A stretch of 64,000 nucleotides of DNA, taken from an uncultured Aquimarina sp. Its GTDB lineage: Bacteria; Bacteroidota; Bacteroidia; Flavobacteriales; Flavobacteriaceae. Within the stretch, counting starts at the first letter, position 1; every line of letters starts with the position of its first letter. Under the pieces are notes generated by a model. That model saw nothing but the letters and a program-made list of their open reading frames with translations, did no database searches and was not told the origin of the DNA. The DNA lies in contig NZ_CANLMP010000002.1 of the NCBI RefSeq assembly GCF_947492405.1, positions 930,001-994,000 of the forward strand, read 5' to 3'. This document shows positions 1 through 64,000 of this stretch, piece by piece. Both the position numbers and the translations under genes were made by a program.

Positions 1-740
1 CCTTTTTTTATGTATAAATCGAGTAGCCCTATTTTAAAGTCAATACGTTCACTGATCTCAATTCCTTTATCTGCATAATACAAGACTTCATCATACATTT
101 CTTTAGCTAGATATACATCATTAATAGTTGTATATACGCGTACATGATTTTCGCTGTTTACAAATGAAGTACGGTGAATGGTTTTAAGCATATGATCAGA
201 TATTTCAATGGCTTTGTCTAGCTGATTCATTCTTGCTAATACTACGATAAGCCCAGATTTAGCGATCATTTCTCGATCAATATCTCCTATCATATTTGCG
301 ATATCTATAGCTGCATAATATGAATCCAATGCCTGTTGGTTATCTCCTTCTAGTAGATACATATTCCCTTTTAAACTATATGCTTTTCCTAATTCTTTTA
401 ATTGGTTTTTTGCTTTCGCGATTTGTATCGTTTTATCCAAATATTGTAAGCTTTTTGGATGCGCTGCTTTATAATAGAAAAAAAGACCTATGTCATAATA
501 TTTTTCTGCAAGATTACCATCTGAATATCGATTGGTCAAAAGTGCTTTTTCATAGATCCCGGTTTCTTCTGGATATGTTTTTTTTATTAATTCTACTAGT
601 TCTTCGGCGGTTTTGTATCGTAAACTATCGGGAATTACTGTTGATTGTTCTTGCCCGTATGTTTTTGTTATTGAAAAAACGGATGCAAATACATAAAGAA
701 GTACATATTTAGGTATGCATCTTTTAACAAAAGAAATCAT
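1..740 (-). CDS. TPR-repeat sensor regulator, N-terminal part (runs off the window)
   Basis: The 5' part of a minus-strand gene whose 3' end lies beyond the left edge; about 246 codons are visible. It opens with a signal peptide (residues 1-30, ending around TYGQ) followed by a helical TPR array. It aligns closely, without visible gaps, to the first ~245 residues of the 573-residue TPR-AraC protein at 2169-3890: both share an early PDSL motif, then LDKA.EIS and YDxVLYY.xKGIE motifs. By that homology the missing part should hold a membrane segment and an AraC-type HTH domain, but this is inference. A TACATTTG box (765-772, minus), matching the Bacteroidetes -7 consensus, precedes it; the same box precedes the paralogue. 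Confidence 0.85.
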   Translation of the reverse strand, partial: MISFVKRCIPKYVLLYVFASVFSITKTYGQEQSTVIPDSLRYKTAEELVELIKKTYPEETGIYEKALLTNRYSDGNLAEKYYDIGLFFYYKAAHPKSLQYLDKTIQIAKAKNQLKELGKAYSLKGNMYLLEGDNQQALDSYYAAIDIANMIGDIDREMIAKSGLIVVLARMNQLDKAIEISDHMLKTIHRTSFVNSENHVRVYTTINDVYLAKEMYDEVLYYADKGIEISERIDFKIGLLDLYIKK

Positions 741-857
741 TTGAATCAATATTATGTGATGATCCAAATGTAATAATTACTTTCTTAAAAAGAGTTTATT
801 AGATCAATTACGGTATTTTTCGTATTGTAATCAAGACCTAACGAGATAATCACTTAA

Positions 858-892
858 AGAAAAGACTCTCCACTTATTGAAGAATCTTTTCT
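858..892 (-). terminator. hairpin downstream of the first peptide gene
   Basis: Twelve-base arms (858-869 and 881-892) pair with one mismatch around an 11-base loop, followed on the minus strand by a short T run. It lies 26 bases after the stop of the 45-residue peptide gene and before the partial TPR gene, so it probably ends the peptide transcript. Confidence 0.55.
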
Positions 893-917
893 AAAAAACA
901 TAAAATGTATTATGGCA

Positions 918-1055
918 TTAATGCATATGTATAGGTTGGCAATCAGGACCTCCCAACCAAATGCAGTGTGGATAATTGTTTCCTCCTTTTACAGATTGTT
1001 GCTTTTTCTTATCTATAATTGAGACACTATTCATCTCTAAAATTTTATCTAACAT
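918..1055 (-). CDS. small leader peptide precursor A (45 aa, GG motif)
   Basis: A 45-residue reading frame with an N-terminal leader (MLDKILEMNSVSIIDKKKQQ) ending in VKGG at residues 22-25, the classic double-glycine cleavage position of bacteriocin and RiPP precursors. The predicted 20-residue core has two cysteines (C31, C39), one Trp and several His and Pro. The leader aligns with that of the peptide at 1517-1699 (ML..ILE...VS....QQS), and both genes share a nearly identical upstream module. No modification enzyme or peptidase-containing transporter is visible in the window, so the type of product (disulfide, lanthionine or unmodified) is unknown. The gene is too short for routine gene callers. 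Confidence 0.7.
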   Translation of the reverse strand: MLDKILEMNSVSIIDKKKQQSVKGGNNYPHCIWLGGPDCQPIHMH

Positions 1056-1062
1056 ATCTAAG

Positions 1063-1127
1063 TGTTTTAAGTACCTACTCTATTATAAGGTTTTCGGTTT
1101 TCCCTTATCAAAATGGATTGTCGACAT
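1063..1127. repeat. duplicated upstream module, copy 1
   Basis: This ~65-bp block is nearly identical to 1707-1773; copy 2 has two extra bases near the middle. On the minus strand it ends 8 bases before the start of the 45-residue peptide gene; copy 2 ends 8 bases before the start of the 60-residue peptide gene. It contains a TATAATAG box and a GTCGAC palindrome at its distal end. The conservation and position suggest a shared promoter/operator region rather than coding sequence. Confidence 0.8.
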
Positions 1128-1131
1128 TACT

Positions 1132-1148
1132 TTTCAGAAAATCTGAAA
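1132..1148 (-). terminator. short hairpin after peptide B
   Basis: A perfect 7-base inverted repeat (TTTCAGA / TCTGAAA) with a 3-base loop sits 6 bases after the stop of the 1154-1336 gene. There is no T run after it on the minus strand, so it could equally be a regulatory dyad upstream of the next peptide gene. Confidence 0.35.
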
Positions 1149-1153
1149 CTCAA

Positions 1154-1336
1154 TTAATGTCTTATGCAAACTGGCATTGTACCAGGACCTGTTCGAGCAG
1201 TATTACCACAGGCATTCATTTCTGAAGGCGTACAGGTTATTGCAGAAGTAAAACCGGCTCCTCCTCTAACTTTATTAAGATTTAAATTACTAATCGTTTG
1301 TTTTTTTAGCTCTAAATTCTTTAATGATTTTTTCAT
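1154..1336 (-). CDS. small leader peptide precursor B (60 aa, lanthipeptide-type leader)
   Basis: A 60-residue precursor. Its leader carries the LELKKQTISNLN pattern typical of Bacteroidetes class I lanthipeptide and related natural-product precursors (the family with LxLxKxTIxxLN leaders), ending VRGG at residues 23-26. The core is rich in Thr, Ser, Gly and Ala with three Cys (TCTP, NACG, PVCI), consistent with lanthionine rings or disulfides. No LanB/LanC-type enzyme is present within this window, so modification is not shown. It lies in a run of four peptide genes on the same strand. Its upstream sequence differs from the duplicated module used by its neighbours. Confidence 0.8.
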   Translation of the reverse strand: MKKSLKNLELKKQTISNLNLNKVRGGAGFTSAITCTPSEMNACGNTARTGPGTMPVCIRH

Positions 1337-1516
1337 GATTTAATCGTGTGTTTTTAACTATATTATTGGAAATAAAATGGGATTAACTAAAAAGTGAAAA
1401 ACATATAATCTTTCAGTCTCAATCTATCGAATACCAAATAGGAACTAATAATTAAAAAAAACATAAACTCTATTTAATAACAATAAACTACTTTTTGCGT
1501 GACCTGATTTTTCGGA

Positions 1517-1699
1517 TTAATGTAGTATTTGATAGCACGTTCCATTTGCAGAACAAGTCCCAGTACAAGTCAAAAGACATTCAAAAAATTCTTCGCCTGG
1601 GCAAGTTGAACATCCATCTGGTCCTGCAGCAATAATAGATTGTTGCTCGCTTCTATTTAGTTTTGACACTCCTTTTAATTCTAAAATGTTATTAAGCAT
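1517..1699 (-). CDS. small leader peptide precursor C (60 aa, cysteine-rich)
   Basis: A 60-residue precursor with a bacteriocin-type leader (MLNNILELKGVSKLNRSEQQ) ending in AAG rather than GG. The core contains six cysteines in a close array (CSTC, EC, TC, TC, TC) with many Thr and Gly, which suits a multi-disulfide or thioether peptide. The leader is homologous to that of the 45-residue peptide at 918-1055 while the cores differ completely, a pattern seen where leaders are recognised by a common enzyme or exporter and cores diversify. The gene sits directly behind copy 2 of the duplicated upstream module. Confidence 0.8.
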   Translation of the reverse strand: MLNNILELKGVSKLNRSEQQSIIAAGPDGCSTCPGEEFFECLLTCTGTCSANGTCYQILH

Positions 1700-1706
1700 A
1701 ATTGTA

Positions 1707-1773
1707 TGTTTTAACTACCTACTCTATTATAAGGTTTTCGGTTTACCCTTTGATCAAAATAGACTGTCGACAT
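1707..1773. repeat. duplicated upstream module, copy 2
   Basis: The second copy of the ~65-bp block at 1063-1127. It begins 8 bases before the start of the cysteine-rich peptide gene on the minus strand. The two copies agree over almost all positions, including the TATAATAG box and the distal GTCGACA, with a two-base insertion between. Confidence 0.8.
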
Positions 1774-1814
1774 CGCTTTGATTGTGACACTAAGCTAGAT
1801 TGAAAAAAAGAGGA

Positions 1815-1854
1815 TCAAAAACAAAACAACCCTGTTTTGGATAAAACAGGGTTG
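1815..1854 (-). terminator. strong rho-independent terminator of peptide D
   Basis: A perfect 12-base stem (1827-1838 with 1843-1854) and a 4-base loop are followed on the minus strand by TTTTGTTTTT. It lies about 50 bases after the stop of the 49-residue peptide gene, so that gene has its own transcript end and is not simply co-transcribed with the downstream peptide genes. The left arm sequence CCCTGTTTTGGA recurs at 2131. Confidence 0.85.
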
Positions 1855-1905
1855 TAAAAAAACTCTGGAATATTGTAGGGTTTTTACTTTATCGTGTATA
1901 CTTAA

Positions 1906-2055
1906 TCAGGGATCTATCACACAAGGGTCATCATTGCTATGCATTGTGGTTGAAGGCAAACTACTTCCTCCTTTGATTTGATGCATCATATCTGCTTGAA
2001 TTCTAGCAATAGTTAGCTTTTTGAGACTGATTTTGTTGTTTTGTTGTTTCTTCAT
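1906..2055 (-). CDS. small leader peptide precursor D (49 aa, GG motif)
   Basis: A 49-residue frame whose first 30 residues look like a Bacteroidetes RiPP leader: a basic start, then ISLKKLTIARIQ (compare the LxLKKxTI pattern of precursor B), and IKGG at residues 27-30. The short core of 19 residues has a single cysteine near its end and is rich in Ser, Thr, Asp and Pro. It is the promoter-proximal member of the peptide run next to the complete TPR-AraC gene, from which it is separated by a weak hairpin. The leader pattern is the main evidence; the core is not recognised. Confidence 0.7.
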   Translation of the reverse strand: MKKQQNNKISLKKLTIARIQADMMHQIKGGSSLPSTTMHSNDDPCVIDP

Positions 2056-2130
2056 AAAAAGGTAATTAAGTTAATATACTGTTTCCTTCTTAAAGATATT
2101 TTTTATTAAACAGCCATCACAATACACCTA

Positions 2131-2152
2131 CCCTGTTTTGGACAAAAACGGG
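2131..2152 (-). terminator. weak hairpin after the TPR-AraC gene
   Basis: An 8-base stem with one bulged base (CCC-GTTTT / AAAAC-GGG) lies 17 bases beyond the stop of the TPR-AraC gene. Its left arm repeats the CCCTGTTTTGGA of the stronger hairpin at 1827. It lacks a T run on the minus strand, so termination is likely partial. Confidence 0.4.
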
Positions 2153-2168
2153 TTGCTTTTTGTACACT

Positions 2169-3890
2169 TTACGTAATGTGATTCTTCTGTGCTAACTTTT
2201 CTATATTCCTTATATAATAGGATGGATTCAATCCTGTTTTTGCTTTAAACCTTTTGGCAAAAGCATCGTCACTTTTATACCCTACCTCAGCAGCAATAGA
2301 CTTCACAGAAAAGGCTCTGAATTTTTTATCATTTTTTAAGCGTTGTAATGCATACTCAATTCTTAAATCTGTGATGTATTCATTAAAATTCTTTCCTTTA
2401 TGAGTATGGATAATCTTAGTTAAATACGTGGTATTCGTTTTCACCTTTTTGGCTGTGGTACTTAGGTTACATTCCGGTTTTAGAAAGTATTCCTGATGCT
2501 CCAACTTCTCCAAACCTTTTAATACTGCAGTAACCTTATCATCATCAATGAAAATAGATGTTTTCTTATTTTTCGTATTTTTTATTTTGTTTTCAACCTC
2601 TAAATGATTGATTTTTTCAACTAGCTTTGAAAATACAATTTTGTTAGTCTGCTGCTTTTTATAATATTTATATCCTATAAGTAATAGTCCTAAAAAAACC
2701 GCAATCATCACCATAAGCACATACGTGGTAATACTTCCTTTACTTTTAAGTTTTGCTATTTCTTCCTCATACTTTTCGGTTTCTCGCTCATAAATAGTAT
2801 CTACCGTTTTATCTTTTTCTTCCTGATACCTATTATTTAATTGTACATAGAGATTTTCCCAATAATGAGCTTGTTCGTACGCTTTCTTTTTAAGATAACA
2901 ATTGGCCAGTAACAAATGTGACTGGATGACAGGTAATTTCCCTAAATCTTCTTCCTTAATAAAATCCATGGTGTTGCATAAATAAGAAATTGCCTTCTCA
3001 TAGTTTTGCTGTTCACAATAACAAGCTGCCATATAATAATTGACTTTTACTCTTGGAAATAAGTTATTCGCAACCTCATGATGCTCCAAAATATCTTTAG
3101 CCTTATGTAGATTATCAAAAGCCTGACTGAAATCTTTTTTGTAATAATAGACAATCCCTTTTTTAATATACAAATCCACCAAACCTTCTTTAAAATCTAG
3201 TGATCTGCTAAGTTCAATGCCTTTATTTGAATAATATAATACAGAATCATATTGCTCCTTGTCTAAATATACTTCATTGATATTGGTAAGTATAGAAACA
3301 TGATCAATCCCATTTTTAAAGGATGTTTTATCAATGGCCCGTAACATTTCTTTAGAAATTTCTAAAGCTTTATCTAACCTATTCATTTTATGTAATACCA
3401 ATACAAGGCCTGAATTCGCAATAATTATATTTTCAGAATTTTCTTCTTTTTTAGCAATACTTACCGCTTCGTGATAATTGTTAAATGAATTCTGATGTTT
3501 TCCTTCTCTAAGAAATGTAGCCCCATTTAGTATATAACTCCAAAATGACAGGTTTTTATCATTTAGTTCATCCCCTATTTTATAGACTTTATTTGCATAT
3601 TTGATACTTCTTTTAAAATCTTCTTTTCTATAAAAATGAAACCCCAACCGAAGATAAAACTTGGCTGAGACTGAATCGTTCTTATGAAAACTCTTTAATA
3701 CTTCTTCATAAACTTCTATATAATCAGCATCAGAAGAGGTAATCAAGTCTACCAACGCTTCTGGAGTTTTAGTTTTTAGACTATCAGGAATGATGAATTT
3801 AGTATCCTGCGCGTTTGTAAAAACAGGTATTGCAATACATAGTAATAGGAAAATGGGAAATATCCGTGTTTTAAAAAAAGTCATTATCAT
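2169..3890 (-). CDS. TPR-repeat membrane regulator with AraC-type HTH
   Basis: A 573-residue protein with a signal peptide (1-28), a long array of TPR helices (~35-370) predicted to be periplasmic, one transmembrane helix (~388-409), and a cytoplasmic C-terminal AraC-family DNA-binding domain (~465-565, with a VKSIAAEVGYKSDDAFAKRF recognition segment). This TPR-TM-AraC layout is common in Flavobacteria and works as a one-protein transmembrane sensor. The partial gene at the left edge is its close paralogue, and the pair flanks the four peptide genes, so regulation of or by those peptides is an attractive inference. The target promoter is unknown; the duplicated modules at 1063 and 1707 are candidates. 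A TACATTTG box lies at 3910-3917 (minus). Confidence 0.9.
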   Translation of the reverse strand: MIMTFFKTRIFPIFLLLCIAIPVFTNAQDTKFIIPDSLKTKTPEALVDLITSSDADYIEVYEEVLKSFHKNDSVSAKFYLRLGFHFYRKEDFKRSIKYANKVYKIGDELNDKNLSFWSYILNGATFLREGKHQNSFNNYHEAVSIAKKEENSENIIIANSGLVLVLHKMNRLDKALEISKEMLRAIDKTSFKNGIDHVSILTNINEVYLDKEQYDSVLYYSNKGIELSRSLDFKEGLVDLYIKKGIVYYYKKDFSQAFDNLHKAKDILEHHEVANNLFPRVKVNYYMAACYCEQQNYEKAISYLCNTMDFIKEEDLGKLPVIQSHLLLANCYLKKKAYEQAHYWENLYVQLNNRYQEEKDKTVDTIYERETEKYEEEIAKLKSKGSITTYVLMVMIAVFLGLLLIGYKYYKKQQTNKIVFSKLVEKINHLEVENKIKNTKNKKTSIFIDDDKVTAVLKGLEKLEHQEYFLKPECNLSTTAKKVKTNTTYLTKIIHTHKGKNFNEYITDLRIEYALQRLKNDKKFRAFSVKSIAAEVGYKSDDAFAKRFKAKTGLNPSYYIRNIEKLAQKNHIT

Positions 3891-3974
3891 TATTGAGGAG
3901 TGTACCTCCCAAATGTAATCATTCTTTTTTGGACTTTTTTTTTAGGTAATAATCTCAAATAAAAAGGAACTTGT

Positions 3975-4358
3975 CTAAAAATTAATGGTACAACTCTGTG
4001 ATTGGCCAAACCATTTTACTCGGTTACGAGAGGCTAATTTATAAATTCCATCCCGAATCATTCTAGGAACAAATGCTAACAAAGCCGCTACACGTTTCCA
4101 TTTTGGAATTTTAGATACTATTTTTAAGAAACCATCCGAATGGGTATGTGATCCATTTTCGTCGATAAGAATTACGGTATCTAAACGTTCGGTCGGATAT
4201 CTATGTTTTCTGAGTAACTCCTGTCCTTGAGGAGATTGAAAAGGAATAAAATGAAAAAGATCTTCTGGCGCAAACTTCATTAACCACCCCACAACACCGT
4301 TACATAAATTACATTCGCCGTCAAATATGATAATACTTTTGTTAAAAGAAGTTTCCAT
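3975..4358 (-). CDS. DCC-family (DUF393) thiol-disulfide protein
   Basis: A 127-residue protein of the DCC family. It begins with the family motif FDGECNLCNGVV, with D13 and the cysteine pair C16 and C19, and retains the mid-protein pattern of a predicted thioredoxin-like fold (HFIPFQSPQGQ). Members are annotated as putative thiol-disulfide oxidoreductases; the substrate is unknown. It ends 85 bases before the TPR-AraC gene start and is followed upstream by the ABC transporter genes, with which it may be co-transcribed. Confidence 0.85.
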   Translation of the reverse strand: METSFNKSIIIFDGECNLCNGVVGWLMKFAPEDLFHFIPFQSPQGQELLRKHRYPTERLDTVILIDENGSHTHSDGFLKIVSKIPKWKRVAALLAFVPRMIRDGIYKLASRNRVKWFGQSQSCTINF

Positions 4359-4385
4359 TTTATTGATTTTTAAGTTTTTACACGG

Positions 4386-5054
4386 TTATAGTCGTATAGA
4401 ACCATCAATCATTTCAATACTACAGTGAGAATTATGATAAATTTTAGGATCATGGGTTGCGATGACCACTGCTTTATTTCTAGATCCCGTTATTTTTTTG
4501 AGTAACTCAAAAATTAATTCAGAGTTTTTTTGATCTAGATTTCCGGTAGGTTCATCAGCAATAATTAAGGCTGGATCATTAATAAGAGCTCTAGCAATAG
4601 CCACTCGCTGTTGTTGACCACCAGAAAGTTGATACGAAGGCCGTTTTGCAAAAGCTTTCATGCCTACTTCATCTAATAAACCTAAAGCGTTTTCTTTAAT
4701 CTCTTCTTTACTTTTTTGAGATAATTTCATTGCTGGAAGCATTACATTCTGTAGTACACTAAACTCGGGAAGTAAATAATGAAACTGATACACAAATCCA
4801 ATATGTTTATTTCTAAAATCAGTAAGAGCAGAAGGTGTCAAATTTTTAATATCCTGATTATATATATTTAAGTTTCCTTGGAAATCAGTATCTAAAGTCG
4901 ATAGGATATACAATAAGGTTGATTTTCCGCTTCCGGATTCTCCAAATACTGAAACCAGTTCTCCTTCGGAAATTGACAAAGAAATATCTCTTAATACCTG
5001 ATGCTTTTCTGGTTCCAAAAAATACTTATCTATATGTTGTGTTTCTAAAATCAT
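4386..5054 (-). CDS. ABC transporter ATP-binding protein (LolD/MacB-like)
   Basis: A 222-residue ATPase with Walker A GESGSGKST (38-46), signature LSGGQQQR (143-150) and Walker B IIADEP (164-169) followed by TGNLD. The QQQR signature and DEPTGNLD are typical of the LolD/MacB/FtsE group, which powers release or efflux of lipids, lipoproteins or peptides rather than uptake. Its start overlaps the stop of the permease gene by four bases, so the two are translationally coupled and form one transporter. Confidence 0.92.
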   Translation of the reverse strand: MILETQHIDKYFLEPEKHQVLRDISLSISEGELVSVFGESGSGKSTLLYILSTLDTDFQGNLNIYNQDIKNLTPSALTDFRNKHIGFVYQFHYLLPEFSVLQNVMLPAMKLSQKSKEEIKENALGLLDEVGMKAFAKRPSYQLSGGQQQRVAIARALINDPALIIADEPTGNLDQKNSELIFELLKKITGSRNKAVVIATHDPKIYHNSHCSIEMIDGSIRL

Positions 5055-6265
5055 ATTCCTCTAATAATCGTTACAGGATCTACCTTGCTTGCTTTTTTTG
5101 AAGGAAAATATCCTGCAAAAATAGTTGTTAATATTCCAAAGAAAAACCCTAATATATAATATGACATCTTAAAATTAATCGGATAGGTATCTACAATTAT
5201 AAAATCTGATGTATCCAATGGTGTGGTAGAAATTAAATAACTAATTATGTATCCAAAAAAACCTCCAAAAAACGCACCCAATACCCCGATAATCAGCGAT
5301 TGCACAAGAAAAATGAATACAATATCATTGCTAGAATATCCAATGGTTTTTAGCACTGCAATGTCTTTTCTCTTCTGGATCACTGTAATATTAAGAATAT
5401 TATAAATTCCAAATCCTGCCACTAAAAGCAATGCAAAAGAAACAGACCAGGTAAGTATGTCACGAACCTTATTCCCTATCACAATCGTCTTGTTGCTATC
5501 TTTCCAATCTTCTGTTACAATACCATTAATATTTTCTGCTAAATAGCTTTTTAGACGAACGTCATCTCTATCTTTCAGTTTTACATGAATATTCGTAATA
5601 CTATTTTTTTTGCCTAATAAATTCTGTAATGTAGTTGCAGAGACATACGTTCTTACATTATCTATAGTGGTAATCCCAAAACTAAATACACCTGCAACTT
5701 TTAGTGCAGTGTTCTTACCATTAGGAAGTATCATTTTTATTTCATCTCCCGTAGAAATCTGTAATCGTTTGGCCAAACTAACTCCTAAAAGAATCGAATT
5801 TTCTTTTAACAAGCTCTGAAAACCTTCTCCTTCTATTAACCGTCTTTCTAGGTCTACCATATTACTTTCCTGAGCGGGAAAAATTCCATTGATACTCCCT
5901 GGGAACTGCTTAGATTCGCTAATCAAGATTGCGGGCGAAATAATTTGGTGAGCAAAGGATTGAACATTCTCATCAGCTTTCAGGACATCATCAACCTTAT
6001 TACTATTTTCTATATAATTGGATAGTATATTAGAAGTTGTAGTAGATTGTTTTTTTGATTTTGCGCTAACTATTATATCTGGGCTTCCATTAAAAACTGC
6101 ATCATCAAGAAAATCGTTTACACCTGTCATAAAATTGATCATAACAATAAAAGTTGTTACACCCAACAGAACTCCTATTGCAGCTAAAAAGCTTTGCTTC
6201 TTTCTTGCAAATAAGTATTGTAACGCTATGAATATGTTTGTTTTATTAAAAACTTGTTTAGACAT
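5051..6265 (-). CDS. ABC transporter permease (FtsX/MacB-PCD type)
   Basis: A 404-residue permease with the FtsX/LolC topology: one N-terminal membrane helix (~25-50), a large extracytoplasmic domain (~55-265), and three C-terminal helices (~272-295, 320-345, 368-390). The segment VIQKRKDIAVLKTIGYS just after the second helix is the conserved coupling region of this family. It is the partner of the ATPase that follows by a four-base overlap. The substrate cannot be told from sequence; lipoprotein release, lipid or peptide transport are all possible. Confidence 0.88.
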   Translation of the reverse strand: MSKQVFNKTNIFIALQYLFARKKQSFLAAIGVLLGVTTFIVMINFMTGVNDFLDDAVFNGSPDIIVSAKSKKQSTTTSNILSNYIENSNKVDDVLKADENVQSFAHQIISPAILISESKQFPGSINGIFPAQESNMVDLERRLIEGEGFQSLLKENSILLGVSLAKRLQISTGDEIKMILPNGKNTALKVAGVFSFGITTIDNVRTYVSATTLQNLLGKKNSITNIHVKLKDRDDVRLKSYLAENINGIVTEDWKDSNKTIVIGNKVRDILTWSVSFALLLVAGFGIYNILNITVIQKRKDIAVLKTIGYSSNDIVFIFLVQSLIIGVLGAFFGGFFGYIISYLISTTPLDTSDFIIVDTYPINFKMSYYILGFFFGILTTIFAGYFPSKKASKVDPVTIIRGI

Positions 6266-6358
6266 ATCTCATAGGTCGGCAAAATAAGGATAGAATTACA
6301 GAAGTATGTTAATAGAAAATAAGTTTTGTAATTAGAAAACCTTTATCAGTTCAAAAAG

Positions 6359-6721
6359 TTATTTTTTCTTTTTACTGCTTTTTGCCAAAGGATTAAAATC
6401 TAAGCATAATTGTAGCCAGTATTCCAGATCTTCATCCAGATCAAACCCATCTGCCGTTACAAAAACATATCCTTTCATTGGTCTGCCTGTAAAATCCATA
6501 GGATGACAACCTTCTCTTTTTATTGCTTCTGCATATGCTTCCTCTCCTATACGAGCCATCAAAAGATCTGTTTCCTTCTTTTTATCATAATGGATTCCAC
6601 AACACATCTTATTATCCACCATAAAACAGAGACCTCCCATCATTTTTTTTGTATAGAAACTCGCTCTTTTTTCTTTTAGCGTTTGATGAATCCGATCAGC
6701 TATATATTCGCTGTATGCCAT
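6359..6721 (-). CDS. TfoX N-terminal domain family protein
   Basis: A 120-residue protein matching the TfoX/Sxy N-terminal domain: the conserved TKKMMGGLCFMVDNKMCCGI region, the MARIG segment and the PMDFTGRPMKGYVFV stretch are all present. The C-terminus ends in a Lys-rich tail. In Proteobacteria TfoX regulates competence, but stand-alone N-terminal-domain proteins like this one are widespread and of unknown role. Its ATG shares a base with the stop codon of the DUF2461 gene (TAATG), so the two are coupled. Confidence 0.85.
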   Translation of the reverse strand: MAYSEYIADRIHQTLKEKRASFYTKKMMGGLCFMVDNKMCCGIHYDKKKETDLLMARIGEEAYAEAIKREGCHPMDFTGRPMKGYVFVTADGFDLDEDLEYWLQLCLDFNPLAKSSKKKK

Positions 6722-7386
6722 TATTGAATTGCTTTTGTTAAATATTCATTTACAGGATGCATCACTTTCCAATACGTCATAAGTTCATCTATAAGAGATT
6801 CACTAGTAATAAGAGATGGAGCTTCTTCTCCGACAAAATAAAATTGTTTGTTGGCAATCAAAGGTTCTTTTTTATAGGTTTCTTTCCATTCTTTAGGAAT
6901 TCGTTTCAAAGCTCTGCCTTTGATCTCTCCAAACTTTTGAACAAAATCACTATTCTCTATTAATCTTCTAAATTCTGAAGGATCCTGGTTAATTTTGGTC
7001 CTTACATTGTATAATTGTTCTTTCGAAATACCAAAACATCCTCCCATAATTCCAACCATTTCTGGAGAAAAACGTAAAAACATCCCTGGAACACTCTTGT
7101 CCTTACGACCACCTCTGGATACAAATGCAGTATAATGTAAGTTATATGGTGATTTATCTTTAGAAAAACGAATATCATTATGAATACGAAGTATACAATC
7201 CTTAGGCATAATCTCTAACTTAGGATCATATTTTTGTATTTCCTGAATCATTTTGCCTATAAAAATCTCAAAAGGTATCTTGATGCTTGCTTCATATCTC
7301 TTTTTATGAGCGTGAAACCATTCTTTATGATTATTCTCTGATAGTTCTTCAAAAAAATCGACAAAATCATTGGTGAAATATTGCAT
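6721..7386 (-). CDS. DUF2461 family protein
   Basis: A 221-residue protein of the DUF2461 family (TIGR02453-like), with the characteristic FFEELSENNHKEWFHAHKKRYE beginning (split here only by reading) and the RIHNDIRFSKDKSPY motif around residues 65-80. The function of the family is not established. It overlaps the following TfoX-domain gene by one base, and both are likely on one transcript. Confidence 0.88.
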   Translation of the reverse strand: MQYFTNDFVDFFEELSENNHKEWFHAHKKRYEASIKIPFEIFIGKMIQEIQKYDPKLEIMPKDCILRIHNDIRFSKDKSPYNLHYTAFVSRGGRKDKSVPGMFLRFSPEMVGIMGGCFGISKEQLYNVRTKINQDPSEFRRLIENSDFVQKFGEIKGRALKRIPKEWKETYKKEPLIANKQFYFVGEEAPSLITSESLIDELMTYWKVMHPVNEYLTKAIQ

Positions 7387-7523
7387 AAACTAAATTACTA
7401 TTATTTAAATATTAATCAAACTGTTAGTTAGAGTGAAATCAAAAACTGTATGCTATTGATTATGTATTATAATTTCAAAATTACTTCTTTTAGACTTCAC
7501 TCTAAATAACAACTAACACTATA

Positions 7524-7886
7524 CTAAGACATAGAGTGAAACGCTACTCGATTTCCCTCTGTATCAAGAAAAATAGCCATAAAGCCGTTTTCTCCAATAG
7601 AAGTTTTTGGCATTAAAACCTTTCCTCCTGCCTTCTCTACTCGAGCTAATGGAACAGATAAATCTTCTCCTCCATTAAGGTATGCAAATGTTCCTTCTTG
7701 AGAAGGAGTGTTTCCATTTCCGTGTGTTACGCAACCTCCTACGCCTCCAGCCTTATATGGGAAAAAGGCCATTTTAAATTCCATATCCATAGGTTGAAGC
7801 TCTGTCTCTAAAAGTTCGCTGTAAAACTTTACTGCTCTTTCAAAATTGGTACTTGGTATTTCAAACCAGCTAATTGCATTTGACAT
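7524..7886 (-). CDS. VOC-family (glyoxalase-like) protein
   Basis: A 120-residue single-domain protein of the vicinal oxygen chelate superfamily: it starts with WFEIPSTNFERAVKFYSELL, a typical first beta-alpha unit, and ends with GENGFMAIFLDTEGNRVAFHS, a typical metal-side strand. Members bind a metal and act as glyoxalases, dioxygenases or resistance proteins; closest in pattern are the PhnB/YdcJ-like predicted enzymes. The reaction is unknown. Divergent from the next gene. Confidence 0.85.
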   Translation of the reverse strand: MSNAISWFEIPSTNFERAVKFYSELLETELQPMDMEFKMAFFPYKAGGVGGCVTHGNGNTPSQEGTFAYLNGGEDLSVPLARVEKAGGKVLMPKTSIGENGFMAIFLDTEGNRVAFHSMS

Positions 7887-7980
7887 ATATAATATATTGT
7901 ATTGATTAAGAATATCTCAAAGGTATACGATAGAAGTCAGTAAGAAAAACATTATTTTTGAAAAAACATAGGTTTCTAAA

Positions 7981-9372
7981 ATGAAAAAAAACGAAGAATT
8001 ATTCTTTCTGATAAAGTCATTGACTAAAAGCGAAAAACGTTATTTTAAAGTAAACGCAGTAGGAAATGAAACATCAGAATACATACTATTATTTAATGCA
8101 ATTGATGCTCAAAAAAAATATAACGAAGCCGAAATTAAAGAGTTATTTAAAAACAAAGCATTTACGAATCAATTAACCACAATAAAAAATTACTTAAAGC
8201 AACGTATTTTACAATCTTTAAGAAATTATCATGCTCGAATTTCTATACAAGCAGAATTAACAGACATTCTACGTAATATAGAAATTTTATTTCATAAAGG
8301 CTTATATACCGTTTGCGAAAGCGAACTAAATCGAGCAGAGAAAAAAGCGATACATTTCCAACAAGATTTATTATTATTTCAACTTCGGGATTGGAAAAGA
8401 AAAGTACATCAGGCGTTATATCCGCAGGATTTCGAAACTTTAAAAAACATTGTCTCAAAACAAAAAACTTCACTTAACTCAACCGTAGAGTATATCAATC
8501 TTTTATTAGCAAATATTGATCCCATAAATTTCTCTTTATCTCATAAAAAAACACATCGAATTCAGAACAAAACACTAAAAACCCTTCATATATATCGAAA
8601 ACAGCTTGCAGCAAAAAACTATGAAAAAGCAAAACATACTATAGAAAAACTCATAAAAGAATGGGAACAGAATCCGAAACTACTAAAAGAGTATTTCACC
8701 ACTTACTTCTCGGTCTACAACAACTATCTTGGGTATCTGGTATTTAAAAACTTACACAAAGAAGCTTTTGTTAGAATTTTACTATTAAAACAAAAAGCAA
8801 AAGAAATTACAACTTCTTCTGCTTCCTTAATAAAAGAAACTTTGCGGCTTTATAACATTGAACTCGAGATCCATAGAAACCTTAAAGATCTTCACAATAC
8901 GCAAGAGATGATTGAGAATATTCAGGAATTCATTAGCAATAACAAAACGATGATCCCTGCTAATTACTGGCTTTCTTTCCGCTTTCAATTTGCCAACATA
9001 TACTTTCAGAAAAAAGATTATAAAAAGGCATTACATTGGATCAATGATATTCTTAATTGTCAAACCAAAAAAGATCGAAAAGATTTAATTACTTATACAT
9101 ACTGGCTTAATCTATTAGTACATTATGAACTCCAAAATGAATTTACTTTGAGATACTTGATTGATGCTATCAAAAAACATTTAAAAAAGCAAAAAAACAT
9201 AGAATCCTATGAGAAATTATTATTAAAGTTTTTATCAAAAACTGTTGAATATCCTGAAAAAGAAAAGAAAAAAGCATTTGATCAACTTTCTGAACAATTA
9301 AAGGAAGACCCGGTTCCTAAGTATATTATTGGATATCTAGATTTTAATGATTGGATTAATCATAAATATTAG
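7981..9372 (+). CDS. conserved hypothetical helical-repeat protein
   Basis: A 463-residue, Lys-rich, almost wholly helical protein without signal peptide or membrane segment. It begins KKNEELFFLIKSLTKSEKRYFK, a start seen in a family of uncharacterised Bacteroidetes proteins, and its later part looks like degenerate TPR hairpins (for example YKKALHWINDILN). A TATTTTTG box at 7953-7960 fits the -7 consensus, though no good -33 box is visible. The stop overlaps the end of the convergent response regulator by four bases. Function unknown. Confidence 0.75.
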   Translation: MKKNEELFFLIKSLTKSEKRYFKVNAVGNETSEYILLFNAIDAQKKYNEAEIKELFKNKAFTNQLTTIKNYLKQRILQSLRNYHARISIQAELTDILRNIEILFHKGLYTVCESELNRAEKKAIHFQQDLLLFQLRDWKRKVHQALYPQDFETLKNIVSKQKTSLNSTVEYINLLLANIDPINFSLSHKKTHRIQNKTLKTLHIYRKQLAAKNYEKAKHTIEKLIKEWEQNPKLLKEYFTTYFSVYNNYLGYLVFKNLHKEAFVRILLLKQKAKEITTSSASLIKETLRLYNIELEIHRNLKDLHNTQEMIENIQEFISNNKTMIPANYWLSFRFQFANIYFQKKDYKKALHWINDILNCQTKKDRKDLITYTYWLNLLVHYELQNEFTLRYLIDAIKKHLKKQKNIESYEKLLLKFLSKTVEYPEKEKKKAFDQLSEQLKEDPVPKYIIGYLDFNDWINHKY

Positions 9373-10082
9373 CTCTTCTTTTCGTCTTTTTCTGAAAGTA
9401 GTGCGAAGAAATTATTTTTATATGTGTTTCCTATAGATAATTGTCTATCAATAATCTCGATATAGTCAGAACCATAAGCAGTTATTTTATCCAGTGCAAC
9501 TATATGGGACTTATGAATACGAACAAATTGATCAAAAGGTAAGAGTTTTTCTAAATCTGTTAACTTATGATAAACGACTAATTGTTTATCTAACAAATGG
9601 ATTTTTACATAATTACTCAATCCTTCAATGTAGAGAATTTCATTATAATTTACTTTAACGTTTTTTCTATCTACTTTAAAATATTCATATGATTTAGAAA
9701 CAATTTTGGCATCATGATCATCTGTTCTTTTCGAACTTCCCACCTTATTTACAGCTCTTAAAAACCTTTCGAAAGAAAAAGGTTTTAATAAATAATCTAG
9801 CACGTTCAATTCATATCCTTCTAAAGCAAACTCCCTGTACGCTGTTGTTATAATTGTAGCAGGAGGATGATCTAAGGTTTTTAAAAAGCTTAGGCCCGTT
9901 ATTTTAGGCATTTCTATATCCAAAAACAGAATATCTACATGATATTCTTGAAGAACCATTAAAGCTTCCATTGCATTATCACACACTTGAAGCACCTCGA
10001 GATTAGGCGTATCCTCCACAAAACCTTTTACAATATTTTGTGCAATTGGCTCATCATCAACAATAAGGCATTTAAGATTCAT
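9369..10082 (-). CDS. LytTR-family response regulator
   Basis: A 237-residue regulator: a receiver domain (1-120) with the acidic pocket at DDE (9-11), phospho-acceptor D55 in FLDIEMP and K102 in LLKPF, followed by a LytTR DNA-binding domain (~138-235). It is the partner of the sensor kinase immediately upstream, with which its reading frame overlaps by 11 bases. LytTR regulators often control surface or secretion genes; the target here is unknown. Confidence 0.93.
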   Translation of the reverse strand: MNLKCLIVDDEPIAQNIVKGFVEDTPNLEVLQVCDNAMEALMVLQEYHVDILFLDIEMPKITGLSFLKTLDHPPATIITTAYREFALEGYELNVLDYLLKPFSFERFLRAVNKVGSSKRTDDHDAKIVSKSYEYFKVDRKNVKVNYNEILYIEGLSNYVKIHLLDKQLVVYHKLTDLEKLLPFDQFVRIHKSHIVALDKITAYGSDYIEIIDRQLSIGNTYKNNFFALLSEKDEKKS

Positions 10083-11127
10083 CTATGGTCAATTTAATTG
10101 TTAAGTTAACTATAAAAGAATTATTGGTTCTGCGTATATGCAAGTCTTTGTCTTTTCCATAGATCAGATCCAGACGCCGAGTCACGTTTTGAAGTCCAAG
10201 TCCTCCCCCTTCTTTAATATCTTCTTCTTTAAGTTTGGAAATACTGTTCTCTAAGGTAAAAAACAATTCACTTGTAGAAACCTTTATCTGAATAGTAATC
10301 CATCCTTTTTTTACTTCATTTTTTAGTCCATGCTTAAAAGCATTTTCTATAAAAGGTACCAGAATCAAGGGAGGAATTTCAACACTTTCTACATTACCTT
10401 CTACCCTATAGTTAATATCCACACGTTTTTCGTAGCGTTCTTTTTCTAATGCTATTATATTTTCTATTAAAGTAAGTTCTTTATTCAATGCTACTTTTTC
10501 AGTATTGGACTCATACAATGTATAACTCAAAATATCCGAAAGCTTTAAAATAAGAGCTGGAGTTTTTTTAGAATTTTCTAATGCCAATCCATAAATACTA
10601 TTTAAGGTATTGAACAAAAAATGAGGATTAGTCTGTGATTTTAGAAACTTCAACTCAGCATTAGTTTTTTCTTGTTTTAATACTTCAGTCTCATTACGCT
10701 GTTTAAACCAATCGCTGTACAGCTTAAAACCAGTAGTAAAAGCAACTGTAGTAGCTATAAGCATTATACATTGTACTAATCTGAAGAAATTTAATGGATC
10801 TATAGGTTTTCCATCTACCCATTGAGGAAAATAGATGGGGTATCCCCAATACAGTACAAAATATCGGTGTATGATTGCGGTAATTATCAAAATTACGACT
10901 AGCAAAAAAACATATAATCCAAAGTTGTTTTTATACAAATACTTTGGAATTAAAATAAACCAATTTATGTAAACGGCAATCACTCTCGTTGGCAAATACA
11001 AAAGCTCAAAAATAACAGCATCTTTAAAAGATTGACCATGTCCCCATTCTGAAATAGCAAACAACACCATAATTGCTAACCAAAATAATAGATGATATGT
11101 AATGTGTTTTATATTCAAGATTTTCAA
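10072..11127 (-). CDS. LytS/YehU-type sensor histidine kinase
   Basis: A 351-residue kinase with about four transmembrane helices in the first 140 residues (~10-25, 45-62, 70-92, 115-135), a short coiled segment, the His_kinase motif SQTNPHFLFNTLNS with phospho-acceptor H169, and a C-terminal ATPase domain with PFIENAFKHGL and GGGLGLQNV. There is no separate periplasmic sensor domain. Its end overlaps the response regulator start, so the pair is one operon. Confidence 0.92.
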   Translation of the reverse strand: MKILNIKHITYHLLFWLAIMVLFAISEWGHGQSFKDAVIFELLYLPTRVIAVYINWFILIPKYLYKNNFGLYVFLLVVILIITAIIHRYFVLYWGYPIYFPQWVDGKPIDPLNFFRLVQCIMLIATTVAFTTGFKLYSDWFKQRNETEVLKQEKTNAELKFLKSQTNPHFLFNTLNSIYGLALENSKKTPALILKLSDILSYTLYESNTEKVALNKELTLIENIIALEKERYEKRVDINYRVEGNVESVEIPPLILVPFIENAFKHGLKNEVKKGWITIQIKVSTSELFFTLENSISKLKEEDIKEGGGLGLQNVTRRLDLIYGKDKDLHIRRTNNSFIVNLTIKLTIDES

Positions 11128-11376
11128 GATACAATGGTCTACAAAATTAATATTTAAGCCACCTGTTCATTTGCTTTTATGTAAACTAAGGCAAAACTTA
11201 TGCGAAATTAGGACGCATTGTTTACATAAATCTCACGCAATTTTACGGAAAACGGATAGAGAATCAGATAAAAACTTAAATATCAGATTTTTATATTATT
11301 ATTTTTAAAAAAGATTCTAATAAAAATTCATCTTAAAATCAATCTAAAAACAACAGTAACCTAAGATAGAAACATC

Positions 11377-11880
11377 ATGAATAGAAAACAATTTTTAAAA
11401 AACAGTATGATTACTAGCAGTTTTATTGTGCTATCACCCCATATAGTATTCAGTAAGCAACAAGATGACCCACAATTAGATAAAAAAATAGTTGCAGAAT
11501 TTGTAGGTGCAGGGCATGGTAAACTCGAAAAAGTAAAAGAACTTTTGGAAGAACATCCTACACTAATTAATGCTGCGCATGATTGGAAATTTGGTGATTT
11601 CGAAACAGCATTAGGAGCAGCAAGTCACGTAGGTCATAAAGAATTAGCTAAATACCTTATCGATAGAGGTGCTCAAGCTAATATATTTACCGCAGCACTT
11701 TTTGGAAGAATCGACATTATAAAATCTATGTTGGATTATTTTCCTAATACGCTTCATGCCAAAGGTCCACATGGTTTCACTCTCTTACATCATGCTCAGC
11801 GTGGTGGAGACGACGCAAAAGAAGTTGAAGAATATCTTATTTCATCGGGAGCAAAAGAAACCAAAATCAAGCTGTATTAA
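11377..11880 (+). CDS. ankyrin-repeat secreted protein
   Basis: A 167-residue protein that starts MNRKQFLKNSMITSSFIVLS, a signal sequence resembling Tat-type substrates of Bacteroidetes but without a twin arginine. The mature part carries about three ankyrin repeats (GHGKLEKVKELLEEHP, SHVGHKELAKYLIDRGA, HGFTLLHHAQRGG), a protein-binding fold. Partner unknown. The following Crp-like regulator is in the same direction 63 bases on. Confidence 0.82.
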   Translation: MNRKQFLKNSMITSSFIVLSPHIVFSKQQDDPQLDKKIVAEFVGAGHGKLEKVKELLEEHPTLINAAHDWKFGDFETALGAASHVGHKELAKYLIDRGAQANIFTAALFGRIDIIKSMLDYFPNTLHAKGPHGFTLLHHAQRGGDDAKEVEEYLISSGAKETKIKLY

Positions 11881-11943
11881 AAATCACTTTTAAAAAAGCT
11901 GTATTTTTATTGTGTTAACAATGGAATGTTAATCTAATAAAAT

Positions 11944-12522
11944 ATGACTGACACCGAAACTATCCTGAAGAATACTTTAGTCAACTTTCATAAACTTACT
12001 GATGCCGAATTCAATGATTTTTTGAAAATTACAAAGTTCAAAAAATTAAAAAAGAAAGAATTCCTTCTGGAAAGTGGTCACTATAACCCTGGTATACTAT
12101 TCATCACTAAAGGGATTATAGGTTTATATGAAATCATTAATACAAAAGAAGTTTATACTTCTTTTTTTCTATCTTCAGATTTTGCAAGTGAAATTACAAG
12201 TCTTGCTTCTCAAAAAACTTCTACAAAAAGTATGATTGCTATTACGGATGCAGAAGGGTTTTATATCAAAAGAAGCGATCTTTTACAACTATATGATAAG
12301 TCAGCCTCTTTCGAACGGTTAGGAAGAAAGTTATTAGAGCATCTGTTAAGTGAACAACATAAATTTACTTCGATGCTCACCTCCCTGAAACCAGAAGATC
12401 GTTATAAATACATATTAAAAAACAATCCTGAACTAATTAAGCGAATTCCACTTCAATATTTAGCCTCTTATATGGGCGTCGCAAGAGAAACTCTAAGTAG
12501 AATCAGAAAAAGATCCTTATAA
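11944..12522 (+). CDS. Crp/Fnr-family transcriptional regulator
   Basis: A 192-residue protein with a cyclic-nucleotide-binding beta-roll (~15-115) and a C-terminal winged HTH (~150-190) ending in IPLQYLASYMGVARETLSR, which is typical of Bacteroidetes Crp-like regulators. The residues that bind cAMP in classic CRP are not evident, so the ligand is unknown. It precedes a small lipoprotein gene by 82 bases, a possible target. Confidence 0.88.
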   Translation: MTDTETILKNTLVNFHKLTDAEFNDFLKITKFKKLKKKEFLLESGHYNPGILFITKGIIGLYEIINTKEVYTSFFLSSDFASEITSLASQKTSTKSMIAITDAEGFYIKRSDLLQLYDKSASFERLGRKLLEHLLSEQHKFTSMLTSLKPEDRYKYILKNNPELIKRIPLQYLASYMGVARETLSRIRKRSL

Positions 12523-12604
12523 GTTTCATTTTGTGACGATAGTCACATTATTCCTTTACTCATATTTCTAGTTTCACATCGTATAAAACTTTAAAATTAA
12601 AACG

Positions 12605-13051
12605 ATGAAAAACATGATAATTCTTATGGTGTGTACTTTTTGTTTAAGTACAACCAATTGTAAGTCTCAAAACTCAGAAAAGGATATGAAAAAAGAAATC
12701 ACAGAAGTAATAGAAACATTTATAATTGCTGGAGAAAAAAGAGATATACCGGCCTTTGATACAATATTACATCCAGATTTTAGGGTTATAGTTAATCAAT
12801 ATCCTACTCCAGAAAAAACTTCGATCATTCCGGGAGCAGGATACATTGCATTAATGACACAGAAGAAAATTGGTGGTAAAAAATATGATACAGAATTTCT
12901 GCACATTAATGTTGCTAAACATTCTGCAACAGCAATTGTTCTTTTAAAAAATAAAGAAAGTAGTATGCAAGTAACTTTTCTTCTTATTAAAAATAATAAT
13001 GGAGAATGGAAAATAATGTCTGATTTGGCAATTCAAAACCCAAATTCTTAA
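12605..13051 (+). CDS. NTF2-like (DUF4440-type) lipoprotein
   Basis: A 148-residue lipoprotein: signal peptide with lipobox around STTNC (lipid-bearing C19) and a mature domain resembling SnoaL/NTF2-like DUF4440 proteins (a helix with ITEVIETFIIAGEKRDIPAFD, the FRVIV strand, and a closing GEWKIMSDL). Such domains bind small hydrophobic ligands or act as isomerases; no catalytic residue can be assigned. It lies downstream of the Crp-like gene. Confidence 0.75.
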   Translation: MKNMIILMVCTFCLSTTNCKSQNSEKDMKKEITEVIETFIIAGEKRDIPAFDTILHPDFRVIVNQYPTPEKTSIIPGAGYIALMTQKKIGGKKYDTEFLHINVAKHSATAIVLLKNKESSMQVTFLLIKNNNGEWKIMSDLAIQNPNS

Positions 13052-13061
13052 TAGTAAAGCT

Positions 13062-13090
13062 AAAGCCCGTATTTCTATAATACGGGCTTA
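13062..13090. terminator. hairpin between convergent genes
   Basis: An 11-base stem (AAGCCCGTATT / AATACGGGCTT) with a 5-base loop lies between the NTF2-like gene and the minus-strand lipoprotein gene. T runs are poor on both sides, so efficiency is uncertain, but it can serve both strands. Confidence 0.6.
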
Positions 13091-13116
13091 TTAATTATTT
13101 ATTGATAACGTTTTTA

Positions 13117-14013
13117 CTAATGAGCTTCATTAGGTTTAGAATTTCCATACAATGGCAGCCCTTCTAAAGGATACAATAGATCTTTATTAAATTCATCAAA
13201 TTTGTATTCCGAAAGTGTAAAATAATAAACGTAACTCTCTTCTTTTTTAGGTGAAAGTAACTGAATACTTACTTTGCTAGGTAAATATGTTCCGATACTA
13301 GTTTCTCTGCGATCAAATCTAACAGTACCATGCTGTAATCCTTTCGGCATAGTAATGAAAAAATCATTGATTGTAACTTCTGTAAGATCTATGAATCCGG
13401 TTTCTTTATTTATATAAATTAACCAACGATCATACTGGTTATTTGGTGCTTCTGACCCCCAGGTAGCATACACCAAATCGTATTGTTTATTCTCAAATTC
13501 CTTTTCTCCTGCATATCTTATTACTGTAGCTTCTAGCATCCTAAAAGGAGATTCTAATATATAATGGTATGTAGCCAAACCCCAAATATAACGGTCATGT
13601 TGGTGCTTCTTAAATCTATCCTTATCATTACTTGTTTTATACCCTTGCCATGATTGTAACCCTTGTATGATTCCTTTTTTTCTACCTTCTAGATATTCTA
13701 ACTGACCGTCGAAGGTATTTGTAGCAAAACGAAACTGGAGATCGTTTTTATTATTACCAGGAAAAGCATTCATAGGCATTACAAGCCAACCTTTTTTCCA
13801 GTTAAATTGTGCAGTAACTTCATACACATCTGTGTTAGAGAATTTATCATACCCCATCTTTTTCATAGAGGTTTCTAAAAGTTCTCTTCCCTTAGTGTCG
13901 GCTTGATCTGGATTGTTTACTAAATAATCACTACGTAGATCAACAGATTTGCAGGATTGTAGAAGTAGGATTGAGATAAAAAAAAGTGATATTTTTATTA
14001 ATAATTTCATCAT
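13117..14013 (-). CDS. hypothetical lipoprotein, possibly LolA/LppX-like
   Basis: A 298-residue lipoprotein: signal peptide ending LLLQSCKSV (C21). The mature part is beta-strand-rich, with a GxxxTGFIDLTEVTI-like stretch and YLPSKVSIQL, which resemble the half-barrel lipid-binding folds of LolA-like outer-membrane proteins; this comparison is by eye. It is the last gene of a minus-strand unit with an SRPBCC protein (14 bases away) and a TetR regulator, and faces a divergent unit encoding an RND lipid exporter. A role in handling envelope lipids is inferred, not shown. Confidence 0.65.
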   Translation of the reverse strand: MMKLLIKISLFFISILLLQSCKSVDLRSDYLVNNPDQADTKGRELLETSMKKMGYDKFSNTDVYEVTAQFNWKKGWLVMPMNAFPGNNKNDLQFRFATNTFDGQLEYLEGRKKGIIQGLQSWQGYKTSNDKDRFKKHQHDRYIWGLATYHYILESPFRMLEATVIRYAGEKEFENKQYDLVYATWGSEAPNNQYDRWLIYINKETGFIDLTEVTINDFFITMPKGLQHGTVRFDRRETSIGTYLPSKVSIQLLSPKKEESYVYYFTLSEYKFDEFNKDLLYPLEGLPLYGNSKPNEAH

Positions 14014-14027
14014 TTTTTAGATTAAAA

Positions 14028-14498
14028 TTAGACAGTAGTTTTCTTTTGTAAATTTTTTAAAGCTTTCTTCATCACTGACGGTAACATGATGTTTTTAGCC
14101 ATCCATTTCTTAATAATATTCCCGTTAGGATCATAGTACTGCGTCCAGATAACTTCTGTCCCCTCAATTTTTTCTGTAAGTTGGAAGTATCCCAAATGGT
14201 TTTTAACAATATGCATATCAGCAATCATGTATGCATATCCATATGGTGGATCCCAGTGCACTATCTTTTCTTCTAATAAATCCGGACCGAATTGACAATT
14301 ACGCTCACACCCTTCTCCCCATTCACCTTGTGAATTGGCTTTTGTAAGATCTACTTCTTTAATCATAGGCATCCAGGAAGTCATTCCTTTATGATCAGAA
14401 ACCACGTCCCAAACCTTATGAATAGGCGCGTGTATAAATCTCTCTATTCGAAGTTGTTTTGGGGCGACAGTAAATTGTTTTACATCAAGTACTTCCAT
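14028..14498 (-). CDS. SRPBCC (START-like) family protein
   Basis: A 156-residue protein with the SRPBCC signature: a first strand RIERFIHAPIHKVWDVVSDH, the following WMPMI segment, and a long C-terminal helix (residues ~128-150). These proteins bind hydrophobic ligands in a deep cavity (polyketide cyclase/Bet v 1-like). The ligand is unknown. No signal peptide, so it is cytoplasmic. It lies between a TetR regulator and a lipoprotein gene, and a TAGACCA site like that in front of the regulator stands 15 bases upstream of its start. Confidence 0.85.
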   Translation of the reverse strand: MEVLDVKQFTVAPKQLRIERFIHAPIHKVWDVVSDHKGMTSWMPMIKEVDLTKANSQGEWGEGCERNCQFGPDLLEEKIVHWDPPYGYAYMIADMHIVKNHLGYFQLTEKIEGTEVIWTQYYDPNGNIIKKWMAKNIMLPSVMKKALKNLQKKTTV

Positions 14499-14512
14499 TT
14501 TGTTTCTATAAA

Positions 14513-14526
14513 TTAGACCATTCTAC
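14513..14526. promoter_or_regulatory. candidate TetR site upstream of the SRPBCC gene
   Basis: The sequence TTAGACCATTCTAC shares its first eight bases with the dyad at 15166-15183 in front of the regulator gene and contains inverted TAGA/TCTA arms. Position just upstream of the SRPBCC start suggests a second operator of the same regulator; this is inferred from the match alone. Confidence 0.4.
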
Positions 14527-14548
14527 TTATTTTAATATCAAAAAAATA

Positions 14549-15130
14549 TTAAGCTCTTATAAATTCAAAAGTCATTTTCAACCAAGTATCCATATCTTTT
14601 CTTGACCTTTCTACTTTCATTTTAAAAAAAGTTCCATAAAAACCTGAATGCAAGTAATTTGCAATTTCCTTAGCACCGAATCTATTAGTAATTTCCTTAG
14701 CTTCTTGTCCTTTTTTAACAATCTCTGCGATCAAATCCAGCCAGTGATCAAACTGCTCTTTAGTTTCTTTGGCCAAAGAATCATACAATCTGCCTGTTTC
14801 ATTTCCCATATTATTTATTAAACATCCACTACAAAAATTGTCATCTTCATTATAACCAATTAACAATTTGTAAAACGATTTTAGAGTATTAATTGGAGTT
14901 TCTGTTGATTCCTGAAAAATTCCTTTGAGCCAACTCCTATTTCCTTCTCCATAATATTGGATTACCTGTATGGCAAAATCTTCTTTCGATTCAAAAAAAT
15001 TGTAAAAAGATCCTTTTGGAATACCAGCTTCTTTTAGGATTTGATTAATCCCAACATGATGGTATCCATTCTTTCGAATCACCTGGTAACCGACTTCTAA
15101 AATATCCTCTTTATTATGTTTATATCCCAT
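14549..15130 (-). CDS. TetR/AcrR-family regulator
   Basis: A 193-residue repressor with an N-terminal TetR HTH (residues ~8-52; GYHHVGINQILKEAGIPKGS and FYNFFESKEDF) and a C-terminal ligand-binding domain resembling the YcdC/TetR_C_16 type with a CLINNMG motif. It heads the minus-strand unit with the SRPBCC and lipoprotein genes and is divergent from a second TetR gene 290 bases away. A near-palindrome at 15166-15183 in its own upstream region is a likely autoregulatory operator. The ligand is unknown. Confidence 0.92.
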   Translation of the reverse strand: MGYKHNKEDILEVGYQVIRKNGYHHVGINQILKEAGIPKGSFYNFFESKEDFAIQVIQYYGEGNRSWLKGIFQESTETPINTLKSFYKLLIGYNEDDNFCSGCLINNMGNETGRLYDSLAKETKEQFDHWLDLIAEIVKKGQEAKEITNRFGAKEIANYLHSGFYGTFFKMKVERSRKDMDTWLKMTFEFIRA

Positions 15131-15165
15131 TTTGAAATGGTAAATATATAAAAAAAAAAATCAAA

Positions 15166-15183
15166 TTAGACCAAATGGTTTAG
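15166..15183. promoter_or_regulatory. candidate operator for the minus-strand TetR
   Basis: An imperfect dyad, TTAGACCA-AA-TGGTTTAG, with exact inner arms ACCA/TGGT, lies 36 bases upstream of the minus-strand tetR start. Half of it recurs at 14513. Dyads of this type close to a tetR start commonly serve autoregulation. Confidence 0.5.
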
Positions 15184-15372
15184 TTTTGATTCGAACTTAA
15201 TTACTAGCTATATCCTAAAACTTAGGAAAAGATAAAAATAGTCCATATAGCTATTCTAATTAAAACGTTTTAACCAAAAAGAAATCAAAAATTTAAAACT
15301 AGCGAAGTATATAATTAAAGTATTGATTGTTAATTAATTAAAATGATTAAACAAAAATTTAACATAATAAAA

Positions 15373-15403
15373 TTTGTATCCTAGACGAGTGGTCATATTT
15401 TTG
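15373..15403 (+). promoter_or_regulatory. promoter of the plus-strand tetR with an embedded operator
   Basis: TTTG (15373-15376) and TATTTTTG (15396-15403) are spaced by 19 bases, a full match to the Bacteroidetes -33/-7 consensus. The 13-base element GACGAGTGGTCAT (15384-15396) lies between the boxes, where a bound repressor would block polymerase. Similar elements recur at 16040 and 16164. The start codon follows 18 bases after the -7 box. Confidence 0.7.
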
Positions 15404-15421
15404 TGATCCCAAAATTAGAAA

Positions 15422-16018
15422 ATGTCAAAGACACTTAAACACGAAATAAAAGCAGATCACCTTTTAGAAAAGGGATTGGAAATTATATGGTCTAAAGGGT
15501 ATAATGGCACTAGTGTTAATGATATTGTAAAAGCTGCAGAAGTTCCTAAAGGTTCTTTTTATTTTTATTTTGATAGTAAAGAAGATTTTGCGATAAAAGC
15601 ATTAGACAAATATTTTACGATGCAATTCACTCCTGCATTAGAAGTTCTAAAGCATAGTGATGGATCACCCAAACAACGGTTATTAAATTTCTATGAGTTC
15701 CGAATCACGGTGCTTAAGGAGCAGCTAGAATGTAAAATGGGTTGTTTAGGATGCAATATCAGCAATGAAATGTCCGAACATAACGAAAATATTAGAAATG
15801 CCGTACTGGATAGACACAATCTAATTAAAAATGAAATTATTACAGTAGTTAAAGAAGCACAACAATTGGGTGAAATAAGTTCTTCTGTAAATGCTGAAGA
15901 TCTCGTAGGGTTTATTGAAGATGCCGGAAAAGGTGCAATGACGACCATGAAAGAAATGCAGGACTCATATCCTGTCGATAATCATATACATATCGTGAAG
16001 AGTATGTTAATCAAATAA
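15422..16018 (+). CDS. TetR/AcrR-family regulator of the RND export locus
   Basis: A 198-residue TetR repressor with the HTH at residues ~12-55 (GYNGTSVNDIVKAAEVPKGS, then FYFYFDSKEDF) and a Cys-containing C-terminal domain (KMGCLGCNIS around residue 103) of the same subfamily as the divergent TetR at 14549. It precedes the RND/MMPL transporter gene by 171 bases in the same direction. One 13-base element lies inside its own promoter and two in the intergenic gap before the transporter, so it probably represses both itself and the exporter. The ligand is unknown, perhaps a fatty acid derivative. Confidence 0.92.
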   Translation: MSKTLKHEIKADHLLEKGLEIIWSKGYNGTSVNDIVKAAEVPKGSFYFYFDSKEDFAIKALDKYFTMQFTPALEVLKHSDGSPKQRLLNFYEFRITVLKEQLECKMGCLGCNISNEMSEHNENIRNAVLDRHNLIKNEIITVVKEAQQLGEISSSVNAEDLVGFIEDAGKGAMTTMKEMQDSYPVDNHIHIVKSMLIK

Positions 16019-16039
16019 TTTTTTTTTAGTTTATAAATA

Positions 16040-16052
16040 GACGACCGGTCAA
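16040..16052. promoter_or_regulatory. candidate TetR operator 2
   Basis: GACGACCGGTCAA, centred on the perfect 8-base palindrome GACCGGTC, is the most symmetric of three related elements (others at 15384 and 16164). It lies 22 bases after the tetR stop and 138 bases before the transporter start, directly before an ATTTTTG stretch that resembles a weak -7 box. Confidence 0.55.
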
Positions 16053-16163
16053 TTTTTGATTTATAAATAAAAATAAAAAGACCTGTCCTAATATATTAAA
16101 TCAAAACGTCTTAATAAGTAAATAGTAACAACAAGCACTTAGTCAATCATGTAATTTTCATAA

Positions 16164-16175
16164 TCGACTGGTCAA
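16164..16175. promoter_or_regulatory. candidate TetR operator 3
   Basis: TCGACTGGTCAA matches the other two elements in the core CGAnYGGTCAA and ends 15 bases before the start codon of the RND/MMPL transporter gene, a position suited to repression of that gene. Confidence 0.5.
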
Positions 16176-16189
16176 CTAATTTCAAAAAA

Positions 16190-18571
16190 ATGAACGCAAT
16201 AAAAAAAATGAGTAATGCTACAAATGCATTTGCAAAACGATGGGCAGAGTTTGTTATAAAATTCAAATGGCCTGTTTTAATAGTTACGCTAGTTCTTGCG
16301 ATGGGGCTAGGTTCTCAAGGAAATATGGAATTTGATGGGGATTATCACGTATTTTTCAGCAAATCAAATCCCGAATTAGAGGCTTTCGATGCTCTACAAG
16401 AAAAATATACCAAAGATGACAATGTAGTCATTGTTCTGACTCCATCTAATGGAGATATCTTTACCAAAGAAAACCTTACTGCGATAGAAGAGTTTACCGC
16501 AAAAGCCTGGAATACTCCTTACTCCTCTCGTGTAGATGCTGTTACTAATTTTCAGCATACTAGTGCCCAAGGAGATGATCTATATGTGGATGATTTATCC
16601 TATGAATCTTCTTCTAAAACCGAGACGGAGATTGCCATCATAAAAGAGAAAGCACTAAAAGAACCATTGCTTGTAAATCGTATCCTTAATGAAACAGGAT
16701 CTGTAACTGCTATTAATGTTACGGTTCGCCTTCCCGGAGAAGATAGTGCAAAAGAAATACCTGAAGTTACCGCTTTTATTCGCAAAGCAATAGCAGATTT
16801 CAAAACAAAATATCCCAATTTCCAAGTACATTCTTCTGGGTTAGTACCCTTAAATACCGCATTCTTCGAATCTTCTATGAATGACTTGATGCTAACTATG
16901 ATTATGCTAATTATAGTAATAATAACAACACTTGTTCTCACCAGAAGTATATACAGTACCATTGCCACGTTTATCGTAGTAATGTTTTCTATTATGAGCG
17001 CTGTAGGTTTTGTTGGGTTAATGGGGATAAAACTTACACCTCCTTCTTCTGTATTCCCCACAATGATATTAACCCTTGCCGTGGCAGACAGTATTCATAT
17101 TCTGGTCACTATGCTACAGAAAATGCGTAAAGATGGATATACTAAAAAAGAAGCTTTAGTAGAATCCATGAGACTCAATTTTATGCCAGTATTTATAACT
17201 AGTTTAACCACAGTAATTGGATTCCTAACTATGAATTTCGGGGATGTTCCTCCATTCTGGGACTTAGGTAACATTACAGCTTTTGGGATGACCATGGCTT
17301 TCTTATTTTCCACAACTGCATTACCAGCTCTTATGGCCATTCTTCCTATTAAAGTAAAAGCAAAAACAAAAGTAGCTGCAGAAAAATCAAGTTGGTACAC
17401 ATCTTTAGGACATGCCGTTGCCAAGCAGCCTGTGCGATTGGCAATTATTTCTACCGTTGTAATCGGTATATTAACATTCTTAGCCACTAAAAATAGGTTT
17501 AATGATGAATTCATTAACTATTTTGATGAGTCAGTAACTTTTAGAACAGATACAGATTATATCAGTGAAAATCTAACAGGTATTTATAATGTAGAATTCT
17601 CTGTAGGCAGTGGAGAAAGCGGAGGAATTAATAGTCCGGAATACTTAAGGAAACTGAATGATTTTGAGGATTGGCTCAACCAACAACCTGAGGTAGTTCA
17701 TGTAAATGCTTTTAGCGAAGTTGCCAGACGCGTGAATCGTTCAATGCATGGAGATGATGAAAATTATTATAGAATTCCTGATAGCCGAGAAGAAGCAGCA
17801 CAGTATTTATTATTATACGAACTTTCGCTTCCCTTTGGATTAGATTTGAATAATCAAATCAATGTAGATAAGTCAGAAACACGAGTAACGGTTACTATTG
17901 AAAACATAAAGAGTGCTGACATGATTGCTTTTGCGGACAGAGCAGAAACCTGGTTGCAAAATAATACTCCTAAACCTATGCATGCTATTGGTGTAAGTCC
18001 TACACTCATGTTTTCCACACTTGGTTTCAGGCAAGCAGATAGTATGTTTAATGGTAATATCATTGCATTGATCCTGATTTCACTGGTACTAATGCTTGCT
18101 CTTAGAAATTTTAAATTAGGATTGTTAAGTATTATTCCAAATGTAACACCCGTTTTAGTTGGTTTTGGATTCTGGGCATTATACAAAGCTCAAATCAATA
18201 CTGGGATGGTAATCGTATTTGGGATGACATTAGGAATCATAGTTGATGACACTGTTCATTTTATGAGCAAGTTTCTACGTGCACGTCGAGAATTGGGTTA
18301 TGATGCTAAGGAAGCTGTAATTTATGCTTTCGAGACTGTAGGCAAAGCACTGGTTACGACAACAATAGTTCTTCTAGCAGGATTTGCTGTTCTTTCTACA
18401 TCTTCTTTTGCATTAAACAGTTATATGGCTAGAATCACTCTAATTATTATTTCGTCCGCACTAATTATTGATTTTATATTACTCCCTTCATTATTGATCT
18501 TAACAAGCAAGAAGAGTGAATCAAAAGAAGACATCAAAGAGTTAAAACCTCAAATACAACTTGATAAATAA
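16190..18571 (+). CDS. MMPL/RND-family transporter
   Basis: A 793-residue inner-membrane protein with the duplicated RND layout: helix 1 (~28-45), a large periplasmic loop (~46-225), five helices (~228-385), helix 7 (~412-430), a second loop (~431-615) and five more helices (~617-770). The VVMFSIMSAVGFVGLMGIK region of the first half and the GMTLGIIVDDTVHFMSKF region of the second contain the acidic residues expected to relay protons. Single-polypeptide RND proteins of the MMPL/HpnN group move lipids or hydrophobic compounds rather than drugs. It stands between a tetR gene and genes for a LolA-like protein and a barrel protein, which together suggest a lipid path across the envelope. Confidence 0.92.
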   Translation: MNAIKKMSNATNAFAKRWAEFVIKFKWPVLIVTLVLAMGLGSQGNMEFDGDYHVFFSKSNPELEAFDALQEKYTKDDNVVIVLTPSNGDIFTKENLTAIEEFTAKAWNTPYSSRVDAVTNFQHTSAQGDDLYVDDLSYESSSKTETEIAIIKEKALKEPLLVNRILNETGSVTAINVTVRLPGEDSAKEIPEVTAFIRKAIADFKTKYPNFQVHSSGLVPLNTAFFESSMNDLMLTMIMLIIVIITTLVLTRSIYSTIATFIVVMFSIMSAVGFVGLMGIKLTPPSSVFPTMILTLAVADSIHILVTMLQKMRKDGYTKKEALVESMRLNFMPVFITSLTTVIGFLTMNFGDVPPFWDLGNITAFGMTMAFLFSTTALPALMAILPIKVKAKTKVAAEKSSWYTSLGHAVAKQPVRLAIISTVVIGILTFLATKNRFNDEFINYFDESVTFRTDTDYISENLTGIYNVEFSVGSGESGGINSPEYLRKLNDFEDWLNQQPEVVHVNAFSEVARRVNRSMHGDDENYYRIPDSREEAAQYLLLYELSLPFGLDLNNQINVDKSETRVTVTIENIKSADMIAFADRAETWLQNNTPKPMHAIGVSPTLMFSTLGFRQADSMFNGNIIALILISLVLMLALRNFKLGLLSIIPNVTPVLVGFGFWALYKAQINTGMVIVFGMTLGIIVDDTVHFMSKFLRARRELGYDAKEAVIYAFETVGKALVTTTIVLLAGFAVLSTSSFALNSYMARITLIIISSALIIDFILLPSLLILTSKKSESKEDIKELKPQIQLDK

Positions 18572-18590
18572 TTTTAAAACATATTTTACA

Positions 18591-19364
18591 ATGAAAAAAA
18601 TAATTTTAGCAGGAGTTGCTTTATTAAGCATTTCTATAGTAACAGCACAAAGTGCAGAAGAAAGAGGATTACAAATCGCTAAAGAAGCTGACAAAGCAGA
18701 TCAAGGATTTAATAGTTCTATAGTAAACCTAAAAATGACCCTAAAAAACAAAAACGGTCAGACTAGTGAACGCTTATTAGTTACAAGAACCTTGGAGCAA
18801 TTAGATGATGGTGATAAATCAATGATTGTTTTTAATAGTCCAAAAGATGTAAAGGGAACCTCAACCTTAACTTTTACGCATAAAATCGGATCTGATGATC
18901 AATGGCTGTTTTTACCTTCTATAAAAAGAGTAAAAAGAATTTCTTCTAATAATAAATCAGGTCCTTTTGTAGGTAGTGAATTCGCCTATGAAGATCTTTC
19001 GTCTCAGGAAGTAGAAAAGTATGCCTATAAATTTCTAGAAGAAAAAGAAAACCTTCTTGTGGTAGAGCAAGATCCAGTTGATCCAAAATCAGGTTATACC
19101 AGACGGGTTGTTACTTATAATAAAGACAAGGCGTATCGCTTAGAAAAAGTAGAATTCTATGATCGTAAAAACTCCTTATTAAAAACACTCACATACGATG
19201 ATTATAAATTGTACAAAGGAAAATTTTGGAGAGCATTGACTTTGAATATGGTAAACCATCAAAGTAATAAAGAAACACAATTAAAATTTAGCGATTATAA
19301 TTTTGAATCTGAGCTTTCCGAAGACGATTTTACGCAAGTAGCGCTTAAAAGAGCCGGAAAATAA
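18591..19364 (+). CDS. LolA-like outer membrane lipoprotein-sorting protein
   Basis: A 257-residue protein counted from the ATG at 18591, chosen because it begins a clean signal peptide (MKKIILAGVALLSIS, cleavage after TAQ); a start 10 codons earlier would overlap the transporter gene and hide the signal. The mature part matches the family described as outer membrane lipoprotein-sorting protein (LolA-like half barrel): the SERLLVTRTLEQLDDGDKS strand pair, the TSTLTFTHK segment, the DDQWLFLPSIKRVKRIS motif and the GSEFAYEDLS motif. This family regularly accompanies MMPL/RND genes, where it likely carries the exported lipid across the periplasm. No lipobox is seen. Confidence 0.88.
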   Translation: MKKIILAGVALLSISIVTAQSAEERGLQIAKEADKADQGFNSSIVNLKMTLKNKNGQTSERLLVTRTLEQLDDGDKSMIVFNSPKDVKGTSTLTFTHKIGSDDQWLFLPSIKRVKRISSNNKSGPFVGSEFAYEDLSSQEVEKYAYKFLEEKENLLVVEQDPVDPKSGYTRRVVTYNKDKAYRLEKVEFYDRKNSLLKTLTYDDYKLYKGKFWRALTLNMVNHQSNKETQLKFSDYNFESELSEDDFTQVALKRAGK

Positions 19365-19475
19365 TCATATAGCACAAAGCACACATAAGACACGTTTTTA
19401 ATTGTACTCTTACTCGTTATCAAAAATCCTTCTAGTAATTAAAACTGTCTATGTGTGTTTCTTAAATCGTATTAA

Positions 19476-20678
19476 ATGAGAATTAAAACCACTTTCCTTC
19501 TTCTAATTTTATTATTCCAAATAAGTTCTTACGCTCAGGAAAAAGAAAAAAAAGTCACTCACGACTTTGAATTAGAGTTAGAAGGAGAATATCGATATTT
19601 TTATGAAGATGCTCTTTTTGAAGATCAGAAGGATCATTTTCCATCACTAGGTATTACTCCCGAATATTCCTTAGAATGGAACAAAGGATATGAAAGTATC
19701 AATTTCAAAGGATTTTTTAGATTAGACGTTGATGATGAAAGAACACATTGGGATATCCGAGAACTTTATTATCAAAAAGCTAATAATAATTGGGAATTCA
19801 GTTTAGGTTTAAAAAAGGTGTATTGGGGAGTTACCGAAAGCAACCATCTTGTAGATATTATTAATCAAACGGATGCAGTAGAAACTTTTGATGGAGAGGA
19901 AAAGCTAGGACAACCAATGGCCCAGTTTACATGGAGTACAGAAAAATATGGATCTTTTGATTTTTTCTATCTTCCATATCACCGAAAACGAACTTTTTCG
20001 GGAAGAAAAGGAAGGCTTCGCTTTCCAACAGTAATTGATAAAGATGATCTAACGTATCAAAGTAGTGCAAAAGAATGGCGACAAGATTTTGCTTTCCGAT
20101 GGAAACATTACTTTAGTATTTTCGATATTGGTCTTTCTCATTTCTATGGAAATGGTAGAGAGCCTCTTTTTGTATTCGACTCCGTCGGAAACATTAATGC
20201 TTTTTATCCGGTCATTAATCAGACAGGTTTAGATCTGCAAATTACTCACGATGCTTTTTTATGGAAACTGGAATCCATATATCGACATGCAGATGCGCAA
20301 GACTTCTTAGCTTTAGTAGCTGGTTTAGAATATACATTTTCGAATATTGACGGAAACGGTTTAGACATAGGAATTCTAGGAGAATATTTATATGATGAAC
20401 GAGATGAATTAGCTTTAAATGCTTTGCAAAATGATGTGTTTATTGGTAGTCGTATAGCTTTTAATGATACACAAGATACCTCTATCCTGATCGGTGGAAT
20501 TGTTGATTTAGAATCTAGTAGTAAAATTTTTAGCTTAGAAGCTTCCAGACGCTTTGGGAGCAGTTGGACAGCAGAAGTAGAAGCTAGAATCTTTAATAAC
20601 ATAGACGCTAACGAATTGATATTATCTAATTTCAGAGAAGATAGTTTTCTTAGAATTTCAATTTCAAAATACTTTTAA
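19476..20678 (+). CDS. outer-membrane beta-barrel protein of the export locus
   Basis: A 400-residue protein with a signal peptide (1-20, ending SYAQ) and alternating aromatic strands to a terminal RISISKYF, a typical barrel end. No plug domain is present. The order tetR, RND, LolA-like, barrel suggests that it is the outer-membrane end of the export path, comparable to the DUF1302-type proteins that accompany MMPL genes in Proteobacteria; this is a comparison of gene order, not a demonstrated family match. It may instead be a general porin. Confidence 0.75.
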   Translation: MRIKTTFLLLILLFQISSYAQEKEKKVTHDFELELEGEYRYFYEDALFEDQKDHFPSLGITPEYSLEWNKGYESINFKGFFRLDVDDERTHWDIRELYYQKANNNWEFSLGLKKVYWGVTESNHLVDIINQTDAVETFDGEEKLGQPMAQFTWSTEKYGSFDFFYLPYHRKRTFSGRKGRLRFPTVIDKDDLTYQSSAKEWRQDFAFRWKHYFSIFDIGLSHFYGNGREPLFVFDSVGNINAFYPVINQTGLDLQITHDAFLWKLESIYRHADAQDFLALVAGLEYTFSNIDGNGLDIGILGEYLYDERDELALNALQNDVFIGSRIAFNDTQDTSILIGGIVDLESSSKIFSLEASRRFGSSWTAEVEARIFNNIDANELILSNFREDSFLRISISKYF

Positions 20679-20795
20679 ACTCAGTTTAACATTTTTAACT
20701 GTTTTTTCTAATCAAAAGTTAATTTGTTACAAAAAAATAATATTTAATAATCATTTGGGTTTAACATATTGTTAATAATTTAAACACAAACTCAA

Positions 20796-21830
20796 ATGAA
20801 AATCAACAAATCAATCTTACTGTTGGGTACAGCCTTGGCCGTACTCTCGTGTTCAGAAAACGAACCAATTTCAGAATTAGAAAACCTAGAACCGGACAAT
20901 CAAGTCTTTGATGGTGCAGAAAGAGCTAGTTTCAATAAAATTGGAACGACCGAAGAAGGTTTTTACGCAGGATTACCAATCAGCTATGAATTAGTAGATG
21001 GAAAAAGAATTTTTGAAGGTGACATTATCCTTCCAAAAGACGAAGTATATACGGAAGATTCTAATTTTGTATTAGAAGACGGACAAGATCCTTCGTTAAG
21101 CAGAAGTGTTGGACGTACCTCTGGCAGGTGGCCTAATAATACAGTTTACTATACCATAGCAAGTGATCTTCCTAATAAATCCAGAGTTACTAATGCAATT
21201 GCAAGCTGGGAAAACAATACCAATCTTACTTTTATCGAAAGAACTAATGAATCCAACTACATCTATTTTAGGCCTGGTAGCGGATGTTCATCAAGCGTAG
21301 GAATGGTCGGCGGAAGACAAAATATCAATTTGGCAAGTGGTTGCAGTACTGGAAACACTATTCACGAAATTGGTCATGCTGTTGGATTATGGCATGAGCA
21401 AAGTAGAGCTGATAGAGATCAATATGTTACTATTAATTTTCAAAACATACAATCTGGTAGAGATTTCAACTTCAAAACTTATGTAGAACAAGGATATGAC
21501 GGAGACGAATATACTGGTACATTAGATTTTGGATCTATCATGATGTATGGTGCGTATTCATTCTCTAGAAACGGTCAACCAACAATTACCAAAAAAGATG
21601 GAAGTACATATTCTGTTCAGAGAAATGCATTATCTACAGCAGATTTAGAAGGAATTGATAAAATGTACCCTGATGGTGGGGATGGTGGTGGCGAACCAAC
21701 CTACGAAAATGGGCAATACTACACAGTTTATGGACTAAGAGTATACCGATATAATGATAAATGGTACTACTACAGTTCTAGAGGATGGAGAGAGGTAGTT
21801 TATATCAATGGCGCTTGGTATTATGCTTAA
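20796..21830 (+). CDS. astacin-family (M12A) zinc metalloprotease lipoprotein
   Basis: A 344-residue lipoprotein (lipobox ending at C19, followed by SENEP) with a short propeptide-like region and an astacin catalytic domain (~105-300). The zinc motif HEIGHAVGLWHE gives ligands H190, H194 and H200 and the base E191; the Met-turn is SIMMY (248-252 region) with the astacin tyrosine. Two cysteines around residues 164 and 183 may form a disulfide. After a Gly-rich linker (~290-300) comes a ~40-residue Tyr/Trp-rich tail of unknown role. Likely exposed on the cell surface or periplasm, degrading proteins. A terminator follows. Confidence 0.92.
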   Translation: MKINKSILLLGTALAVLSCSENEPISELENLEPDNQVFDGAERASFNKIGTTEEGFYAGLPISYELVDGKRIFEGDIILPKDEVYTEDSNFVLEDGQDPSLSRSVGRTSGRWPNNTVYYTIASDLPNKSRVTNAIASWENNTNLTFIERTNESNYIYFRPGSGCSSSVGMVGGRQNINLASGCSTGNTIHEIGHAVGLWHEQSRADRDQYVTINFQNIQSGRDFNFKTYVEQGYDGDEYTGTLDFGSIMMYGAYSFSRNGQPTITKKDGSTYSVQRNALSTADLEGIDKMYPDGGDGGGEPTYENGQYYTVYGLRVYRYNDKWYYYSSRGWREVVYINGAWYYA

Positions 21831-21860
21831 TCTATGATATTATATTTGATTAATTGTTTT

Positions 21861-21898
21861 AAGCCTTAGGTTCATAATACCTAAGGCTTTTAATTTTT
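21861..21898 (+). terminator. rho-independent terminator after the astacin gene
   Basis: A 10-base perfect stem (21861-21870 with 21880-21889) is followed by TTTAATTTTT, 30 bases after the protease stop codon. Confidence 0.85.
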
Positions 21899-21943
21899 AG
21901 TTGCAACGATATTCCCTATTTTTGGTCTGTTATTGAAAATCTT

Positions 21944-22528
21944 ATGATGAGATCATTGTTATCCATATTACTAATATCAACTATCATCTGTCTTGGGTGT
22001 AAAAATGAAAATACTGTTAACACTACAGAGGAAACTGAAATTGTTCAACTTGATAGTTTATCAAAAGAAAAAGCTGACATAGACGTATTAAAACTTTCTA
22101 CACAAACAGCTAAAGATTTAGAAAGCTTTGAAGATTTCCAGAATCTTAAGAATTTAATACTATCCTTAAATAAATCAAACCCTTTTCGTATCAGGAAATA
22201 TGCAGATAGTGTTGATTTATTAGTACAGAATTTCAAAGAAAATTTATCTGAGGATTTAAAAGTTAACCCCATAAATTCAAGAATTGCCGTTTTAGCTACC
22301 GAATCAGGGTTATTACTCCAGCTAACGCAAAAGCAAAAGCAAGACGCTCAGAAATTAATGGATGCTAATATCAGATTACTTACAGCCTATAATAGTTTAA
22401 TTATTCAGCTAAATGAGTTGTCATTAGCAATACCAGAAGATATTGAAAAGGAACTGCTGAGAGAGCGAGATATTTTAAGGGATTCTATTCTAAATCCGGA
22501 AGAAAACAATCTAGAAATTGAAGAGTAA
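21944..22528 (+). CDS. hypothetical lipoprotein, coiled-coil
   Basis: A 194-residue lipoprotein: signal peptide with lipobox around ICLGC (C19), then a highly charged helical protein without recognised domain; the last 60 residues have a heptad-like pattern. No family could be named. It is followed after 6 bases by the NTF2-like gene, with which it is likely co-transcribed. Confidence 0.7.
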   Translation: MMRSLLSILLISTIICLGCKNENTVNTTEETEIVQLDSLSKEKADIDVLKLSTQTAKDLESFEDFQNLKNLILSLNKSNPFRIRKYADSVDLLVQNFKENLSEDLKVNPINSRIAVLATESGLLLQLTQKQKQDAQKLMDANIRLLTAYNSLIIQLNELSLAIPEDIEKELLRERDILRDSILNPEENNLEIEE

Positions 22529-22534
22529 GTTATT

Positions 22535-23047
22535 ATGAAAAACATTATTATTTTTATTTGTCTTGTAGTTGCAATTACCTCTACAGCTCAGACAAAGGAT
22601 GTTAAACTCAATGGCGAGAAACAAGAAATCAATCAGATTTTAGAGCAATGGCACAAAGCTGCTGCTGATGCTTCGTATGATTCATATTTTGGACTAATGA
22701 CTGAGGACGCTATATTTATTGGAACTGATGCCACAGAAAATTGGGATTTGGTCTCTTTCAAAGCATTTTCTAAACCATATTTTGATAAAGGAAAAGCATG
22801 GAGTTTTAGTACTTTAGAAAGAAATATATTTACACAAACTACGGCGAATCTAGCTTGGTTTGATGAATTATTAGACACACAAATGGGTATCTGTCGAGGT
22901 AGCGGTGTATTAGAAAAAACAAAAGAAGGCTGGAAAGTAAAACATTATGTGCTTTCTATTGCCATACCTAATGAAAATGTAAAAGAAATCACTACACTCA
23001 AAAAAACCTTTGATAATGATTTAATAAAGAAACTAAGAAGTGAGTAG
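22535..23047 (+). CDS. secreted NTF2/SnoaL-like protein
   Basis: A 170-residue protein with a signal peptide (1-19, ending STAQ) and a SnoaL/NTF2-like domain of the type annotated as nuclear transport factor 2 family (KQEINQILEQWHKAAADASY, then MTEDAIFIGTDATENW, closing with GVLEKTKEGWKVKHYVLS). The Trp-His pair and the acidic DAIFIGTD strand are typical of the group. Substrate unknown. The gene is 6 bases after the preceding lipoprotein. Confidence 0.82.
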   Translation: MKNIIIFICLVVAITSTAQTKDVKLNGEKQEINQILEQWHKAAADASYDSYFGLMTEDAIFIGTDATENWDLVSFKAFSKPYFDKGKAWSFSTLERNIFTQTTANLAWFDELLDTQMGICRGSGVLEKTKEGWKVKHYVLSIAIPNENVKEITTLKKTFDNDLIKKLRSE

Positions 23048-23049
23048 CA

Positions 23050-23703
23050 CTAAAACAAAGTTTTTCTAAACTCTTCTATATTAGCATAGCACTTAGTTGC
23101 TCCGTTCTCTAATAGCTTTTCTTTGTTTTTGTCACCTATTCCAACAAAATCTAAGGATAGATTCTGTGCCGTTTTTAGATCCCAAAGTCCATCTCCTACG
23201 GAAACAATATTTGTAAAAAATGGTTTGCTGTAAAAAGCTTTTGCCCTTTCTATCGCATCCATAACAAAACCTTCTCTTGGTTCATGGGTCATAGAAGTAG
23301 CCAGTAACGCTTTGTCATACCAAATATCACATTGTTCTAACTTCAGCATAGCTGGTTTAGGTAATGCGCCGGTTGCAAAACAAAACGGTATTGATTTCTC
23401 TCTAAAAAGTTGTATTAAAGATTTAGCCCCTTTAATCTCTTTTACGGGATCAAACTCATGCATCTGTTTAACCAGGTCATTCTCAAAATCATCTAACAGA
23501 CCCTTTGAAAACGTATCTTTAAAATTACGCTCATAATTATAACGTAATGCATAACTATCTGTATGATGCTTGTAATTATTATAATCCGTATCAATATCTT
23601 TAATTCCTAAACTCATCATAGCTTTGGTCACAGAAATAAGATACATTGCTACACTATCGGTTAAGGTACCATCAATGTCGAATATATAAAGTGTGTCTTT
23701 CAG
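23050..23703 (-). CDS. HAD-superfamily phosphatase with non-ATG start
   Basis: A HAD hydrolase of the beta-phosphoglucomutase/Gph type. Motif I (FDIDGTLTDS, nucleophile in the DID triad) is encoded at about 23660-23690, upstream of the first ATG (23646), so an ATG-started protein of 198 residues would lack the catalytic aspartate. The frame stays open back to the TAG stop of the TonB-receptor gene, which is in the same frame, and contains no ATG, GTG or TTG; the best initiator is CTG at 23701-23703, giving 217 residues. Motif II (FATGA) and a later SVGDGLWDL motif are present. Alternatives are readthrough of the receptor stop or a sequence error. Confidence 0.75.
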   Translation of the reverse strand: MKDTLYIFDIDGTLTDSVAMYLISVTKAMMSLGIKDIDTDYNNYKHHTDSYALRYNYERNFKDTFSKGLLDDFENDLVKQMHEFDPVKEIKGAKSLIQLFREKSIPFCFATGALPKPAMLKLEQCDIWYDKALLATSMTHEPREGFVMDAIERAKAFYSKPFFTNIVSVGDGLWDLKTAQNLSLDFVGIGDKNKEKLLENGATKCYANIEEFRKTLF

Positions 23704-23718
23704 AAGAAATGATTTTAG

Positions 23719-26139
23719 CTACAAAGAATATTTAAGTGATAGAATGAAATTTCTCCCAGCACCTGCTATACCAGAAGAATAAGGTCGATAACGCTGATCC
23801 GTAATATTCTCCATAGTCAACGTTGCTTGTAAACTTTTAGTAAACTGATATCTTGATCGTATATTAAGTGTATACCAAGAAGGAGAATATGGATTTCCAT
23901 TTTCGTCGAGCGCATATAAAAAGTCGTTATTTTGCTGTGATGGTGCTAATTCTTCAAAATCAAATTGACCATTATATATTGCCGAGAAATCAATCATCCA
24001 CTTATCTTTAGTATAGGTAAGATTCGTACTTCCGAATTGAGGAGCTACGTGTCTTGATGGTGCAATGGAACCATCATCTAGCTCTTCTTCTCCACCAGTA
24101 AATGTATATTTTGAAGAAAGATTAAAGTTTTTTATAAAATCATAACTAATACCAGCTTCGAAACCATAGACTTGCGCATTTGCCGCATTCTGAATTGCCT
24201 GAACACCCAACTCTTCTTGATCCTCTCCCTCACCTACTGTAACAGTAGGACTACCATTAAACAAAAAATCCCTTCGAACTAGTGCATTATCCAATTGCGT
24301 ATAATACGTAGCTAGATCCATTTTAAAATTTTCACCCAGATTTACAGTTAAACCAATTTCACCATTATATGCGTATTCTGGTTCCAAATCTGGATTAGGC
24401 ACCACGATAGAGCCTTCTTCAGAATCAAAGATTTTACCCACATCATCAATATTGGGCGCTCTAAATGCTGTTGAAAAATTGAATTTCCATTGTAGAATAT
24501 CATTTGGCAGCCAACTAATTCCAGCAGTTCCTGTAAAGGCTTCTGTATCTAAATTAGCTTCTGTAAATGGAAAATCAAAAAATGCATCATCAAATTCTGA
24601 ATATAAAATAATTCTGTTATAACGAATACCTCCTTGAAATCTTAATTTCTCACTTAATTTACTTTTTAAACTAGCATATGCCGCTATAGATTGCCAAGTA
24701 GATCCATCAGGGTATCTCGATTGTGCTGCAGTGACATCATTAGTAACAATATTTAATGCTGAACCTTCTGAATACACTTGATTTATAATATATTCTAAAC
24801 CATAATATACAGATGTCTTATCATCAAACTTTTTTTCAAAATCAATATTCGCCGAATACGCATCTACATCTTCTTTTGTTCTAGACAATATATCACTTCC
24901 AAAATCACGATCGTTTCTACTTTCTTGAAAATTTTGATATGCTGCTGTGAATTTCGCTTTATCGTATAATCGATTTTTCCATTTATTGGTTAATTGAAGA
25001 TTTCCCATTAACCATTTTTGAGGACCATAATACCATTCTGCAGATCTCAAATTTCCGTCTCTACGACGAATCAAACGATCATATCTAGGGTAATCTGATG
25101 TTTTTGTATAGATGAAACCCGCATTGATGTCCCATCTTTCATTAGGAATAAAATGTACTTTTTGCAAGAAATTTATTTGATCATATCCTGTGAACACCTG
25201 AGTTTCTGGGTCATCATTTTCTATAACAGTGTCTACGCCATCAATAGTCTCTATGTATTCATTTCGCAAATAATCATCTGGACCATGACTTCCCATCTTA
25301 AGATCGTCAAAATCCGTATAACTCACACTTGTTAAAAACGCCCATTTTTCTAAACCGATATTAAAATCAATATGACCCGTTTTCTCATTACTTGCACTGG
25401 CATATCTCATTATTGCGTTACCACTCAACTTATTTTTACCACGTATCGCTATCTTTGGTTGAGCTGTATAAAAATTCATTACACCTCCTACAGCATCACT
25501 TCCATACACTACAGATCCAGGGCCTAGTATTACCTCTGTTCTGTCTATAGTAAAAGGATCCACAGATATTACGTTTTGTACGTTTCCACCTCTAAAAATT
25601 GCATTATTCATACGTACTCCATCTACAGTAAGCAATAATCTATTTGTAGAAAATCCACGAATTATTGGACTTCCTCCTCCTAATTGACTTTTTTGTATAA
25701 ATACTTGACCGCTACTTTGTAAAAGATCTGCAGAAGTTTGTGGTGTAGAAAAAGCAATCTCATCAGAAGTTATGCTAACAATCTTTTGGGTCACATCTTT
25801 TTTATCCTGTTCCCATTTTGATACAGAAATAACAACTTCGGATAATTGGTTTTCATCTACTTCAAGATATACTGTATTAGAAGATGCTGTAATTTGAGAT
25901 TTAGTAGCTGTAGCAGTAATATGAGAAATATGAACAAAATATAGTGTTTCAGTTTCAGAAAAAACTGAAATATCCGCTATTCCATCAAAATCCGTTAGGG
26001 CTGTTTTCGATTTCGTTTTATTATGAATTGTAACACTAGGAATCGGCTGATTATTTGATCTACTTAGCACCGTGATACTTTGAGCAGCATTATCTGTGAT
26101 AAAAAATAAAGTGAATACAACAACTAAAAATAAGCGCAT
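23719..26139 (-). CDS. TonB-dependent receptor
   Basis: An 806-residue outer-membrane receptor: signal peptide (1-19), a CarboxypepD_reg-like N-terminal domain (~20-105), a plug (~110-230, with VFIQKSQLGGGSPIIRGF) and a 22-strand barrel ending ILSLKYSL. The plug and the RGFSTNRLLLTVDGVRMNN segment resemble vitamin B12/haem or siderophore receptors of the BtuB/CirA group, but the ligand cannot be told. It follows recO and precedes a HAD gene in the same reading direction. Confidence 0.93.
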   Translation of the reverse strand: MRLFLVVVFTLFFITDNAAQSITVLSRSNNQPIPSVTIHNKTKSKTALTDFDGIADISVFSETETLYFVHISHITATATKSQITASSNTVYLEVDENQLSEVVISVSKWEQDKKDVTQKIVSITSDEIAFSTPQTSADLLQSSGQVFIQKSQLGGGSPIIRGFSTNRLLLTVDGVRMNNAIFRGGNVQNVISVDPFTIDRTEVILGPGSVVYGSDAVGGVMNFYTAQPKIAIRGKNKLSGNAIMRYASASNEKTGHIDFNIGLEKWAFLTSVSYTDFDDLKMGSHGPDDYLRNEYIETIDGVDTVIENDDPETQVFTGYDQINFLQKVHFIPNERWDINAGFIYTKTSDYPRYDRLIRRRDGNLRSAEWYYGPQKWLMGNLQLTNKWKNRLYDKAKFTAAYQNFQESRNDRDFGSDILSRTKEDVDAYSANIDFEKKFDDKTSVYYGLEYIINQVYSEGSALNIVTNDVTAAQSRYPDGSTWQSIAAYASLKSKLSEKLRFQGGIRYNRIILYSEFDDAFFDFPFTEANLDTEAFTGTAGISWLPNDILQWKFNFSTAFRAPNIDDVGKIFDSEEGSIVVPNPDLEPEYAYNGEIGLTVNLGENFKMDLATYYTQLDNALVRRDFLFNGSPTVTVGEGEDQEELGVQAIQNAANAQVYGFEAGISYDFIKNFNLSSKYTFTGGEEELDDGSIAPSRHVAPQFGSTNLTYTKDKWMIDFSAIYNGQFDFEELAPSQQNNDFLYALDENGNPYSPSWYTLNIRSRYQFTKSLQATLTMENITDQRYRPYSSGIAGAGRNFILSLKYSL

Positions 26140-26142
26140 TAC

Positions 26143-26862
26143 TTAACTAAAAATTTCATTCAAAATAGAAAGCGACTTCGGTTTTTTAAAACCGTGCAAA
26201 TGTAGCTCAAAATATACTAATAACATGCTAAGAATTTCATTTCTTGCCATTCTAGACATTTTAATACTCATACTTTCTTCAAATGTCGTGCCTAAAAACT
26301 TCTTCAGGATCAAAACACTATTTCCTTCTATACAATACACATTTGAACTGTTGTATTGAAAACAACCATCCTGCATATTAAAGATAGGCAAAGAGATATC
26401 TGATACATCAGGATAAAAACCTAAATACTGCGTAAGTTTTATCAAAAATGAAATATGAAAATTCCCAATATTATCATGAGAATCTAACCACAAAAATGTT
26501 GTTTCTAAATAATGAAAAAGTTCTTCGTTTACTTCTTCTTCGTGAATTGTATTTTTTAATATTTCTGAAAGAAAAAACACTAATGAACTTTTAACAAAAT
26601 CTGTATGCAGCGATTGATATGGAATTAGAATTTTAGCTTCCTTAATTCTTTCTAATGTACCTTTATCTTTATGATTAGCTTCAATCTCTAAGAGTGTCAA
26701 AGGTTGAAATAAAGATGATCTTATTTTTCCTCGTTTTGATTTTAATATACCTTTTAATAGATATGAACGTAATCCGCTGGTTTTTGTTAACAAAGAGACT
26801 ATTAAATCACTTTCTCCATAACGTAAAGAGTGAATTACTATAGCCGAAGTTTGCACAATCAT
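26143..26862 (-). CDS. recO: DNA repair protein RecO
   Basis: A 239-residue protein that opens with the RecO OB-fold pattern MIVQTSAIVIHSLRYGESDL and GLRSYLLKG, followed by the helical C-terminal half. It has no recognisable zinc-binding Cys set, as in many Bacteroidetes homologues. RecO works with RecR to load RecA at gaps. Its ATG shares a base with the stop of the PorZ-like gene, so the two are coupled; recO next to porZ is a usual Flavobacteria order. Confidence 0.92.
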   Translation of the reverse strand: MIVQTSAIVIHSLRYGESDLIVSLLTKTSGLRSYLLKGILKSKRGKIRSSLFQPLTLLEIEANHKDKGTLERIKEAKILIPYQSLHTDFVKSSLVFFLSEILKNTIHEEEVNEELFHYLETTFLWLDSHDNIGNFHISFLIKLTQYLGFYPDVSDISLPIFNMQDGCFQYNSSNVYCIEGNSVLILKKFLGTTFEESMSIKMSRMARNEILSMLLVYFELHLHGFKKPKSLSILNEIFS

Positions 26863-29129
26863 TATCTAACAATCAAAAGCTTAGAAACAGTGGTTTCGCC
26901 CTGATCTTCTCCGGTAACTAAAATAAGATAAACTCCAGAAGCGACTTTATGTCTTCCAAAGGCTGTAGTATCCCATTGAATACTTCCTCCTTCGCTAATT
27001 TCTTCATACACTAAATTACCTTCGATATCTGTAATCTTAACATTTGCTCTGCTTGTTAATCCCTTTATGGTAACTCGCCCATTAAATCCCGGCCTTACGG
27101 GATTAGGAAATGCTGCTACGTTATCTAGATTACTTTCAGGTCCTGTTGCTGTTCCTTTAAATTCAAGCAACCCTAGTTCAGTTGCAAAATAAACGGATCC
27201 AGTGGAATCATCTACAGAAATGTCTCTAACATTATTTGTAGGTAAGGGAGAATTATCTTGTGTGAAATGTGCTAGGGTTTCCTGACCATCTGAAGAGAAA
27301 TAAAACACACCTGATGATGCTGTTGCTACCCACTTGTTATTAGATCCATCTGCTTCAATATCTGTGATTGTTTGATCAAATAAAAGTTCTTGAGGAACAC
27401 CTTCTTCATCCAATATAATAACCTGACTAGCTCTTGGATTATTTTGTTGGAACGCTCCAGAAGTATTAAATAGTACTCTAATTCCTCTAAAAGTACCTAT
27501 CCATAGCTGATTATTTCGATCCATTTCTAAAGCCAAAACATAATTACTAGGCAAATTAGAAGCTTCTGCTTCTCCCAACAACTGAATTAGATCTCCAGTA
27601 CTAGAATTATAACCTATGACTCCAGAATTCCAACCTCCCAAAAACAAATTTCCTTCTCTATCAATTACCGTATCAGAAAAACCAAGATTATCTCCGGGAT
27701 TCGGTATAAATTCACTTAAATCTACATTTAAAATTTGTGATGAGCTTGGTGAAAATCTTCTTAAACCGTTATCAATTCTGGAATTATTAATCCACAAATT
27801 TCCTTCATTATCGAATACCGAACCATTTAACCTTAGAGCATCCCCAAAATCGCTATTAGTCTCATTATACAATTCAGTGACAACGTTGTTATTTACCTCT
27901 AATAAACCATCCTCATAACTACTAATAAAAACCTGATCTTCATTATTAGGGTTTATGGTGATATGAGATAAAGATGTCACTCCTAGCACCTCTTCTTTAG
28001 GAATATTAAACCATCCCCCTGATGTAAGTTTACTAATACCACACTGCTTAAGCGGTCCTAATCCAAATGGATTAAAATTCACATCATACCGACCAAAAAC
28101 TACCCATAAATTATCGTTTAAAGCTTCTAAACCAAAAGCAGAATTAAGTAATGGCCCCTCGGGAGTAACCGAAGTTTTTGCATTTAAGTTATTTAAATCA
28201 ATCTCTAACAACCCTCTAGTTCGAGTTCCAATGTATATATTATTATCAAAGGTTAGTGCAGAATTAAGTAAAAAAGTGTCTTCTGGAGTACTTACAACAG
28301 ATGCTATCTCTTGAAAATTAGAATCAACTACCAATGCATTATTAGATGTAACTACAGTTAAACCTTCTGAGCCAACAGATACATCTATAATATTTGCAGG
28401 AGCCGTAACAACAGTGGTTAACGTAGAGCCATCTAACCTACGAACAAGGTTATTATTTTCCCAAACAAGAATTTGATCGTTAAACAGTGTAATACCATTA
28501 TATCCTCCAGGAATCAAAGTAGTCCATTGGTTAAAATCTACTAGGTTCGGATTATTAACATCTGCTATCAATATACCGTTATCAGTAGTAGTTGCATATA
28601 TAGAATTGTCTGATACGGCTGTTCCTGTAATATTTATTTGCGATCCTGCCGGGCCAACAAAAAAAGTATCTCCAAATTCAATTCTTTCTAAATTAAACTC
28701 TACAATTCCAAACTCTGTAGAAATTAATAATTTATCCTGATCCTCGAAAAAATGATTAATTCTTTTTTGTACTGGAGGAATTGTTGGTTTTTCTAAAATA
28801 TCAATAAAGGTTCTCACCTCATCATCTATGATTAATTCCAATAATCCATTTTCATAACCAATAGCCGTAATATCATATATAGAACTGTGATAAATGGTAG
28901 AAATAACTTCTCCAGACAAACCATTTACGGTCGTAAAAGTTTCTGAAGTTCTAGTATCTGTATCATAAATAAAAACAGCGTTCTCAGAAGCCACATAAAC
29001 TTTATTGTCGATAGCATATGTATCTTTAATCTGAAAATAGGAATAATGCCCAGTCCATTGATTACTGAAATCTTGAGCAAAAAGACATAATGGAAAAATT
29101 AGGAGTATTAATTGTCTGAAATATTGCAT
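26862..29129 (-). CDS. porZ: PorZ-like T9SS beta-propeller protein
   Basis: A 755-residue secreted protein with a signal peptide (1-18), two beta-propeller-type repeat regions built of blades with DNxIYxxTxxxG patterns, and a C-terminal T9SS type A sorting domain (~675-755, closing SGVYLILVTGEDQ... KLLIVR). The start, QWTGHYSYFQIKDTYAIDN, fits the PorZ N-terminal propeller. PorZ is a surface component of the T9SS attachment complex in Porphyromonas gingivalis that handles the A-LPS anchor. The recO neighbourhood supports the call. A generic two-component-propeller protein is the alternative. Confidence 0.72.
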   Translation of the reverse strand: MQYFRQLILLIFPLCLFAQDFSNQWTGHYSYFQIKDTYAIDNKVYVASENAVFIYDTDTRTSETFTTVNGLSGEVISTIYHSSIYDITAIGYENGLLELIIDDEVRTFIDILEKPTIPPVQKRINHFFEDQDKLLISTEFGIVEFNLERIEFGDTFFVGPAGSQINITGTAVSDNSIYATTTDNGILIADVNNPNLVDFNQWTTLIPGGYNGITLFNDQILVWENNNLVRRLDGSTLTTVVTAPANIIDVSVGSEGLTVVTSNNALVVDSNFQEIASVVSTPEDTFLLNSALTFDNNIYIGTRTRGLLEIDLNNLNAKTSVTPEGPLLNSAFGLEALNDNLWVVFGRYDVNFNPFGLGPLKQCGISKLTSGGWFNIPKEEVLGVTSLSHITINPNNEDQVFISSYEDGLLEVNNNVVTELYNETNSDFGDALRLNGSVFDNEGNLWINNSRIDNGLRRFSPSSSQILNVDLSEFIPNPGDNLGFSDTVIDREGNLFLGGWNSGVIGYNSSTGDLIQLLGEAEASNLPSNYVLALEMDRNNQLWIGTFRGIRVLFNTSGAFQQNNPRASQVIILDEEGVPQELLFDQTITDIEADGSNNKWVATASSGVFYFSSDGQETLAHFTQDNSPLPTNNVRDISVDDSTGSVYFATELGLLEFKGTATGPESNLDNVAAFPNPVRPGFNGRVTIKGLTSRANVKITDIEGNLVYEEISEGGSIQWDTTAFGRHKVASGVYLILVTGEDQGETTVSKLLIVR

Positions 29130-29195
29130 AATTTATGAGTGATATTAACCTGCCTTGATAACACGCTAAAATACTAAATATTGCTTTCAAATAAT

Positions 29196-29230
29196 GAAAA
29201 AAGCCGTTCTAATCTAGTAAGAACGGCTTT
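29196..29230 (-). terminator. terminator of the glutamate dehydrogenase gene
   Basis: A 10-base stem (29201-29210 with 29220-29229) with a 9-base loop is followed on the minus strand by TTTTTT, 23 bases after the gdhA stop. It separates gdhA from the porZ-recO transcript. Confidence 0.9.
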
Positions 29231-29252
29231 GATAATAAATACGTATTATTAT

Positions 29253-30599
<1,347 letters not shown>

Positions 30600-30699
30600 T
30601 TAATAGGATTAAAAGATTCTTGTTTAAAGGTTAATTCAACGTGTCAAATATATGTTATTCTCAAAAAAATACATCTATTTTTTTGAATTTAATAATGTT

Positions 30700-31839
30700 T
30701 TATTCAATCGCTTGTTCTAGATCCGAGATTAAGTCATCTACATCTTCTATCCCAACACTTAATCTGATCAAAGCATCAACTACTCCCGTTTTCTCACGTT
30801 CTTCTTTTGGAATTGATGCATGTGTCATACTTGCTGGATGTCCTGCTAAACTTTCTACACCTCCAAGTGATTCTGCCAAAGTAAAAATCTTTAAGTTTTC
30901 TACTATTTTAATCGCTTCATCATAATTACTACCTTTAGGAACAAAAGATATCATACCTCCATACCCATCCATTTGTTCTTTAGCAATATTGTGATTAGGA
31001 TGCTCTTCAAATCCAGGCCAATATACTTTTTCAATTTTAGGATGATTTTTAAGGTATTTAGCAATTGCCTCGCCATTTTCGCAATGACGTTGCATACGGA
31101 TGTGTAATGTTTTAATTCCCCTAAGTGCTAAAAAACTATCCTGAGGTCCGCAAACGGCTCCACTTGCATTCTGAATAAAATACAAACGTTTCGCAACCTC
31201 ATCATCTCTAACAATTAAAGCTCCCATTACCAAATCACTATGCCCTCCTATATATTTTGTAGCACTATGCATTACAATATCAGCACCAAGATCTAAAGGC
31301 CTTTGTAGGTATGGTGTCGCAAATGTATTATCAACAGCCAATAAAATATTATGTTTTTGTGACACCTTAGCGATTGCTTTGATATCGATAATATTCATCA
31401 TTGGATTCGTAGGTGTTTCTACCCAGATCAATTTGGTGTTTTTATTTATATACGCTTCAACCTTATTGGCATTGTCCATTCCAATGAATTGAAATTTAAT
31501 TCCGAAATTTTCAAATATCTTAGTAAACAATCGATAAGTTCCTCCATATAAATCATTAGTAGAAACAACTTCATCTCCAGGTTTTAGCAACTTGATTACT
31601 GCATCGATAGCAGCCAATCCAGATCCAAACGCCAAACCATATTTTCCGTTTTCTATACTTGCCAAAGAATTTTCTAATGCTTTTCTAGTTGGATTATGTG
31701 TTCTACTGTATTCAAACCCTTTATGACCTCCTGGTGTTGTTTGGGCATAGGTAGAAGTTTGATATATCGGGGGCATTACTGCTCCATAAGCAAGATCAGG
31801 CTCTTGTCCTCCGTGTATTGTTTTAGTATTAAACTTCAA
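30700..31839 (-). CDS. metB: cystathionine gamma-synthase-like PLP enzyme
   Basis: A 379-residue transsulfuration enzyme of fold type I. The PLP lysine is K195 in HSATKYIGGHSD; EYSRTHNPTR (~43-52) and FGSGLAAIDA (~71-80) are standard family motifs, and LAESLGGVESLAGHPASMTH contains the C-terminal SLGG motif. The family includes cystathionine gamma-synthase, beta-lyase and gamma-lyase, which sequence alone does not fully separate; the synthase call follows the usual Bacteroidetes assignment. Cytoplasmic, methionine or cysteine metabolism. No SAM riboswitch was recognised upstream. Confidence 0.85.
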   Translation of the reverse strand: MKFNTKTIHGGQEPDLAYGAVMPPIYQTSTYAQTTPGGHKGFEYSRTHNPTRKALENSLASIENGKYGLAFGSGLAAIDAVIKLLKPGDEVVSTNDLYGGTYRLFTKIFENFGIKFQFIGMDNANKVEAYINKNTKLIWVETPTNPMMNIIDIKAIAKVSQKHNILLAVDNTFATPYLQRPLDLGADIVMHSATKYIGGHSDLVMGALIVRDDEVAKRLYFIQNASGAVCGPQDSFLALRGIKTLHIRMQRHCENGEAIAKYLKNHPKIEKVYWPGFEEHPNHNIAKEQMDGYGGMISFVPKGSNYDEAIKIVENLKIFTLAESLGGVESLAGHPASMTHASIPKEEREKTGVVDALIRLSVGIEDVDDLISDLEQAIE

Positions 31840-31920
31840 TACTTTAAATTTTTACAATAATTCTTAATTTTTTGACATTCCTTTAGTCAACTCTAATATT
31901 TTCGAACAGAAAAAATTAAC

Positions 31921-31951
31921 TTGTTCATTTTTATGTTAAAAAACTGAACAA
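31921..31951. promoter_or_regulatory. inverted repeat between divergent genes
   Basis: Seven-base arms TTGTTCA / TGAACAA with a 17-base AT-rich spacer lie between the metB-like gene and the divergent lipoprotein gene. It could be an operator for either gene; no known regulator site is matched. Confidence 0.3.
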
Positions 31952-32001
31952 ATGTATGATTTAATTCGTTCTAATCATATCTCAATGAATACCTTTAGTA
32001 G

Positions 32002-32781
32002 ATGATTAACACAAAACCTAACACCATACCTAGGATCCTTTTTTTTCTAGTAATTATAGTATGTTTTAATAGCTGTGACACCAACGAATCTTTGATCTTT
32101 AGGAAGAGAACAATAGCCATTGATGATTTTTTTGATTGTCAAACTACCAATTGTGTAATTACAGAAATTCTTCTGGTAGAATCTATTACCGAAAGTAAAG
32201 TATCAAAAAGCATCAATCGAGTAATTGAAAAAGCTGCTTGTGGTGTTTTAAATTTTGAAGACGATGCTTCTTTGGACACAATAGAGAAAGCTCTTCAAAA
32301 TTTTAATACTTCTTATCAAGAAATATTAAAAGAGTTTCCCGAAGAAATCATTCCATATGAAGCTAGTATATATTCTGATGTTAGCTTTCAGAATTCAGAT
32401 ATACTCTCTATAGTTATAGATTCGTACTTATTTACAGGTGGTGCACACGGAAGCGGCAATACTAGATACTTAAACATGGACCTAAAAACCGGTAAACTCA
32501 TTGAAAACAAAAAATTACTAAATAATTACGATGAATTTTCAAGTTTCGCTGAGAAAGCATTTAGAAAAACTTATGAAATACCTGAAGATGCATCTATAAA
32601 TAGTACTGGTTTCTTTTTTGAAAACGAGACTTTTATTCTTCCTACTAACATTGGAATAACCGATGATCATCTCATCCTATGGTATAATCAGTATGAGATT
32701 GCTTCATACGCTGAAGGACCCATAGAACTAAAATTTAACAAAAAAGAAGTTTCGAATTTTTTCTCCGTAGATATTTTATAA
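32002..32781 (+). CDS. DUF3298/RsiV-like lipoprotein
   Basis: A 259-residue lipoprotein: hydrophobic start with lipobox CFNSC (C25) and a mature part matching the DUF4163 plus DUF3298 pair found in PdaC and RsiV proteins (YEASIYSDVSFQNSDILSIVIDSYLFTGGAHG, then TRYLNMDLKTGKLI). In Bacillus these domains bind muramyl peptides or lysozyme; in Bacteroidetes the role is unknown. Convergent with the DinB gene, overlapping by six bases. Confidence 0.83.
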   Translation: MINTKPNTIPRILFFLVIIVCFNSCDTNESLIFRKRTIAIDDFFDCQTTNCVITEILLVESITESKVSKSINRVIEKAACGVLNFEDDASLDTIEKALQNFNTSYQEILKEFPEEIIPYEASIYSDVSFQNSDILSIVIDSYLFTGGAHGSGNTRYLNMDLKTGKLIENKKLLNNYDEFSSFAEKAFRKTYEIPEDASINSTGFFFENETFILPTNIGITDDHLILWYNQYEIASYAEGPIELKFNKKEVSNFFSVDIL

Positions 32782-33237
32782 TGATTTTTTAAGAGCTAAA
32801 ATATAACCAAGGTGGATTCCTTCATGAAAATTATTAAAGCTGATAGCGTCTTTCACAGATTTTAATACAAAACCGGTACTTGTTGGATACTCAGTATACT
32901 CTTTAAAAATATCAGCACTAATATCTTCTTCCGTTTTATCTAAGGTAGAAAACAATAATTCTCTAATTGTACTTACTTCTTCTTGCGAAACCGTTCGTTC
33001 TGTTTTGGTTCCCTTCTTATAAAGATTTACCAGTTCATCGTCAATAATTAGAGGCAACCCACTTAATTTATAAACAAGTAGTTGCTGTGTGACCACTACA
33101 TGAGCTATATTCCAAATCAAATTATTAGAAAATCCTTCAGGAACTCTATTAAGATCCTCTAACGAATAGTTATCCATAATTTTGAGCAATAATCTCCTAT
33201 TGGTTCTTGTAATTTCTAATAGATCTTTCATATTCAA
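32776..33237 (-). CDS. DinB-family protein
   Basis: A 153-residue four-helix-bundle protein of the DinB_2 type. The metal-binding histidines expected for the family are visible as H46 in WNIAHVV and in FNNFHEGIHLGYI near the end. The members bind Zn or Ni and include thiol transferases, but the activity here is unknown. Cytoplasmic. Confidence 0.82.
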   Translation of the reverse strand: MNMKDLLEITRTNRRLLLKIMDNYSLEDLNRVPEGFSNNLIWNIAHVVVTQQLLVYKLSGLPLIIDDELVNLYKKGTKTERTVSQEEVSTIRELLFSTLDKTEEDISADIFKEYTEYPTSTGFVLKSVKDAISFNNFHEGIHLGYILALKKSL

Positions 33238-33331
33238 CTAGTAAATGTTCTTAATTTTTAGCCAAAAATATGAGTTTTCATCGTGAAATGAATTTCCTTT
33301 GTGTTGATTTTGACATTTTAAATTACCATCT

Positions 33332-33685
33332 GTGAAAAAAATATATCATCTATCCACTTGTGATACTTGTAAACGAATTTTAAACGGGTTAAATCCTTCT
33401 TCAGATTTTGTTTTACAAGACATTAAAGCTGAATCAATTACATCTTATCAATTAGAAGAAATGAAAGCCATTTCTGGTACTTATGAATCTCTTTTCAGTA
33501 AAAGAGCCAGACTCTACAAGGAAAGAGATTTAAAAAACAAGACTCTTGCAGAAAACGATTACAAGAACTTAATACTAGAGCATTATACTTTCTTAAAGCG
33601 TCCTGTAATTCTGTATGAAAACCAAATATTTGTTGGAAATAGTAAAAAAGTCGTAGAAGCTGCAAATACAGCTATTAATGGATAA
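33332..33685 (+). CDS. ArsC/Spx-like protein
   Basis: A 117-residue thioredoxin-fold protein with a GTG start, C10 and C13 in the STCDTCKR motif, and the later LKRPVILYENQIFVGNS segment of the arsenate reductase/Spx family. The CxxC pair resembles Spx and YffB-type proteins; the arginine set of true ArsC is not evident, so arsenate reduction is not claimed. It overlaps the EamA gene by eight bases. Confidence 0.83.
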   Translation: MKKIYHLSTCDTCKRILNGLNPSSDFVLQDIKAESITSYQLEEMKAISGTYESLFSKRARLYKERDLKNKTLAENDYKNLILEHYTFLKRPVILYENQIFVGNSKKVVEAANTAING

Positions 33686-34574
33686 AAGAACGGTAGCATT
33701 ATTAGCCGCTTTTGGCGCCAGTTTGATTTATGCTATTAATCATACATTGGCAAAAGGAGTAATGCCTACTTATATAAAACCTTTTGGTTTTATTCTTCTT
33801 AGAGTTATTGGTGCAGCAGCTCTTTTTTGGCTTGCTTCTATCTGGGCTCCAAAACAAAAAATTGACCGGAGCGATTGGCTCAGAATCTTTGGATGCGCCA
33901 TTTTTGGTATGGTGATCAATATGTTGATGTTCTTTAAAGGTCTTCAACTCTCTACGCCAATAAATAGTTCTGTAATGATTACCATATCTCCTATTTTGGT
34001 ATTCGTTTTATCCGCTATTTTTTTAAGCGAAAAAATTACCTGGTTAAGAACCATCGGTATTTTACTTGGTTTTTCTGGCGCATTAGGACTTATTCTTTTT
34101 GGAGCAGAAGTGAGGCAAGATGCACCCAATATCCCTTTAGGAAATATACTTTTTATTATTAATGCTGCTTCTTATGCTATTTATCTGGTATTGGTAAAGC
34201 CATTAACAGCAAAATATCATTCTTTTACATTGATGAAATGGTTTTTCCTTATCGGTGTTATCATTAATTTCCCTATTACGATTTCAGAATTTAGTGAGGT
34301 ACAATGGACTATGCTGCCATATGATGTGATATGGAAAATGGTTTTTGTAGTAATAGGAACTACTTTCTTCACCTATTTATTGAATGTATTTGCGCTAAAA
34401 ACTTTGAAGGCTTCTACTATTGGTGCATTTATCTATCTACAACCCTTACTTGCGATTAGTTTTGCCATGGCAATGGGTGCTGATTCCTTAAACTTGGTTA
34501 AAATTATATCTGCTCTACTAGTATTCTTAGGCGTATATCTGGTAACTAAAAAACCGAAAAAAATTACTTCCTAA
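33678..34574 (+). CDS. EamA/DMT-family transporter
   Basis: A 298-residue membrane protein with ten predicted helices in two EamA halves (~5-140 and ~150-290). It contains the glycine-rich GFSGALGLILFGAE end of the first half and TIGAFIYLQPLLA near the end of the second, both characteristic. Members export amino acids or metabolites. Substrate unknown. Overlaps the preceding gene and ends four bases into the convergent thioesterase. Confidence 0.9.
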   Translation: MDKRTVALLAAFGASLIYAINHTLAKGVMPTYIKPFGFILLRVIGAAALFWLASIWAPKQKIDRSDWLRIFGCAIFGMVINMLMFFKGLQLSTPINSSVMITISPILVFVLSAIFLSEKITWLRTIGILLGFSGALGLILFGAEVRQDAPNIPLGNILFIINAASYAIYLVLVKPLTAKYHSFTLMKWFFLIGVIINFPITISEFSEVQWTMLPYDVIWKMVFVVIGTTFFTYLLNVFALKTLKASTIGAFIYLQPLLAISFAMAMGADSLNLVKIISALLVFLGVYLVTKKPKKITS

Positions 34575-35065
34575 ACATCAGCATCAGATAAATCTACAGA
34601 AGTTTTATCGTATTTCTTTGTATCCTTACTAGTTAAGATTCTAAAATCATTTGTCCGATCTATAGCCTCCATAAGTCCAAGCATTTCTTCAGGAAGAGGT
34701 ATTAGTTTTCTTATCTTTAAATCTAACCAGGCTCCCATCATTTCGTAATGAGCAAAGTTTCTACCTTTATAATCATAAAAATTTTGTCTGAATTCAAAAA
34801 ACTTTCCATCCTCGCTCATGCCAGATAATTCTAATGAAACCCTAATTGGTTTTCCATAAAAAACTTCTTTAAAATAATAGATATGTTCATAAAACACTAC
34901 CGGACCAATATTAAACTTCCCCAATGATCTTTGATCAAAACCTTTTTCTGATAAAAAATTTATACGTGTGTGAGCAGCATACTCTACATATGCTTTATTT
35001 GCCAAATGACGATTTGCATCAATATCATTCCATCTAATCTCAAATTCTTTTAAATACATATCCAT
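34571..35065 (-). CDS. acyl-CoA thioesterase (hotdog fold)
   Basis: A 164-residue hotdog protein of the 4HBT/YbgC type: an opening EIRWNDIDANRHLANKAYVE carrying the catalytic Asp of the WxDxD motif, and the conserved FYDYKGRNFAHYEMMGAWLDL strand. It hydrolyses acyl-CoA thioesters; chain preference is unknown. Cytoplasmic. Confidence 0.88.
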   Translation of the reverse strand: MDMYLKEFEIRWNDIDANRHLANKAYVEYAAHTRINFLSEKGFDQRSLGKFNIGPVVFYEHIYYFKEVFYGKPIRVSLELSGMSEDGKFFEFRQNFYDYKGRNFAHYEMMGAWLDLKIRKLIPLPEEMLGLMEAIDRTNDFRILTSKDTKKYDKTSVDLSDADV

Positions 35066-35285
35066 TAATTTTACACCACAAAAATACGAAACACTTATTA
35101 TGCCCGCATAATAAACTATTACAAAATTCTTCCCTAAAATAAAGTGTATGACATCATTTCTACAAATAAGAATTTGTAGTAGTTTTTTTAAACATATTCT
35201 TACAGATTAAATCTTAAAAATAATTATCTCCTAATGAGTTTTGAAAACGTGTGAGGTCTTCTTATTTTAGAACAAAAATTAATAA

Positions 35286-36287
35286 ATGTATATTAAACGT
35301 AATATCGGCTGGGGACTTATTCTTCGCTTCGCATGGAAAAACCTCCTTTTCTTTACCATTTATACAGCATGTATTTTTTCTCTATATCATTTTTTTGAGC
35401 TACAATTTATTGATATTCCATTCCAACCACTCTCTGTTATTGGTATCGCTGTAGCTTTTTATATTGGTTTTAAAAACAGCCAAAGTTATGATCGTTTTTG
35501 GGAAGGAAGGAAAATTTGGGGAGGTATTGTTAACTATAGTAGAACATGGGCTAATCAAGTTTTATGCTTAGTGAACGATGATCCGGAAACAAAAAAAGTA
35601 CTTATCTATCGACATATTGCTTGGATTAATGCGCTGCGTATACAATTGAGACAACCTACTTCTTTTTCTTTAAAAGAAAATGCAGCTGTAGAACGTTTAT
35701 TTAATAAACATGGGGAACGTAACCCAGCTTGTGATGCGACTAAAAATTTTGTATCAGAGAGCGAGTATAAGGATTTACTCCAAAGAAAAAATGCTGCGAC
35801 TCATTTAGTTAAAAATCAAGGTTTGCACATTAAAGAATTATTAAATTCGGGCAAGATCACGGAATTCGACAAACAACTTTTACATGGAGTATTAGAGGAA
35901 TTATATAACCTTCAGGGAAAATGTGAACGTATTAAAAACACACCATTTCCTCGTCAATATGCATATTTCAGTACTGTTTTTACTTGGATTTTTGTATTGC
36001 TATTACCGTTTGGATTGCTTAATGTTTTCGAAAATGAACTTGTAGATATGACCCACCACTTAAAACCATGGTTTATCTTTTTAATGATTCCGTTATCTGT
36101 ATTGGTTTCTTGGATATTTACCACTATGGAAAAAATTGGTAGTAATAGTGAAGATCCTTTTGAAGGAAGAATTAATGATGTTCCGATGACAGCGTTATGC
36201 AGAACTATTGAGATTGATCTTAGAGATATGTTAGACGAGAAAGAGCTTCCTGAAAAAGAAAAACCAAAAGATAATATCTTGTATTAA
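35286..36287 (+). CDS. bestrophin-family channel protein
   Basis: A 333-residue bestrophin-like membrane protein (YneE family): two N-terminal helices (~22-45, 48-65) with the SYDRFWEGRKIWGG motif just after, two more helices (~222-245, 258-280), and the terminal SEDPFEGRINDVPMTALCR region that contains the family's acidic calcium-clasp-like sequence. Bacterial homologues are pentameric ion channels. Overlaps the downstream hydrolase gene by one base (TAATG). Confidence 0.92.
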   Translation: MYIKRNIGWGLILRFAWKNLLFFTIYTACIFSLYHFFELQFIDIPFQPLSVIGIAVAFYIGFKNSQSYDRFWEGRKIWGGIVNYSRTWANQVLCLVNDDPETKKVLIYRHIAWINALRIQLRQPTSFSLKENAAVERLFNKHGERNPACDATKNFVSESEYKDLLQRKNAATHLVKNQGLHIKELLNSGKITEFDKQLLHGVLEELYNLQGKCERIKNTPFPRQYAYFSTVFTWIFVLLLPFGLLNVFENELVDMTHHLKPWFIFLMIPLSVLVSWIFTTMEKIGSNSEDPFEGRINDVPMTALCRTIEIDLRDMLDEKELPEKEKPKDNILY

Positions 36288-37246
36288 TGCCCATTGTAGA
36301 ATCACAATACACGCCCCCTTATTTTTTTAGAAATGGTCATTTTTCAACCATATTCCCAAATTTACTAAGAACAGTTAAAGGCGTTAATCAACAACGTGAA
36401 CGTCTTGAATTAGATGATGGTGATTTTATAGATATAGATTGGAGTTATACACTTAACTCTAAATCCATAAGAAGGGTTGCTGTATTAATTCATGGATTAG
36501 AGGGCAATGCTCAACGACAATACATCACAGGATTAGCGAGACATCTAAATGACAATCACTGGGATGTTGCAGCCGTAAATCTTCGCAATTGTAGCGGAGA
36601 AGTTAATCGGTTATACCGATCTTATAATGCTGGTGTGAGCGAAGATTTAAGTTCTATTATCACTCATATTATCGAAAAAGACTATGGTAATATTTCTATT
36701 TGTGGATTTAGCCTTGGCGGAAATATAACTTTAAAATATTTAGGGGAAAGAGCTACTCCTACACAAGTTAAATCTGCTGTTGCGGTTTCCGTTCCTTGTG
36801 ATCTTTATGATTCTTTGACAGAAATCAATAAGCCTAAAAACTTTATCTATCAACAACGTTTTATCAGAAGCTTAAAAGAAAAATTAAGGGAAAGGCATGA
36901 GGTTTTTCCAGATAGCATTAGCAAATCCGACATTAGTTCGTGTAAATCTCTGATAGATATTGATGACCTATATACTAGCAAAGCACACGGATATATTGAT
37001 GCTATAGATTATTATACGAAATGTAGTAGTAAGCGGTTTTTGAAAGACATAGAAGTACCTACACTTATTATTAATGCTAAAAATGACACTTTTCTTGGAG
37101 ATAAATGTTATCCAATTAAAGAAGCAAAAGAAAACTCTAATTTATTTTTAGAAATACCCAATTTTGGAGGGCATGTTGGGTTTTATCTTCGTGGAGAAAC
37201 GTACTACAACGAGTATAAAACCATAGCATTTTTACAGAAATGGTAA
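36287..37246 (+). CDS. YheT-like alpha/beta hydrolase
   Basis: A 319-residue alpha/beta hydrolase of the YheT/ABHD1-3 group: VLIHGLEGNAQRQYITGLA (oxyanion region, ~66-84), nucleophile S142 in CGFSLGGN, an acidic residue near NAKNDTFLG and the final histidine in NFGGHVGF. The substrate is probably a lipid ester. Coupled to the bestrophin gene. Confidence 0.9.
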   Translation: MPIVESQYTPPYFFRNGHFSTIFPNLLRTVKGVNQQRERLELDDGDFIDIDWSYTLNSKSIRRVAVLIHGLEGNAQRQYITGLARHLNDNHWDVAAVNLRNCSGEVNRLYRSYNAGVSEDLSSIITHIIEKDYGNISICGFSLGGNITLKYLGERATPTQVKSAVAVSVPCDLYDSLTEINKPKNFIYQQRFIRSLKEKLRERHEVFPDSISKSDISSCKSLIDIDDLYTSKAHGYIDAIDYYTKCSSKRFLKDIEVPTLIINAKNDTFLGDKCYPIKEAKENSNLFLEIPNFGGHVGFYLRGETYYNEYKTIAFLQKW

Positions 37247-37459
37247 AGAAATCTAACGTTTTTACCATAGTTTGTAATAATATTCCTACAACACTAAATA
37301 CGTGAAACAAATGTTAAGCCAATGTTAAGGTTTTGTGTGGTAAATTTTGGTCTCTTCATCGAAAATCTTTTTTTAATTAGGAATAATTTAAGAGTTTTGG
37401 TCGTTTCCTTGAATAATCGTTAAGGAAATCAAATTATCGCTAACTCAAACTCAATAAAA

Positions 37460-40400
37460 ATGAAAAAAAGTTACAAAAACCTTACCGAGGTTTTTGGCTT
37501 TACGCCAAAAAGGTTTGGAAAACTACAAACGCTAGTTTTTTCTACTATGTTTCTTCTTTCGGCTACAATGCTCGCACAGAGCCCAGCTCAGAAGTCACAA
37601 ATTATGCAAAACAGTAATGTTTCTAAACTTAATCAACTACAAGTTCAGAATGCTGAAAAAGCAGCCACTCAAAAAAAGGCTGCTATACAAGCAGCAAAGA
37701 AAAATGGATGGCCTATTAAGACAAGGTTAAAGGACGGAACTTTTTCCGAATTACAAAGACTTGCTTTCGATGGAAGTCCTATTTATTATACAACTTTTAA
37801 CGTAGATGCCGCGGAATCTACACGAACAAATCATCTTAATATTGGTGGATCTTTAGGACTTAACTTAGATGGTCAAAACATGACAGCGCACGTATGGGAT
37901 GGTGGTCATGCCAGAGCATCACATCAGGAATATGATGGCGCAGGAGGTAACAATCGTGTTACTATACAAGATGCCGCTTCAGAAGGTGGAACTCAATTAA
38001 ATTTTCACGCTGCACACGTAACTGGAACCATTACTGCTTCTGGTGTTCAAGCTGCTGCAAAGGGAATGGCTCCTCAATCAAAAGTAAACGGTTATATGTG
38101 GAACGATGATATTGCCGAAGCAACTACAGCTGCTGCAAACGGAATGATTGTATCTAACCACTCTTATGGTTTTAGAAGTGATTTAGTTCCAGATCAGTAT
38201 TTTGGAGCTTATATAGGTGAGTCAGAAGCTTGGGATGAAGTAATGTTTAATGCACCTTATTATCTGATGGTAGTTGCTGCCGGTAACGATGGTAACCAAA
38301 ATAGTTATAATGGTGCTCCGCTTAATGGAAATTCTTCTTATGATAAACTTACAGGACATTCTACTTCTAAAAACAATTTAGTAGTAGCTAATGCACAAGA
38401 CGCAAATATTGCTTCTGATGGTAGTTTAATCAGTGTTTCTATTAATAGCTCTAGTAGTGAAGGACCAACTGATGACTTCAGAATCAAGCCAGATATTACT
38501 GGTAACGGTACTGGAGTTTATTCTACTTATGAAAGCAGTAATACAGCATATGCAAGTATCACTGGTACCTCTATGGCTTCTCCAAATGTTGCAGGATCAT
38601 TACTGTTATTACAGCAACATTATAATAATACAAACGGGAATCTTATGAGAGCAGCAACTCTTAAAGGTTTAGCACTTCATACAGCAGATGATGCTGGGCC
38701 TTCTGGTCCTGATGCTGTTTATGGATGGGGATTATTAAATGCTAAAAGAGCTGCGGAAACAGTTACAAATGCAGGGAATGAAACCAAAATAGAAGAGTTA
38801 ACTCTAAATAACGGACAGACTTATACAATTACAGTCGATTCTGATGGAACAAGTCCTTTAATGGCATCTATCTCCTGGACAGATCGTGCAGGAACTGCAA
38901 CAACTGCTACCAATTCTAATACTGCTGTTTTAGTAAATGACTTAGATATTAGAGTAACTAAAAACTCTACGACCTATAGTCCATACAGATTAACTGGAGT
39001 AACAACAAATGGAACGGGTGATAACACTGTAGATCCATATGAAAGAATTGATGTGGCTAATGCTTCAGGTTCTTATACAATTACAGTTACCAACAAAGGA
39101 TCTCTAGTTGGAGGAAGTCAAAATTTCTCTCTTATCGTAACTGGATTAACAGGAACACCTGTAGTTTGTAATGCTACCGTTCCTGCAGGAGTAGGATCTT
39201 CTAGTGTAGGTTCTGATACAGCTACTATTAACTGGACTGCAGTTCCAGGAGCATCTTTTGATGTTAGATATCGTCAAACAGGTACTTCTACATGGACAAC
39301 TCAAGCTGGAAGTGGAACTTCTTACGTAATTTCTGGATTAGCTGCTACTACCTCATATGAAGCACAAGTAAGAAGCACTTGTTCTGATGGAACAACTTCT
39401 TCATACAGCGCATCAACAACTTTTACTACTACTGAAGTTCAATTAAACTATTGCGCATCTAATGGTAATAGTGTGGCTGATGAATACATTGGTAATGTAC
39501 AATTAGAAACAATTAATAATGCTTCTGGCGCAGGAAGTGGTGGTTACTCAGATTTCACTTCTGTTTCTACAGCTTTAGCAAAAGAAAGTGCCTATACGAT
39601 TACGGTAACGCCAACCTGGACAGGAACGACTTACAGTGAAGGATATAGCGTATGGATTGACTATAACCAAAATGGTGTGTTTACAGATTCTGGAGAACAA
39701 GTATGGACTCAAGCTGCTACCCAAACTACACCTGTTAGTGGAACTTTTACAGTACCAGCGAGTGCTGCAAATGGAGACACAAGAATGCGTGTTTCTATGA
39801 AATATAATGGAGTACCTACTTCTTGTGAATCATTTCAATATGGTGAAGTAGAAGATTATACCGTTACTATAGGAGCTTCGCAAGGAGATACACAAGCACC
39901 AACAGCACCTGCTGGATTAACGGCATCTAATATTACAGAAACTACTTTGACCTTATCTTGGACTGCTGCTACTGATAATGTAGGTGTAACTGCTTATGAT
40001 GTATATCAAGGAAGTACAATTTTAGGAGAAGTTACTAGTACAACAGCTAATGTTACTGGATTAACTGCAGATACTGCATATCAGTTTAGTGTAAAAGCAA
40101 AAGATGCTGCTGGTAATGAATCAGGATTTAGTAATACTGTTAATGTTACTACAACCGGTGGATCAACTGGTGGCGGATGTACATCTGGTATTTCTTCTTT
40201 CCCATATAGTGAAGGATTTGAGAATACTTTAGGAGCTTGGACACAATCTACCGCTGATGATATCAACTGGTCAGTTGATGCTAGTGGAACACCTTCAGGA
40301 AGTACAGGACCATCTTCTGCGACACAAGGTACATATTACATTTATGTGGAAGCTTCTGTTAACGGAACTGGATATCCTAACAAACAAGCAATATTAAATT

Positions 40401-41098
40401 CACCTTGTTTTGATTTATCAGGTCTTTCTGAAGCGAGTTTCTCATTTAGTTATCACATGTACGGAGCAGCAGATATGGGAAGTATTGCTGTAGATGCTAG
40501 TACTGATGATGGGGCAACTTGGACAAACCTATGGAGTCAATCGGGTAATCAAGGAAATTCATGGTTAGATGCTAGTATTGATCTTAATGCTTATGCTGGT
40601 GGAAGTGTTCAATTACGATTTAACAGAATTACCGGATCTACTTGGCAAGCTGATATCGCAATAGATAATGTATCATTGACCAACACATCTGGTGGTGGTG
40701 GATCTACTGATATTTGTGATGGCGTTTCAGAATGGAGTAGTTCTCAATCTTACCAAACAGGTGACAGAGTTACGTATCAAGGTAATCTATACGAAAGAAC
40801 TGCTACAGGATGGACTAATCTTGGTGCTTGTGGAACTACTACATCATTTGCCGCGACTTCTGATGATCTTTTGGGACCACCAACTGCATTATTATCTGTG
40901 TACCCTAATCCATCAAAAGGAGCAATTCTTAATGTAAAAACAGGAAATTCGGGAACACAAGATTATTCAATTTACAATATGTTAGGTCAAACAGTTCTTA
41001 AAGGAACCTTTGTCAACACTATAAACGTTCAAGCGTTACAAGCTGGCATATATGTGTTAAAAGTAAACGAAGGAACAACTCGTTTTATAAGAGAATAA
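37460..41098 (+). CDS. multidomain S8 (subtilisin-like) protease secreted by T9SS
   Basis: A 1212-residue secreted protease. After a signal region (~20-40) and a propeptide-like stretch come the S8 catalytic domain with D147 (AHVWDGGH), H186 (FHAAHVTGT), N276 (AAGNDG) and S371 (GTSMASP), a beta-sandwich P-domain-like part (~435-565), a fibronectin type III domain (~570-655), a GEVED domain (~700-800, ending YGEVEDYTV), a second FN3 domain (~812-900), a MAM/jelly-roll-like domain (~915-1070), a chitin-binding ChtBD3-type domain (~1080-1122) and a T9SS type A sorting tail (~1135-1212, ending GIYVLKV...FIRE). The mix suggests a protease that binds polysaccharide or extracellular matrix. A terminator follows directly. 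Confidence 0.95.
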
Positions 41099-41132
41099 AA
41101 ATTATAGATAGATAACCTTAATTTTTAATAAG

Positions 41133-41164
41133 GCCCTGAAGCAAAAATGTTTCAGGGCTTTTTG
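41133..41164 (+). terminator. terminator after the subtilase gene
   Basis: An 8-base stem (GCCCTGAA 41133-41140 with TTCAGGGC 41151-41158), a 10-base loop and five T. The first possible ATG of the next gene (41147) lies inside it, which argues for the later start at 41204. Confidence 0.9.
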
Positions 41165-41203
41165 TATACTTGTTATTTATTAACATGCTCATTATCATCC
41201 GCA

Positions 41204-41713
41204 ATGAAAAACTTCGAAACTGAAAGACTGTTATTAAATCCTGCAACCATAGAGGACGCAATTTTTTACCTTGAACTACTTAATTCTCCAAAATGGTTAC
41301 AAAATATTGGAGATCGTAACGTGAAATCTATAGAAGATGCAGAGCGCTACATCACAGAAAAAATGACACCTCAACTTGAACGATTAGGGTACTCCAATTA
41401 CACAGTAATTCGTAAATCAGACAAAACAAAATTAGGCTGTTGTGGTCTATATGATAGAGAAGGAATCGAGGGTGTTGATATTGGATTTGCTTTCTTGCCA
41501 GAATATGAAGGAAAAGGGTATGCCTATGAAAGTGCTTTAAAAATAAAAGAAGTTAGTATTACAGAATTTGGTATCCAAAAGATAAGTGCTATCACCATAC
41601 CAGAAAATAAATCTTCACAAAAACTATTAGAAAAATTAGATTTTACCTTTATCAAAATCATCAATATCCCGAATGACGATGAAGATCTTATGTTGTATGA
41701 GTATAACATTTAG
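41204..41713 (+). CDS. GNAT-family N-acetyltransferase
   Basis: A 169-residue acetyltransferase (start at 41204 chosen: MKNFETERLLL is the usual RimJ/RimL-type beginning, and an earlier ATG would lie inside the terminator). The acetyl-CoA-binding stretch is in DIGFAFLPEYEGKGYAYESA (the Q/RxxGxG/A-like EGKGYA). The closest pattern is the RimJ/RimL group that modifies protein N-termini or small molecules; the substrate is unknown. Confidence 0.9.
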   Translation: MKNFETERLLLNPATIEDAIFYLELLNSPKWLQNIGDRNVKSIEDAERYITEKMTPQLERLGYSNYTVIRKSDKTKLGCCGLYDREGIEGVDIGFAFLPEYEGKGYAYESALKIKEVSITEFGIQKISAITIPENKSSQKLLEKLDFTFIKIINIPNDDEDLMLYEYNI

Positions 41714-41844
41714 ATGAAAACATTCCGGCCATAGATATTTTCCTAAACACTATAAATGCTCATTACCAGTTCATAAACGTTCGCAAAAAATAACTCCTAG
41801 CTCCTATCATATATACATTGGTAGTATCAATTAAACCTGATACT

Positions 41845-42210
41845 ATGAATACACTTATAATAGATGGTTTGTTGTCAAAAACATATTCCAACGGAGTAAA
41901 AGCATTAAAACAAATTACCTTAACAATACCTAATAGACTATTTGGTTTATTAGATCCCAATGGTGCAGGAAAATCTTCTTTAATTCGCACACTGACTGCA
42001 TTACAAGAGCCAACTCAGGGAAACGTACTTTTTTAAATAATGTTAGTCTTATTGACAATACTAAGGAAATAAGAAACAATCTAGGATATCTACCACAAGA
42101 GTTTGGAGTGTATCCTAAAATATCTGCTTACAATCTATTAGATCATATAGCTATTAAAAGGAGTTGAAAACAAAAGTATCGTCCAAAACATAAAAGAATT
42201 GATTTCTTAA
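41845..42210 (+). pseudogene. decayed ABC transporter ATP-binding gene (fragment)
   Basis: Three consecutive frame pieces reconstruct the first part of an ABC-2-type ATPase. Piece 1 (41845-42036) has Walker A LLDPNGAGKSSL and ends at a T6 run (42029-42034) where the frame shifts. Piece 2 continues with NNVSLIDNTKEIRNNLGYLPQEFGVYP, the Q-loop region, to a stop near 42168. Piece 3, after another shift near 42155, gives LKGVENKSIVQNIKELIS. The signature motif, Walker B and the rest are absent. At least two frameshifts plus 3' truncation show that it is a dead gene. Confidence 0.85.
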
Positions 42211-42232
42211 TTTGAAGTTCACTTTTATTTAA

Positions 42233-42270
42233 ACAAAAAAACCTGTCAAGCTCAATAGACTAACAGGTTT
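42233..42270 (-). terminator. orphan terminator on the minus strand
   Basis: Stem AAACCTGT/ACAGGTTT (42239-42246 with 42263-42270) and, on the minus strand, a run of seven T. On the plus strand there is no T run, so it points away from the pseudogene and must end a minus-strand transcript that arises between 42270 and the CoA-transferase gene, or the CoA-transferase transcript itself. Confidence 0.65.
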
Positions 42271-42341
42271 ATTCATCGCGACTTGGGGAGGTTGCGATTA
42301 ATTAACAACAAAAAATCACATAACAAAAATTATCTTTTTTG

Positions 42342-42440
42342 TTAAAACAAAAATACTTTTTTTGCTAAATACATACAGTTAGAAATCAATTCGATTGTAG
42401 GCTTAACTGATTTCTGTAGACGATTTATACGCTTTTTCAT
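42342..42440 (-). CDS. possible small protein (32 aa)
   Basis: A 32-codon frame: basic N-terminal half (MKKRINRLQKSVKP) and hydrophobic C-terminal half, ahead of the minus-strand terminator at 42233. The only support is the position in front of a terminator without another gene; codon evidence is too short to judge. It may be chance. Confidence 0.25.
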   Translation of the reverse strand: MKKRINRLQKSVKPTIELISNCMYLAKKVFLF

Positions 42441-42791
42441 AATAGGGCAATGTGTGAGGGTTAAAACTTAATTAATATTTTAAAAAGAGAACAATTAAAA
42501 AACCGTACTTCTTTATAGGGACTGCTAATATGCAAAATATTTTTGGAAAATACGTTTAAATGCCATTAAAATCGACAAAATACGCAAAATTTTAACATTT
42601 AAAGATGTTTATGCAGTGTTTGTAGGTTGAAGCAAAGGTTTAAGTAAGTAAAAACAGTAGTTAAAAAGTAGTCTTTTTCTTACTTTACGTGTGATTATTA
42701 CACCTTTTTATCAATAACGTTTCCTTTTCAGATTTATTATTCGTTGTACTCTATTTAATAATCGTTTATCTTGATATAGAATTTGATTAAA

Positions 42792-43448
42792 TCAATCTAA
42801 AATCATTTCAGGCACATTTCCATCAATAATAAGCCTTCCTTCCGTAGCATTTTTAATATCATCGATACTTACTCCAGGAGCTCTTTCTAATAACTTAAAT
42901 CCATCATCGGTAATTTCTAAAACCGCCATATTAGTAACCACTTTCTTAACACATGCTACACCAGTTAATGGCAAAGAACATCTTTTAAGTAGTTTAGATG
43001 CTCCTGCCCTATTAGTATGCATCATTGCCACAATAATATTCTCTGCACTAGCAACTAGATCCATAGCACCACCCATTCCTTTTACCATTTTTCCCGGAAT
43101 TTTCCAATTTGCGATATCACCATTATCTGCAACTTCCATCGCTCCCAGAATGGTTAAATCCACATGTTGTCCTCGTATCATATTAAAACTTGTAGCAGAA
43201 TCAAAGAAAGAAGCGCCTGGCATAGTAGTGATTGTCTGTTTACCAGCATTAATGATATCAGCATCCTCTTCTCCTTCAAAAGGAAATGGTCCCATACCCA
43301 ACACACCATTCTCACTCTGGAACTCCACTTCTATTCCTTTAGGGATATAATTTGCTACCAACGTAGGAATACCAATCCCAAGGTTAACAAAATATCCATC
43401 CTCCAGTTCTTTAGCAATACGCTTTGCTATTCCGTTTTTATCAAGCAT
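42792..43448 (-). CDS. scoB: 3-oxoacid CoA-transferase subunit B
   Basis: A 218-residue beta subunit of the two-subunit acyl-CoA/3-oxoacid CoA-transferase. The catalytic glutamate lies in FQSENGVLGMGP (~48-59), and LGIGIPTLVANYIP and the TNRAGASKLLKRCSLPLTG regions are typical of ScoB/AtoA. With subunit A it moves CoA from succinyl-CoA to acetoacetate. The A subunit is not adjacent: a peroxiredoxin gene lies between. Confidence 0.95.
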   Translation of the reverse strand: MLDKNGIAKRIAKELEDGYFVNLGIGIPTLVANYIPKGIEVEFQSENGVLGMGPFPFEGEEDADIINAGKQTITTMPGASFFDSATSFNMIRGQHVDLTILGAMEVADNGDIANWKIPGKMVKGMGGAMDLVASAENIIVAMMHTNRAGASKLLKRCSLPLTGVACVKKVVTNMAVLEITDDGFKLLERAPGVSIDDIKNATEGRLIIDGNVPEMILD

Positions 43449-43475
43449 AGTTATTTTCTTCTAATTTTATAAGGA

Positions 43476-44117
43476 TTACTTCCCATTAGGTTGCGGAGTC
43501 ATTCTTAAATAAGGTTTGATCTCCGTATGCCCTTTAGGGAACAACTCTGGTATTTGTTCATTACTTACCGAAGGAGATATTACACAATCTTCTCCTTGAT
43601 TCCAATTTGCCGGAGTAGCTACCTTATGATAGGCTGTTAATTGTAACGAATCTACAACTCTTAGCAACTCATCAAAATTTCGTCCTGTGGAAGCAGGATA
43701 GGTAATTGTGAGTTTTATTGTCTTATCTGGTCCTATTACAAAAACAGAACGAACCGTCAATTGGCTATCCGCTTTAGGATGAATCATATCATACAGCTCC
43801 GACACCTTTCTATCCTCATCCGCAATAATAGGAAAATTGACAGTTGTATCTTGAGTTTCATTAATATCTTTAATCCATCCGTGATGTGATTCCAACCCAT
43901 CCACACTCAATGCAGCTACCCTTACATTTCTCTTGTTAAATTCGTCCGTATACTTTGCTACAGTTCCTAGTTCTGTTGTACAGACAGGTGTATAATCTGC
44001 TGGATGTGAAAACAAAATCCCCCAACTATCTCCTAACCAATTATGAAAATTAATCTCTCCTTCTGTTGTTTGCGCTGTGAAATTTGGTGCTTCATCTCCT
44101 AATCGTAATACCGCCAT
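43476..44117 (-). CDS. peroxiredoxin, 1-Cys Prx6 type
   Basis: A 213-residue peroxidase of the AhpC/Prx6 class: peroxidatic C46 in SHPADYTPVCTTELG, the conserved Arg in QLTVRSVFVIGPD and a C-terminal arm with NWNQGEDCVISP. It lacks an evident second catalytic Cys in the 2-Cys position, fitting Prx6. Its length is usual for the family. It reduces hydrogen peroxide or lipid peroxides. It stands inside the CoA-transferase operon with short gaps (27 and 43 bases). Confidence 0.95.
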   Translation of the reverse strand: MAVLRLGDEAPNFTAQTTEGEINFHNWLGDSWGILFSHPADYTPVCTTELGTVAKYTDEFNKRNVRVAALSVDGLESHHGWIKDINETQDTTVNFPIIADEDRKVSELYDMIHPKADSQLTVRSVFVIGPDKTIKLTITYPASTGRNFDELLRVVDSLQLTAYHKVATPANWNQGEDCVISPSVSNEQIPELFPKGHTEIKPYLRMTPQPNGK

Positions 44118-44160
44118 GATTTATGTTTTTTTAAGTTTTAAAAGCTTTTTGTTACTATTG

Positions 44161-44871
44161 TTATTCTTTCTTCCGAACAGTTCGTTGTTCTATTCTTTTC
44201 TCATATCTTTCTCCTTGGAAAATCCTTTGCACAAAAATCCCCGGAATATGTACTTGATCCGGATCCAAGGTTCCTGCAGGAACTAACTCTTCTACTTCTG
44301 CAACAGTAATTTTTGCAGCTCCACACATACATGGATTAAAATTTCTGGCTGTGCCCTTAAAAATTAGATTTCCTGCTTCATCTCCTTTCCAAGCCTTTAC
44401 AAAAGCAAAATCCGCTTTAAAAGCTTTTTCTAGTATATACATTTTACCATTAAACTCTCGGGTTTCTTTTCCTTCTGCTACTTCAGTACCATAACCTGCT
44501 GGTGTATAAAATGCAGGAAAGCCTCCCTGAGCTGCTTTACACCGCTCTGCTAATGTACCCTGCGGAATAAGTTCTACATCCAATTCTCCACTTAACATCT
44601 GACGTTCGAATTCATCATTCTCACCTACATAAGAAGAAACCATCTTTTTGATCTGTTTTTGCTGAAGTAACAGTCCTAACCCGAAATCATCAACACCTGC
44701 ATTATTAGAGATACAGGTCAATCCTTTTATATTTTTCTTTACTAATTCTGCAATAGAATTTTCAGGTATTCCACAAAGTCCAAAACCTCCAAGCATAAAA
44801 GTCATGTTGTCTTTTACGCCCTCTGTAGCTTCAACAACTCCACCCACTGTTTTACGAATCATAGTGTTCAA
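44161..44871 (-). CDS. scoA: 3-oxoacid CoA-transferase subunit A
   Basis: A 236-residue alpha subunit of the CoA-transferase: [13 protein letters not shown] (~27-39, CoA-binding glycine-rich loop), the [12 protein letters not shown] segment and [31 protein letters not shown] are all characteristic. It pairs with the B subunit encoded at 42792. The long C-terminal tail is Arg/Lys-rich. Confidence 0.95.
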
Positions 44872-44961
44872 TTTTAGCAGATTAAAAGTACTAAAAAAAT
44901 AGTACTAAAACGTTTGAACACCTATAGTTTTAGAAATATTTAATGTTATTTATATAAGAGG

Positions 44962-47286
44962 CTAAAAACCAAGTTCATCATCTACCTTATTCCTTTTTTC
45001 ATAGCTATCACAATCTAACTCAATGGAAAGATTTTCAGGTTTTTGAAATTCGGATTTTGAAATGTTTAAATTATCATCTTCATAACACTTTTTCATGTAT
45101 AATGCCCAAATTGGTAGTGCCATAGTTGCTCCCGCTCCATATGTTGTTGATTTAAAATGTGTTGATCTATTATCAGCTCCTACCCAAACTCCTGTACATA
45201 GATTTGGAACAATACCCATAAACCATCCGTCACTCTGATTTTGGGTTGTTCCGGTTTTTCCCGCAATCGGATTCGTAAATCCATATGGATGGCCAGTAAC
45301 TACATTTTTATAAACATATTGATTAGAAGCTTCTGTTCTTAGTCTTTTACCAGATCCAGTTTGCGTAACTCCTTCCATCAAATTAAGCGTTACATATGCA
45401 GACTCCTTACTGATTATATCTTTTCTTTCAGGAAAATTATCATATAATAGTATTCCGTTTTTATCCGTAATATGAGAAATTATAAAAGGTTTGATATATA
45501 TCCCTTCATTGGCAAAAGTACTATATGCTCCAACCATCTCGGATAATTTAAGATTTTCAGTTCCCAAAGATATGGATGCAACCGTATCTATATCCGATTG
45601 TATTCCTAACTTTTTAGCCAAATTGATAACTGGTTCAGGTCCTATCCTATCAATCAATCGTGCCGAAACCGTATTAACTGATTCAGCTAATGCATCTTTA
45701 AGAGTTACAGACCCTATATAATTTCCATCGGGATTCGTTGGAGTCCAATCTTTTCCTGACACTCCATGCTTTCCTATGGGTATCGTTATTTTTGCCCTTG
45801 GTATTTTATAGCAAGGGGAATACTTTAATTGATCTATAGCAGTGGCATATACAAATGGTTTAAATGTAGATCCTACTTGTCGTGTTCCCTGATTCACATG
45901 ATCATATTTAAAATATTTGTGATTAATACCTCCTACCCAAGCTTTTACTTCTCCAGTTTGAGGATTCATAGACATCAGTCCAGTATGTAAAAATCTTTTA
46001 TGATATAAAATAGAATCGCGTGGAGTCATCACTGTATCCCTAAGTCCCTTCCAAGAAAACACTTTCATCTCCGCTTTCTTATCAAAAGAAGCTTGAATTT
46101 CTTTCTCACTTTTACCTAAATCGAGCATTTTTTTTCTCCTAGAAGAAGTTACAATTGCTTTTTTTAATATATCATCAATTTGCTGATCCGAAATACCTCT
46201 AAACGGCGAAGTACTATTATTCTGTTCTTGCATATCTAATTCTCTCTGCAAATTGGCCATATGTTCTATAACTGCTTCTTCAGCATATTTCTGCATACGA
46301 GAATCGATAGTCACGTAAATTTTTAAACCATCTCCATAGATGTCATGATATTCTAATTGATCTTCCTTGTTTTTTCCTTTAGGGTTTGATTTAATCCATT
46401 GCTCAACCCAATTTTTTACTTGCTTTCTTAAATAAGTAGCACTACCTTCAGAATATCCTTCTGACCTGTAATCAAGTGTTAAGGGTATTTTTTGTAAGCT
46501 ATCTTTTTCCTGAATCGTAAGATATCCATATTTAGCCATCTGGCTTATTACCGTATTTCTTCTATCAATGGAATTTTTTAATCTGGTTTTTGGATTATAT
46601 ATAGTTGAGCTTTTTAACATCCCAATAAGCACTGCTGCTTCTTCTATACTTAGATCTTTAGGTTTTTTATTAAAATAGATTCTTGAAGCCGACCCAATAC
46701 CAATAGCTTGTCTTGCGAAATCATATTTATTTAAATACATAACTATGATTTCATCTTTTGTATATTGCCTTTCTAAACGAGCAGCAATTACCCACTCTCT
46801 GATCTTCTGAGTATATTTATCCCAATTTTTCGATCGTAGACCTATAAAAAGTAATCTTGCCAATTGCTGTGTGATTGTACTTGCACCTCCTCTTCTACCT
46901 AGTGAAGTGAAAGCTCTAAGCGTACCTCTGGCATCAACGCCTGAATGTTTATAGAAACGGACATCTTCTGTAGCGATTAAAGCGTCAATTAAGTGCGGGG
47001 GTAATTCTTTATAAGTTACCGGGGTTCTATTCTCATTAGGCATAAAAATAGTTCCTAACTGCACTCTATCAGAAGATATAATCTGAGAAGCCAAATCATT
47101 CTTAGGATTTTCTAATTGCTCGAAGGTTGGCATTTCTCCTAAAGCACCCCAGCTAGCTAAAAGAAATAAAAAGATTACAATGGTTAAAACAGCAATAAAA
47201 CTAATCCAGAAATATTTAACATATCTATATGTCTTTAATTTGACTGGTTGTCTATTGCTTTTTGCTTTAAAAACCGATTGCTCCAT
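44962..47286 (-). CDS. class A penicillin-binding protein (PBP1A), copy 2
   Basis: A 774-residue bifunctional murein synthase: one N-terminal helix (~25-47), glycosyltransferase domain (~75-250) with the ATEDVRFYKHSGVD and STITQQLARLLF motifs, and transpeptidase domain (~430-700) with STFKPF (SxxK), SVNTV (SxN) and KTGTTQ. It is highly similar throughout to the adjacent copy (47308-49638), so the two arose by tandem duplication. It acts on the periplasmic face of the inner membrane. A gap of 21 bases separates it from the other copy. Confidence 0.94.
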   Translation of the reverse strand: MEQSVFKAKSNRQPVKLKTYRYVKYFWISFIAVLTIVIFLFLLASWGALGEMPTFEQLENPKNDLASQIISSDRVQLGTIFMPNENRTPVTYKELPPHLIDALIATEDVRFYKHSGVDARGTLRAFTSLGRRGGASTITQQLARLLFIGLRSKNWDKYTQKIREWVIAARLERQYTKDEIIVMYLNKYDFARQAIGIGSASRIYFNKKPKDLSIEEAAVLIGMLKSSTIYNPKTRLKNSIDRRNTVISQMAKYGYLTIQEKDSLQKIPLTLDYRSEGYSEGSATYLRKQVKNWVEQWIKSNPKGKNKEDQLEYHDIYGDGLKIYVTIDSRMQKYAEEAVIEHMANLQRELDMQEQNNSTSPFRGISDQQIDDILKKAIVTSSRRKKMLDLGKSEKEIQASFDKKAEMKVFSWKGLRDTVMTPRDSILYHKRFLHTGLMSMNPQTGEVKAWVGGINHKYFKYDHVNQGTRQVGSTFKPFVYATAIDQLKYSPCYKIPRAKITIPIGKHGVSGKDWTPTNPDGNYIGSVTLKDALAESVNTVSARLIDRIGPEPVINLAKKLGIQSDIDTVASISLGTENLKLSEMVGAYSTFANEGIYIKPFIISHITDKNGILLYDNFPERKDIISKESAYVTLNLMEGVTQTGSGKRLRTEASNQYVYKNVVTGHPYGFTNPIAGKTGTTQNQSDGWFMGIVPNLCTGVWVGADNRSTHFKSTTYGAGATMALPIWALYMKKCYEDDNLNISKSEFQKPENLSIELDCDSYEKRNKVDDELGF

Positions 47287-47307
47287 TCTCGTTTAATGAA
47301 TCATAAT

Positions 47308-49638
47308 CTAAAGACCAAACTCATCTTCTATCGGATCCTCTATCTTTATATTTTTCTTAAACTCTTTACAATCTACTTCTATGGTAAGGTTTTCTGGTTT
47401 TTTAAACCCATCCTTTGACACTTTAAGTGTTTTGTCAGCATAACATTTTCTCATATATAGTGCCCATATTGGTAATGCCATCGTTGCTCCCTGTCCATAT
47501 TTTACTGAACTAAAGTGAGTAGCACGGTCATCTCCCCCAACCCAAACACCAGTACAAAGATTAGGAACAATACCCATAAACCACCCATCACTTTGATTCT
47601 GTGTTGTTCCTGTTTTACCAGCAATTGGATTGGTAAATTGGTATGGATATCCAGTAACCACATTTTTGTAATCGTATCTATTAGAAGGTCCAGATCTAAG
47701 GCGAGCTCCAGATCCTGATTGGGTTACTCCTTCTAAAAGATTTAGAGTTACATAAGCTGCTTCTTTACTAATCACATCACGTGTTTCTGGTTCAAACTGA
47801 TATAATGTTGCACCATTTTTATCCTCTACACTAGTTATCATTACCGGTTTATTATAAATTCCTTCATTAGCAAAAGTACTATATGCACCTACCATTTCTG
47901 ACAACTTAAGATCTACAGATCCTAATGCTATAGAGGCAACTTCTATAACTTCTGACTCCACTCCGGATTTCTTCGCTAATCTTACAATAGGCTCTGGCCC
48001 AATCCGATCCATTAAACGTGCAGAAATAGTATTTACAGATTTTGCAAGTGCTTCTTTAAGACTCAGATACCCTGTATATTTAGCATCACTATTTTTCGGA
48101 GTCCAATCTTCCATCACACCGTGCGATCCCGCAGGGATTGTAATCTGAGACATTGGTAGTGTATCACAAGGAGATAATTTAAGTTGATCTATTGCTGTTG
48201 CATACACAAAAGGTTTAAAAGTAGAACCTACCTGACGAGCTCCTTGATATACATGATCATATTGGAAATGTTTTATATCTACACCACCAACCCAAGCTTT
48301 AACCTGGCCTGTTTGTGGCTCCATAGACATCATTCCAGATCTTAAAAATCTTTTATAATATAAAATAGAATCTCTGGGAGTCATAATAGTATCTATATAC
48401 CCTTTCCAGGAAAATATTTTCATCTCAGTTTTAACATCAAAAGATTTTAGAATATCCTTTTCGCTTTTATTCTGAGATAACATTTTTTTTCTTCTTGCAG
48501 AACTTCTAATTGCTCTTTTAACTATTCCTTCAACTTCTTTTTTAGTTAAATCTCTAAAAGGCGCAGTTTTGTTTTTCTGTTCCTGTTTGTCAAACTCTTT
48601 TTGCAAGTTAGACATATGTTCTTGAACAGCTTCTTCAGCATATTTCTGCATTCTCGAATCAATTGTAACATTAATTCTTAGACCATCTCTATATATGTTA
48701 TAGTATTGAGTGTTTCCATCCTCATCTTCTCCTTTCGGGTTTTTTTTCACCCAATTCCCCATCCAACTTCTTACATATTCCCTAAAATAAGTAGCAATTC
48801 CATCAGAATGACCTTCTGGTGCATAATCTAAGTTTAATGGTAACTGCTGTAAGCTATCCTTTTCTTGCTCTGTGATATACTCATATTTTGCCATCTGATA
48901 TAAAACTACATCACGCCTGTTTTTTACCATTTCTGGTCTTCTTAATGGATTAAAAAGTGCAGAATTCTTTAGCATACCAACTAACACTGCCGCTTCTTCT
49001 TTCTTAAGGTCTTTTGGTGTTTTATTGAAGTAAATACGACAAGCAGAACTTATACCTATTGCCTGATTAAGGAAATCATATTTATTAAGATACATTGCCA
49101 TGATCTCATCCTTGGTATATTGCCTTTCTAATCGAGTAGCAATGACCCACTCTTTAATTTTTTGGGTATATCGTTGCCATCCTTTTGATCTTGTTCCGGT
49201 AAAAAGAAGTTTTGCCAACTGCTGCGTAATTGTACTTGCACCTCCCTTTTTACCCAAAAAGGCAATAGCACGAATGGTTCCTCTGGCATCTATCCCAGAA
49301 TGTTCGTAATAACGAGCGTCTTCTGTTGCTACCAAAGCATTCACCAAATCCGGAGCTAAATCTTCAAAATTAACGGGAGTTCTATTTTCTTTAAAAAAAG
49401 TTCCAATTTGTTTTCCATCAGAAGAAATGATCTGAGTGGCTAAATCGTTTTGAGGATTTTCTAATTCATCAAAACCCGGCATTTCGCCAAAATATCCCCA
49501 ACTAGCAAAAAGGAATATTAGTATTACCAAAAATATTCCTGATGCGAAAGTGATCCAAAACCACTTTATGTATTTAATCACATCTAATTGAGGGGTTTTT
49601 GATGTTTTTCTTGTTGATTTGGGTGTTGCTTTAGCCAT
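47308..49638 (-). CDS. class A penicillin-binding protein (PBP1A), copy 1
   Basis: A 776-residue bifunctional synthase: membrane anchor (~30-52), glycosyltransferase motifs ATEDARYYEHSGID and STITQQLAKLLF, and transpeptidase motifs STFKPF, SVNTI and KTGTTQ. The ATG at 49638 is chosen because it falls just after the gldH stop and begins MAKATPKST; an in-frame ATG seven codons earlier would overlap gldH. It follows gldH, a gene order common in Flavobacteria, and is probably the original copy. Confidence 0.94.
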   Translation of the reverse strand: MAKATPKSTRKTSKTPQLDVIKYIKWFWITFASGIFLVILIFLFASWGYFGEMPGFDELENPQNDLATQIISSDGKQIGTFFKENRTPVNFEDLAPDLVNALVATEDARYYEHSGIDARGTIRAIAFLGKKGGASTITQQLAKLLFTGTRSKGWQRYTQKIKEWVIATRLERQYTKDEIMAMYLNKYDFLNQAIGISSACRIYFNKTPKDLKKEEAAVLVGMLKNSALFNPLRRPEMVKNRRDVVLYQMAKYEYITEQEKDSLQQLPLNLDYAPEGHSDGIATYFREYVRSWMGNWVKKNPKGEDEDGNTQYYNIYRDGLRINVTIDSRMQKYAEEAVQEHMSNLQKEFDKQEQKNKTAPFRDLTKKEVEGIVKRAIRSSARRKKMLSQNKSEKDILKSFDVKTEMKIFSWKGYIDTIMTPRDSILYYKRFLRSGMMSMEPQTGQVKAWVGGVDIKHFQYDHVYQGARQVGSTFKPFVYATAIDQLKLSPCDTLPMSQITIPAGSHGVMEDWTPKNSDAKYTGYLSLKEALAKSVNTISARLMDRIGPEPIVRLAKKSGVESEVIEVASIALGSVDLKLSEMVGAYSTFANEGIYNKPVMITSVEDKNGATLYQFEPETRDVISKEAAYVTLNLLEGVTQSGSGARLRSGPSNRYDYKNVVTGYPYQFTNPIAGKTGTTQNQSDGWFMGIVPNLCTGVWVGGDDRATHFSSVKYGQGATMALPIWALYMRKCYADKTLKVSKDGFKKPENLTIEVDCKEFKKNIKIEDPIEDEFGL

Positions 49639-49639
49639 A

Positions 49640-50134
49640 TTATTTAGGGTTTTCTGCAAATTCTATTCTAAAACCTATATCAGTAATTCCTTCTAAAGAA
49701 TTTATTCCGAGCGTCTCTCCATTTTTTCTCATTGCATGTTGAAGTACCACTTTATATACTCCTTCTTCTGCAAAATTTACGTTTGCTTTATACCAAAGTT
49801 TACTTTCTTTTAGATCCGTAAAACCAACGCCTAACCATTCTCCATTTGGTTTTGCCATTTCATATTCTAAAGTATCTGTAACTATTTTGCCGTTTGGAAA
49901 CTCCATCTCACTAATCAAAAACAAATTACTAAACTTATAGTCATTGGTGTTTCTTACATTGATAAACAGGTTATATACCTGTAACGAATCAAGTTCGGGT
50001 AAGGTAAAACTTATCTTTTCATCTTTTTCCCAAGAATCTGATACTGTTTTATATTCGTCAAAAACTCTTGTGTCATCACAAGAAACAATACCTATTAACA
50101 GAAAAAGTAATGTAAAAAACTTAAGATTTATCAT
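49640..50134 (-). CDS. gldH: GldH gliding-motility lipoprotein
   Basis: A 164-residue lipoprotein from the ATG at 50134: signal peptide and lipobox (IGIVSCDDT, C20), then a beta-rich domain with the GldH pattern (DTRVFDEYKTVSDSWEKDEK, FINVRNTNDYKFSNLFL, and a closing GISSLEGITDIGFRIE-like segment). A start 63 codons earlier would run through the PSP1 gene and hide the signal peptide. GldH is needed for gliding and T9SS-linked surface protein export in Flavobacterium. It overlaps the ricT-like gene by 14 bases and abuts the PBP gene. Confidence 0.88.
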   Translation of the reverse strand: MINLKFFTLLFLLIGIVSCDDTRVFDEYKTVSDSWEKDEKISFTLPELDSLQVYNLFINVRNTNDYKFSNLFLISEMEFPNGKIVTDTLEYEMAKPNGEWLGVGFTDLKESKLWYKANVNFAEEGVYKVVLQHAMRKNGETLGINSLEGITDIGFRIEFAENPK

Positions 50135-51404
50135 TATTCTTGCGCTGCTGTGGTTTACGTTTTTTATTACGATTATTGCTCCTTTTCCTATTTGAGTTTT
50201 TGCTCTCAGTGTTTCCTTCTTTTGATTTTTGAGTAGTAGGCTTTTGTTTCTCTGCAGAAACTTTCTTTTTGTTTCTGTTTCGGTTTTTATTCCTCCTTCT
50301 ATTGCTTCTTTTTGGTTGATCAAAGCGTGTTAGACTATCTTGTCCTACAACGTTCTCAAAATCAACTTTAGTATCTTCAATAAGTTCGGAAGCAAATTCT
50401 TCAAGACTAGCTACCTTTTCTTTCTTTTTGTTTGCGTCAATAATCTCATTTGCATGATCAGCAGAAATCTTATGCCAATTCATCCATTCTCCTTCATAAG
50501 CATACCATAAATACCCTTTGAATATATCGATTTTCTGACAAACAGCCGTACCTTTTTCTGTATGTAATTTAACCTCTGTTTTTGGGAATTCTTTTAAGGC
50601 ATCAATGTAAGCATCCAGTTCATAATTAAGACAACATTTTAATTTGCCACATTGACCCGCTAATTTCTGAGGATTCAATGATAATTGCTGATATCTAGCA
50701 GCACTGGTATTTACCGATCTAAAATCGGTAAGCCAAGTAGAACAGCATAATTCTCTTCCGCAAGAACCTATCCCTCCTAATCGAGCAGCTTCCTGGCGGA
50801 AACCAATCTGGCGCATTTCTATTCTAGTACTAAATTCTTGTGCAAATTCTTTAATCAGTTGTCTAAAATCGACACGATCTTCTGCTGTATAATAAAAAGT
50901 ACATTTAGAACCATCACCCTGAAACTCAATGTCTGATATTTTCATCTGTAGTTTTAGACGAATTGCTATTTCTCTAGAACGAACTTGTATTGCTTGCTCT
51001 CGATCTCTAGCTTTTTGCCAAATATCAATATCTTTTTGTGATGCTTTTCGATATACTTTTTTAACATCTTCACTATCTACAGCTACCTTTTTCTTTTTCA
51101 TTTGGATACGCACCAACTCTCCAGTAAGTGTAACAATACCTACATCATGTCCTGGAGATGCTTCTGTAGCAACAATATCTCCTATACTTAATGAAAGATT
51201 TTCTGTGTTCTTGAAAAAGCTTTTACGTCCGTTTTTAAAACGAATTTCTACACAATGAAAAGGTGCTACACCGCTAGGAAGCGACATATTAGATAACCAA
51301 TCAAAAACAGTTAACTTATTACAACCATCTGTACCGCACGTACCATTATTCTTACATCCTTTTGGTTGTCCGTCTTTCCCGGAGGAACAACTACTACACC
51401 CCAT
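50121..51404 (-). CDS. PSP1-domain protein (RicT/YaaT-like)
   Basis: A 427-residue protein with an N-terminal Cys-rich segment (MGCSSCSSGKDGQPKGCKNNG) and the conserved PSP1 domain (~80-270) containing the IGSCGRELCCSTWL cluster and CGKLKCCLNYEL, which in Bacillus RicT bind iron-sulfur clusters. The C-terminal ~110 residues are a Lys/Arg/Asn-rich tail, typical for Bacteroidetes versions and possibly RNA-binding. The role is probably RNA maturation by analogy with RicT. It heads the gldH-PBP run. Confidence 0.9.
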   Translation of the reverse strand: MGCSSCSSGKDGQPKGCKNNGTCGTDGCNKLTVFDWLSNMSLPSGVAPFHCVEIRFKNGRKSFFKNTENLSLSIGDIVATEASPGHDVGIVTLTGELVRIQMKKKKVAVDSEDVKKVYRKASQKDIDIWQKARDREQAIQVRSREIAIRLKLQMKISDIEFQGDGSKCTFYYTAEDRVDFRQLIKEFAQEFSTRIEMRQIGFRQEAARLGGIGSCGRELCCSTWLTDFRSVNTSAARYQQLSLNPQKLAGQCGKLKCCLNYELDAYIDALKEFPKTEVKLHTEKGTAVCQKIDIFKGYLWYAYEGEWMNWHKISADHANEIIDANKKKEKVASLEEFASELIEDTKVDFENVVGQDSLTRFDQPKRSNRRRNKNRNRNKKKVSAEKQKPTTQKSKEGNTESKNSNRKRSNNRNKKRKPQQRKNNDKS

Positions 51405-51503
51405 ATTCTCTTGCTATATTGAAATTTGCCTGTGATGAAACACAGCAAATATGATTCTTATTTAGGTTAGATGTTTTACACATCCAACATCTTAATCGAT
51501 AAA

Positions 51504-51535
51504 GATACTATGATTTCTTTTAAAACCATAGTATC
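51504..51535 (-). terminator. hairpin after the trhO gene
   Basis: Nine-base perfect arms (GATACTATG 51504-51512 with CATAGTATC 51527-51535) with a 14-base loop, 16 bases after the trhO stop on the minus strand, followed by TTTATC. A second, smaller inverted repeat (51470-51491) lies farther downstream. Confidence 0.55.
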
Positions 51536-51550
51536 TAAAACATTTTAGCA

Positions 51551-52582
51551 TTACTGCTTATATTTTAAAACCTCTGAACGACCTTTCTTAAATATTTTAT
51601 TACTATTACCCTTACCTCTCCTCAATGCCTTTTGTTCTTCATATGGCAAGCTATTAATCTCTTTACATTCTATAGAACAACAACTATCCATTGCAGTTGC
51701 ACATTCCTCGCATTGAATAAAAAGGAGATGACAGGCTTCATTTTCGCAATTAACGTGCGTATCACAAGGCTTTCCACACTGGTGACAATTAGAAATTACA
51801 TCCTCAGAGATTCGTTCTGATCTTCGATGATCAAAAACAAAATTCTTCCCTAGATATTTATTCTCTAATCCTTTTTCTTCTACCTGTCTGGCATATTCTA
51901 TAATTCCGCCTTCTAACTGAAATACGTTTTTAAAACCTTTATGTTTATAATATGCACTTGCTTTCTCACATCGTATTCCGCCTGTACAATACATCACTAG
52001 TTTCTTATCTTCTTTATGCTCTTTTAGATTTTCCTCAATAATATCCAAAGAATCCCTAAAAGTATCTACATCAGGAGTTACCGCTCCCTTAAAATGACCA
52101 ATCTCACTTTCGTAATGATTACGCATATCTACTAATACAGTATCCGGATCTTCAATCAATAGATTAAATTTTTCTGCATCTACATGAACTCCTTTATTTG
52201 TAACATCAAAAGTTTGATCATTTAAACCATCTGCAACAATTTTTTTACGAATCTTTACTTTCAACTTCAGGAAAGACTTGATATCCTGTTCTCTGGCAAT
52301 ATTCAATCGTACATTCTCCAGAAAGGAAATACTATCTAAATGTTTTTTGAATGCTTCAAAGTTTGGTGCCGGAACTGATAATTGACCATTGATGCCTTCA
52401 TTAGCGACATAGATTCTTCCTAAAACGTCTAGTTCATCCCAATGTATAAAAAGGTGGTTTCTGAAAATTTCGGTATTACCAATGTGTGCGTACTTGTAGA
52501 AAGAGAGTGTAAGACGTTCCATACCTGCCTCATCAATAAGAGCAGCTCTCTCCTTTGCACTTAATTTATTGTACAGTTGCAT
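51551..52582 (-). CDS. trhO: tRNA uridine(34) hydroxylase TrhO
   Basis: A 343-residue rhodanese-family protein: acylphosphatase-like N-terminal domain (~1-115), a rhodanese domain with catalytic C199 in MYCTGGIRC (~197-205), and a C-terminal Cys-rich region (CHQCGKPC and C..CHLLFIQC around 265-300). This is the YceA/TrhO layout; the enzyme hydroxylates U34 of tRNAs to ho5U. The start at 52582 fits the usual N-terminus MQLYNKLS. Confidence 0.93.
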   Translation of the reverse strand: MQLYNKLSAKERAALIDEAGMERLTLSFYKYAHIGNTEIFRNHLFIHWDELDVLGRIYVANEGINGQLSVPAPNFEAFKKHLDSISFLENVRLNIAREQDIKSFLKLKVKIRKKIVADGLNDQTFDVTNKGVHVDAEKFNLLIEDPDTVLVDMRNHYESEIGHFKGAVTPDVDTFRDSLDIIEENLKEHKEDKKLVMYCTGGIRCEKASAYYKHKGFKNVFQLEGGIIEYARQVEEKGLENKYLGKNFVFDHRRSERISEDVISNCHQCGKPCDTHVNCENEACHLLFIQCEECATAMDSCCSIECKEINSLPYEEQKALRRGKGNSNKIFKKGRSEVLKYKQ

Positions 52583-52673
52583 GCTATACTAATTTTTAAG
52601 TTAAAAGAAATTATTTAATTGATGCAAAAGTACAAATCATAGTTTAATATGCAAGAACGGTTAAGTTTTGAAT

Positions 52674-52710
52674 AAAAAAAATGCCTTGAAATTACATCAA
52701 GGCATTTTTT
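52674..52710. terminator. bidirectional terminator
   Basis: A perfect 9-base stem (ATGCCTTGA 52681-52689 with TCAAGGCAT 52697-52705) with a 7-base loop, flanked by A8 on the left and T6 on the right, so it works on both strands. On the minus strand it lies about 62 bases after the 28-residue peptide gene and before trhO, giving that peptide a short, discrete transcript. Confidence 0.88.
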
Positions 52711-52771
52711 GGGCTAATTCGTTATTTAATTAATCTATTTAATCGAAACGACTAATAATTAAATAACGAAG

Positions 52772-52858
52772 CTAACCACCTTCAACTATACAATTACTAA
52801 TACTAGTAACTGTACAGCCATCAAGATTGTGTCTTACGACTCTTTTAAGAAATTTCAT
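52772..52858 (-). CDS. small peptide (28 aa) with a strong Shine-Dalgarno sequence
   Basis: A 28-residue frame (MKFLKRVVRHNLDGCTVTSI then a tail with one more Cys, ending in Gly-Gly). It is preceded at an ideal 6-base spacing by AGGAGG (52865-52870, minus), unusual in this phylum where leaders usually lack Shine-Dalgarno sequences. A strong terminator follows. A basic N-terminus, two Cys (C15 and C23) and the acidic end suggest a small secreted or regulatory peptide. The peptide is unlike any family known to me. It is divergent from recA. Confidence 0.6.
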   Translation of the reverse strand: MKFLKRVVRHNLDGCTVTSISNCIVEGG

Positions 52859-53077
52859 CTACATCCTCCTTCCTCACAGTTTGTTCAAGTTTTGCTTTCT
52901 TTTAAGATGCAGTAAAAGAAAAAAGGTTGCGTACACTTTTAAAAAAAATTAAACAATGGCTCTATTAAGCTACAAATCATTGTTAATAAATTAGTCAGAT
53001 AAGTGTAATTTTTGAAATGGGTTTGCAAAAAACTTGTAGTATTTTAGCCAAAATCAATTACAAAAGAAAGTAAACGC

Positions 53078-54091
53078 ATGAGTACGGATAAAGAAAAAGA
53101 TGCAAAATTAAAAGCGTTAAAACTAACTTTAGACAAACTGGATAAATCTTACGGAAAAGGTACCGTGATGAGAATGGGTGATTCTGCAGTTCAGGAAGTA
53201 GAAGTAATTTCTACTGGATCACTTGGATTAGATTTAGCTCTTGGTGTAGGAGGATATCCAAGAGGTAGAGTGATCGAGATTTTTGGCCCTGAATCGTCAG
53301 GTAAAACAACACTTACAATTCACGCGATTGCTCAGGCACAAAAAGCAGGAGGAATTGCTGCCTTTATAGATGCGGAACACGCATTTGATCGTTTTTATGC
53401 AGAAAAATTAGGTGTAAATATAGACGATCTTATTATTTCTCAACCTGACAATGGAGAACAAGCATTAGAAATTGCAGATAACTTAATCCGATCGGGAGCA
53501 ATTGATATTATTGTTATTGACTCTGTAGCTGCATTAACTCCAAAAAGTGAGATTGAAGGCGAAATGGGAGACTCTAAAATGGGGCTTCATGCGCGATTAA
53601 TGTCTCAAGCTTTAAGGAAACTAACTAGTTCTATTAGCAAAACAAATTGTACTGTTATATTCATCAACCAACTTCGTGAAAAAATCGGAGTGATGTTTGG
53701 TAATCCTGAAACTACTACTGGTGGTAATGCTCTTAAGTTTTATGCTTCTGTGCGCTTGGATATTCGAAGATCTACTCAGATTAAAGATAGCAACAGTGAA
53801 GTGCAAGGAAATAAAACGCGAGTAAAAGTTGTAAAAAACAAGGTGGCTCCACCGTTTAGAACAGCAGAGTTTGATATCATGTATGGTATGGGAATCTCTA
53901 AAACAGGAGAGATTATTGATATTGGAGTAAATTATGAAATTGTTAAAAAGAGTGGTTCTTGGTTTAGTTATCAAGACACAAAACTAGGTCAAGGAAGAGA
54001 TGCTGTAAAATCATTACTTAATGACAATCCTGAACTTATGGAAGAATTGGAAGAAAAAATCAAGGAAGCTATAAAAATTGTCAACGAATAA
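53078..54091 (+). CDS. recA: recombinase A
   Basis: A 337-residue RecA with intact Walker [10 protein letters not shown] (70-78), the IDAEHAFD and [18 protein letters not shown] stretches (Walker B and loop L1), and the [20 protein letters not shown] loop L2. It mediates strand exchange and SOS control. The C-terminal acidic tail is short ([15 protein letters not shown]). A terminator follows. Confidence 0.98.
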
Positions 54092-54114
54092 TGTAACCAC
54101 ATAAATTAATACTA

Positions 54115-54141
54115 AAATCCCGAGCTTTCGGGATTTTTTTA
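54115..54141 (+). terminator. terminator of recA
   Basis: A GC-rich 8-base stem (AATCCCGA with TCGGGATT, 54116-54123 and 54128-54135) with a 4-base loop and a run of seven T, 24 bases after the recA stop. Confidence 0.92.
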
Positions 54142-54295
54142 TACCTTATATCCTAGTTCTATATATGAATTCGTATAAAGAATTTTAAAGTTGTACACTG
54201 TTGCCTAAAAATTATCTTGTACCAACGCAACCAAATACCTCTTACTACATCTATATAATACAATTTGGTATGTAGAACCCCAAAATTATTTTAGT

Positions 54296-54715
54296 ATGAA
54301 AAGGATAGGAATAATTTTACTGATTATTTTTTCAGGTTGTTTGACCGGTTGCTTGAATGATGATGATGGAATCATTTTTTCGTATGAGAGAATTCCCATT
54401 GAACAGGTAGATATCCCAGGTCAATTTACAAGAGGTGAAACTTATAAAATCACAGTTTTTTATTTTAGACCTTCGGATTGCCATTCTTTTAGCGGATTTG
54501 ATTATGACAGATTATCGAACGAACGCACAGTATCTGTACTCAATGTTGTTGTTCAGGATCGTATGTGCGAAGATCTAGAAGAAACGGATTTGATTGACAC
54601 CTCAATTAACTTTTTTGTTGGGTCAGAAGATTCATACATTTTCAGATTTTGGCAAGGTGTAAATGATCAAGGTGAAAATGAATTTTTAATTATAGAAGTT
54701 CCTGTTGTAGAATAA
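54296..54715 (+). CDS. hypothetical lipoprotein
   Basis: A 139-residue lipoprotein: hydrophobic start and lipobox LTGC (C19), then a small beta-rich domain with two further Cys (in SDCHSF and MCEDLE) that may pair. No family was recognised. It precedes the sigma factor gene by 40 bases. Confidence 0.65.
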   Translation: MKRIGIILLIIFSGCLTGCLNDDDGIIFSYERIPIEQVDIPGQFTRGETYKITVFYFRPSDCHSFSGFDYDRLSNERTVSVLNVVVQDRMCEDLEETDLIDTSINFFVGSEDSYIFRFWQGVNDQGENEFLIIEVPVVE

Positions 54716-54755
54716 GGCTTTGATAGTGTAGTGTTAACCAAAACAAAAACTGTTC

Positions 54756-55301
54756 GTGAGTCTAGAGCAACTCATAAAAAAATGTAAGAAACAAGATGCT
54801 AAGGCACAAGAACAACTATATAGATTATATGGTAGCAAACTATTCTCTATCTGTCTAAAGTATTCTAACAATTATGCAAGTGCCGAAGACACCTTGCAGG
54901 ATGCCTTTATTACAATTTTTGACAAAATAGCACAGTACAAAAGTAAAGGTTCTTTTGAGGGTTGGATAAAACGAATCACTATCAATACCGCATTACAAAA
55001 ATACCGAAAACAAAAAGTTTTTGAAATTATTGGTGAAGATCAAATAGAAGAGGTAGAAGTTGAAATAGATGAGGACAATGTTTCCTTAGATTATCTTCTA
55101 GAAATTATTCAGCAATTACCTGATAGATATCGGTTGGTATTTAATCTTTATGTGTTAGATGGTTATTCACATAAAGAAATTGCAGAAATGCTTACTATTT
55201 CGACAGGAACCTCCAAATCTAATTTGGCAAGAGCCAGAAATATTTTGAAAGAAAAAATAGAAACTAACCATGAACCACGCGTTCAGTCAATTGAAGGATG
55301 A
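54756..55301 (+). CDS. ECF-type RNA polymerase sigma factor
   Basis: A 181-residue sigma-70 family factor with a GTG start: region 2 (~10-85, QEQLYRLYGSKLFSICLKYS, then ASAEDTLQDAFITIFDKI) and region 4 (~115-165, LPDRYRLVFNLYVLDGYSHKEIAEML). No region 3 or 1. Such factors are usually released by an anti-sigma partner; the next gene, overlapping by four bases, is the likely partner. Confidence 0.93.
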   Translation: MSLEQLIKKCKKQDAKAQEQLYRLYGSKLFSICLKYSNNYASAEDTLQDAFITIFDKIAQYKSKGSFEGWIKRITINTALQKYRKQKVFEIIGEDQIEEVEVEIDEDNVSLDYLLEIIQQLPDRYRLVFNLYVLDGYSHKEIAEMLTISTGTSKSNLARARNILKEKIETNHEPRVQSIEG

Positions 55302-57001
55302 AGATGAGTGATAAAAAAAACATAGATAGATTGTTTCAGGAAAAGTTCAAAAATTTTGAAGTTACACCTGATGATGCTGTCTGGAAAAAAATTCAAGATC
55401 GAAAAAATAAAGATCGTAAACGAATACTTATTTTACCATTTTGGTATCGTATTGCTGGAGTTGCTGCATTAGTAGCAGTAATTTTATCTGTTGGACCTTT
55501 TTTACTGCCTGAGGACAACACCGAAGACTCCATAGTCGTTACTAAGAACTCGGAAAATACGGATAATTTATCTACCGAAAATCAAGAGAATACTACAGCT
55601 ATTCCTGATGATGGTCTTGTAAACACTCCAAAAAACAAAAATTCAAACTATAGTGATGGAGCATCCGAAAGTTCCAACGCCAATAATGAAGCTATTACGA
55701 ATAATTCCTTAAAAAATGATGATCAGAAAGATACTCCATTTGATATAACTTCAGATTCTAAATCTACCATTTCAGATGCTTATAAAAACCCTTCTGCAAA
55801 CAGTAATACCAATAAAGAGTCTATAACAACCTTCAACGCAACAAACAACAAAGGAATAGTTTCTAATAGAGGTGATCAGAAAAAAGACAACATCATATCG
55901 GAACAAAAAGCGGCAACATTTAATACGGTAGCTGAAACAGAAAAAACTAATACTTCTGAAATAAATAAAGAAAAAGTTGCTATTACGGGCACAACTATTA
56001 CTGCTAAAAATGGGATAGCGGAAAATAATAATGCAACTAATAATCAATTGGAAAATAGTACGAAAGACGAAAATCCATATTTTCAAAACCCAAATGACAA
56101 GGAAAATACTATTAAAGAGTATATTGCTAGCAACCCAGAAGAATCTGACAGTTCCAATAAAAAAGAAGTTCCTGACCAAACTTCGGATCCAAATCCGGAT
56201 AGCGGAAAAAAATCAATTTTTGAGGCTATAAAAGAAAAAGAAGAGAAGGAAAAAATTATAGCAGAAACCAAATCAGGTAAAAGATGGAATGTATCACCAA
56301 ACGTTGCTCCAGTGTACTATGATTCATTTGGGGGATCGTCTATCGATCCGGAATTCTCCGATAATAATAAACAAGGACAAGTTAACCTTAGCTACGGTAT
56401 CCAAGTTGCTTATTCAATTAACAAAAAGTTAAGTGTACGATCAGGAGTGAATAAAGTTGACGTAGGGTATAACACAGAAGATGTAGGGTTTGGAATTGCT
56501 TCTGTAGCTCGAGGAGACATTAACAATGGCTTTACAAATACCCAAAGTATTGTTGTCTCTGATTTTCAAGCTACACAAAGTAGCTTTACTCCTGCGCCTC
56601 CTGATATTAACGGTGAAGTTTTAGTAACATCGCAAAATCCCGGATTACTTAATCATAGTATTGGATATATAGAAGTACCATTAGAACTTAAATATTCGCT
56701 CACAAATTCCAAAATCGGAATTCATATGATCGGAGGAGTCAGCACACTGTTCTTAGAGGATGAGGAAGTATCTATCATTGCAGGTAGTTTTAGAAATGAA
56801 AACGTAGCGAGAGATGAAACTGTCAATGACATAAGCTTTAGTGGAAATATTGGTATAGGATTTGATTATAAGTTATCAGATCAATTCCAGATTAATATGG
56901 AACCTATCTTTAAATATCAATTTAATGGATTTAAAGAAAGTGCGGAAAGCTTTAGACCTTATTATTTCGGTATATATACAGGAGTAAGTTTCAAATTTTA
57001 A
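55298..57001 (+). CDS. membrane-anchored partner of the sigma factor with barrel-like C-terminus
   Basis: A 567-residue protein: a short cytoplasmic N-terminus (~1-45, DRLFQEKFKNFEVTPDDAVWKKI), one transmembrane helix (~50-68), a ~230-residue Asn/Ser/Lys/Glu-rich low-complexity linker (~70-315), and a beta-rich C-terminal part (~325-567) that ends GIYTGVSFKF like an outer-membrane barrel (PorT/OmpW-like pattern by eye). The N-terminal part fits the anti-sigma-like region seen in this position in Flavobacteria. The four-base overlap with the sigma gene supports a coupled system. An N-terminal helix joined to a barrel-like end through a long linker could bridge both membranes, but this is inference. 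Confidence 0.75.
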   Translation: MKMSDKKNIDRLFQEKFKNFEVTPDDAVWKKIQDRKNKDRKRILILPFWYRIAGVAALVAVILSVGPFLLPEDNTEDSIVVTKNSENTDNLSTENQENTTAIPDDGLVNTPKNKNSNYSDGASESSNANNEAITNNSLKNDDQKDTPFDITSDSKSTISDAYKNPSANSNTNKESITTFNATNNKGIVSNRGDQKKDNIISEQKAATFNTVAETEKTNTSEINKEKVAITGTTITAKNGIAENNNATNNQLENSTKDENPYFQNPNDKENTIKEYIASNPEESDSSNKKEVPDQTSDPNPDSGKKSIFEAIKEKEEKEKIIAETKSGKRWNVSPNVAPVYYDSFGGSSIDPEFSDNNKQGQVNLSYGIQVAYSINKKLSVRSGVNKVDVGYNTEDVGFGIASVARGDINNGFTNTQSIVVSDFQATQSSFTPAPPDINGEVLVTSQNPGLLNHSIGYIEVPLELKYSLTNSKIGIHMIGGVSTLFLEDEEVSIIAGSFRNENVARDETVNDISFSGNIGIGFDYKLSDQFQINMEPIFKYQFNGFKESAESFRPYYFGIYTGVSFKF

Positions 57002-57088
57002 GACAATGAAAAAGAAAAGTAACTAAATGTGTTTTAGGTTATTTTAGTTGGTTAGGTTGAATTATTGCTCTAGGGAAGCAATGATGAC

Positions 57089-57125
57089 AAAGCTGTTTCT
57101 GGGGAGGAACAGCTTTTGTTTTTAA
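57089..57125 (+). terminator. terminator after the sigma factor operon
   Basis: An 11-base stem with one G-T pair (57089-57099 with 57106-57116) and a 6-base loop, followed by TGTTTTT. Confidence 0.75.
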
Positions 57126-57137
57126 AAAACCTTCTTA

Positions 57138-57896
57138 TCACAATTGATCAGATTGTAACTTATCCAAAATGACTTTGTGTGTGTTTATATTAAGCCCTTT
57201 CTTATGCTCTTGAGTCAATCCCTCAGTTGAAATTTCTTTATGCACAAAAGCCCTCATTTTTCCTGGACTCCCACTAAAAAATGTATATGAAAATCTTTTT
57301 TTATTATCTAGGAATGTTAAAGGAACTATAGGTATCTGATGATCAATTGCTAACCTAAATGCCCCATCCTTAAAATCATCAAGCATAATAGATTCATCTT
57401 CTGGAACGCCGCCTTCTGGAAATATACAGATACTTGTCCCATCGTGTAACCTAGCTTGCGCTCGATCAAAAACTTCTTTCCTACTTTTTTGACTATTTCT
57501 ATCTACAAGAATACAAGTTCTCTTATAGAAAAAACCAAAAATAGGAATCTTGGCTAGTTCTTTTTTTCCAACAAAAACAAAAGGATTCTTCACACAATAC
57601 AACATTAACATAATATCTGCCATAGAAGTGTGATTGGCAACAAACATATAGCTCTTATGAGCGTCCACTTTTGCTTCTTTTTTTAGTCTGGGAACAAAAC
57701 CGCTACCAAACAGCACAATTTTAGCCCAGAATCTGGCAACAACAAAAAACTGTGGGTACCACTGTTCTCTTGATGTTAATATCAGCAAAATTGGAAATAA
57801 TATAATAATAGGAATTCCCATCATCATATAAAACCAAATTCGCCAAAGAAGAATCAATATGTATCTAATGATAAACATAGCCGCAAAAATACACAA
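57138..57896 (-). CDS. plsC: 1-acylglycerol-3-phosphate O-acyltransferase
   Basis: A 252-residue membrane protein: N-terminal helix (~10-42), acyltransferase motif I NHTSMAD (H89 and D94, the HX4D signature), FVGKKELAK motif II and FPEGG motif III (~157-161). It adds the second acyl chain to lysophosphatidic acid. The start used is the first ATG; a second ATG 6 codons later is possible. It is divergent from trpS with only 56 bases between its first ATG and the trpS ATG. Confidence 0.88.
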   Translation of the reverse strand: MCIFAAMFIIRYILILLWRIWFYMMMGIPIIILFPILLILTSREQWYPQFFVVARFWAKIVLFGSGFVPRLKKEAKVDAHKSYMFVANHTSMADIMLMLYCVKNPFVFVGKKELAKIPIFGFFYKRTCILVDRNSQKSRKEVFDRAQARLHDGTSICIFPEGGVPEDESIMLDDFKDGAFRLAIDHQIPIVPLTFLDNKKRFSYTFFSGSPGKMRAFVHKEISTEGLTQEHKKGLNINTHKVILDKLQSDQL

Positions 57897-57900
57897 TTGG

Positions 57901-57932
57901 TTTGAGCTATCTGAACAAAAAAATTACCTTTG
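57901..57932 (+). promoter_or_regulatory. trpS promoter (Bacteroidetes consensus)
   Basis: TTTG at 57901-57904 and TACCTTTG at 57925-57932 are spaced by 20 bases, fully matching the -33/-7 consensus TTTG and TAnnTTTG. The ATG of trpS follows 20 bases later. Confidence 0.8.
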
Positions 57933-57952
57933 CCAGAAACTATAAAATTACT

Positions 57953-58921
57953 ATGGCAAGAATTCTAACAGGAGTCCAAAGTACAGGAACACCTCATTTA
58001 GGAAACTTATTAGGAGCGATCATTCCAGCTATTCATATGGCAAATCAACCAGAGAATGATTCCTTTTTGTTTATTGCAGATATGCATTCATTAACACAGA
58101 TTAAGGATGCTAAAATACTAAGAGAAAACACCTACTCTACTGCTGCAACCTGGCTGGCTTTTGGTTTAGATATAGAAAAAACTGTATTTTATCGCCAGAG
58201 TGATATTCCACAAGTTACAGAATTATCATGGTATCTTAGTTGTTTCTTTCCGTATCAAAGGTTAACTCTAGCACATTCATTTAAGGATAAAGCGGATCGA
58301 TTAGAAGATGTAAATGCAGGGTTGTTTACATACCCGATGCTAATGGCCGCTGATATTTTATTGTATGATGCAGAAATTGTTCCTGTAGGAAAGGACCAGG
58401 AACAACATATAGAAATGACCAGAAATGTAGCAGAACGTATCCATAATCAGGTTGGAGAACTTTTTGTCTTACCAGAAGCACAATTTCAGAAAGAAACGAT
58501 GTATGTTCCAGGAACGGATGGTGCTAAAATGAGTAAGTCTAAAGGCAATACCATTAATTTATTTTTACCAGATAAAAAACTACGTAAAAGTATTATGGGA
58601 ATTCAAACCGATAGTACTCCAATGGAAGAGCCTAAAAATCCTGATACGTGTAATGTATTTGCATTATATCAATTGGTAGCATCAGAAGAGCAATTAGTAG
58701 AAATGCGTGCCAATTACTCCGGTGGCAATTACGGATACGGTCATGCCAAACAAGCGCTATATGAAGTCATAATAGACAAGTTCTCTGAAGAACGTGAACG
58801 CTATAATTATTACATGGATAATCTAGAAGAAGTGGATAAGGCACTAGCAATTGGTGCTGAAAAAGCTTCAAAAGTGGCAAATAAAGTCCTTTCTAGAGTA
58901 CGTGAGAAGGTTGGATACTAG
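57953..58921 (+). CDS. trpS: tryptophanyl-tRNA synthetase
   Basis: A 322-residue class Ic synthetase with the HIGH-equivalent TPHLGN (~13-18) and the KMSKS loop in GAKMSKSKGN (~200). The ATG at 57953 (MARILTGVQSTG) is taken as the start: it matches the family's N-terminus and lies right behind the promoter, while an upstream frame start would lie inside the promoter. It charges tRNA-Trp. Confidence 0.96.
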   Translation: MARILTGVQSTGTPHLGNLLGAIIPAIHMANQPENDSFLFIADMHSLTQIKDAKILRENTYSTAATWLAFGLDIEKTVFYRQSDIPQVTELSWYLSCFFPYQRLTLAHSFKDKADRLEDVNAGLFTYPMLMAADILLYDAEIVPVGKDQEQHIEMTRNVAERIHNQVGELFVLPEAQFQKETMYVPGTDGAKMSKSKGNTINLFLPDKKLRKSIMGIQTDSTPMEEPKNPDTCNVFALYQLVASEEQLVEMRANYSGGNYGYGHAKQALYEVIIDKFSEERERYNYYMDNLEEVDKALAIGAEKASKVANKVLSRVREKVGY

Positions 58922-58966
58922 TTTACTTAATTTTATTAAAAAGTAATAGTTTCTAGGACAAATCAT

Positions 58967-59004
58967 AAAAATGCAGATTAGTTATAACTAATCTGCATTT
59001 TTTT
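58967..59004. terminator. bidirectional terminator between trpS and the hydrolase gene
   Basis: A perfect 28-base palindrome (58971-58998) flanked by A and T runs (AAAA before, T7 after). It stops trpS on the plus strand and can stop the hydrolase gene on the minus strand. Confidence 0.92.
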
Positions 59005-59010
59005 ATAACA

Positions 59011-60484
59011 CTACCTTATAGAATCTCCTTTATAGACTTTCATCTCCAGTAGCTCATATTCTTTTGCTAAACTACTTGGATCTTTACGCTCATCATTTTT
59101 TACATGTCTATCGAAAAAAGAAGTTACGAGTTGGGTGGTAATTTTCATCCCTAATGTAGCATCTATGGATCCCGTTCCTGCAATTGATTGTAAGGGGATC
59201 ATAAATGGAATATCCATAAAGTTTGGATGTCCAGATTGAAGTAACTTACTTTCATAAAAATAATCAGTACTCTTATGTCTATAAACATGCGAATTGATAT
59301 CTTCATGTTCAATAGGCCAATCTGCAGAAATATATAAGAATGGTTTATGGTAAATAGTATCCATCATTTCCCCCCCATTGAATTCCATCTAAGTTAGCTG
59401 CTGCTTTTATTCTATGATCTTTTATCATTACTTGTCCTGCAGCTCCACCACCTCTGGAGTGGCCAAATACACCAATTTTATTTAAGTCTAGTCTTTCTTT
59501 AAAAAAACCTTTATCATTCCAATTCTCTAAAAGATCAATAATATCAACCATATCATTTGACCACCTTTCTACCATATCACTTACAAAATATCCTTTTGAT
59601 GCCTTTCTTAAGATTGCATGACGTTCTTCAAAAGAAATGTTAGCGCTAAAAGCATCCTTTATAGGAGTAATATGTTTCATGGATTCTTTACTTTCATTTG
59701 ATTGATACTCATAATCAAAAAACTTCATTGTACCATCAGGAAAAGTAGCACCTAAACTTTCGTACGTATGAGTCATATTTATAATAACATATCCTTGACT
59801 TGCAATTTCTGTTAATAGGGCATAATATCCTGTAGATTTGGATCCATAACCGTGAGAAAAAATCAAAACAGGAAATGTTTCTTTTGCAATAGTTATATCT
59901 TCATATACATGGGTTTTCACCCTGTCCAGATAATTAATAGTAAAAGAAGGTAAAAAACCCATACTATATTTATTTATAAAACCTAAGCGATTGGCTTGAT
60001 CTACGTATGGTTCTCTTTTACCAGAAACAGTAGTTGTTGATGGATACCAGATTTTGACCATTAATTCTCTTTTATCATTTGGGTCTTTTGTAATAACTTC
60101 ATCTTGATCTGTTTTCACATGAATCCACTTTGTACCTACTTTATACGCTCCTGTAGGTTCTGGTAAAGAAAATACTGGAAGTAGGATTGGTAAGATCCAG
60201 CCCACAATCAATAACATTATCAAACCTAAATATCCTAAACCTCTACGAAATGTTAATTTATAAGGTTTATTTATATCTATAACATACATTCTCCATATCA
60301 ATATTACCATCAATAAGTAAGCAGGAGTCATTTGCCAACGCCAACCTTCGACACTAAAATGTAAAATCATCAAAAGGCATATAGAAAGTATCCAATATTT
60401 TTTTGGAATTTTCTTAATAGATTGACGTTTTACAAATGGTAGAATTGTTACAAAAAATAATAAGATGATTTCTAAAGCTCTCAT
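59011..60484 (-). pseudogene. alpha/beta hydrolase (PAF-acetylhydrolase-like), frameshifted at a G7 run
   Basis: Two overlapping frames form one gene. The upstream piece (59345-60484) has about four N-terminal membrane helices (~1-110), the VLIFSHGYGSKSTGYY oxyanion region, the nucleophile motif GHSRGGGA and NLDGIQWG. The downstream piece (59011-59388) continues with DTIYHKPFLYISADW and a C-terminal histidine candidate (VTSFFDRHV). The switch falls in a run of seven G (59370-59376, C7 on the plus strand); removing one G joins the frames as DGIQWGEMMDTIYHKP. The family cleaves ester-linked acyl groups of phospholipids or similar esters. Phase variation, sequencing error or true decay are possible; lack of further damage argues against long decay. 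Confidence 0.8.
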
Positions 60485-60623
60485 TTTTTAGAGATAAATT
60501 GTTATTCTAGTACAAGATTTCTAAAATAACGCCGATCAATATTTTTAATCGATAAACAACTCATTTAGCTTCCTTTTCTACCCTTTTAGTACTTTTCGAG
60601 TTGTATGCTCTGATAAAAATTAA

Positions 60624-60691
60624 AACTAAAAAATTAGTTCAAACTAAATATTTAGTTTATATTAGCATTCTCAAACTAAAATATTAGTTTG
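60624..60691. promoter_or_regulatory. three dyad operators upstream of blaI-like gene
   Basis: Three palindromes lie in the 90 bases before the BlaI-like gene: AACTAA-AAAA-TTAGTT (60624-60639), the perfect 18-mer AAACTAAATATTTAGTTT (60641-60658), and CAAACTAAAATATTAGTTTG (60672-60691). All share the ACTAA/TTAGT arms. BlaI/MecI repressors bind dyads of the type TACTA-TAGTA, so these are probable operators for autorepression. Confidence 0.75.
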
Positions 60692-60713
60692 AAAACTATA
60701 AAGAAATTAACTT

Positions 60714-61076
60714 ATGAAACAGTTGACCAAAGCTGAAGAAGATATTATGAAAATCCTATGGAATCTAGAGGAAGGTAGCGTTATTGCCATTCTGGAACAG
60801 TTACCAGAACCAAAACCAGCTTATAATACTGTTTCTACGATTGTAAGAATATTAGAAGACAAAGGTTTTGTAAACTATAGAAAAGAAGGAAGAATCCACA
60901 TTTATATCCCTCTTGTTAAAAAAACAGAATACAGTAACCAGAGCATTAACAAATTGATTGATGGGTACTTTCAAGGGTCTTTTAAGAGTATGGTTTCTTT
61001 TTTTATGAAAAAAAATGACATCAGTATTGCCGAAATGGAAGCAGCAATGAGAGAAATAAATAAAGAAGAAGAATAA
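60714..61076 (+). CDS. BlaI/MecI/CopY-family repressor
   Basis: A 120-residue repressor with a winged helix (~1-75, LTKAEEDIMKILWNLEEGSV and PAYNTVSTIVRILEDKGFV) and a C-terminal dimerisation helix set. It begins the pair with the M56 membrane peptidase two bases downstream. In BlaR1/MecR1 systems the peptidase cleaves the repressor on sensing a signal. The target here may be the pair itself. Confidence 0.92.
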   Translation: MKQLTKAEEDIMKILWNLEEGSVIAILEQLPEPKPAYNTVSTIVRILEDKGFVNYRKEGRIHIYIPLVKKTEYSNQSINKLIDGYFQGSFKSMVSFFMKKNDISIAEMEAAMREINKEEE

Positions 61077-61077
61077 T

Positions 61078-62508
61078 ATGATACATTATATATTACAAAT
61101 CATAGCGTTTCAACTACTTTTTTTAATAACATATGATCTATTTCTAAAAAAAGAAACATTTTTTAATTGGAATAGAGCATATCTTCTTATGACTCCTATC
61201 CTGAGTTTTTTGCTTCCTCAGGTTCAATTGGATTTTATAAGGCAAAATATTCCAACAGCATATACCATACAATTACCCGAAGTACTTATTACAAGTACTC
61301 CGATGCAGGTGCATCTTTTACCCGAAGTTATTATCGGATCTGAGAGTAATCTATCAAATTACATTTCTTTGATACCCATTTTTGGATATTTATGGTATCT
61401 GGGAGTGGTAGCAAGCTTATTTTTATTTCTTTACAAAATTTTCAAAATACTAAACCTTAGAAAATCTGGTACTAAAGTAAACACAAAAAATATTACACTT
61501 ATATCATTACCTGATACAACAACAGCATTTTCTTTTTTCAATACGATCTATATTGGGACTAATCTTTCGGAAATTAAAAAAACCAATGTTTTACTTCATG
61601 AAAAAATCCACGTAAAAGAATATCATTCTATAGATCTTGTTTTTTTTGAAATGTTACGGATTTTATTTTGGTTTAATCCGTTGATCTATATATACCAAAA
61701 TAGAATAGCCATGCTTCAGGAATATATTGCAGATGCTAAGGCTATAGCGGAAACTAGTAAAAAAGAATACTATCAGAATCTATTGTCTCAGGTTTTCCAA
61801 ACAGAGAAAATTTCATTTATTAATACTTTTTTCAATCATTCATTAATCAAAAATCGACTTATTATGTTACAAAAATCAAAATCAAAGAAAATCTTTCAAT
61901 TAAAGTATCTATTATTACTACCTGTAGTGTGTATGATGTTAGTGTACACTTCTTGTGCCGAAGATTCCCCCCAAGATGTTCCGGAAATTGCAAAACAAAA
62001 TTCTATTCTTGAAAAGATTACTGCTTTAAAAAATGAAATTGAATTACAAGGAGGTTTGTCTTCAGAAGAAGAAAAACAATTAAAAGGTTTGGTGGCCAAA
62101 CTAACAAATGATGTTTCAAAATCGAAATATCAGTATGTACCAGGTTCTAAAGATGTACCTTTTGTCCATTTGGACAAAACCCCCGTTTATCCTGGTTGTT
62201 CTGAAGCTTCTTTAACTGAAAGTAAAAAATGTTTTTCTCAGAATATTTCAAGATTTGTTGGATCTGAGTTTAATATTAAACTTGCAGAAGATCTTAATCT
62301 AAAAGGAATTCAAAGAATATATGTGCGATTTAAAATAGATACCAATGGTCAACTAACTGACATAAAATCAAGAGGCCCACTACCAGAATTAGAAGAAGAA
62401 GCGATTAGAGTGATCAAAAAACTTCCTAAAATGACTCCAGGAGAAAAAGATGGAAAACCTGTAAATGTTTTATATTCATTGCCCATAGTTTTTGAGATAA
62501 AGAAATAA
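61078..62508 (+). CDS. BlaR1/M56-family membrane peptidase with TonB-like end
   Basis: A 476-residue protein: N-terminal transmembrane helices (~5-22, 35-50, 100-122), zinc-peptidase motif HEKIH (174-178) with the downstream glutamate region YIADAKAIAETS, another helix (~283-298), then an extracytoplasmic part whose last 80 residues resemble a TonB C-terminal domain (YVRFKIDTNGQLTDIKSRGP, then EEAIRVIKKLPKMTPGEKDG). This M56 plus TonB layout is common in Bacteroidetes and replaces the penicillin-binding sensor domain of BlaR1, so the signal is unlikely to be a beta-lactam. It follows the repressor by one base. Confidence 0.92.
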   Translation: MIHYILQIIAFQLLFLITYDLFLKKETFFNWNRAYLLMTPILSFLLPQVQLDFIRQNIPTAYTIQLPEVLITSTPMQVHLLPEVIIGSESNLSNYISLIPIFGYLWYLGVVASLFLFLYKIFKILNLRKSGTKVNTKNITLISLPDTTTAFSFFNTIYIGTNLSEIKKTNVLLHEKIHVKEYHSIDLVFFEMLRILFWFNPLIYIYQNRIAMLQEYIADAKAIAETSKKEYYQNLLSQVFQTEKISFINTFFNHSLIKNRLIMLQKSKSKKIFQLKYLLLLPVVCMMLVYTSCAEDSPQDVPEIAKQNSILEKITALKNEIELQGGLSSEEEKQLKGLVAKLTNDVSKSKYQYVPGSKDVPFVHLDKTPVYPGCSEASLTESKKCFSQNISRFVGSEFNIKLAEDLNLKGIQRIYVRFKIDTNGQLTDIKSRGPLPELEEEAIRVIKKLPKMTPGEKDGKPVNVLYSLPIVFEIKK

Positions 62509-62558
62509 GAATCTCATTATGAATTGTCCTGAAATAGGTTGACAGTTTTATATTAAAA

Positions 62559-62601
62559 TGAAAGGGCTGGTTAGAAAGCTTTCTAACCAGCCCTTTTTTA
62601 T
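62559..62601. terminator. bidirectional terminator
   Basis: A perfect 36-base palindrome (arms AAAGGGCTGGTTAGAAAG and complement, 62561-62596) followed by T runs on the plus strand and A-rich sequence before it, between the convergent peptidase and lipoprotein genes. Confidence 0.9.
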
Positions 62602-62622
62602 GCCAACATTTGTCAACTGATA

Positions 62623-63240
62623 TTAACGTTCAAAACCTTTCTCTACTGAAAGTATGACATTAAAAGTTCCATTTTCTTTATTAGTAATTACCGGATATTT
62701 ACCCGCTTTTACCACATTACCTTGTAATCCTAGTTCTTTGGAGATTTCTGCATCAAGAATCAATGAATCTTCTACTGTAAAGACATTATCTTTGAACAAA
62801 CCTTCTTCCTGATAAAACTGTAATCCTGCAATTTTTTCATTTAAGGCAAATGGTATCGAGGCTTTTCTCGGATCTATATCTACCTCCAATTTATCTCTAA
62901 AGGAAAGGAAATCTCTAGGATCTAATTTTTCGTAGATTATCCAAGGATCCCAAATATCAATCCAACAAGGTACAAACCAACATGGATCATAAAAGATAGG
63001 GATACATATTTTTTCGAAACCACATATTCCGTTAAGTGAAGAGAAACATCTCCCCTGAAACCTTAGTCCTCTTTCAAAAATATAGTAACATCGATAAGAA
63101 ATCCATTTACCTTCTGCTTCTATTTGGTTATTACTTTCATTTACCTCCACAATAGAATTTGTTTCTTCTACTGTTTCTTTTTCACAAGCGTAGAATACTC
63201 CAATTGCTATTGCTACGGCTAAAAAAAATACTTTTTTCAT
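62623..63240 (-). CDS. hypothetical lipoprotein, Cys/Trp-rich middle
   Basis: A 205-residue lipoprotein: signal peptide with lipobox FYAC (C19), then an acidic stretch, a Cys- and Trp-rich middle (~48-108; CGFEKICIP, DPCWFVPCW) and a C-terminal part of about 90 residues without recognised domain. At least six cysteines in the middle may form disulfides. No family was recognised. Confidence 0.7.
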   Translation of the reverse strand: MKKVFFLAVAIAIGVFYACEKETVEETNSIVEVNESNNQIEAEGKWISYRCYYIFERGLRFQGRCFSSLNGICGFEKICIPIFYDPCWFVPCWIDIWDPWIIYEKLDPRDFLSFRDKLEVDIDPRKASIPFALNEKIAGLQFYQEEGLFKDNVFTVEDSLILDAEISKELGLQGNVVKAGKYPVITNKENGTFNVILSVEKGFER

Positions 63241-63646
63241 ATTATTTAGGTTTTAAGATTAAAAAAATCCCCATTACGACTGATTGTTGGCATTCCAATC
63301 GTTATAGGGATATATGGTGAAACAATTCTTTCTTTTAATAATTTAAAAGAGTTGTTTTATTAGTAAAACTTTTAAAAAGGGAAATATGGCGCTAAAGTAC
63401 TATCAATTTATCTGTGTGTAATGGGGTATAAACCTGTTTTTGTCTAAGTTGTTTAACTAATAATCATCTAGATTTTAGCAGATGATTTTGTATGAATAGT
63501 TCCTGGATAATGAATGAAGAAGTCTTTCTTACTTGCATTTTCAAACCAGAATGAGATAACCTTTCGGCTTTTACTAACCCTAGTTTTATTAAAAAAGTAG
63601 TAACTTTAAGTAATCTCTATGTTGAGATTCATCTAAATATCAAAAA
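63241..63646. other. intergenic region without a supported gene
   Basis: About 400 bases upstream of the lipoprotein gene. It holds no long frame; several stretches of AT-rich sequence and no clear terminator. Nothing functional could be assigned. Confidence 0.5.
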
Positions 63647-63802
63647 ATGCTAAAATCAAGAACAAAACAATCAACATTGACCTCTTTTGAAACGTCAATG
63701 TCTTCTTCTATTATTTTAAAAAAGTCTCTTAGAAAAATAATGGGTGATTATGATAGAGGTGACAGCTACAAACCAAATAAGCATCTGAATCACGGTGGAT
63801 AA
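63647..63802 (+). CDS. possible small peptide precursor (51 aa)
   Basis: A 51-codon frame starting MLKSRTKQSTLTSFETSMSS and ending in a hydrophilic tail KPNKHLNHGG (residues 42-51). The N-terminal part is Ser/Thr-rich with a basic helix in the middle (IILKKSLRKIMG). The pattern of an amphipathic leader and a short charged tail with a Gly-Gly end is suggestive of a RiPP or signalling precursor, but no family match was recognised and the region has no other supporting feature. Confidence 0.35.
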   Translation: MLKSRTKQSTLTSFETSMSSSIILKKSLRKIMGDYDRGDSYKPNKHLNHGG

Positions 63803-63825
63803 AGAAATCAAATAGTTTTTTAGAT

Positions 63826-64000
63826 CTAATCTATCCTTGTATAGATCAATTTATCCAATGTAGGACCTGATCCATAAGAAAATGACAAACTTAATTTGTT
63901 GTTTTCCAGCAATAAAACAACTCCTTCTGTAGCACCTTCTTCATTAATCACATCTTCAGGCTTATAACTAAAGCTAAAAACCCCACTGCTAATGAACTTC
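63826..64000 (-). CDS. C-terminal end of an unknown gene (runs off the right edge)
   Basis: An open minus-strand frame of 57 codons plus stop, cut by the window edge. It reads as beta-strand-rich (FSFSYKPEDVINEEGATEGV, LSLSFSYGSGPT, LIYTRID). No motif is recognisable; nothing about the function can be said. Confidence 0.55.
   Translation of the reverse strand, partial: KFISSGVFSFSYKPEDVINEEGATEGVVLLLENNKLSLSFSYGSGPTLDKLIYTRID

Follow-up and report, generated by a model that had tools for sequence, protein, structure and literature searches.

Four very short genes bracketed by two related membrane regulators lie at the left end of a 64,000-nucleotide stretch of DNA from an uncultured Aquimarina sp. 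(the window), and they raise the question of what the peptides are and what the regulators respond to. The initial annotation, made from the letters alone, had described four minus-strand frames with GG or AAG leader ends and LxLKKxTI or ILExxxVS leader patterns, flanked by two regulators homologous over their full length, and had proposed a peptide-based RiPP/bacteriocin locus with its own membrane sensors. The sequence coordinates bear out the four ATG frames (p1 to p4, Table 1) and their leader patterns, with leaders ending in GG in p1, p2 and p4 and in AAG in p3, and the two regulators are homologous over nearly their full length. We consider it moderately probable that the locus is a lanthipeptide/bacteriocin cluster under peptide autoinduction, acting via regulator-linked peptides with an LKKLTIA-type leader.

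Peptide genes and modification enzymes

The initial annotation had named a lack of conservation of the short frames as grounds for its rejection; all four are conserved in other genomes, with pN/pS between 0.15 and 0.40 against the nearest homologue (homologues of p1 are found at loci L048, L050 and L153). By this comparison of sequences the frames are coding and under purifying selection, and because all four have such close homologues elsewhere they are more than chance. Two additional precursors, p5 and p6, were found to the left of the window, p6 being a paralogue of p2. The suggested search of precursor families succeeded in part: the NCBIfam model of class I lanthipeptide leaders (NF038153, curated cut-off 22 bits) was passed by p4 (29.5 bits), p5 (22.2 bits) and the peptide of locus L013 (22.4 bits), but p2 (12.6 bits) and p6 (15.9 bits), whose cores both contain Ser/Thr and Cys, scored below it. 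No NCBIfam family matched p1 or p3, and p2 had sub-cut-off matches only. A weak similarity to the leaders of radical SAM-modified GG-leader RiPP precursors (TIGR04149) was also below cut-off, and no radical SAM enzyme was seen in the annotated stretch (the part of locus L011 to the left of the window, plus window positions 1-8000). The proposal of a peptide-based locus is supported, with the refinement that three kinds of peptide can be told apart: p2 and p6 look like the lanthipeptide precursors of the locus, p1 and p3 are Cys-containing, bacteriocin-like peptides, and p4 and p5 are LKKLTIA peptides, the kind associated with the regulators.

Table 1. Features of the locus; positions are those of the window.
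Feature	Position	Strand	Evidence or remark
Left TPR-TM-AraC regulator, N-terminal part; runs on leftward	1..740	-	47-49% identity with the right regulator
p1 (45 aa), precursor of EQ/GG type, containing Cys	918..1055	-	pN/pS 0.21 vs L050
DUF805b before p1	1072..1107	-	46.2 bits, E 3.5e-11
p2 (60 aa), precursor of lanthipeptide type (MKKSLKNLELKKQTIS...RGG), p6 paralogue	1154..1336	-	pN/pS 0.16 vs L050
p3, 60 aa, EQ/AAG-type peptide, core with six Cys	1517..1699	-	pN/pS 0.15 vs L050
DUF805b before p3	1716..1751	-	48.0 bits, E 8.8e-12
Candidate regulator site TAGCTTAGTGTCACAATCAAAG, 46 nt ahead of the DUF805b stem	1776..1797	-	motif score
Inverted repeat, some 100 nt ahead of DUF805b	1828..1853	-	may terminate p4, act as an upstream control site, or both
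p4 (49 aa), GG peptide of LKKLTIA type; candidate autoinducer for the right regulator	1906..2055	-	NF038153; pN/pS 0.40; regulator linkage and co-variation
Right TPR-TM-AraC regulator, 573 aa	2169..3890	-	signal helix, TPR 36-334, TM 387-405, HTH 450-571
LanC cyclase	left of window		PF05147, E 4.3e-52
LanB N-domain gene	left of window		PF04738, E 2.4e-142
LanB C-domain, separate adjacent gene	left of window		PF14028, E 9.1e-73

Extension of the sequence to the left, as had been recommended, revealed LanC and a split LanB 2-6.4 kb from the window, together with p5 and p6; the earlier statement that the window holds no modification enzyme agrees with its annotated left end (positions 1-8000), the enzymes being just outside. 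The LanC sequence shows WCYG and CHG motifs, the positions of the zinc ligands. The elements of a class I lanthipeptide cluster, namely both parts of LanB, LanC and a precursor with a recognised leader and a Ser/Thr-Cys core, are all present; the locus is, on these grounds, a putative class I lanthipeptide/bacteriocin cluster with predicted lanthionine rings. As originally reported, no exporter was seen, and no leader protease either, in L011 left of the window or in window positions 1-8000. The ABC transporter at 4386-6265 was rejected as a candidate exporter, its best NCBIfam matches being LolD and LolC/E-like and below cut-off. Two C39-peptidase ABC exporters, both of which combine a C39 domain with an ABC membrane domain and an ATPase domain, are encoded elsewhere in the genome (on C10 and C8); the one on C10 lies less than 2 kb from a regulator gene that is paired with a peptide. 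GG cleavage sites and C39-ABC transporters are both found in the genome, though not in the same locus, and export of these peptides by the transporters is predicted.

Pinensin-type class I lanthipeptide clusters of Bacteroidota carry a split LanB, LanC and GG leaders with an LxLxK pattern (PMC7268733), all of which are common to both systems. The present locus differs in the three leader types among its precursors, the regulator-linked LKKLTIA peptides and the DUF805b leaders, and in that no exporter or leader protease is seen in the annotated stretch.

Regulators and their adjacent peptides

Both regulators belong to one family, in which a signal helix, a TPR domain, a transmembrane segment and an HTH follow each other in this order; the left one, cut by the window edge, is complete and uninterrupted in the genome sequence (L011:17007-18767). 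In the relative at L061 the regulator frame contains a stop codon. The TPR domain of the right regulator, a candidate peptide-binding part, is matched by TPR_12 (E 1.4e-20) and is recovered by AlphaFold at residues 36-334. Foldseek returned the Rap and NprR peptide sensors among its matches, ranked behind other TPR proteins; the nearest TPR folds are those of proteins that bind peptides generically. RRNPP sensors (Rap, NprR, PlcR, Rgg) are cytoplasmic and bind peptides through TPRs, the regulators having an N-terminal HTH. The TPR superhelix is shared, and Rap and NprR are among both the profile and the structural matches; however, membership in this group was rejected on topology (signal helix, transmembrane segment, C-terminal AraC HTH).

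An LKKLTIA peptide is encoded directly downstream of 52 of 55 regulator relatives in other genomes (48 by a strict pattern, four by eye). These 55 come from 40 of 43 loci; in the other three the search pattern failed to pick up the regulator, and the peptide is present there too. The distance between the two genes is 94-393 nt, mostly 110-185. In the Aquimarina genome itself such a peptide, with differing cores, lies behind nine of the 15 best full-length paralogues, the remaining six having none, and further pairs occur in Kordia, Dokdonia and Lacinutrix relatives. Distances between LKKLTIA cores follow distances between TPR domains (r 0.77; partial correlation 0.59 given the HTH, against 0.19 for the HTH given the TPR). 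For regulators more than 30% apart, the TPR domain correlates with the LKKLTIA core at r 0.65, with the core of the next peptide at 0.37 and with the leader at 0.27. Over all pairs the neighbouring peptide's core correlates too (r 0.61), and joint inheritance can produce such a correlation.

The LKKLTIA peptides could instead be further lanthipeptides or bacteriocins, for example one partner in a two-peptide product, with regulators that respond to another cue, such as envelope damage, competitors or surface contact. The passing scores of p4, p5 and the L013 peptide with the class I leader model are in line with this, as is a Cys preceded by Ser/Thr in all 56 cores examined. LanB_N is found in 25/25 genomes of the genus with this regulator clade and in 18/32 without it (25/25 vs 16/25 among genomes at least 90% complete, p 0.0016), an association that also suits the autoinduction reading; a search for a regulator-bearing genome free of LanB, intended to exclude LanB/C modification of the LKKLTIA peptides, found none, LanB_N being present in 10/10 genomes picked by locus and throughout the genus sample. 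We nevertheless regard this explanation as unlikely: the peptide tracks the regulator and not the enzymes, keeping its position in clusters both with and without LanB/C nearby; it also sits ahead of differing bacteriocin-type genes; with other cores it accompanies distant regulator paralogues; and the cores are similar in length (17-33 aa) and charge (53/56 negative). An unsecreted peptide that serves the adjacent regulator as a modulator or anti-activator, whether intracellular or periplasmic, would suit the tight positional coupling and the lack of an exporter in the annotated stretch, but seems distinctly improbable given the two three-domain C39-peptidase exporters in the genome, one of them less than 2 kb from the pair on C10. 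A GG leader end is, moreover, typical of C39 export.

The DUF805b element and candidate control sites

Genes p1, p3 and p6 are each preceded by a DUF805b RNA element (Rfam RF02914, clan CL00115), the name being used here for full-length matches above the gathering score of 35.6 bits. The element lies 16 nt before the ATG of p1 and p3. Gene p2, downstream of p3, has no copy of its own, and p4 has none, whereas LKKLTIA peptides at L053, L055, L056 and L061 have one upstream. Across 99 unique elements we recognise a pseudoknot in which a loop NCC pairs with a tail GGN', the variable pair being Watson-Crick in 81/99 (shuffles: mean 31, maximum 50); the printed structure line of the model carries no pseudoknot. 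Stems S1 and S3 are Watson-Crick in 95/99 and 96/99 (shuffle maxima 51 and 57), S2 is nearly invariant, S4 pairs in 73/99 (shuffle maximum 66), and S5 pairs no better than shuffles. DUF805b is also found upstream of exported-peptide genes in other Bacteroidota; for longer genes the bias toward export is modest (34/50 vs 63/134 own-genome genes, p 0.013, with a crude hydrophobicity classifier). In the literature collection searched, no paper names DUF805b, or DUF805 together with 'RNA motif'; the present analysis describes the pseudoknot and the association with genes for GG-peptides and exported proteins.

The shared upstream block was also considered as a DNA operator for the regulator, a reading dropped as the main one on the Rfam match and the co-varying stem and loop-tail pairs. 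In favour of an operator, the sequence of the block is strongly conserved in regulator loci, and in this genome copies of the exact type occur nowhere else; there are five, all of them ahead of precursor genes, which fits the autoinduction reading too. Against an operator, the spacing is not fixed, the linker being 1-10 nt long (a variation of 9 nt); sigma-54-like boxes were found in 10 cases among 103, and in 9 of these the box stops 12-15 nt short of the element, with a TTTTGAT box in their place at many regulator-linked copies; and eight of the 13 places in the genome above the cut-off are outside clade-A regulator loci. Taken with the co-variation, these observations make a DNA operator very improbable, and we retain the reading as RNA.

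Candidate sites for the regulator lie further upstream. A motif near -45 scores at least 6 in 17/35 held-out linked promoters, 5/86 other DUF805b promoters and 6/121 shuffled sequences, and an inverted repeat scores at least 8 in 25/30, 2/86 and 2/116, respectively, where training and test promoters are homologous and therefore not independent, and where the other promoters may include Aquimarina regulator-locus elements (e.g., L149), which makes the control conservative. Little or nothing of the -45 motif is seen at p1 and p6, and the inverted repeat may be no more than a terminator.

A proposed autoinduction circuit

In the circuit that we propose, p4 (p5 for the left regulator) would be made with its LKKLTIA leader, cleaved after GG and exported through an unlinked C39-type transporter, possibly following modification by LanB/LanC. 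The regulator whose gene lies immediately upstream would then sense the mature peptide through its TPR domain, predicted to be periplasmic. The regulator is predicted to cross the inner membrane with its C-terminal AraC DNA-binding domain in the cytoplasm, and sensor and activator would therefore be one molecule. It would switch on the promoters before p1, p3-p2 and p6-LanC-LanB, presumed to be operons, and the DUF805b pseudoknot at the likely start of these mRNAs may add a second, post-transcriptional layer of control. In nisin- and subtilin-type lantibiotics the peptide product induces its own cluster via a two-component kinase and response regulator. The present locus resembles them in that a product is proposed to induce its own cluster, but it would have one TPR-membrane-AraC protein in place of the kinase and response regulator, and its small peptide is a separate one.

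More tentatively, and with somewhat more doubt than confidence, we suggest that the TPR-membrane-AraC/GG-peptide pairs form a large family of one-component pheromone receptors with cognate signals, and that exported social peptides and proteins of Bacteroidota are commonly switched at the post-transcriptional level by the DUF805b pseudoknot. In our literature searches no receptor of this kind was described for Bacteroidota among the matches listed. The proposed receptor is testable, and its gene lies next to that of the putative ligand. For the orphan RNA DUF805b there is now a structure, a likely position at the start of mRNAs and a group of genes that recurs downstream, and a ligand or partner can therefore be searched for. 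Knowledge of the inducer could aid the expression of lanthipeptide clusters of marine Flavobacteriaceae.

Organization of the precursor cluster

The four short minus-strand frames (p1-p4) were found at the positions assigned in the initial annotation, and its reading of them as genes holds, since all four have homologues elsewhere with low pN/pS values of 0.15-0.40 (p1, 0.21, p2, 0.16, and p3, 0.15, against homologues in locus L050; p4, 0.40, against a homologue in L055). A search for modification genes to the left had been suggested, and extension of the sequence in that direction (L011) revealed LanC, a LanB N-domain and a separate LanB C-domain. Two further precursors, p5 (51 aa) and p6 (61 aa), share one common strand with these genes. 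Along the direction of transcription the order is right regulator, p4, p3, p2, p1, left regulator, p5, p6, LanC, LanB-N, LanB-C.

Leaders are shared in pairs: MKKSLKNLEL.KQTISNL by p2 and p6, MLxxILExxxVS....QQS by p1 and p3, and LKKLTIARI by p4 and p5. The class I lanthipeptide leader model NF038153 (cut-off 22) was exceeded by p4 (29.5) and p5 (22.2); p2 (12.6) and p6 (15.9) scored under it. The combination of LxLxK with GG in Bacteroidetes class I leaders is described in PMC7268733. Six C39-peptidase matches over the cut-off were detected in the 6.37-Mb genome (G000), and two of the six, on contigs C10 and C8, are full C39-ABC exporters by Pfam.

Positions of the window and of additional loci
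Feature	Location	Strand
The window	G000:C2:930001-994000	
Lone GG-leader frame (MKKLKNMRALTREELIKIQGG) left of the window, just past the LanB C-domain gene and on the opposite strand	L011:11411-11569	+
DUF805b, then two GG peptides and a 327-aa protein	G000:C5:414247 (L118)	
Sub-threshold DUF805b (34.1 bits), GG peptide, radical SAM protein (PF04055, E 2.4e-15)	G000:C1:716649 (L128)	
Lipoprotein containing ESDCNECSV, encoded behind a DUF805b element (40.5 bits)	L012:1687-3168	
C39-peptidase ABC exporter gene; a distant TPR-AraC regulator paired with a GG peptide of its own lies ~1.7 kb away	G000:C10:1-9000 (L227)	

The DUF805b element and its promoters

The blocks preceding p1 and p3 were identified as the Rfam element DUF805b (RF02914; 46.2 and 48.0 bits). 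Allowing up to 3 mismatches, an exact-type pattern gave five matches in the genome (reversed control, 0), all five before precursors and within three regulator loci. The covariance model found 17 places, 13 of them over the cut-off, and five of the 13 belong to the same three loci. Within the genus, 49 of 57 genomes have the element over the cut-off; the figures are 111 of 249 for the family sample, 59 of 296 for the phylum sample and 0 of 14 for control genomes. Downstream genes were classified at 104 loci (L114-L217; the 17 own-genome matches, 4 of them below cut-off, plus the best of other genomes), a sample skewed toward Aquimarina (46/104). The first gene encodes a GG/AG small peptide in 37 cases (a few, L168, L169 and L170, doubtful), a signal/TM protein in 32, a lipoprotein in 12 and another product in 19, with none in 4; a stricter rule gave 30, 33, 12, 25 and 4 for the same classes. 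No account of DUF805b function was found among the literature matches listed, most subscription journals lying outside the search. The 327-aa protein of L118 resembles an ATP-grasp RiPP enzyme by eye, with no Pfam match at E 1e-5. Another Aquimarina (L024) has a homologue of the L012 lipoprotein, element included.

The structure line of the Rfam model printed by cmscan holds the stem alone. Among 99 unique elements the stem co-varies, with Watson-Crick pairs at S1 in 95, S3 in 96 and S4 in 73 (shuffle maxima 51, 57 and 66); S2 is nearly invariant, and the outermost pair, S5, showed no excess over shuffles. In addition, the loop triplet NCC pairs with a GGN' in the tail. Two of these pairs are nearly invariant C-G; the variable one is Watson-Crick in 81 of 99 elements and standard in 89 (GC 33, AT 26, TA 18, GU 8, CG 4). 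Shuffles averaged 31.3 with a maximum of 50, and 0 of 2000 reached 81; shared descent of the elements means that shuffles somewhat overstate significance, yet all four Watson-Crick types are present. All three loop-tail pairs are standard in 89 elements, with 10 exceptions, and the adjacent tail columns tried showed no comparable pairing excess with the loop. In L053, L055, L056 and L061 the LKKLTIA peptide (the GG-leader type of p4 and p5) is itself preceded by a DUF805b variant whose loop-tail pair is TCT/AGA, a double change preserving the pairing; p4 in the window has no such element in front of it.

TGGCA-N6-7-TTG boxes, which resemble sigma-54 promoters, precede 10 of 103 elements (0.12 expected from shuffles). 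In nine of the ten cases 12-15 nt separate the end of the box from the element, so that DUF805b would there begin close to the expected transcription start. Directly upstream of many regulator-linked elements, TTTTGAT is found instead. The same RNA behind differing promoters argues for DUF805b functioning as RNA. In nine loci (L126, L163, L175, L179, L182, L186, L188, L205, L213) a sigma-54-like box and DUF805b are followed by the gene of a conserved protein (214-249 aa, FxERGxEFxIFPDGxxDFNT-like) that is apparently secreted and is found in several genera.

Promoter motifs were trained on about half of the regulator loci and scored on the remainder; because the two sets of promoters are homologous, the rates reflect conservation and specificity and not independent discovery. 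Among held-out linked promoters, 25 of 30 carried an inverted repeat ~100 nt upstream of DUF805b (score >=8), against 2 of 86 for other DUF805b promoters and 2 of 116 for shuffled sequences. The motif TACTTTAG..TC.AAATCAAA at about -45 (score >=6) was found in 17/35, 5/86 and 6/121, respectively. The p3 promoter has both; p1 and p6 are without a good -45 site. The arms of the inverted repeat vary together, so it may be merely the terminator of the preceding gene.

The regulators and the LKKLTIA peptide

Both regulators contain TPR repeats (Pfam); the C-terminal AraC HTH was detected by Pfam in the right regulator, and the left one aligns through it. A simple scan of four regulators gave each a single strong transmembrane stretch, at 387-405 for the right regulator; in two of the four, a hydrophobic helix at the N-terminus also passed the threshold. 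The AlphaFold model (29 sequences; mean pLDDT 87, pTM 0.62) places a helix at 3-25, TPRs at 36-334, a long helix at 338-435 through the membrane and a terminal HTH. The best 35 named-record matches of the regulator are all Aquimarina (up to 80% identity), on which the genus name used here rests, and the close clade (at least 590 bits; next 312) is present in 25 of 57 genus genomes. LanB_N occurs in 25/25 genomes with this clade against 18/32 without it (Fisher p 8e-5), or 25/25 against 16/25 among genomes at least 90% complete (p 0.0016). The PDB matches include Rap and NprR, behind designed TPRs and LGN/Pins. TPR peptide sensors are already known (RRNPP). TPR genes near Bacteroidales RiPP clusters are mentioned as possible pheromone-linked regulators in PMC10352776. 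The regulator-peptide pairing found here was not described among the literature matches listed, from a search outside which most subscription journals fall.

In 43 loci of other genomes (L053-L095; at least 38% identity to the regulator), a regulator-end pattern located 55 regulators on the locus strand, from 40 loci. An LKKLTIA-type peptide lies within 420 nt of 48 of the 55 by a strict pattern and of four more by eye; the three without are one in L064 and two in the L073 tandem. L088, L089 and L092 gave no match to the regulator pattern, yet contain the peptide. In the own genome, a GG peptide whose leader is related follows nine of the best 15 full-length TPR-AraC proteins (the right and left regulators of the window and those of L003, L004, L007, L225, L226, L227 and L228) and is absent behind six (L005, L006, L008, L009, L010, L224). 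All 56 of 56 LKKLTIA cores contain a Cys with Ser/Thr ahead of it; the mature form could be linear, disulphide-bonded or lanthionine-containing.

Across 56 pairs, the distance between LKKLTIA cores tracks that between TPR domains (r 0.77) more closely than that between HTHs (0.63); the partial correlations are 0.59 and 0.19. With only 120 random TPR columns (30 draws) the partial value averages 0.56 (minimum 0.48). For the 51 pairs having a DUF805b peptide next, r with TPR was 0.79 for the LKKLTIA core, 0.61 for the core of the next peptide and 0.58 for the LKKLTIA leader, or 0.65, 0.37 and 0.27 when TPR pairs closer than 30% were omitted. This is consistent with ligand-receptor co-diversification and falls short of proof, because linked genes share descent.

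Loci with and without nearby LanB/LanC both contain the LKKLTIA peptide, which constantly accompanies the regulator and does not depend on the kind of effector. Peptide and regulator are most simply read as signal and receptor.
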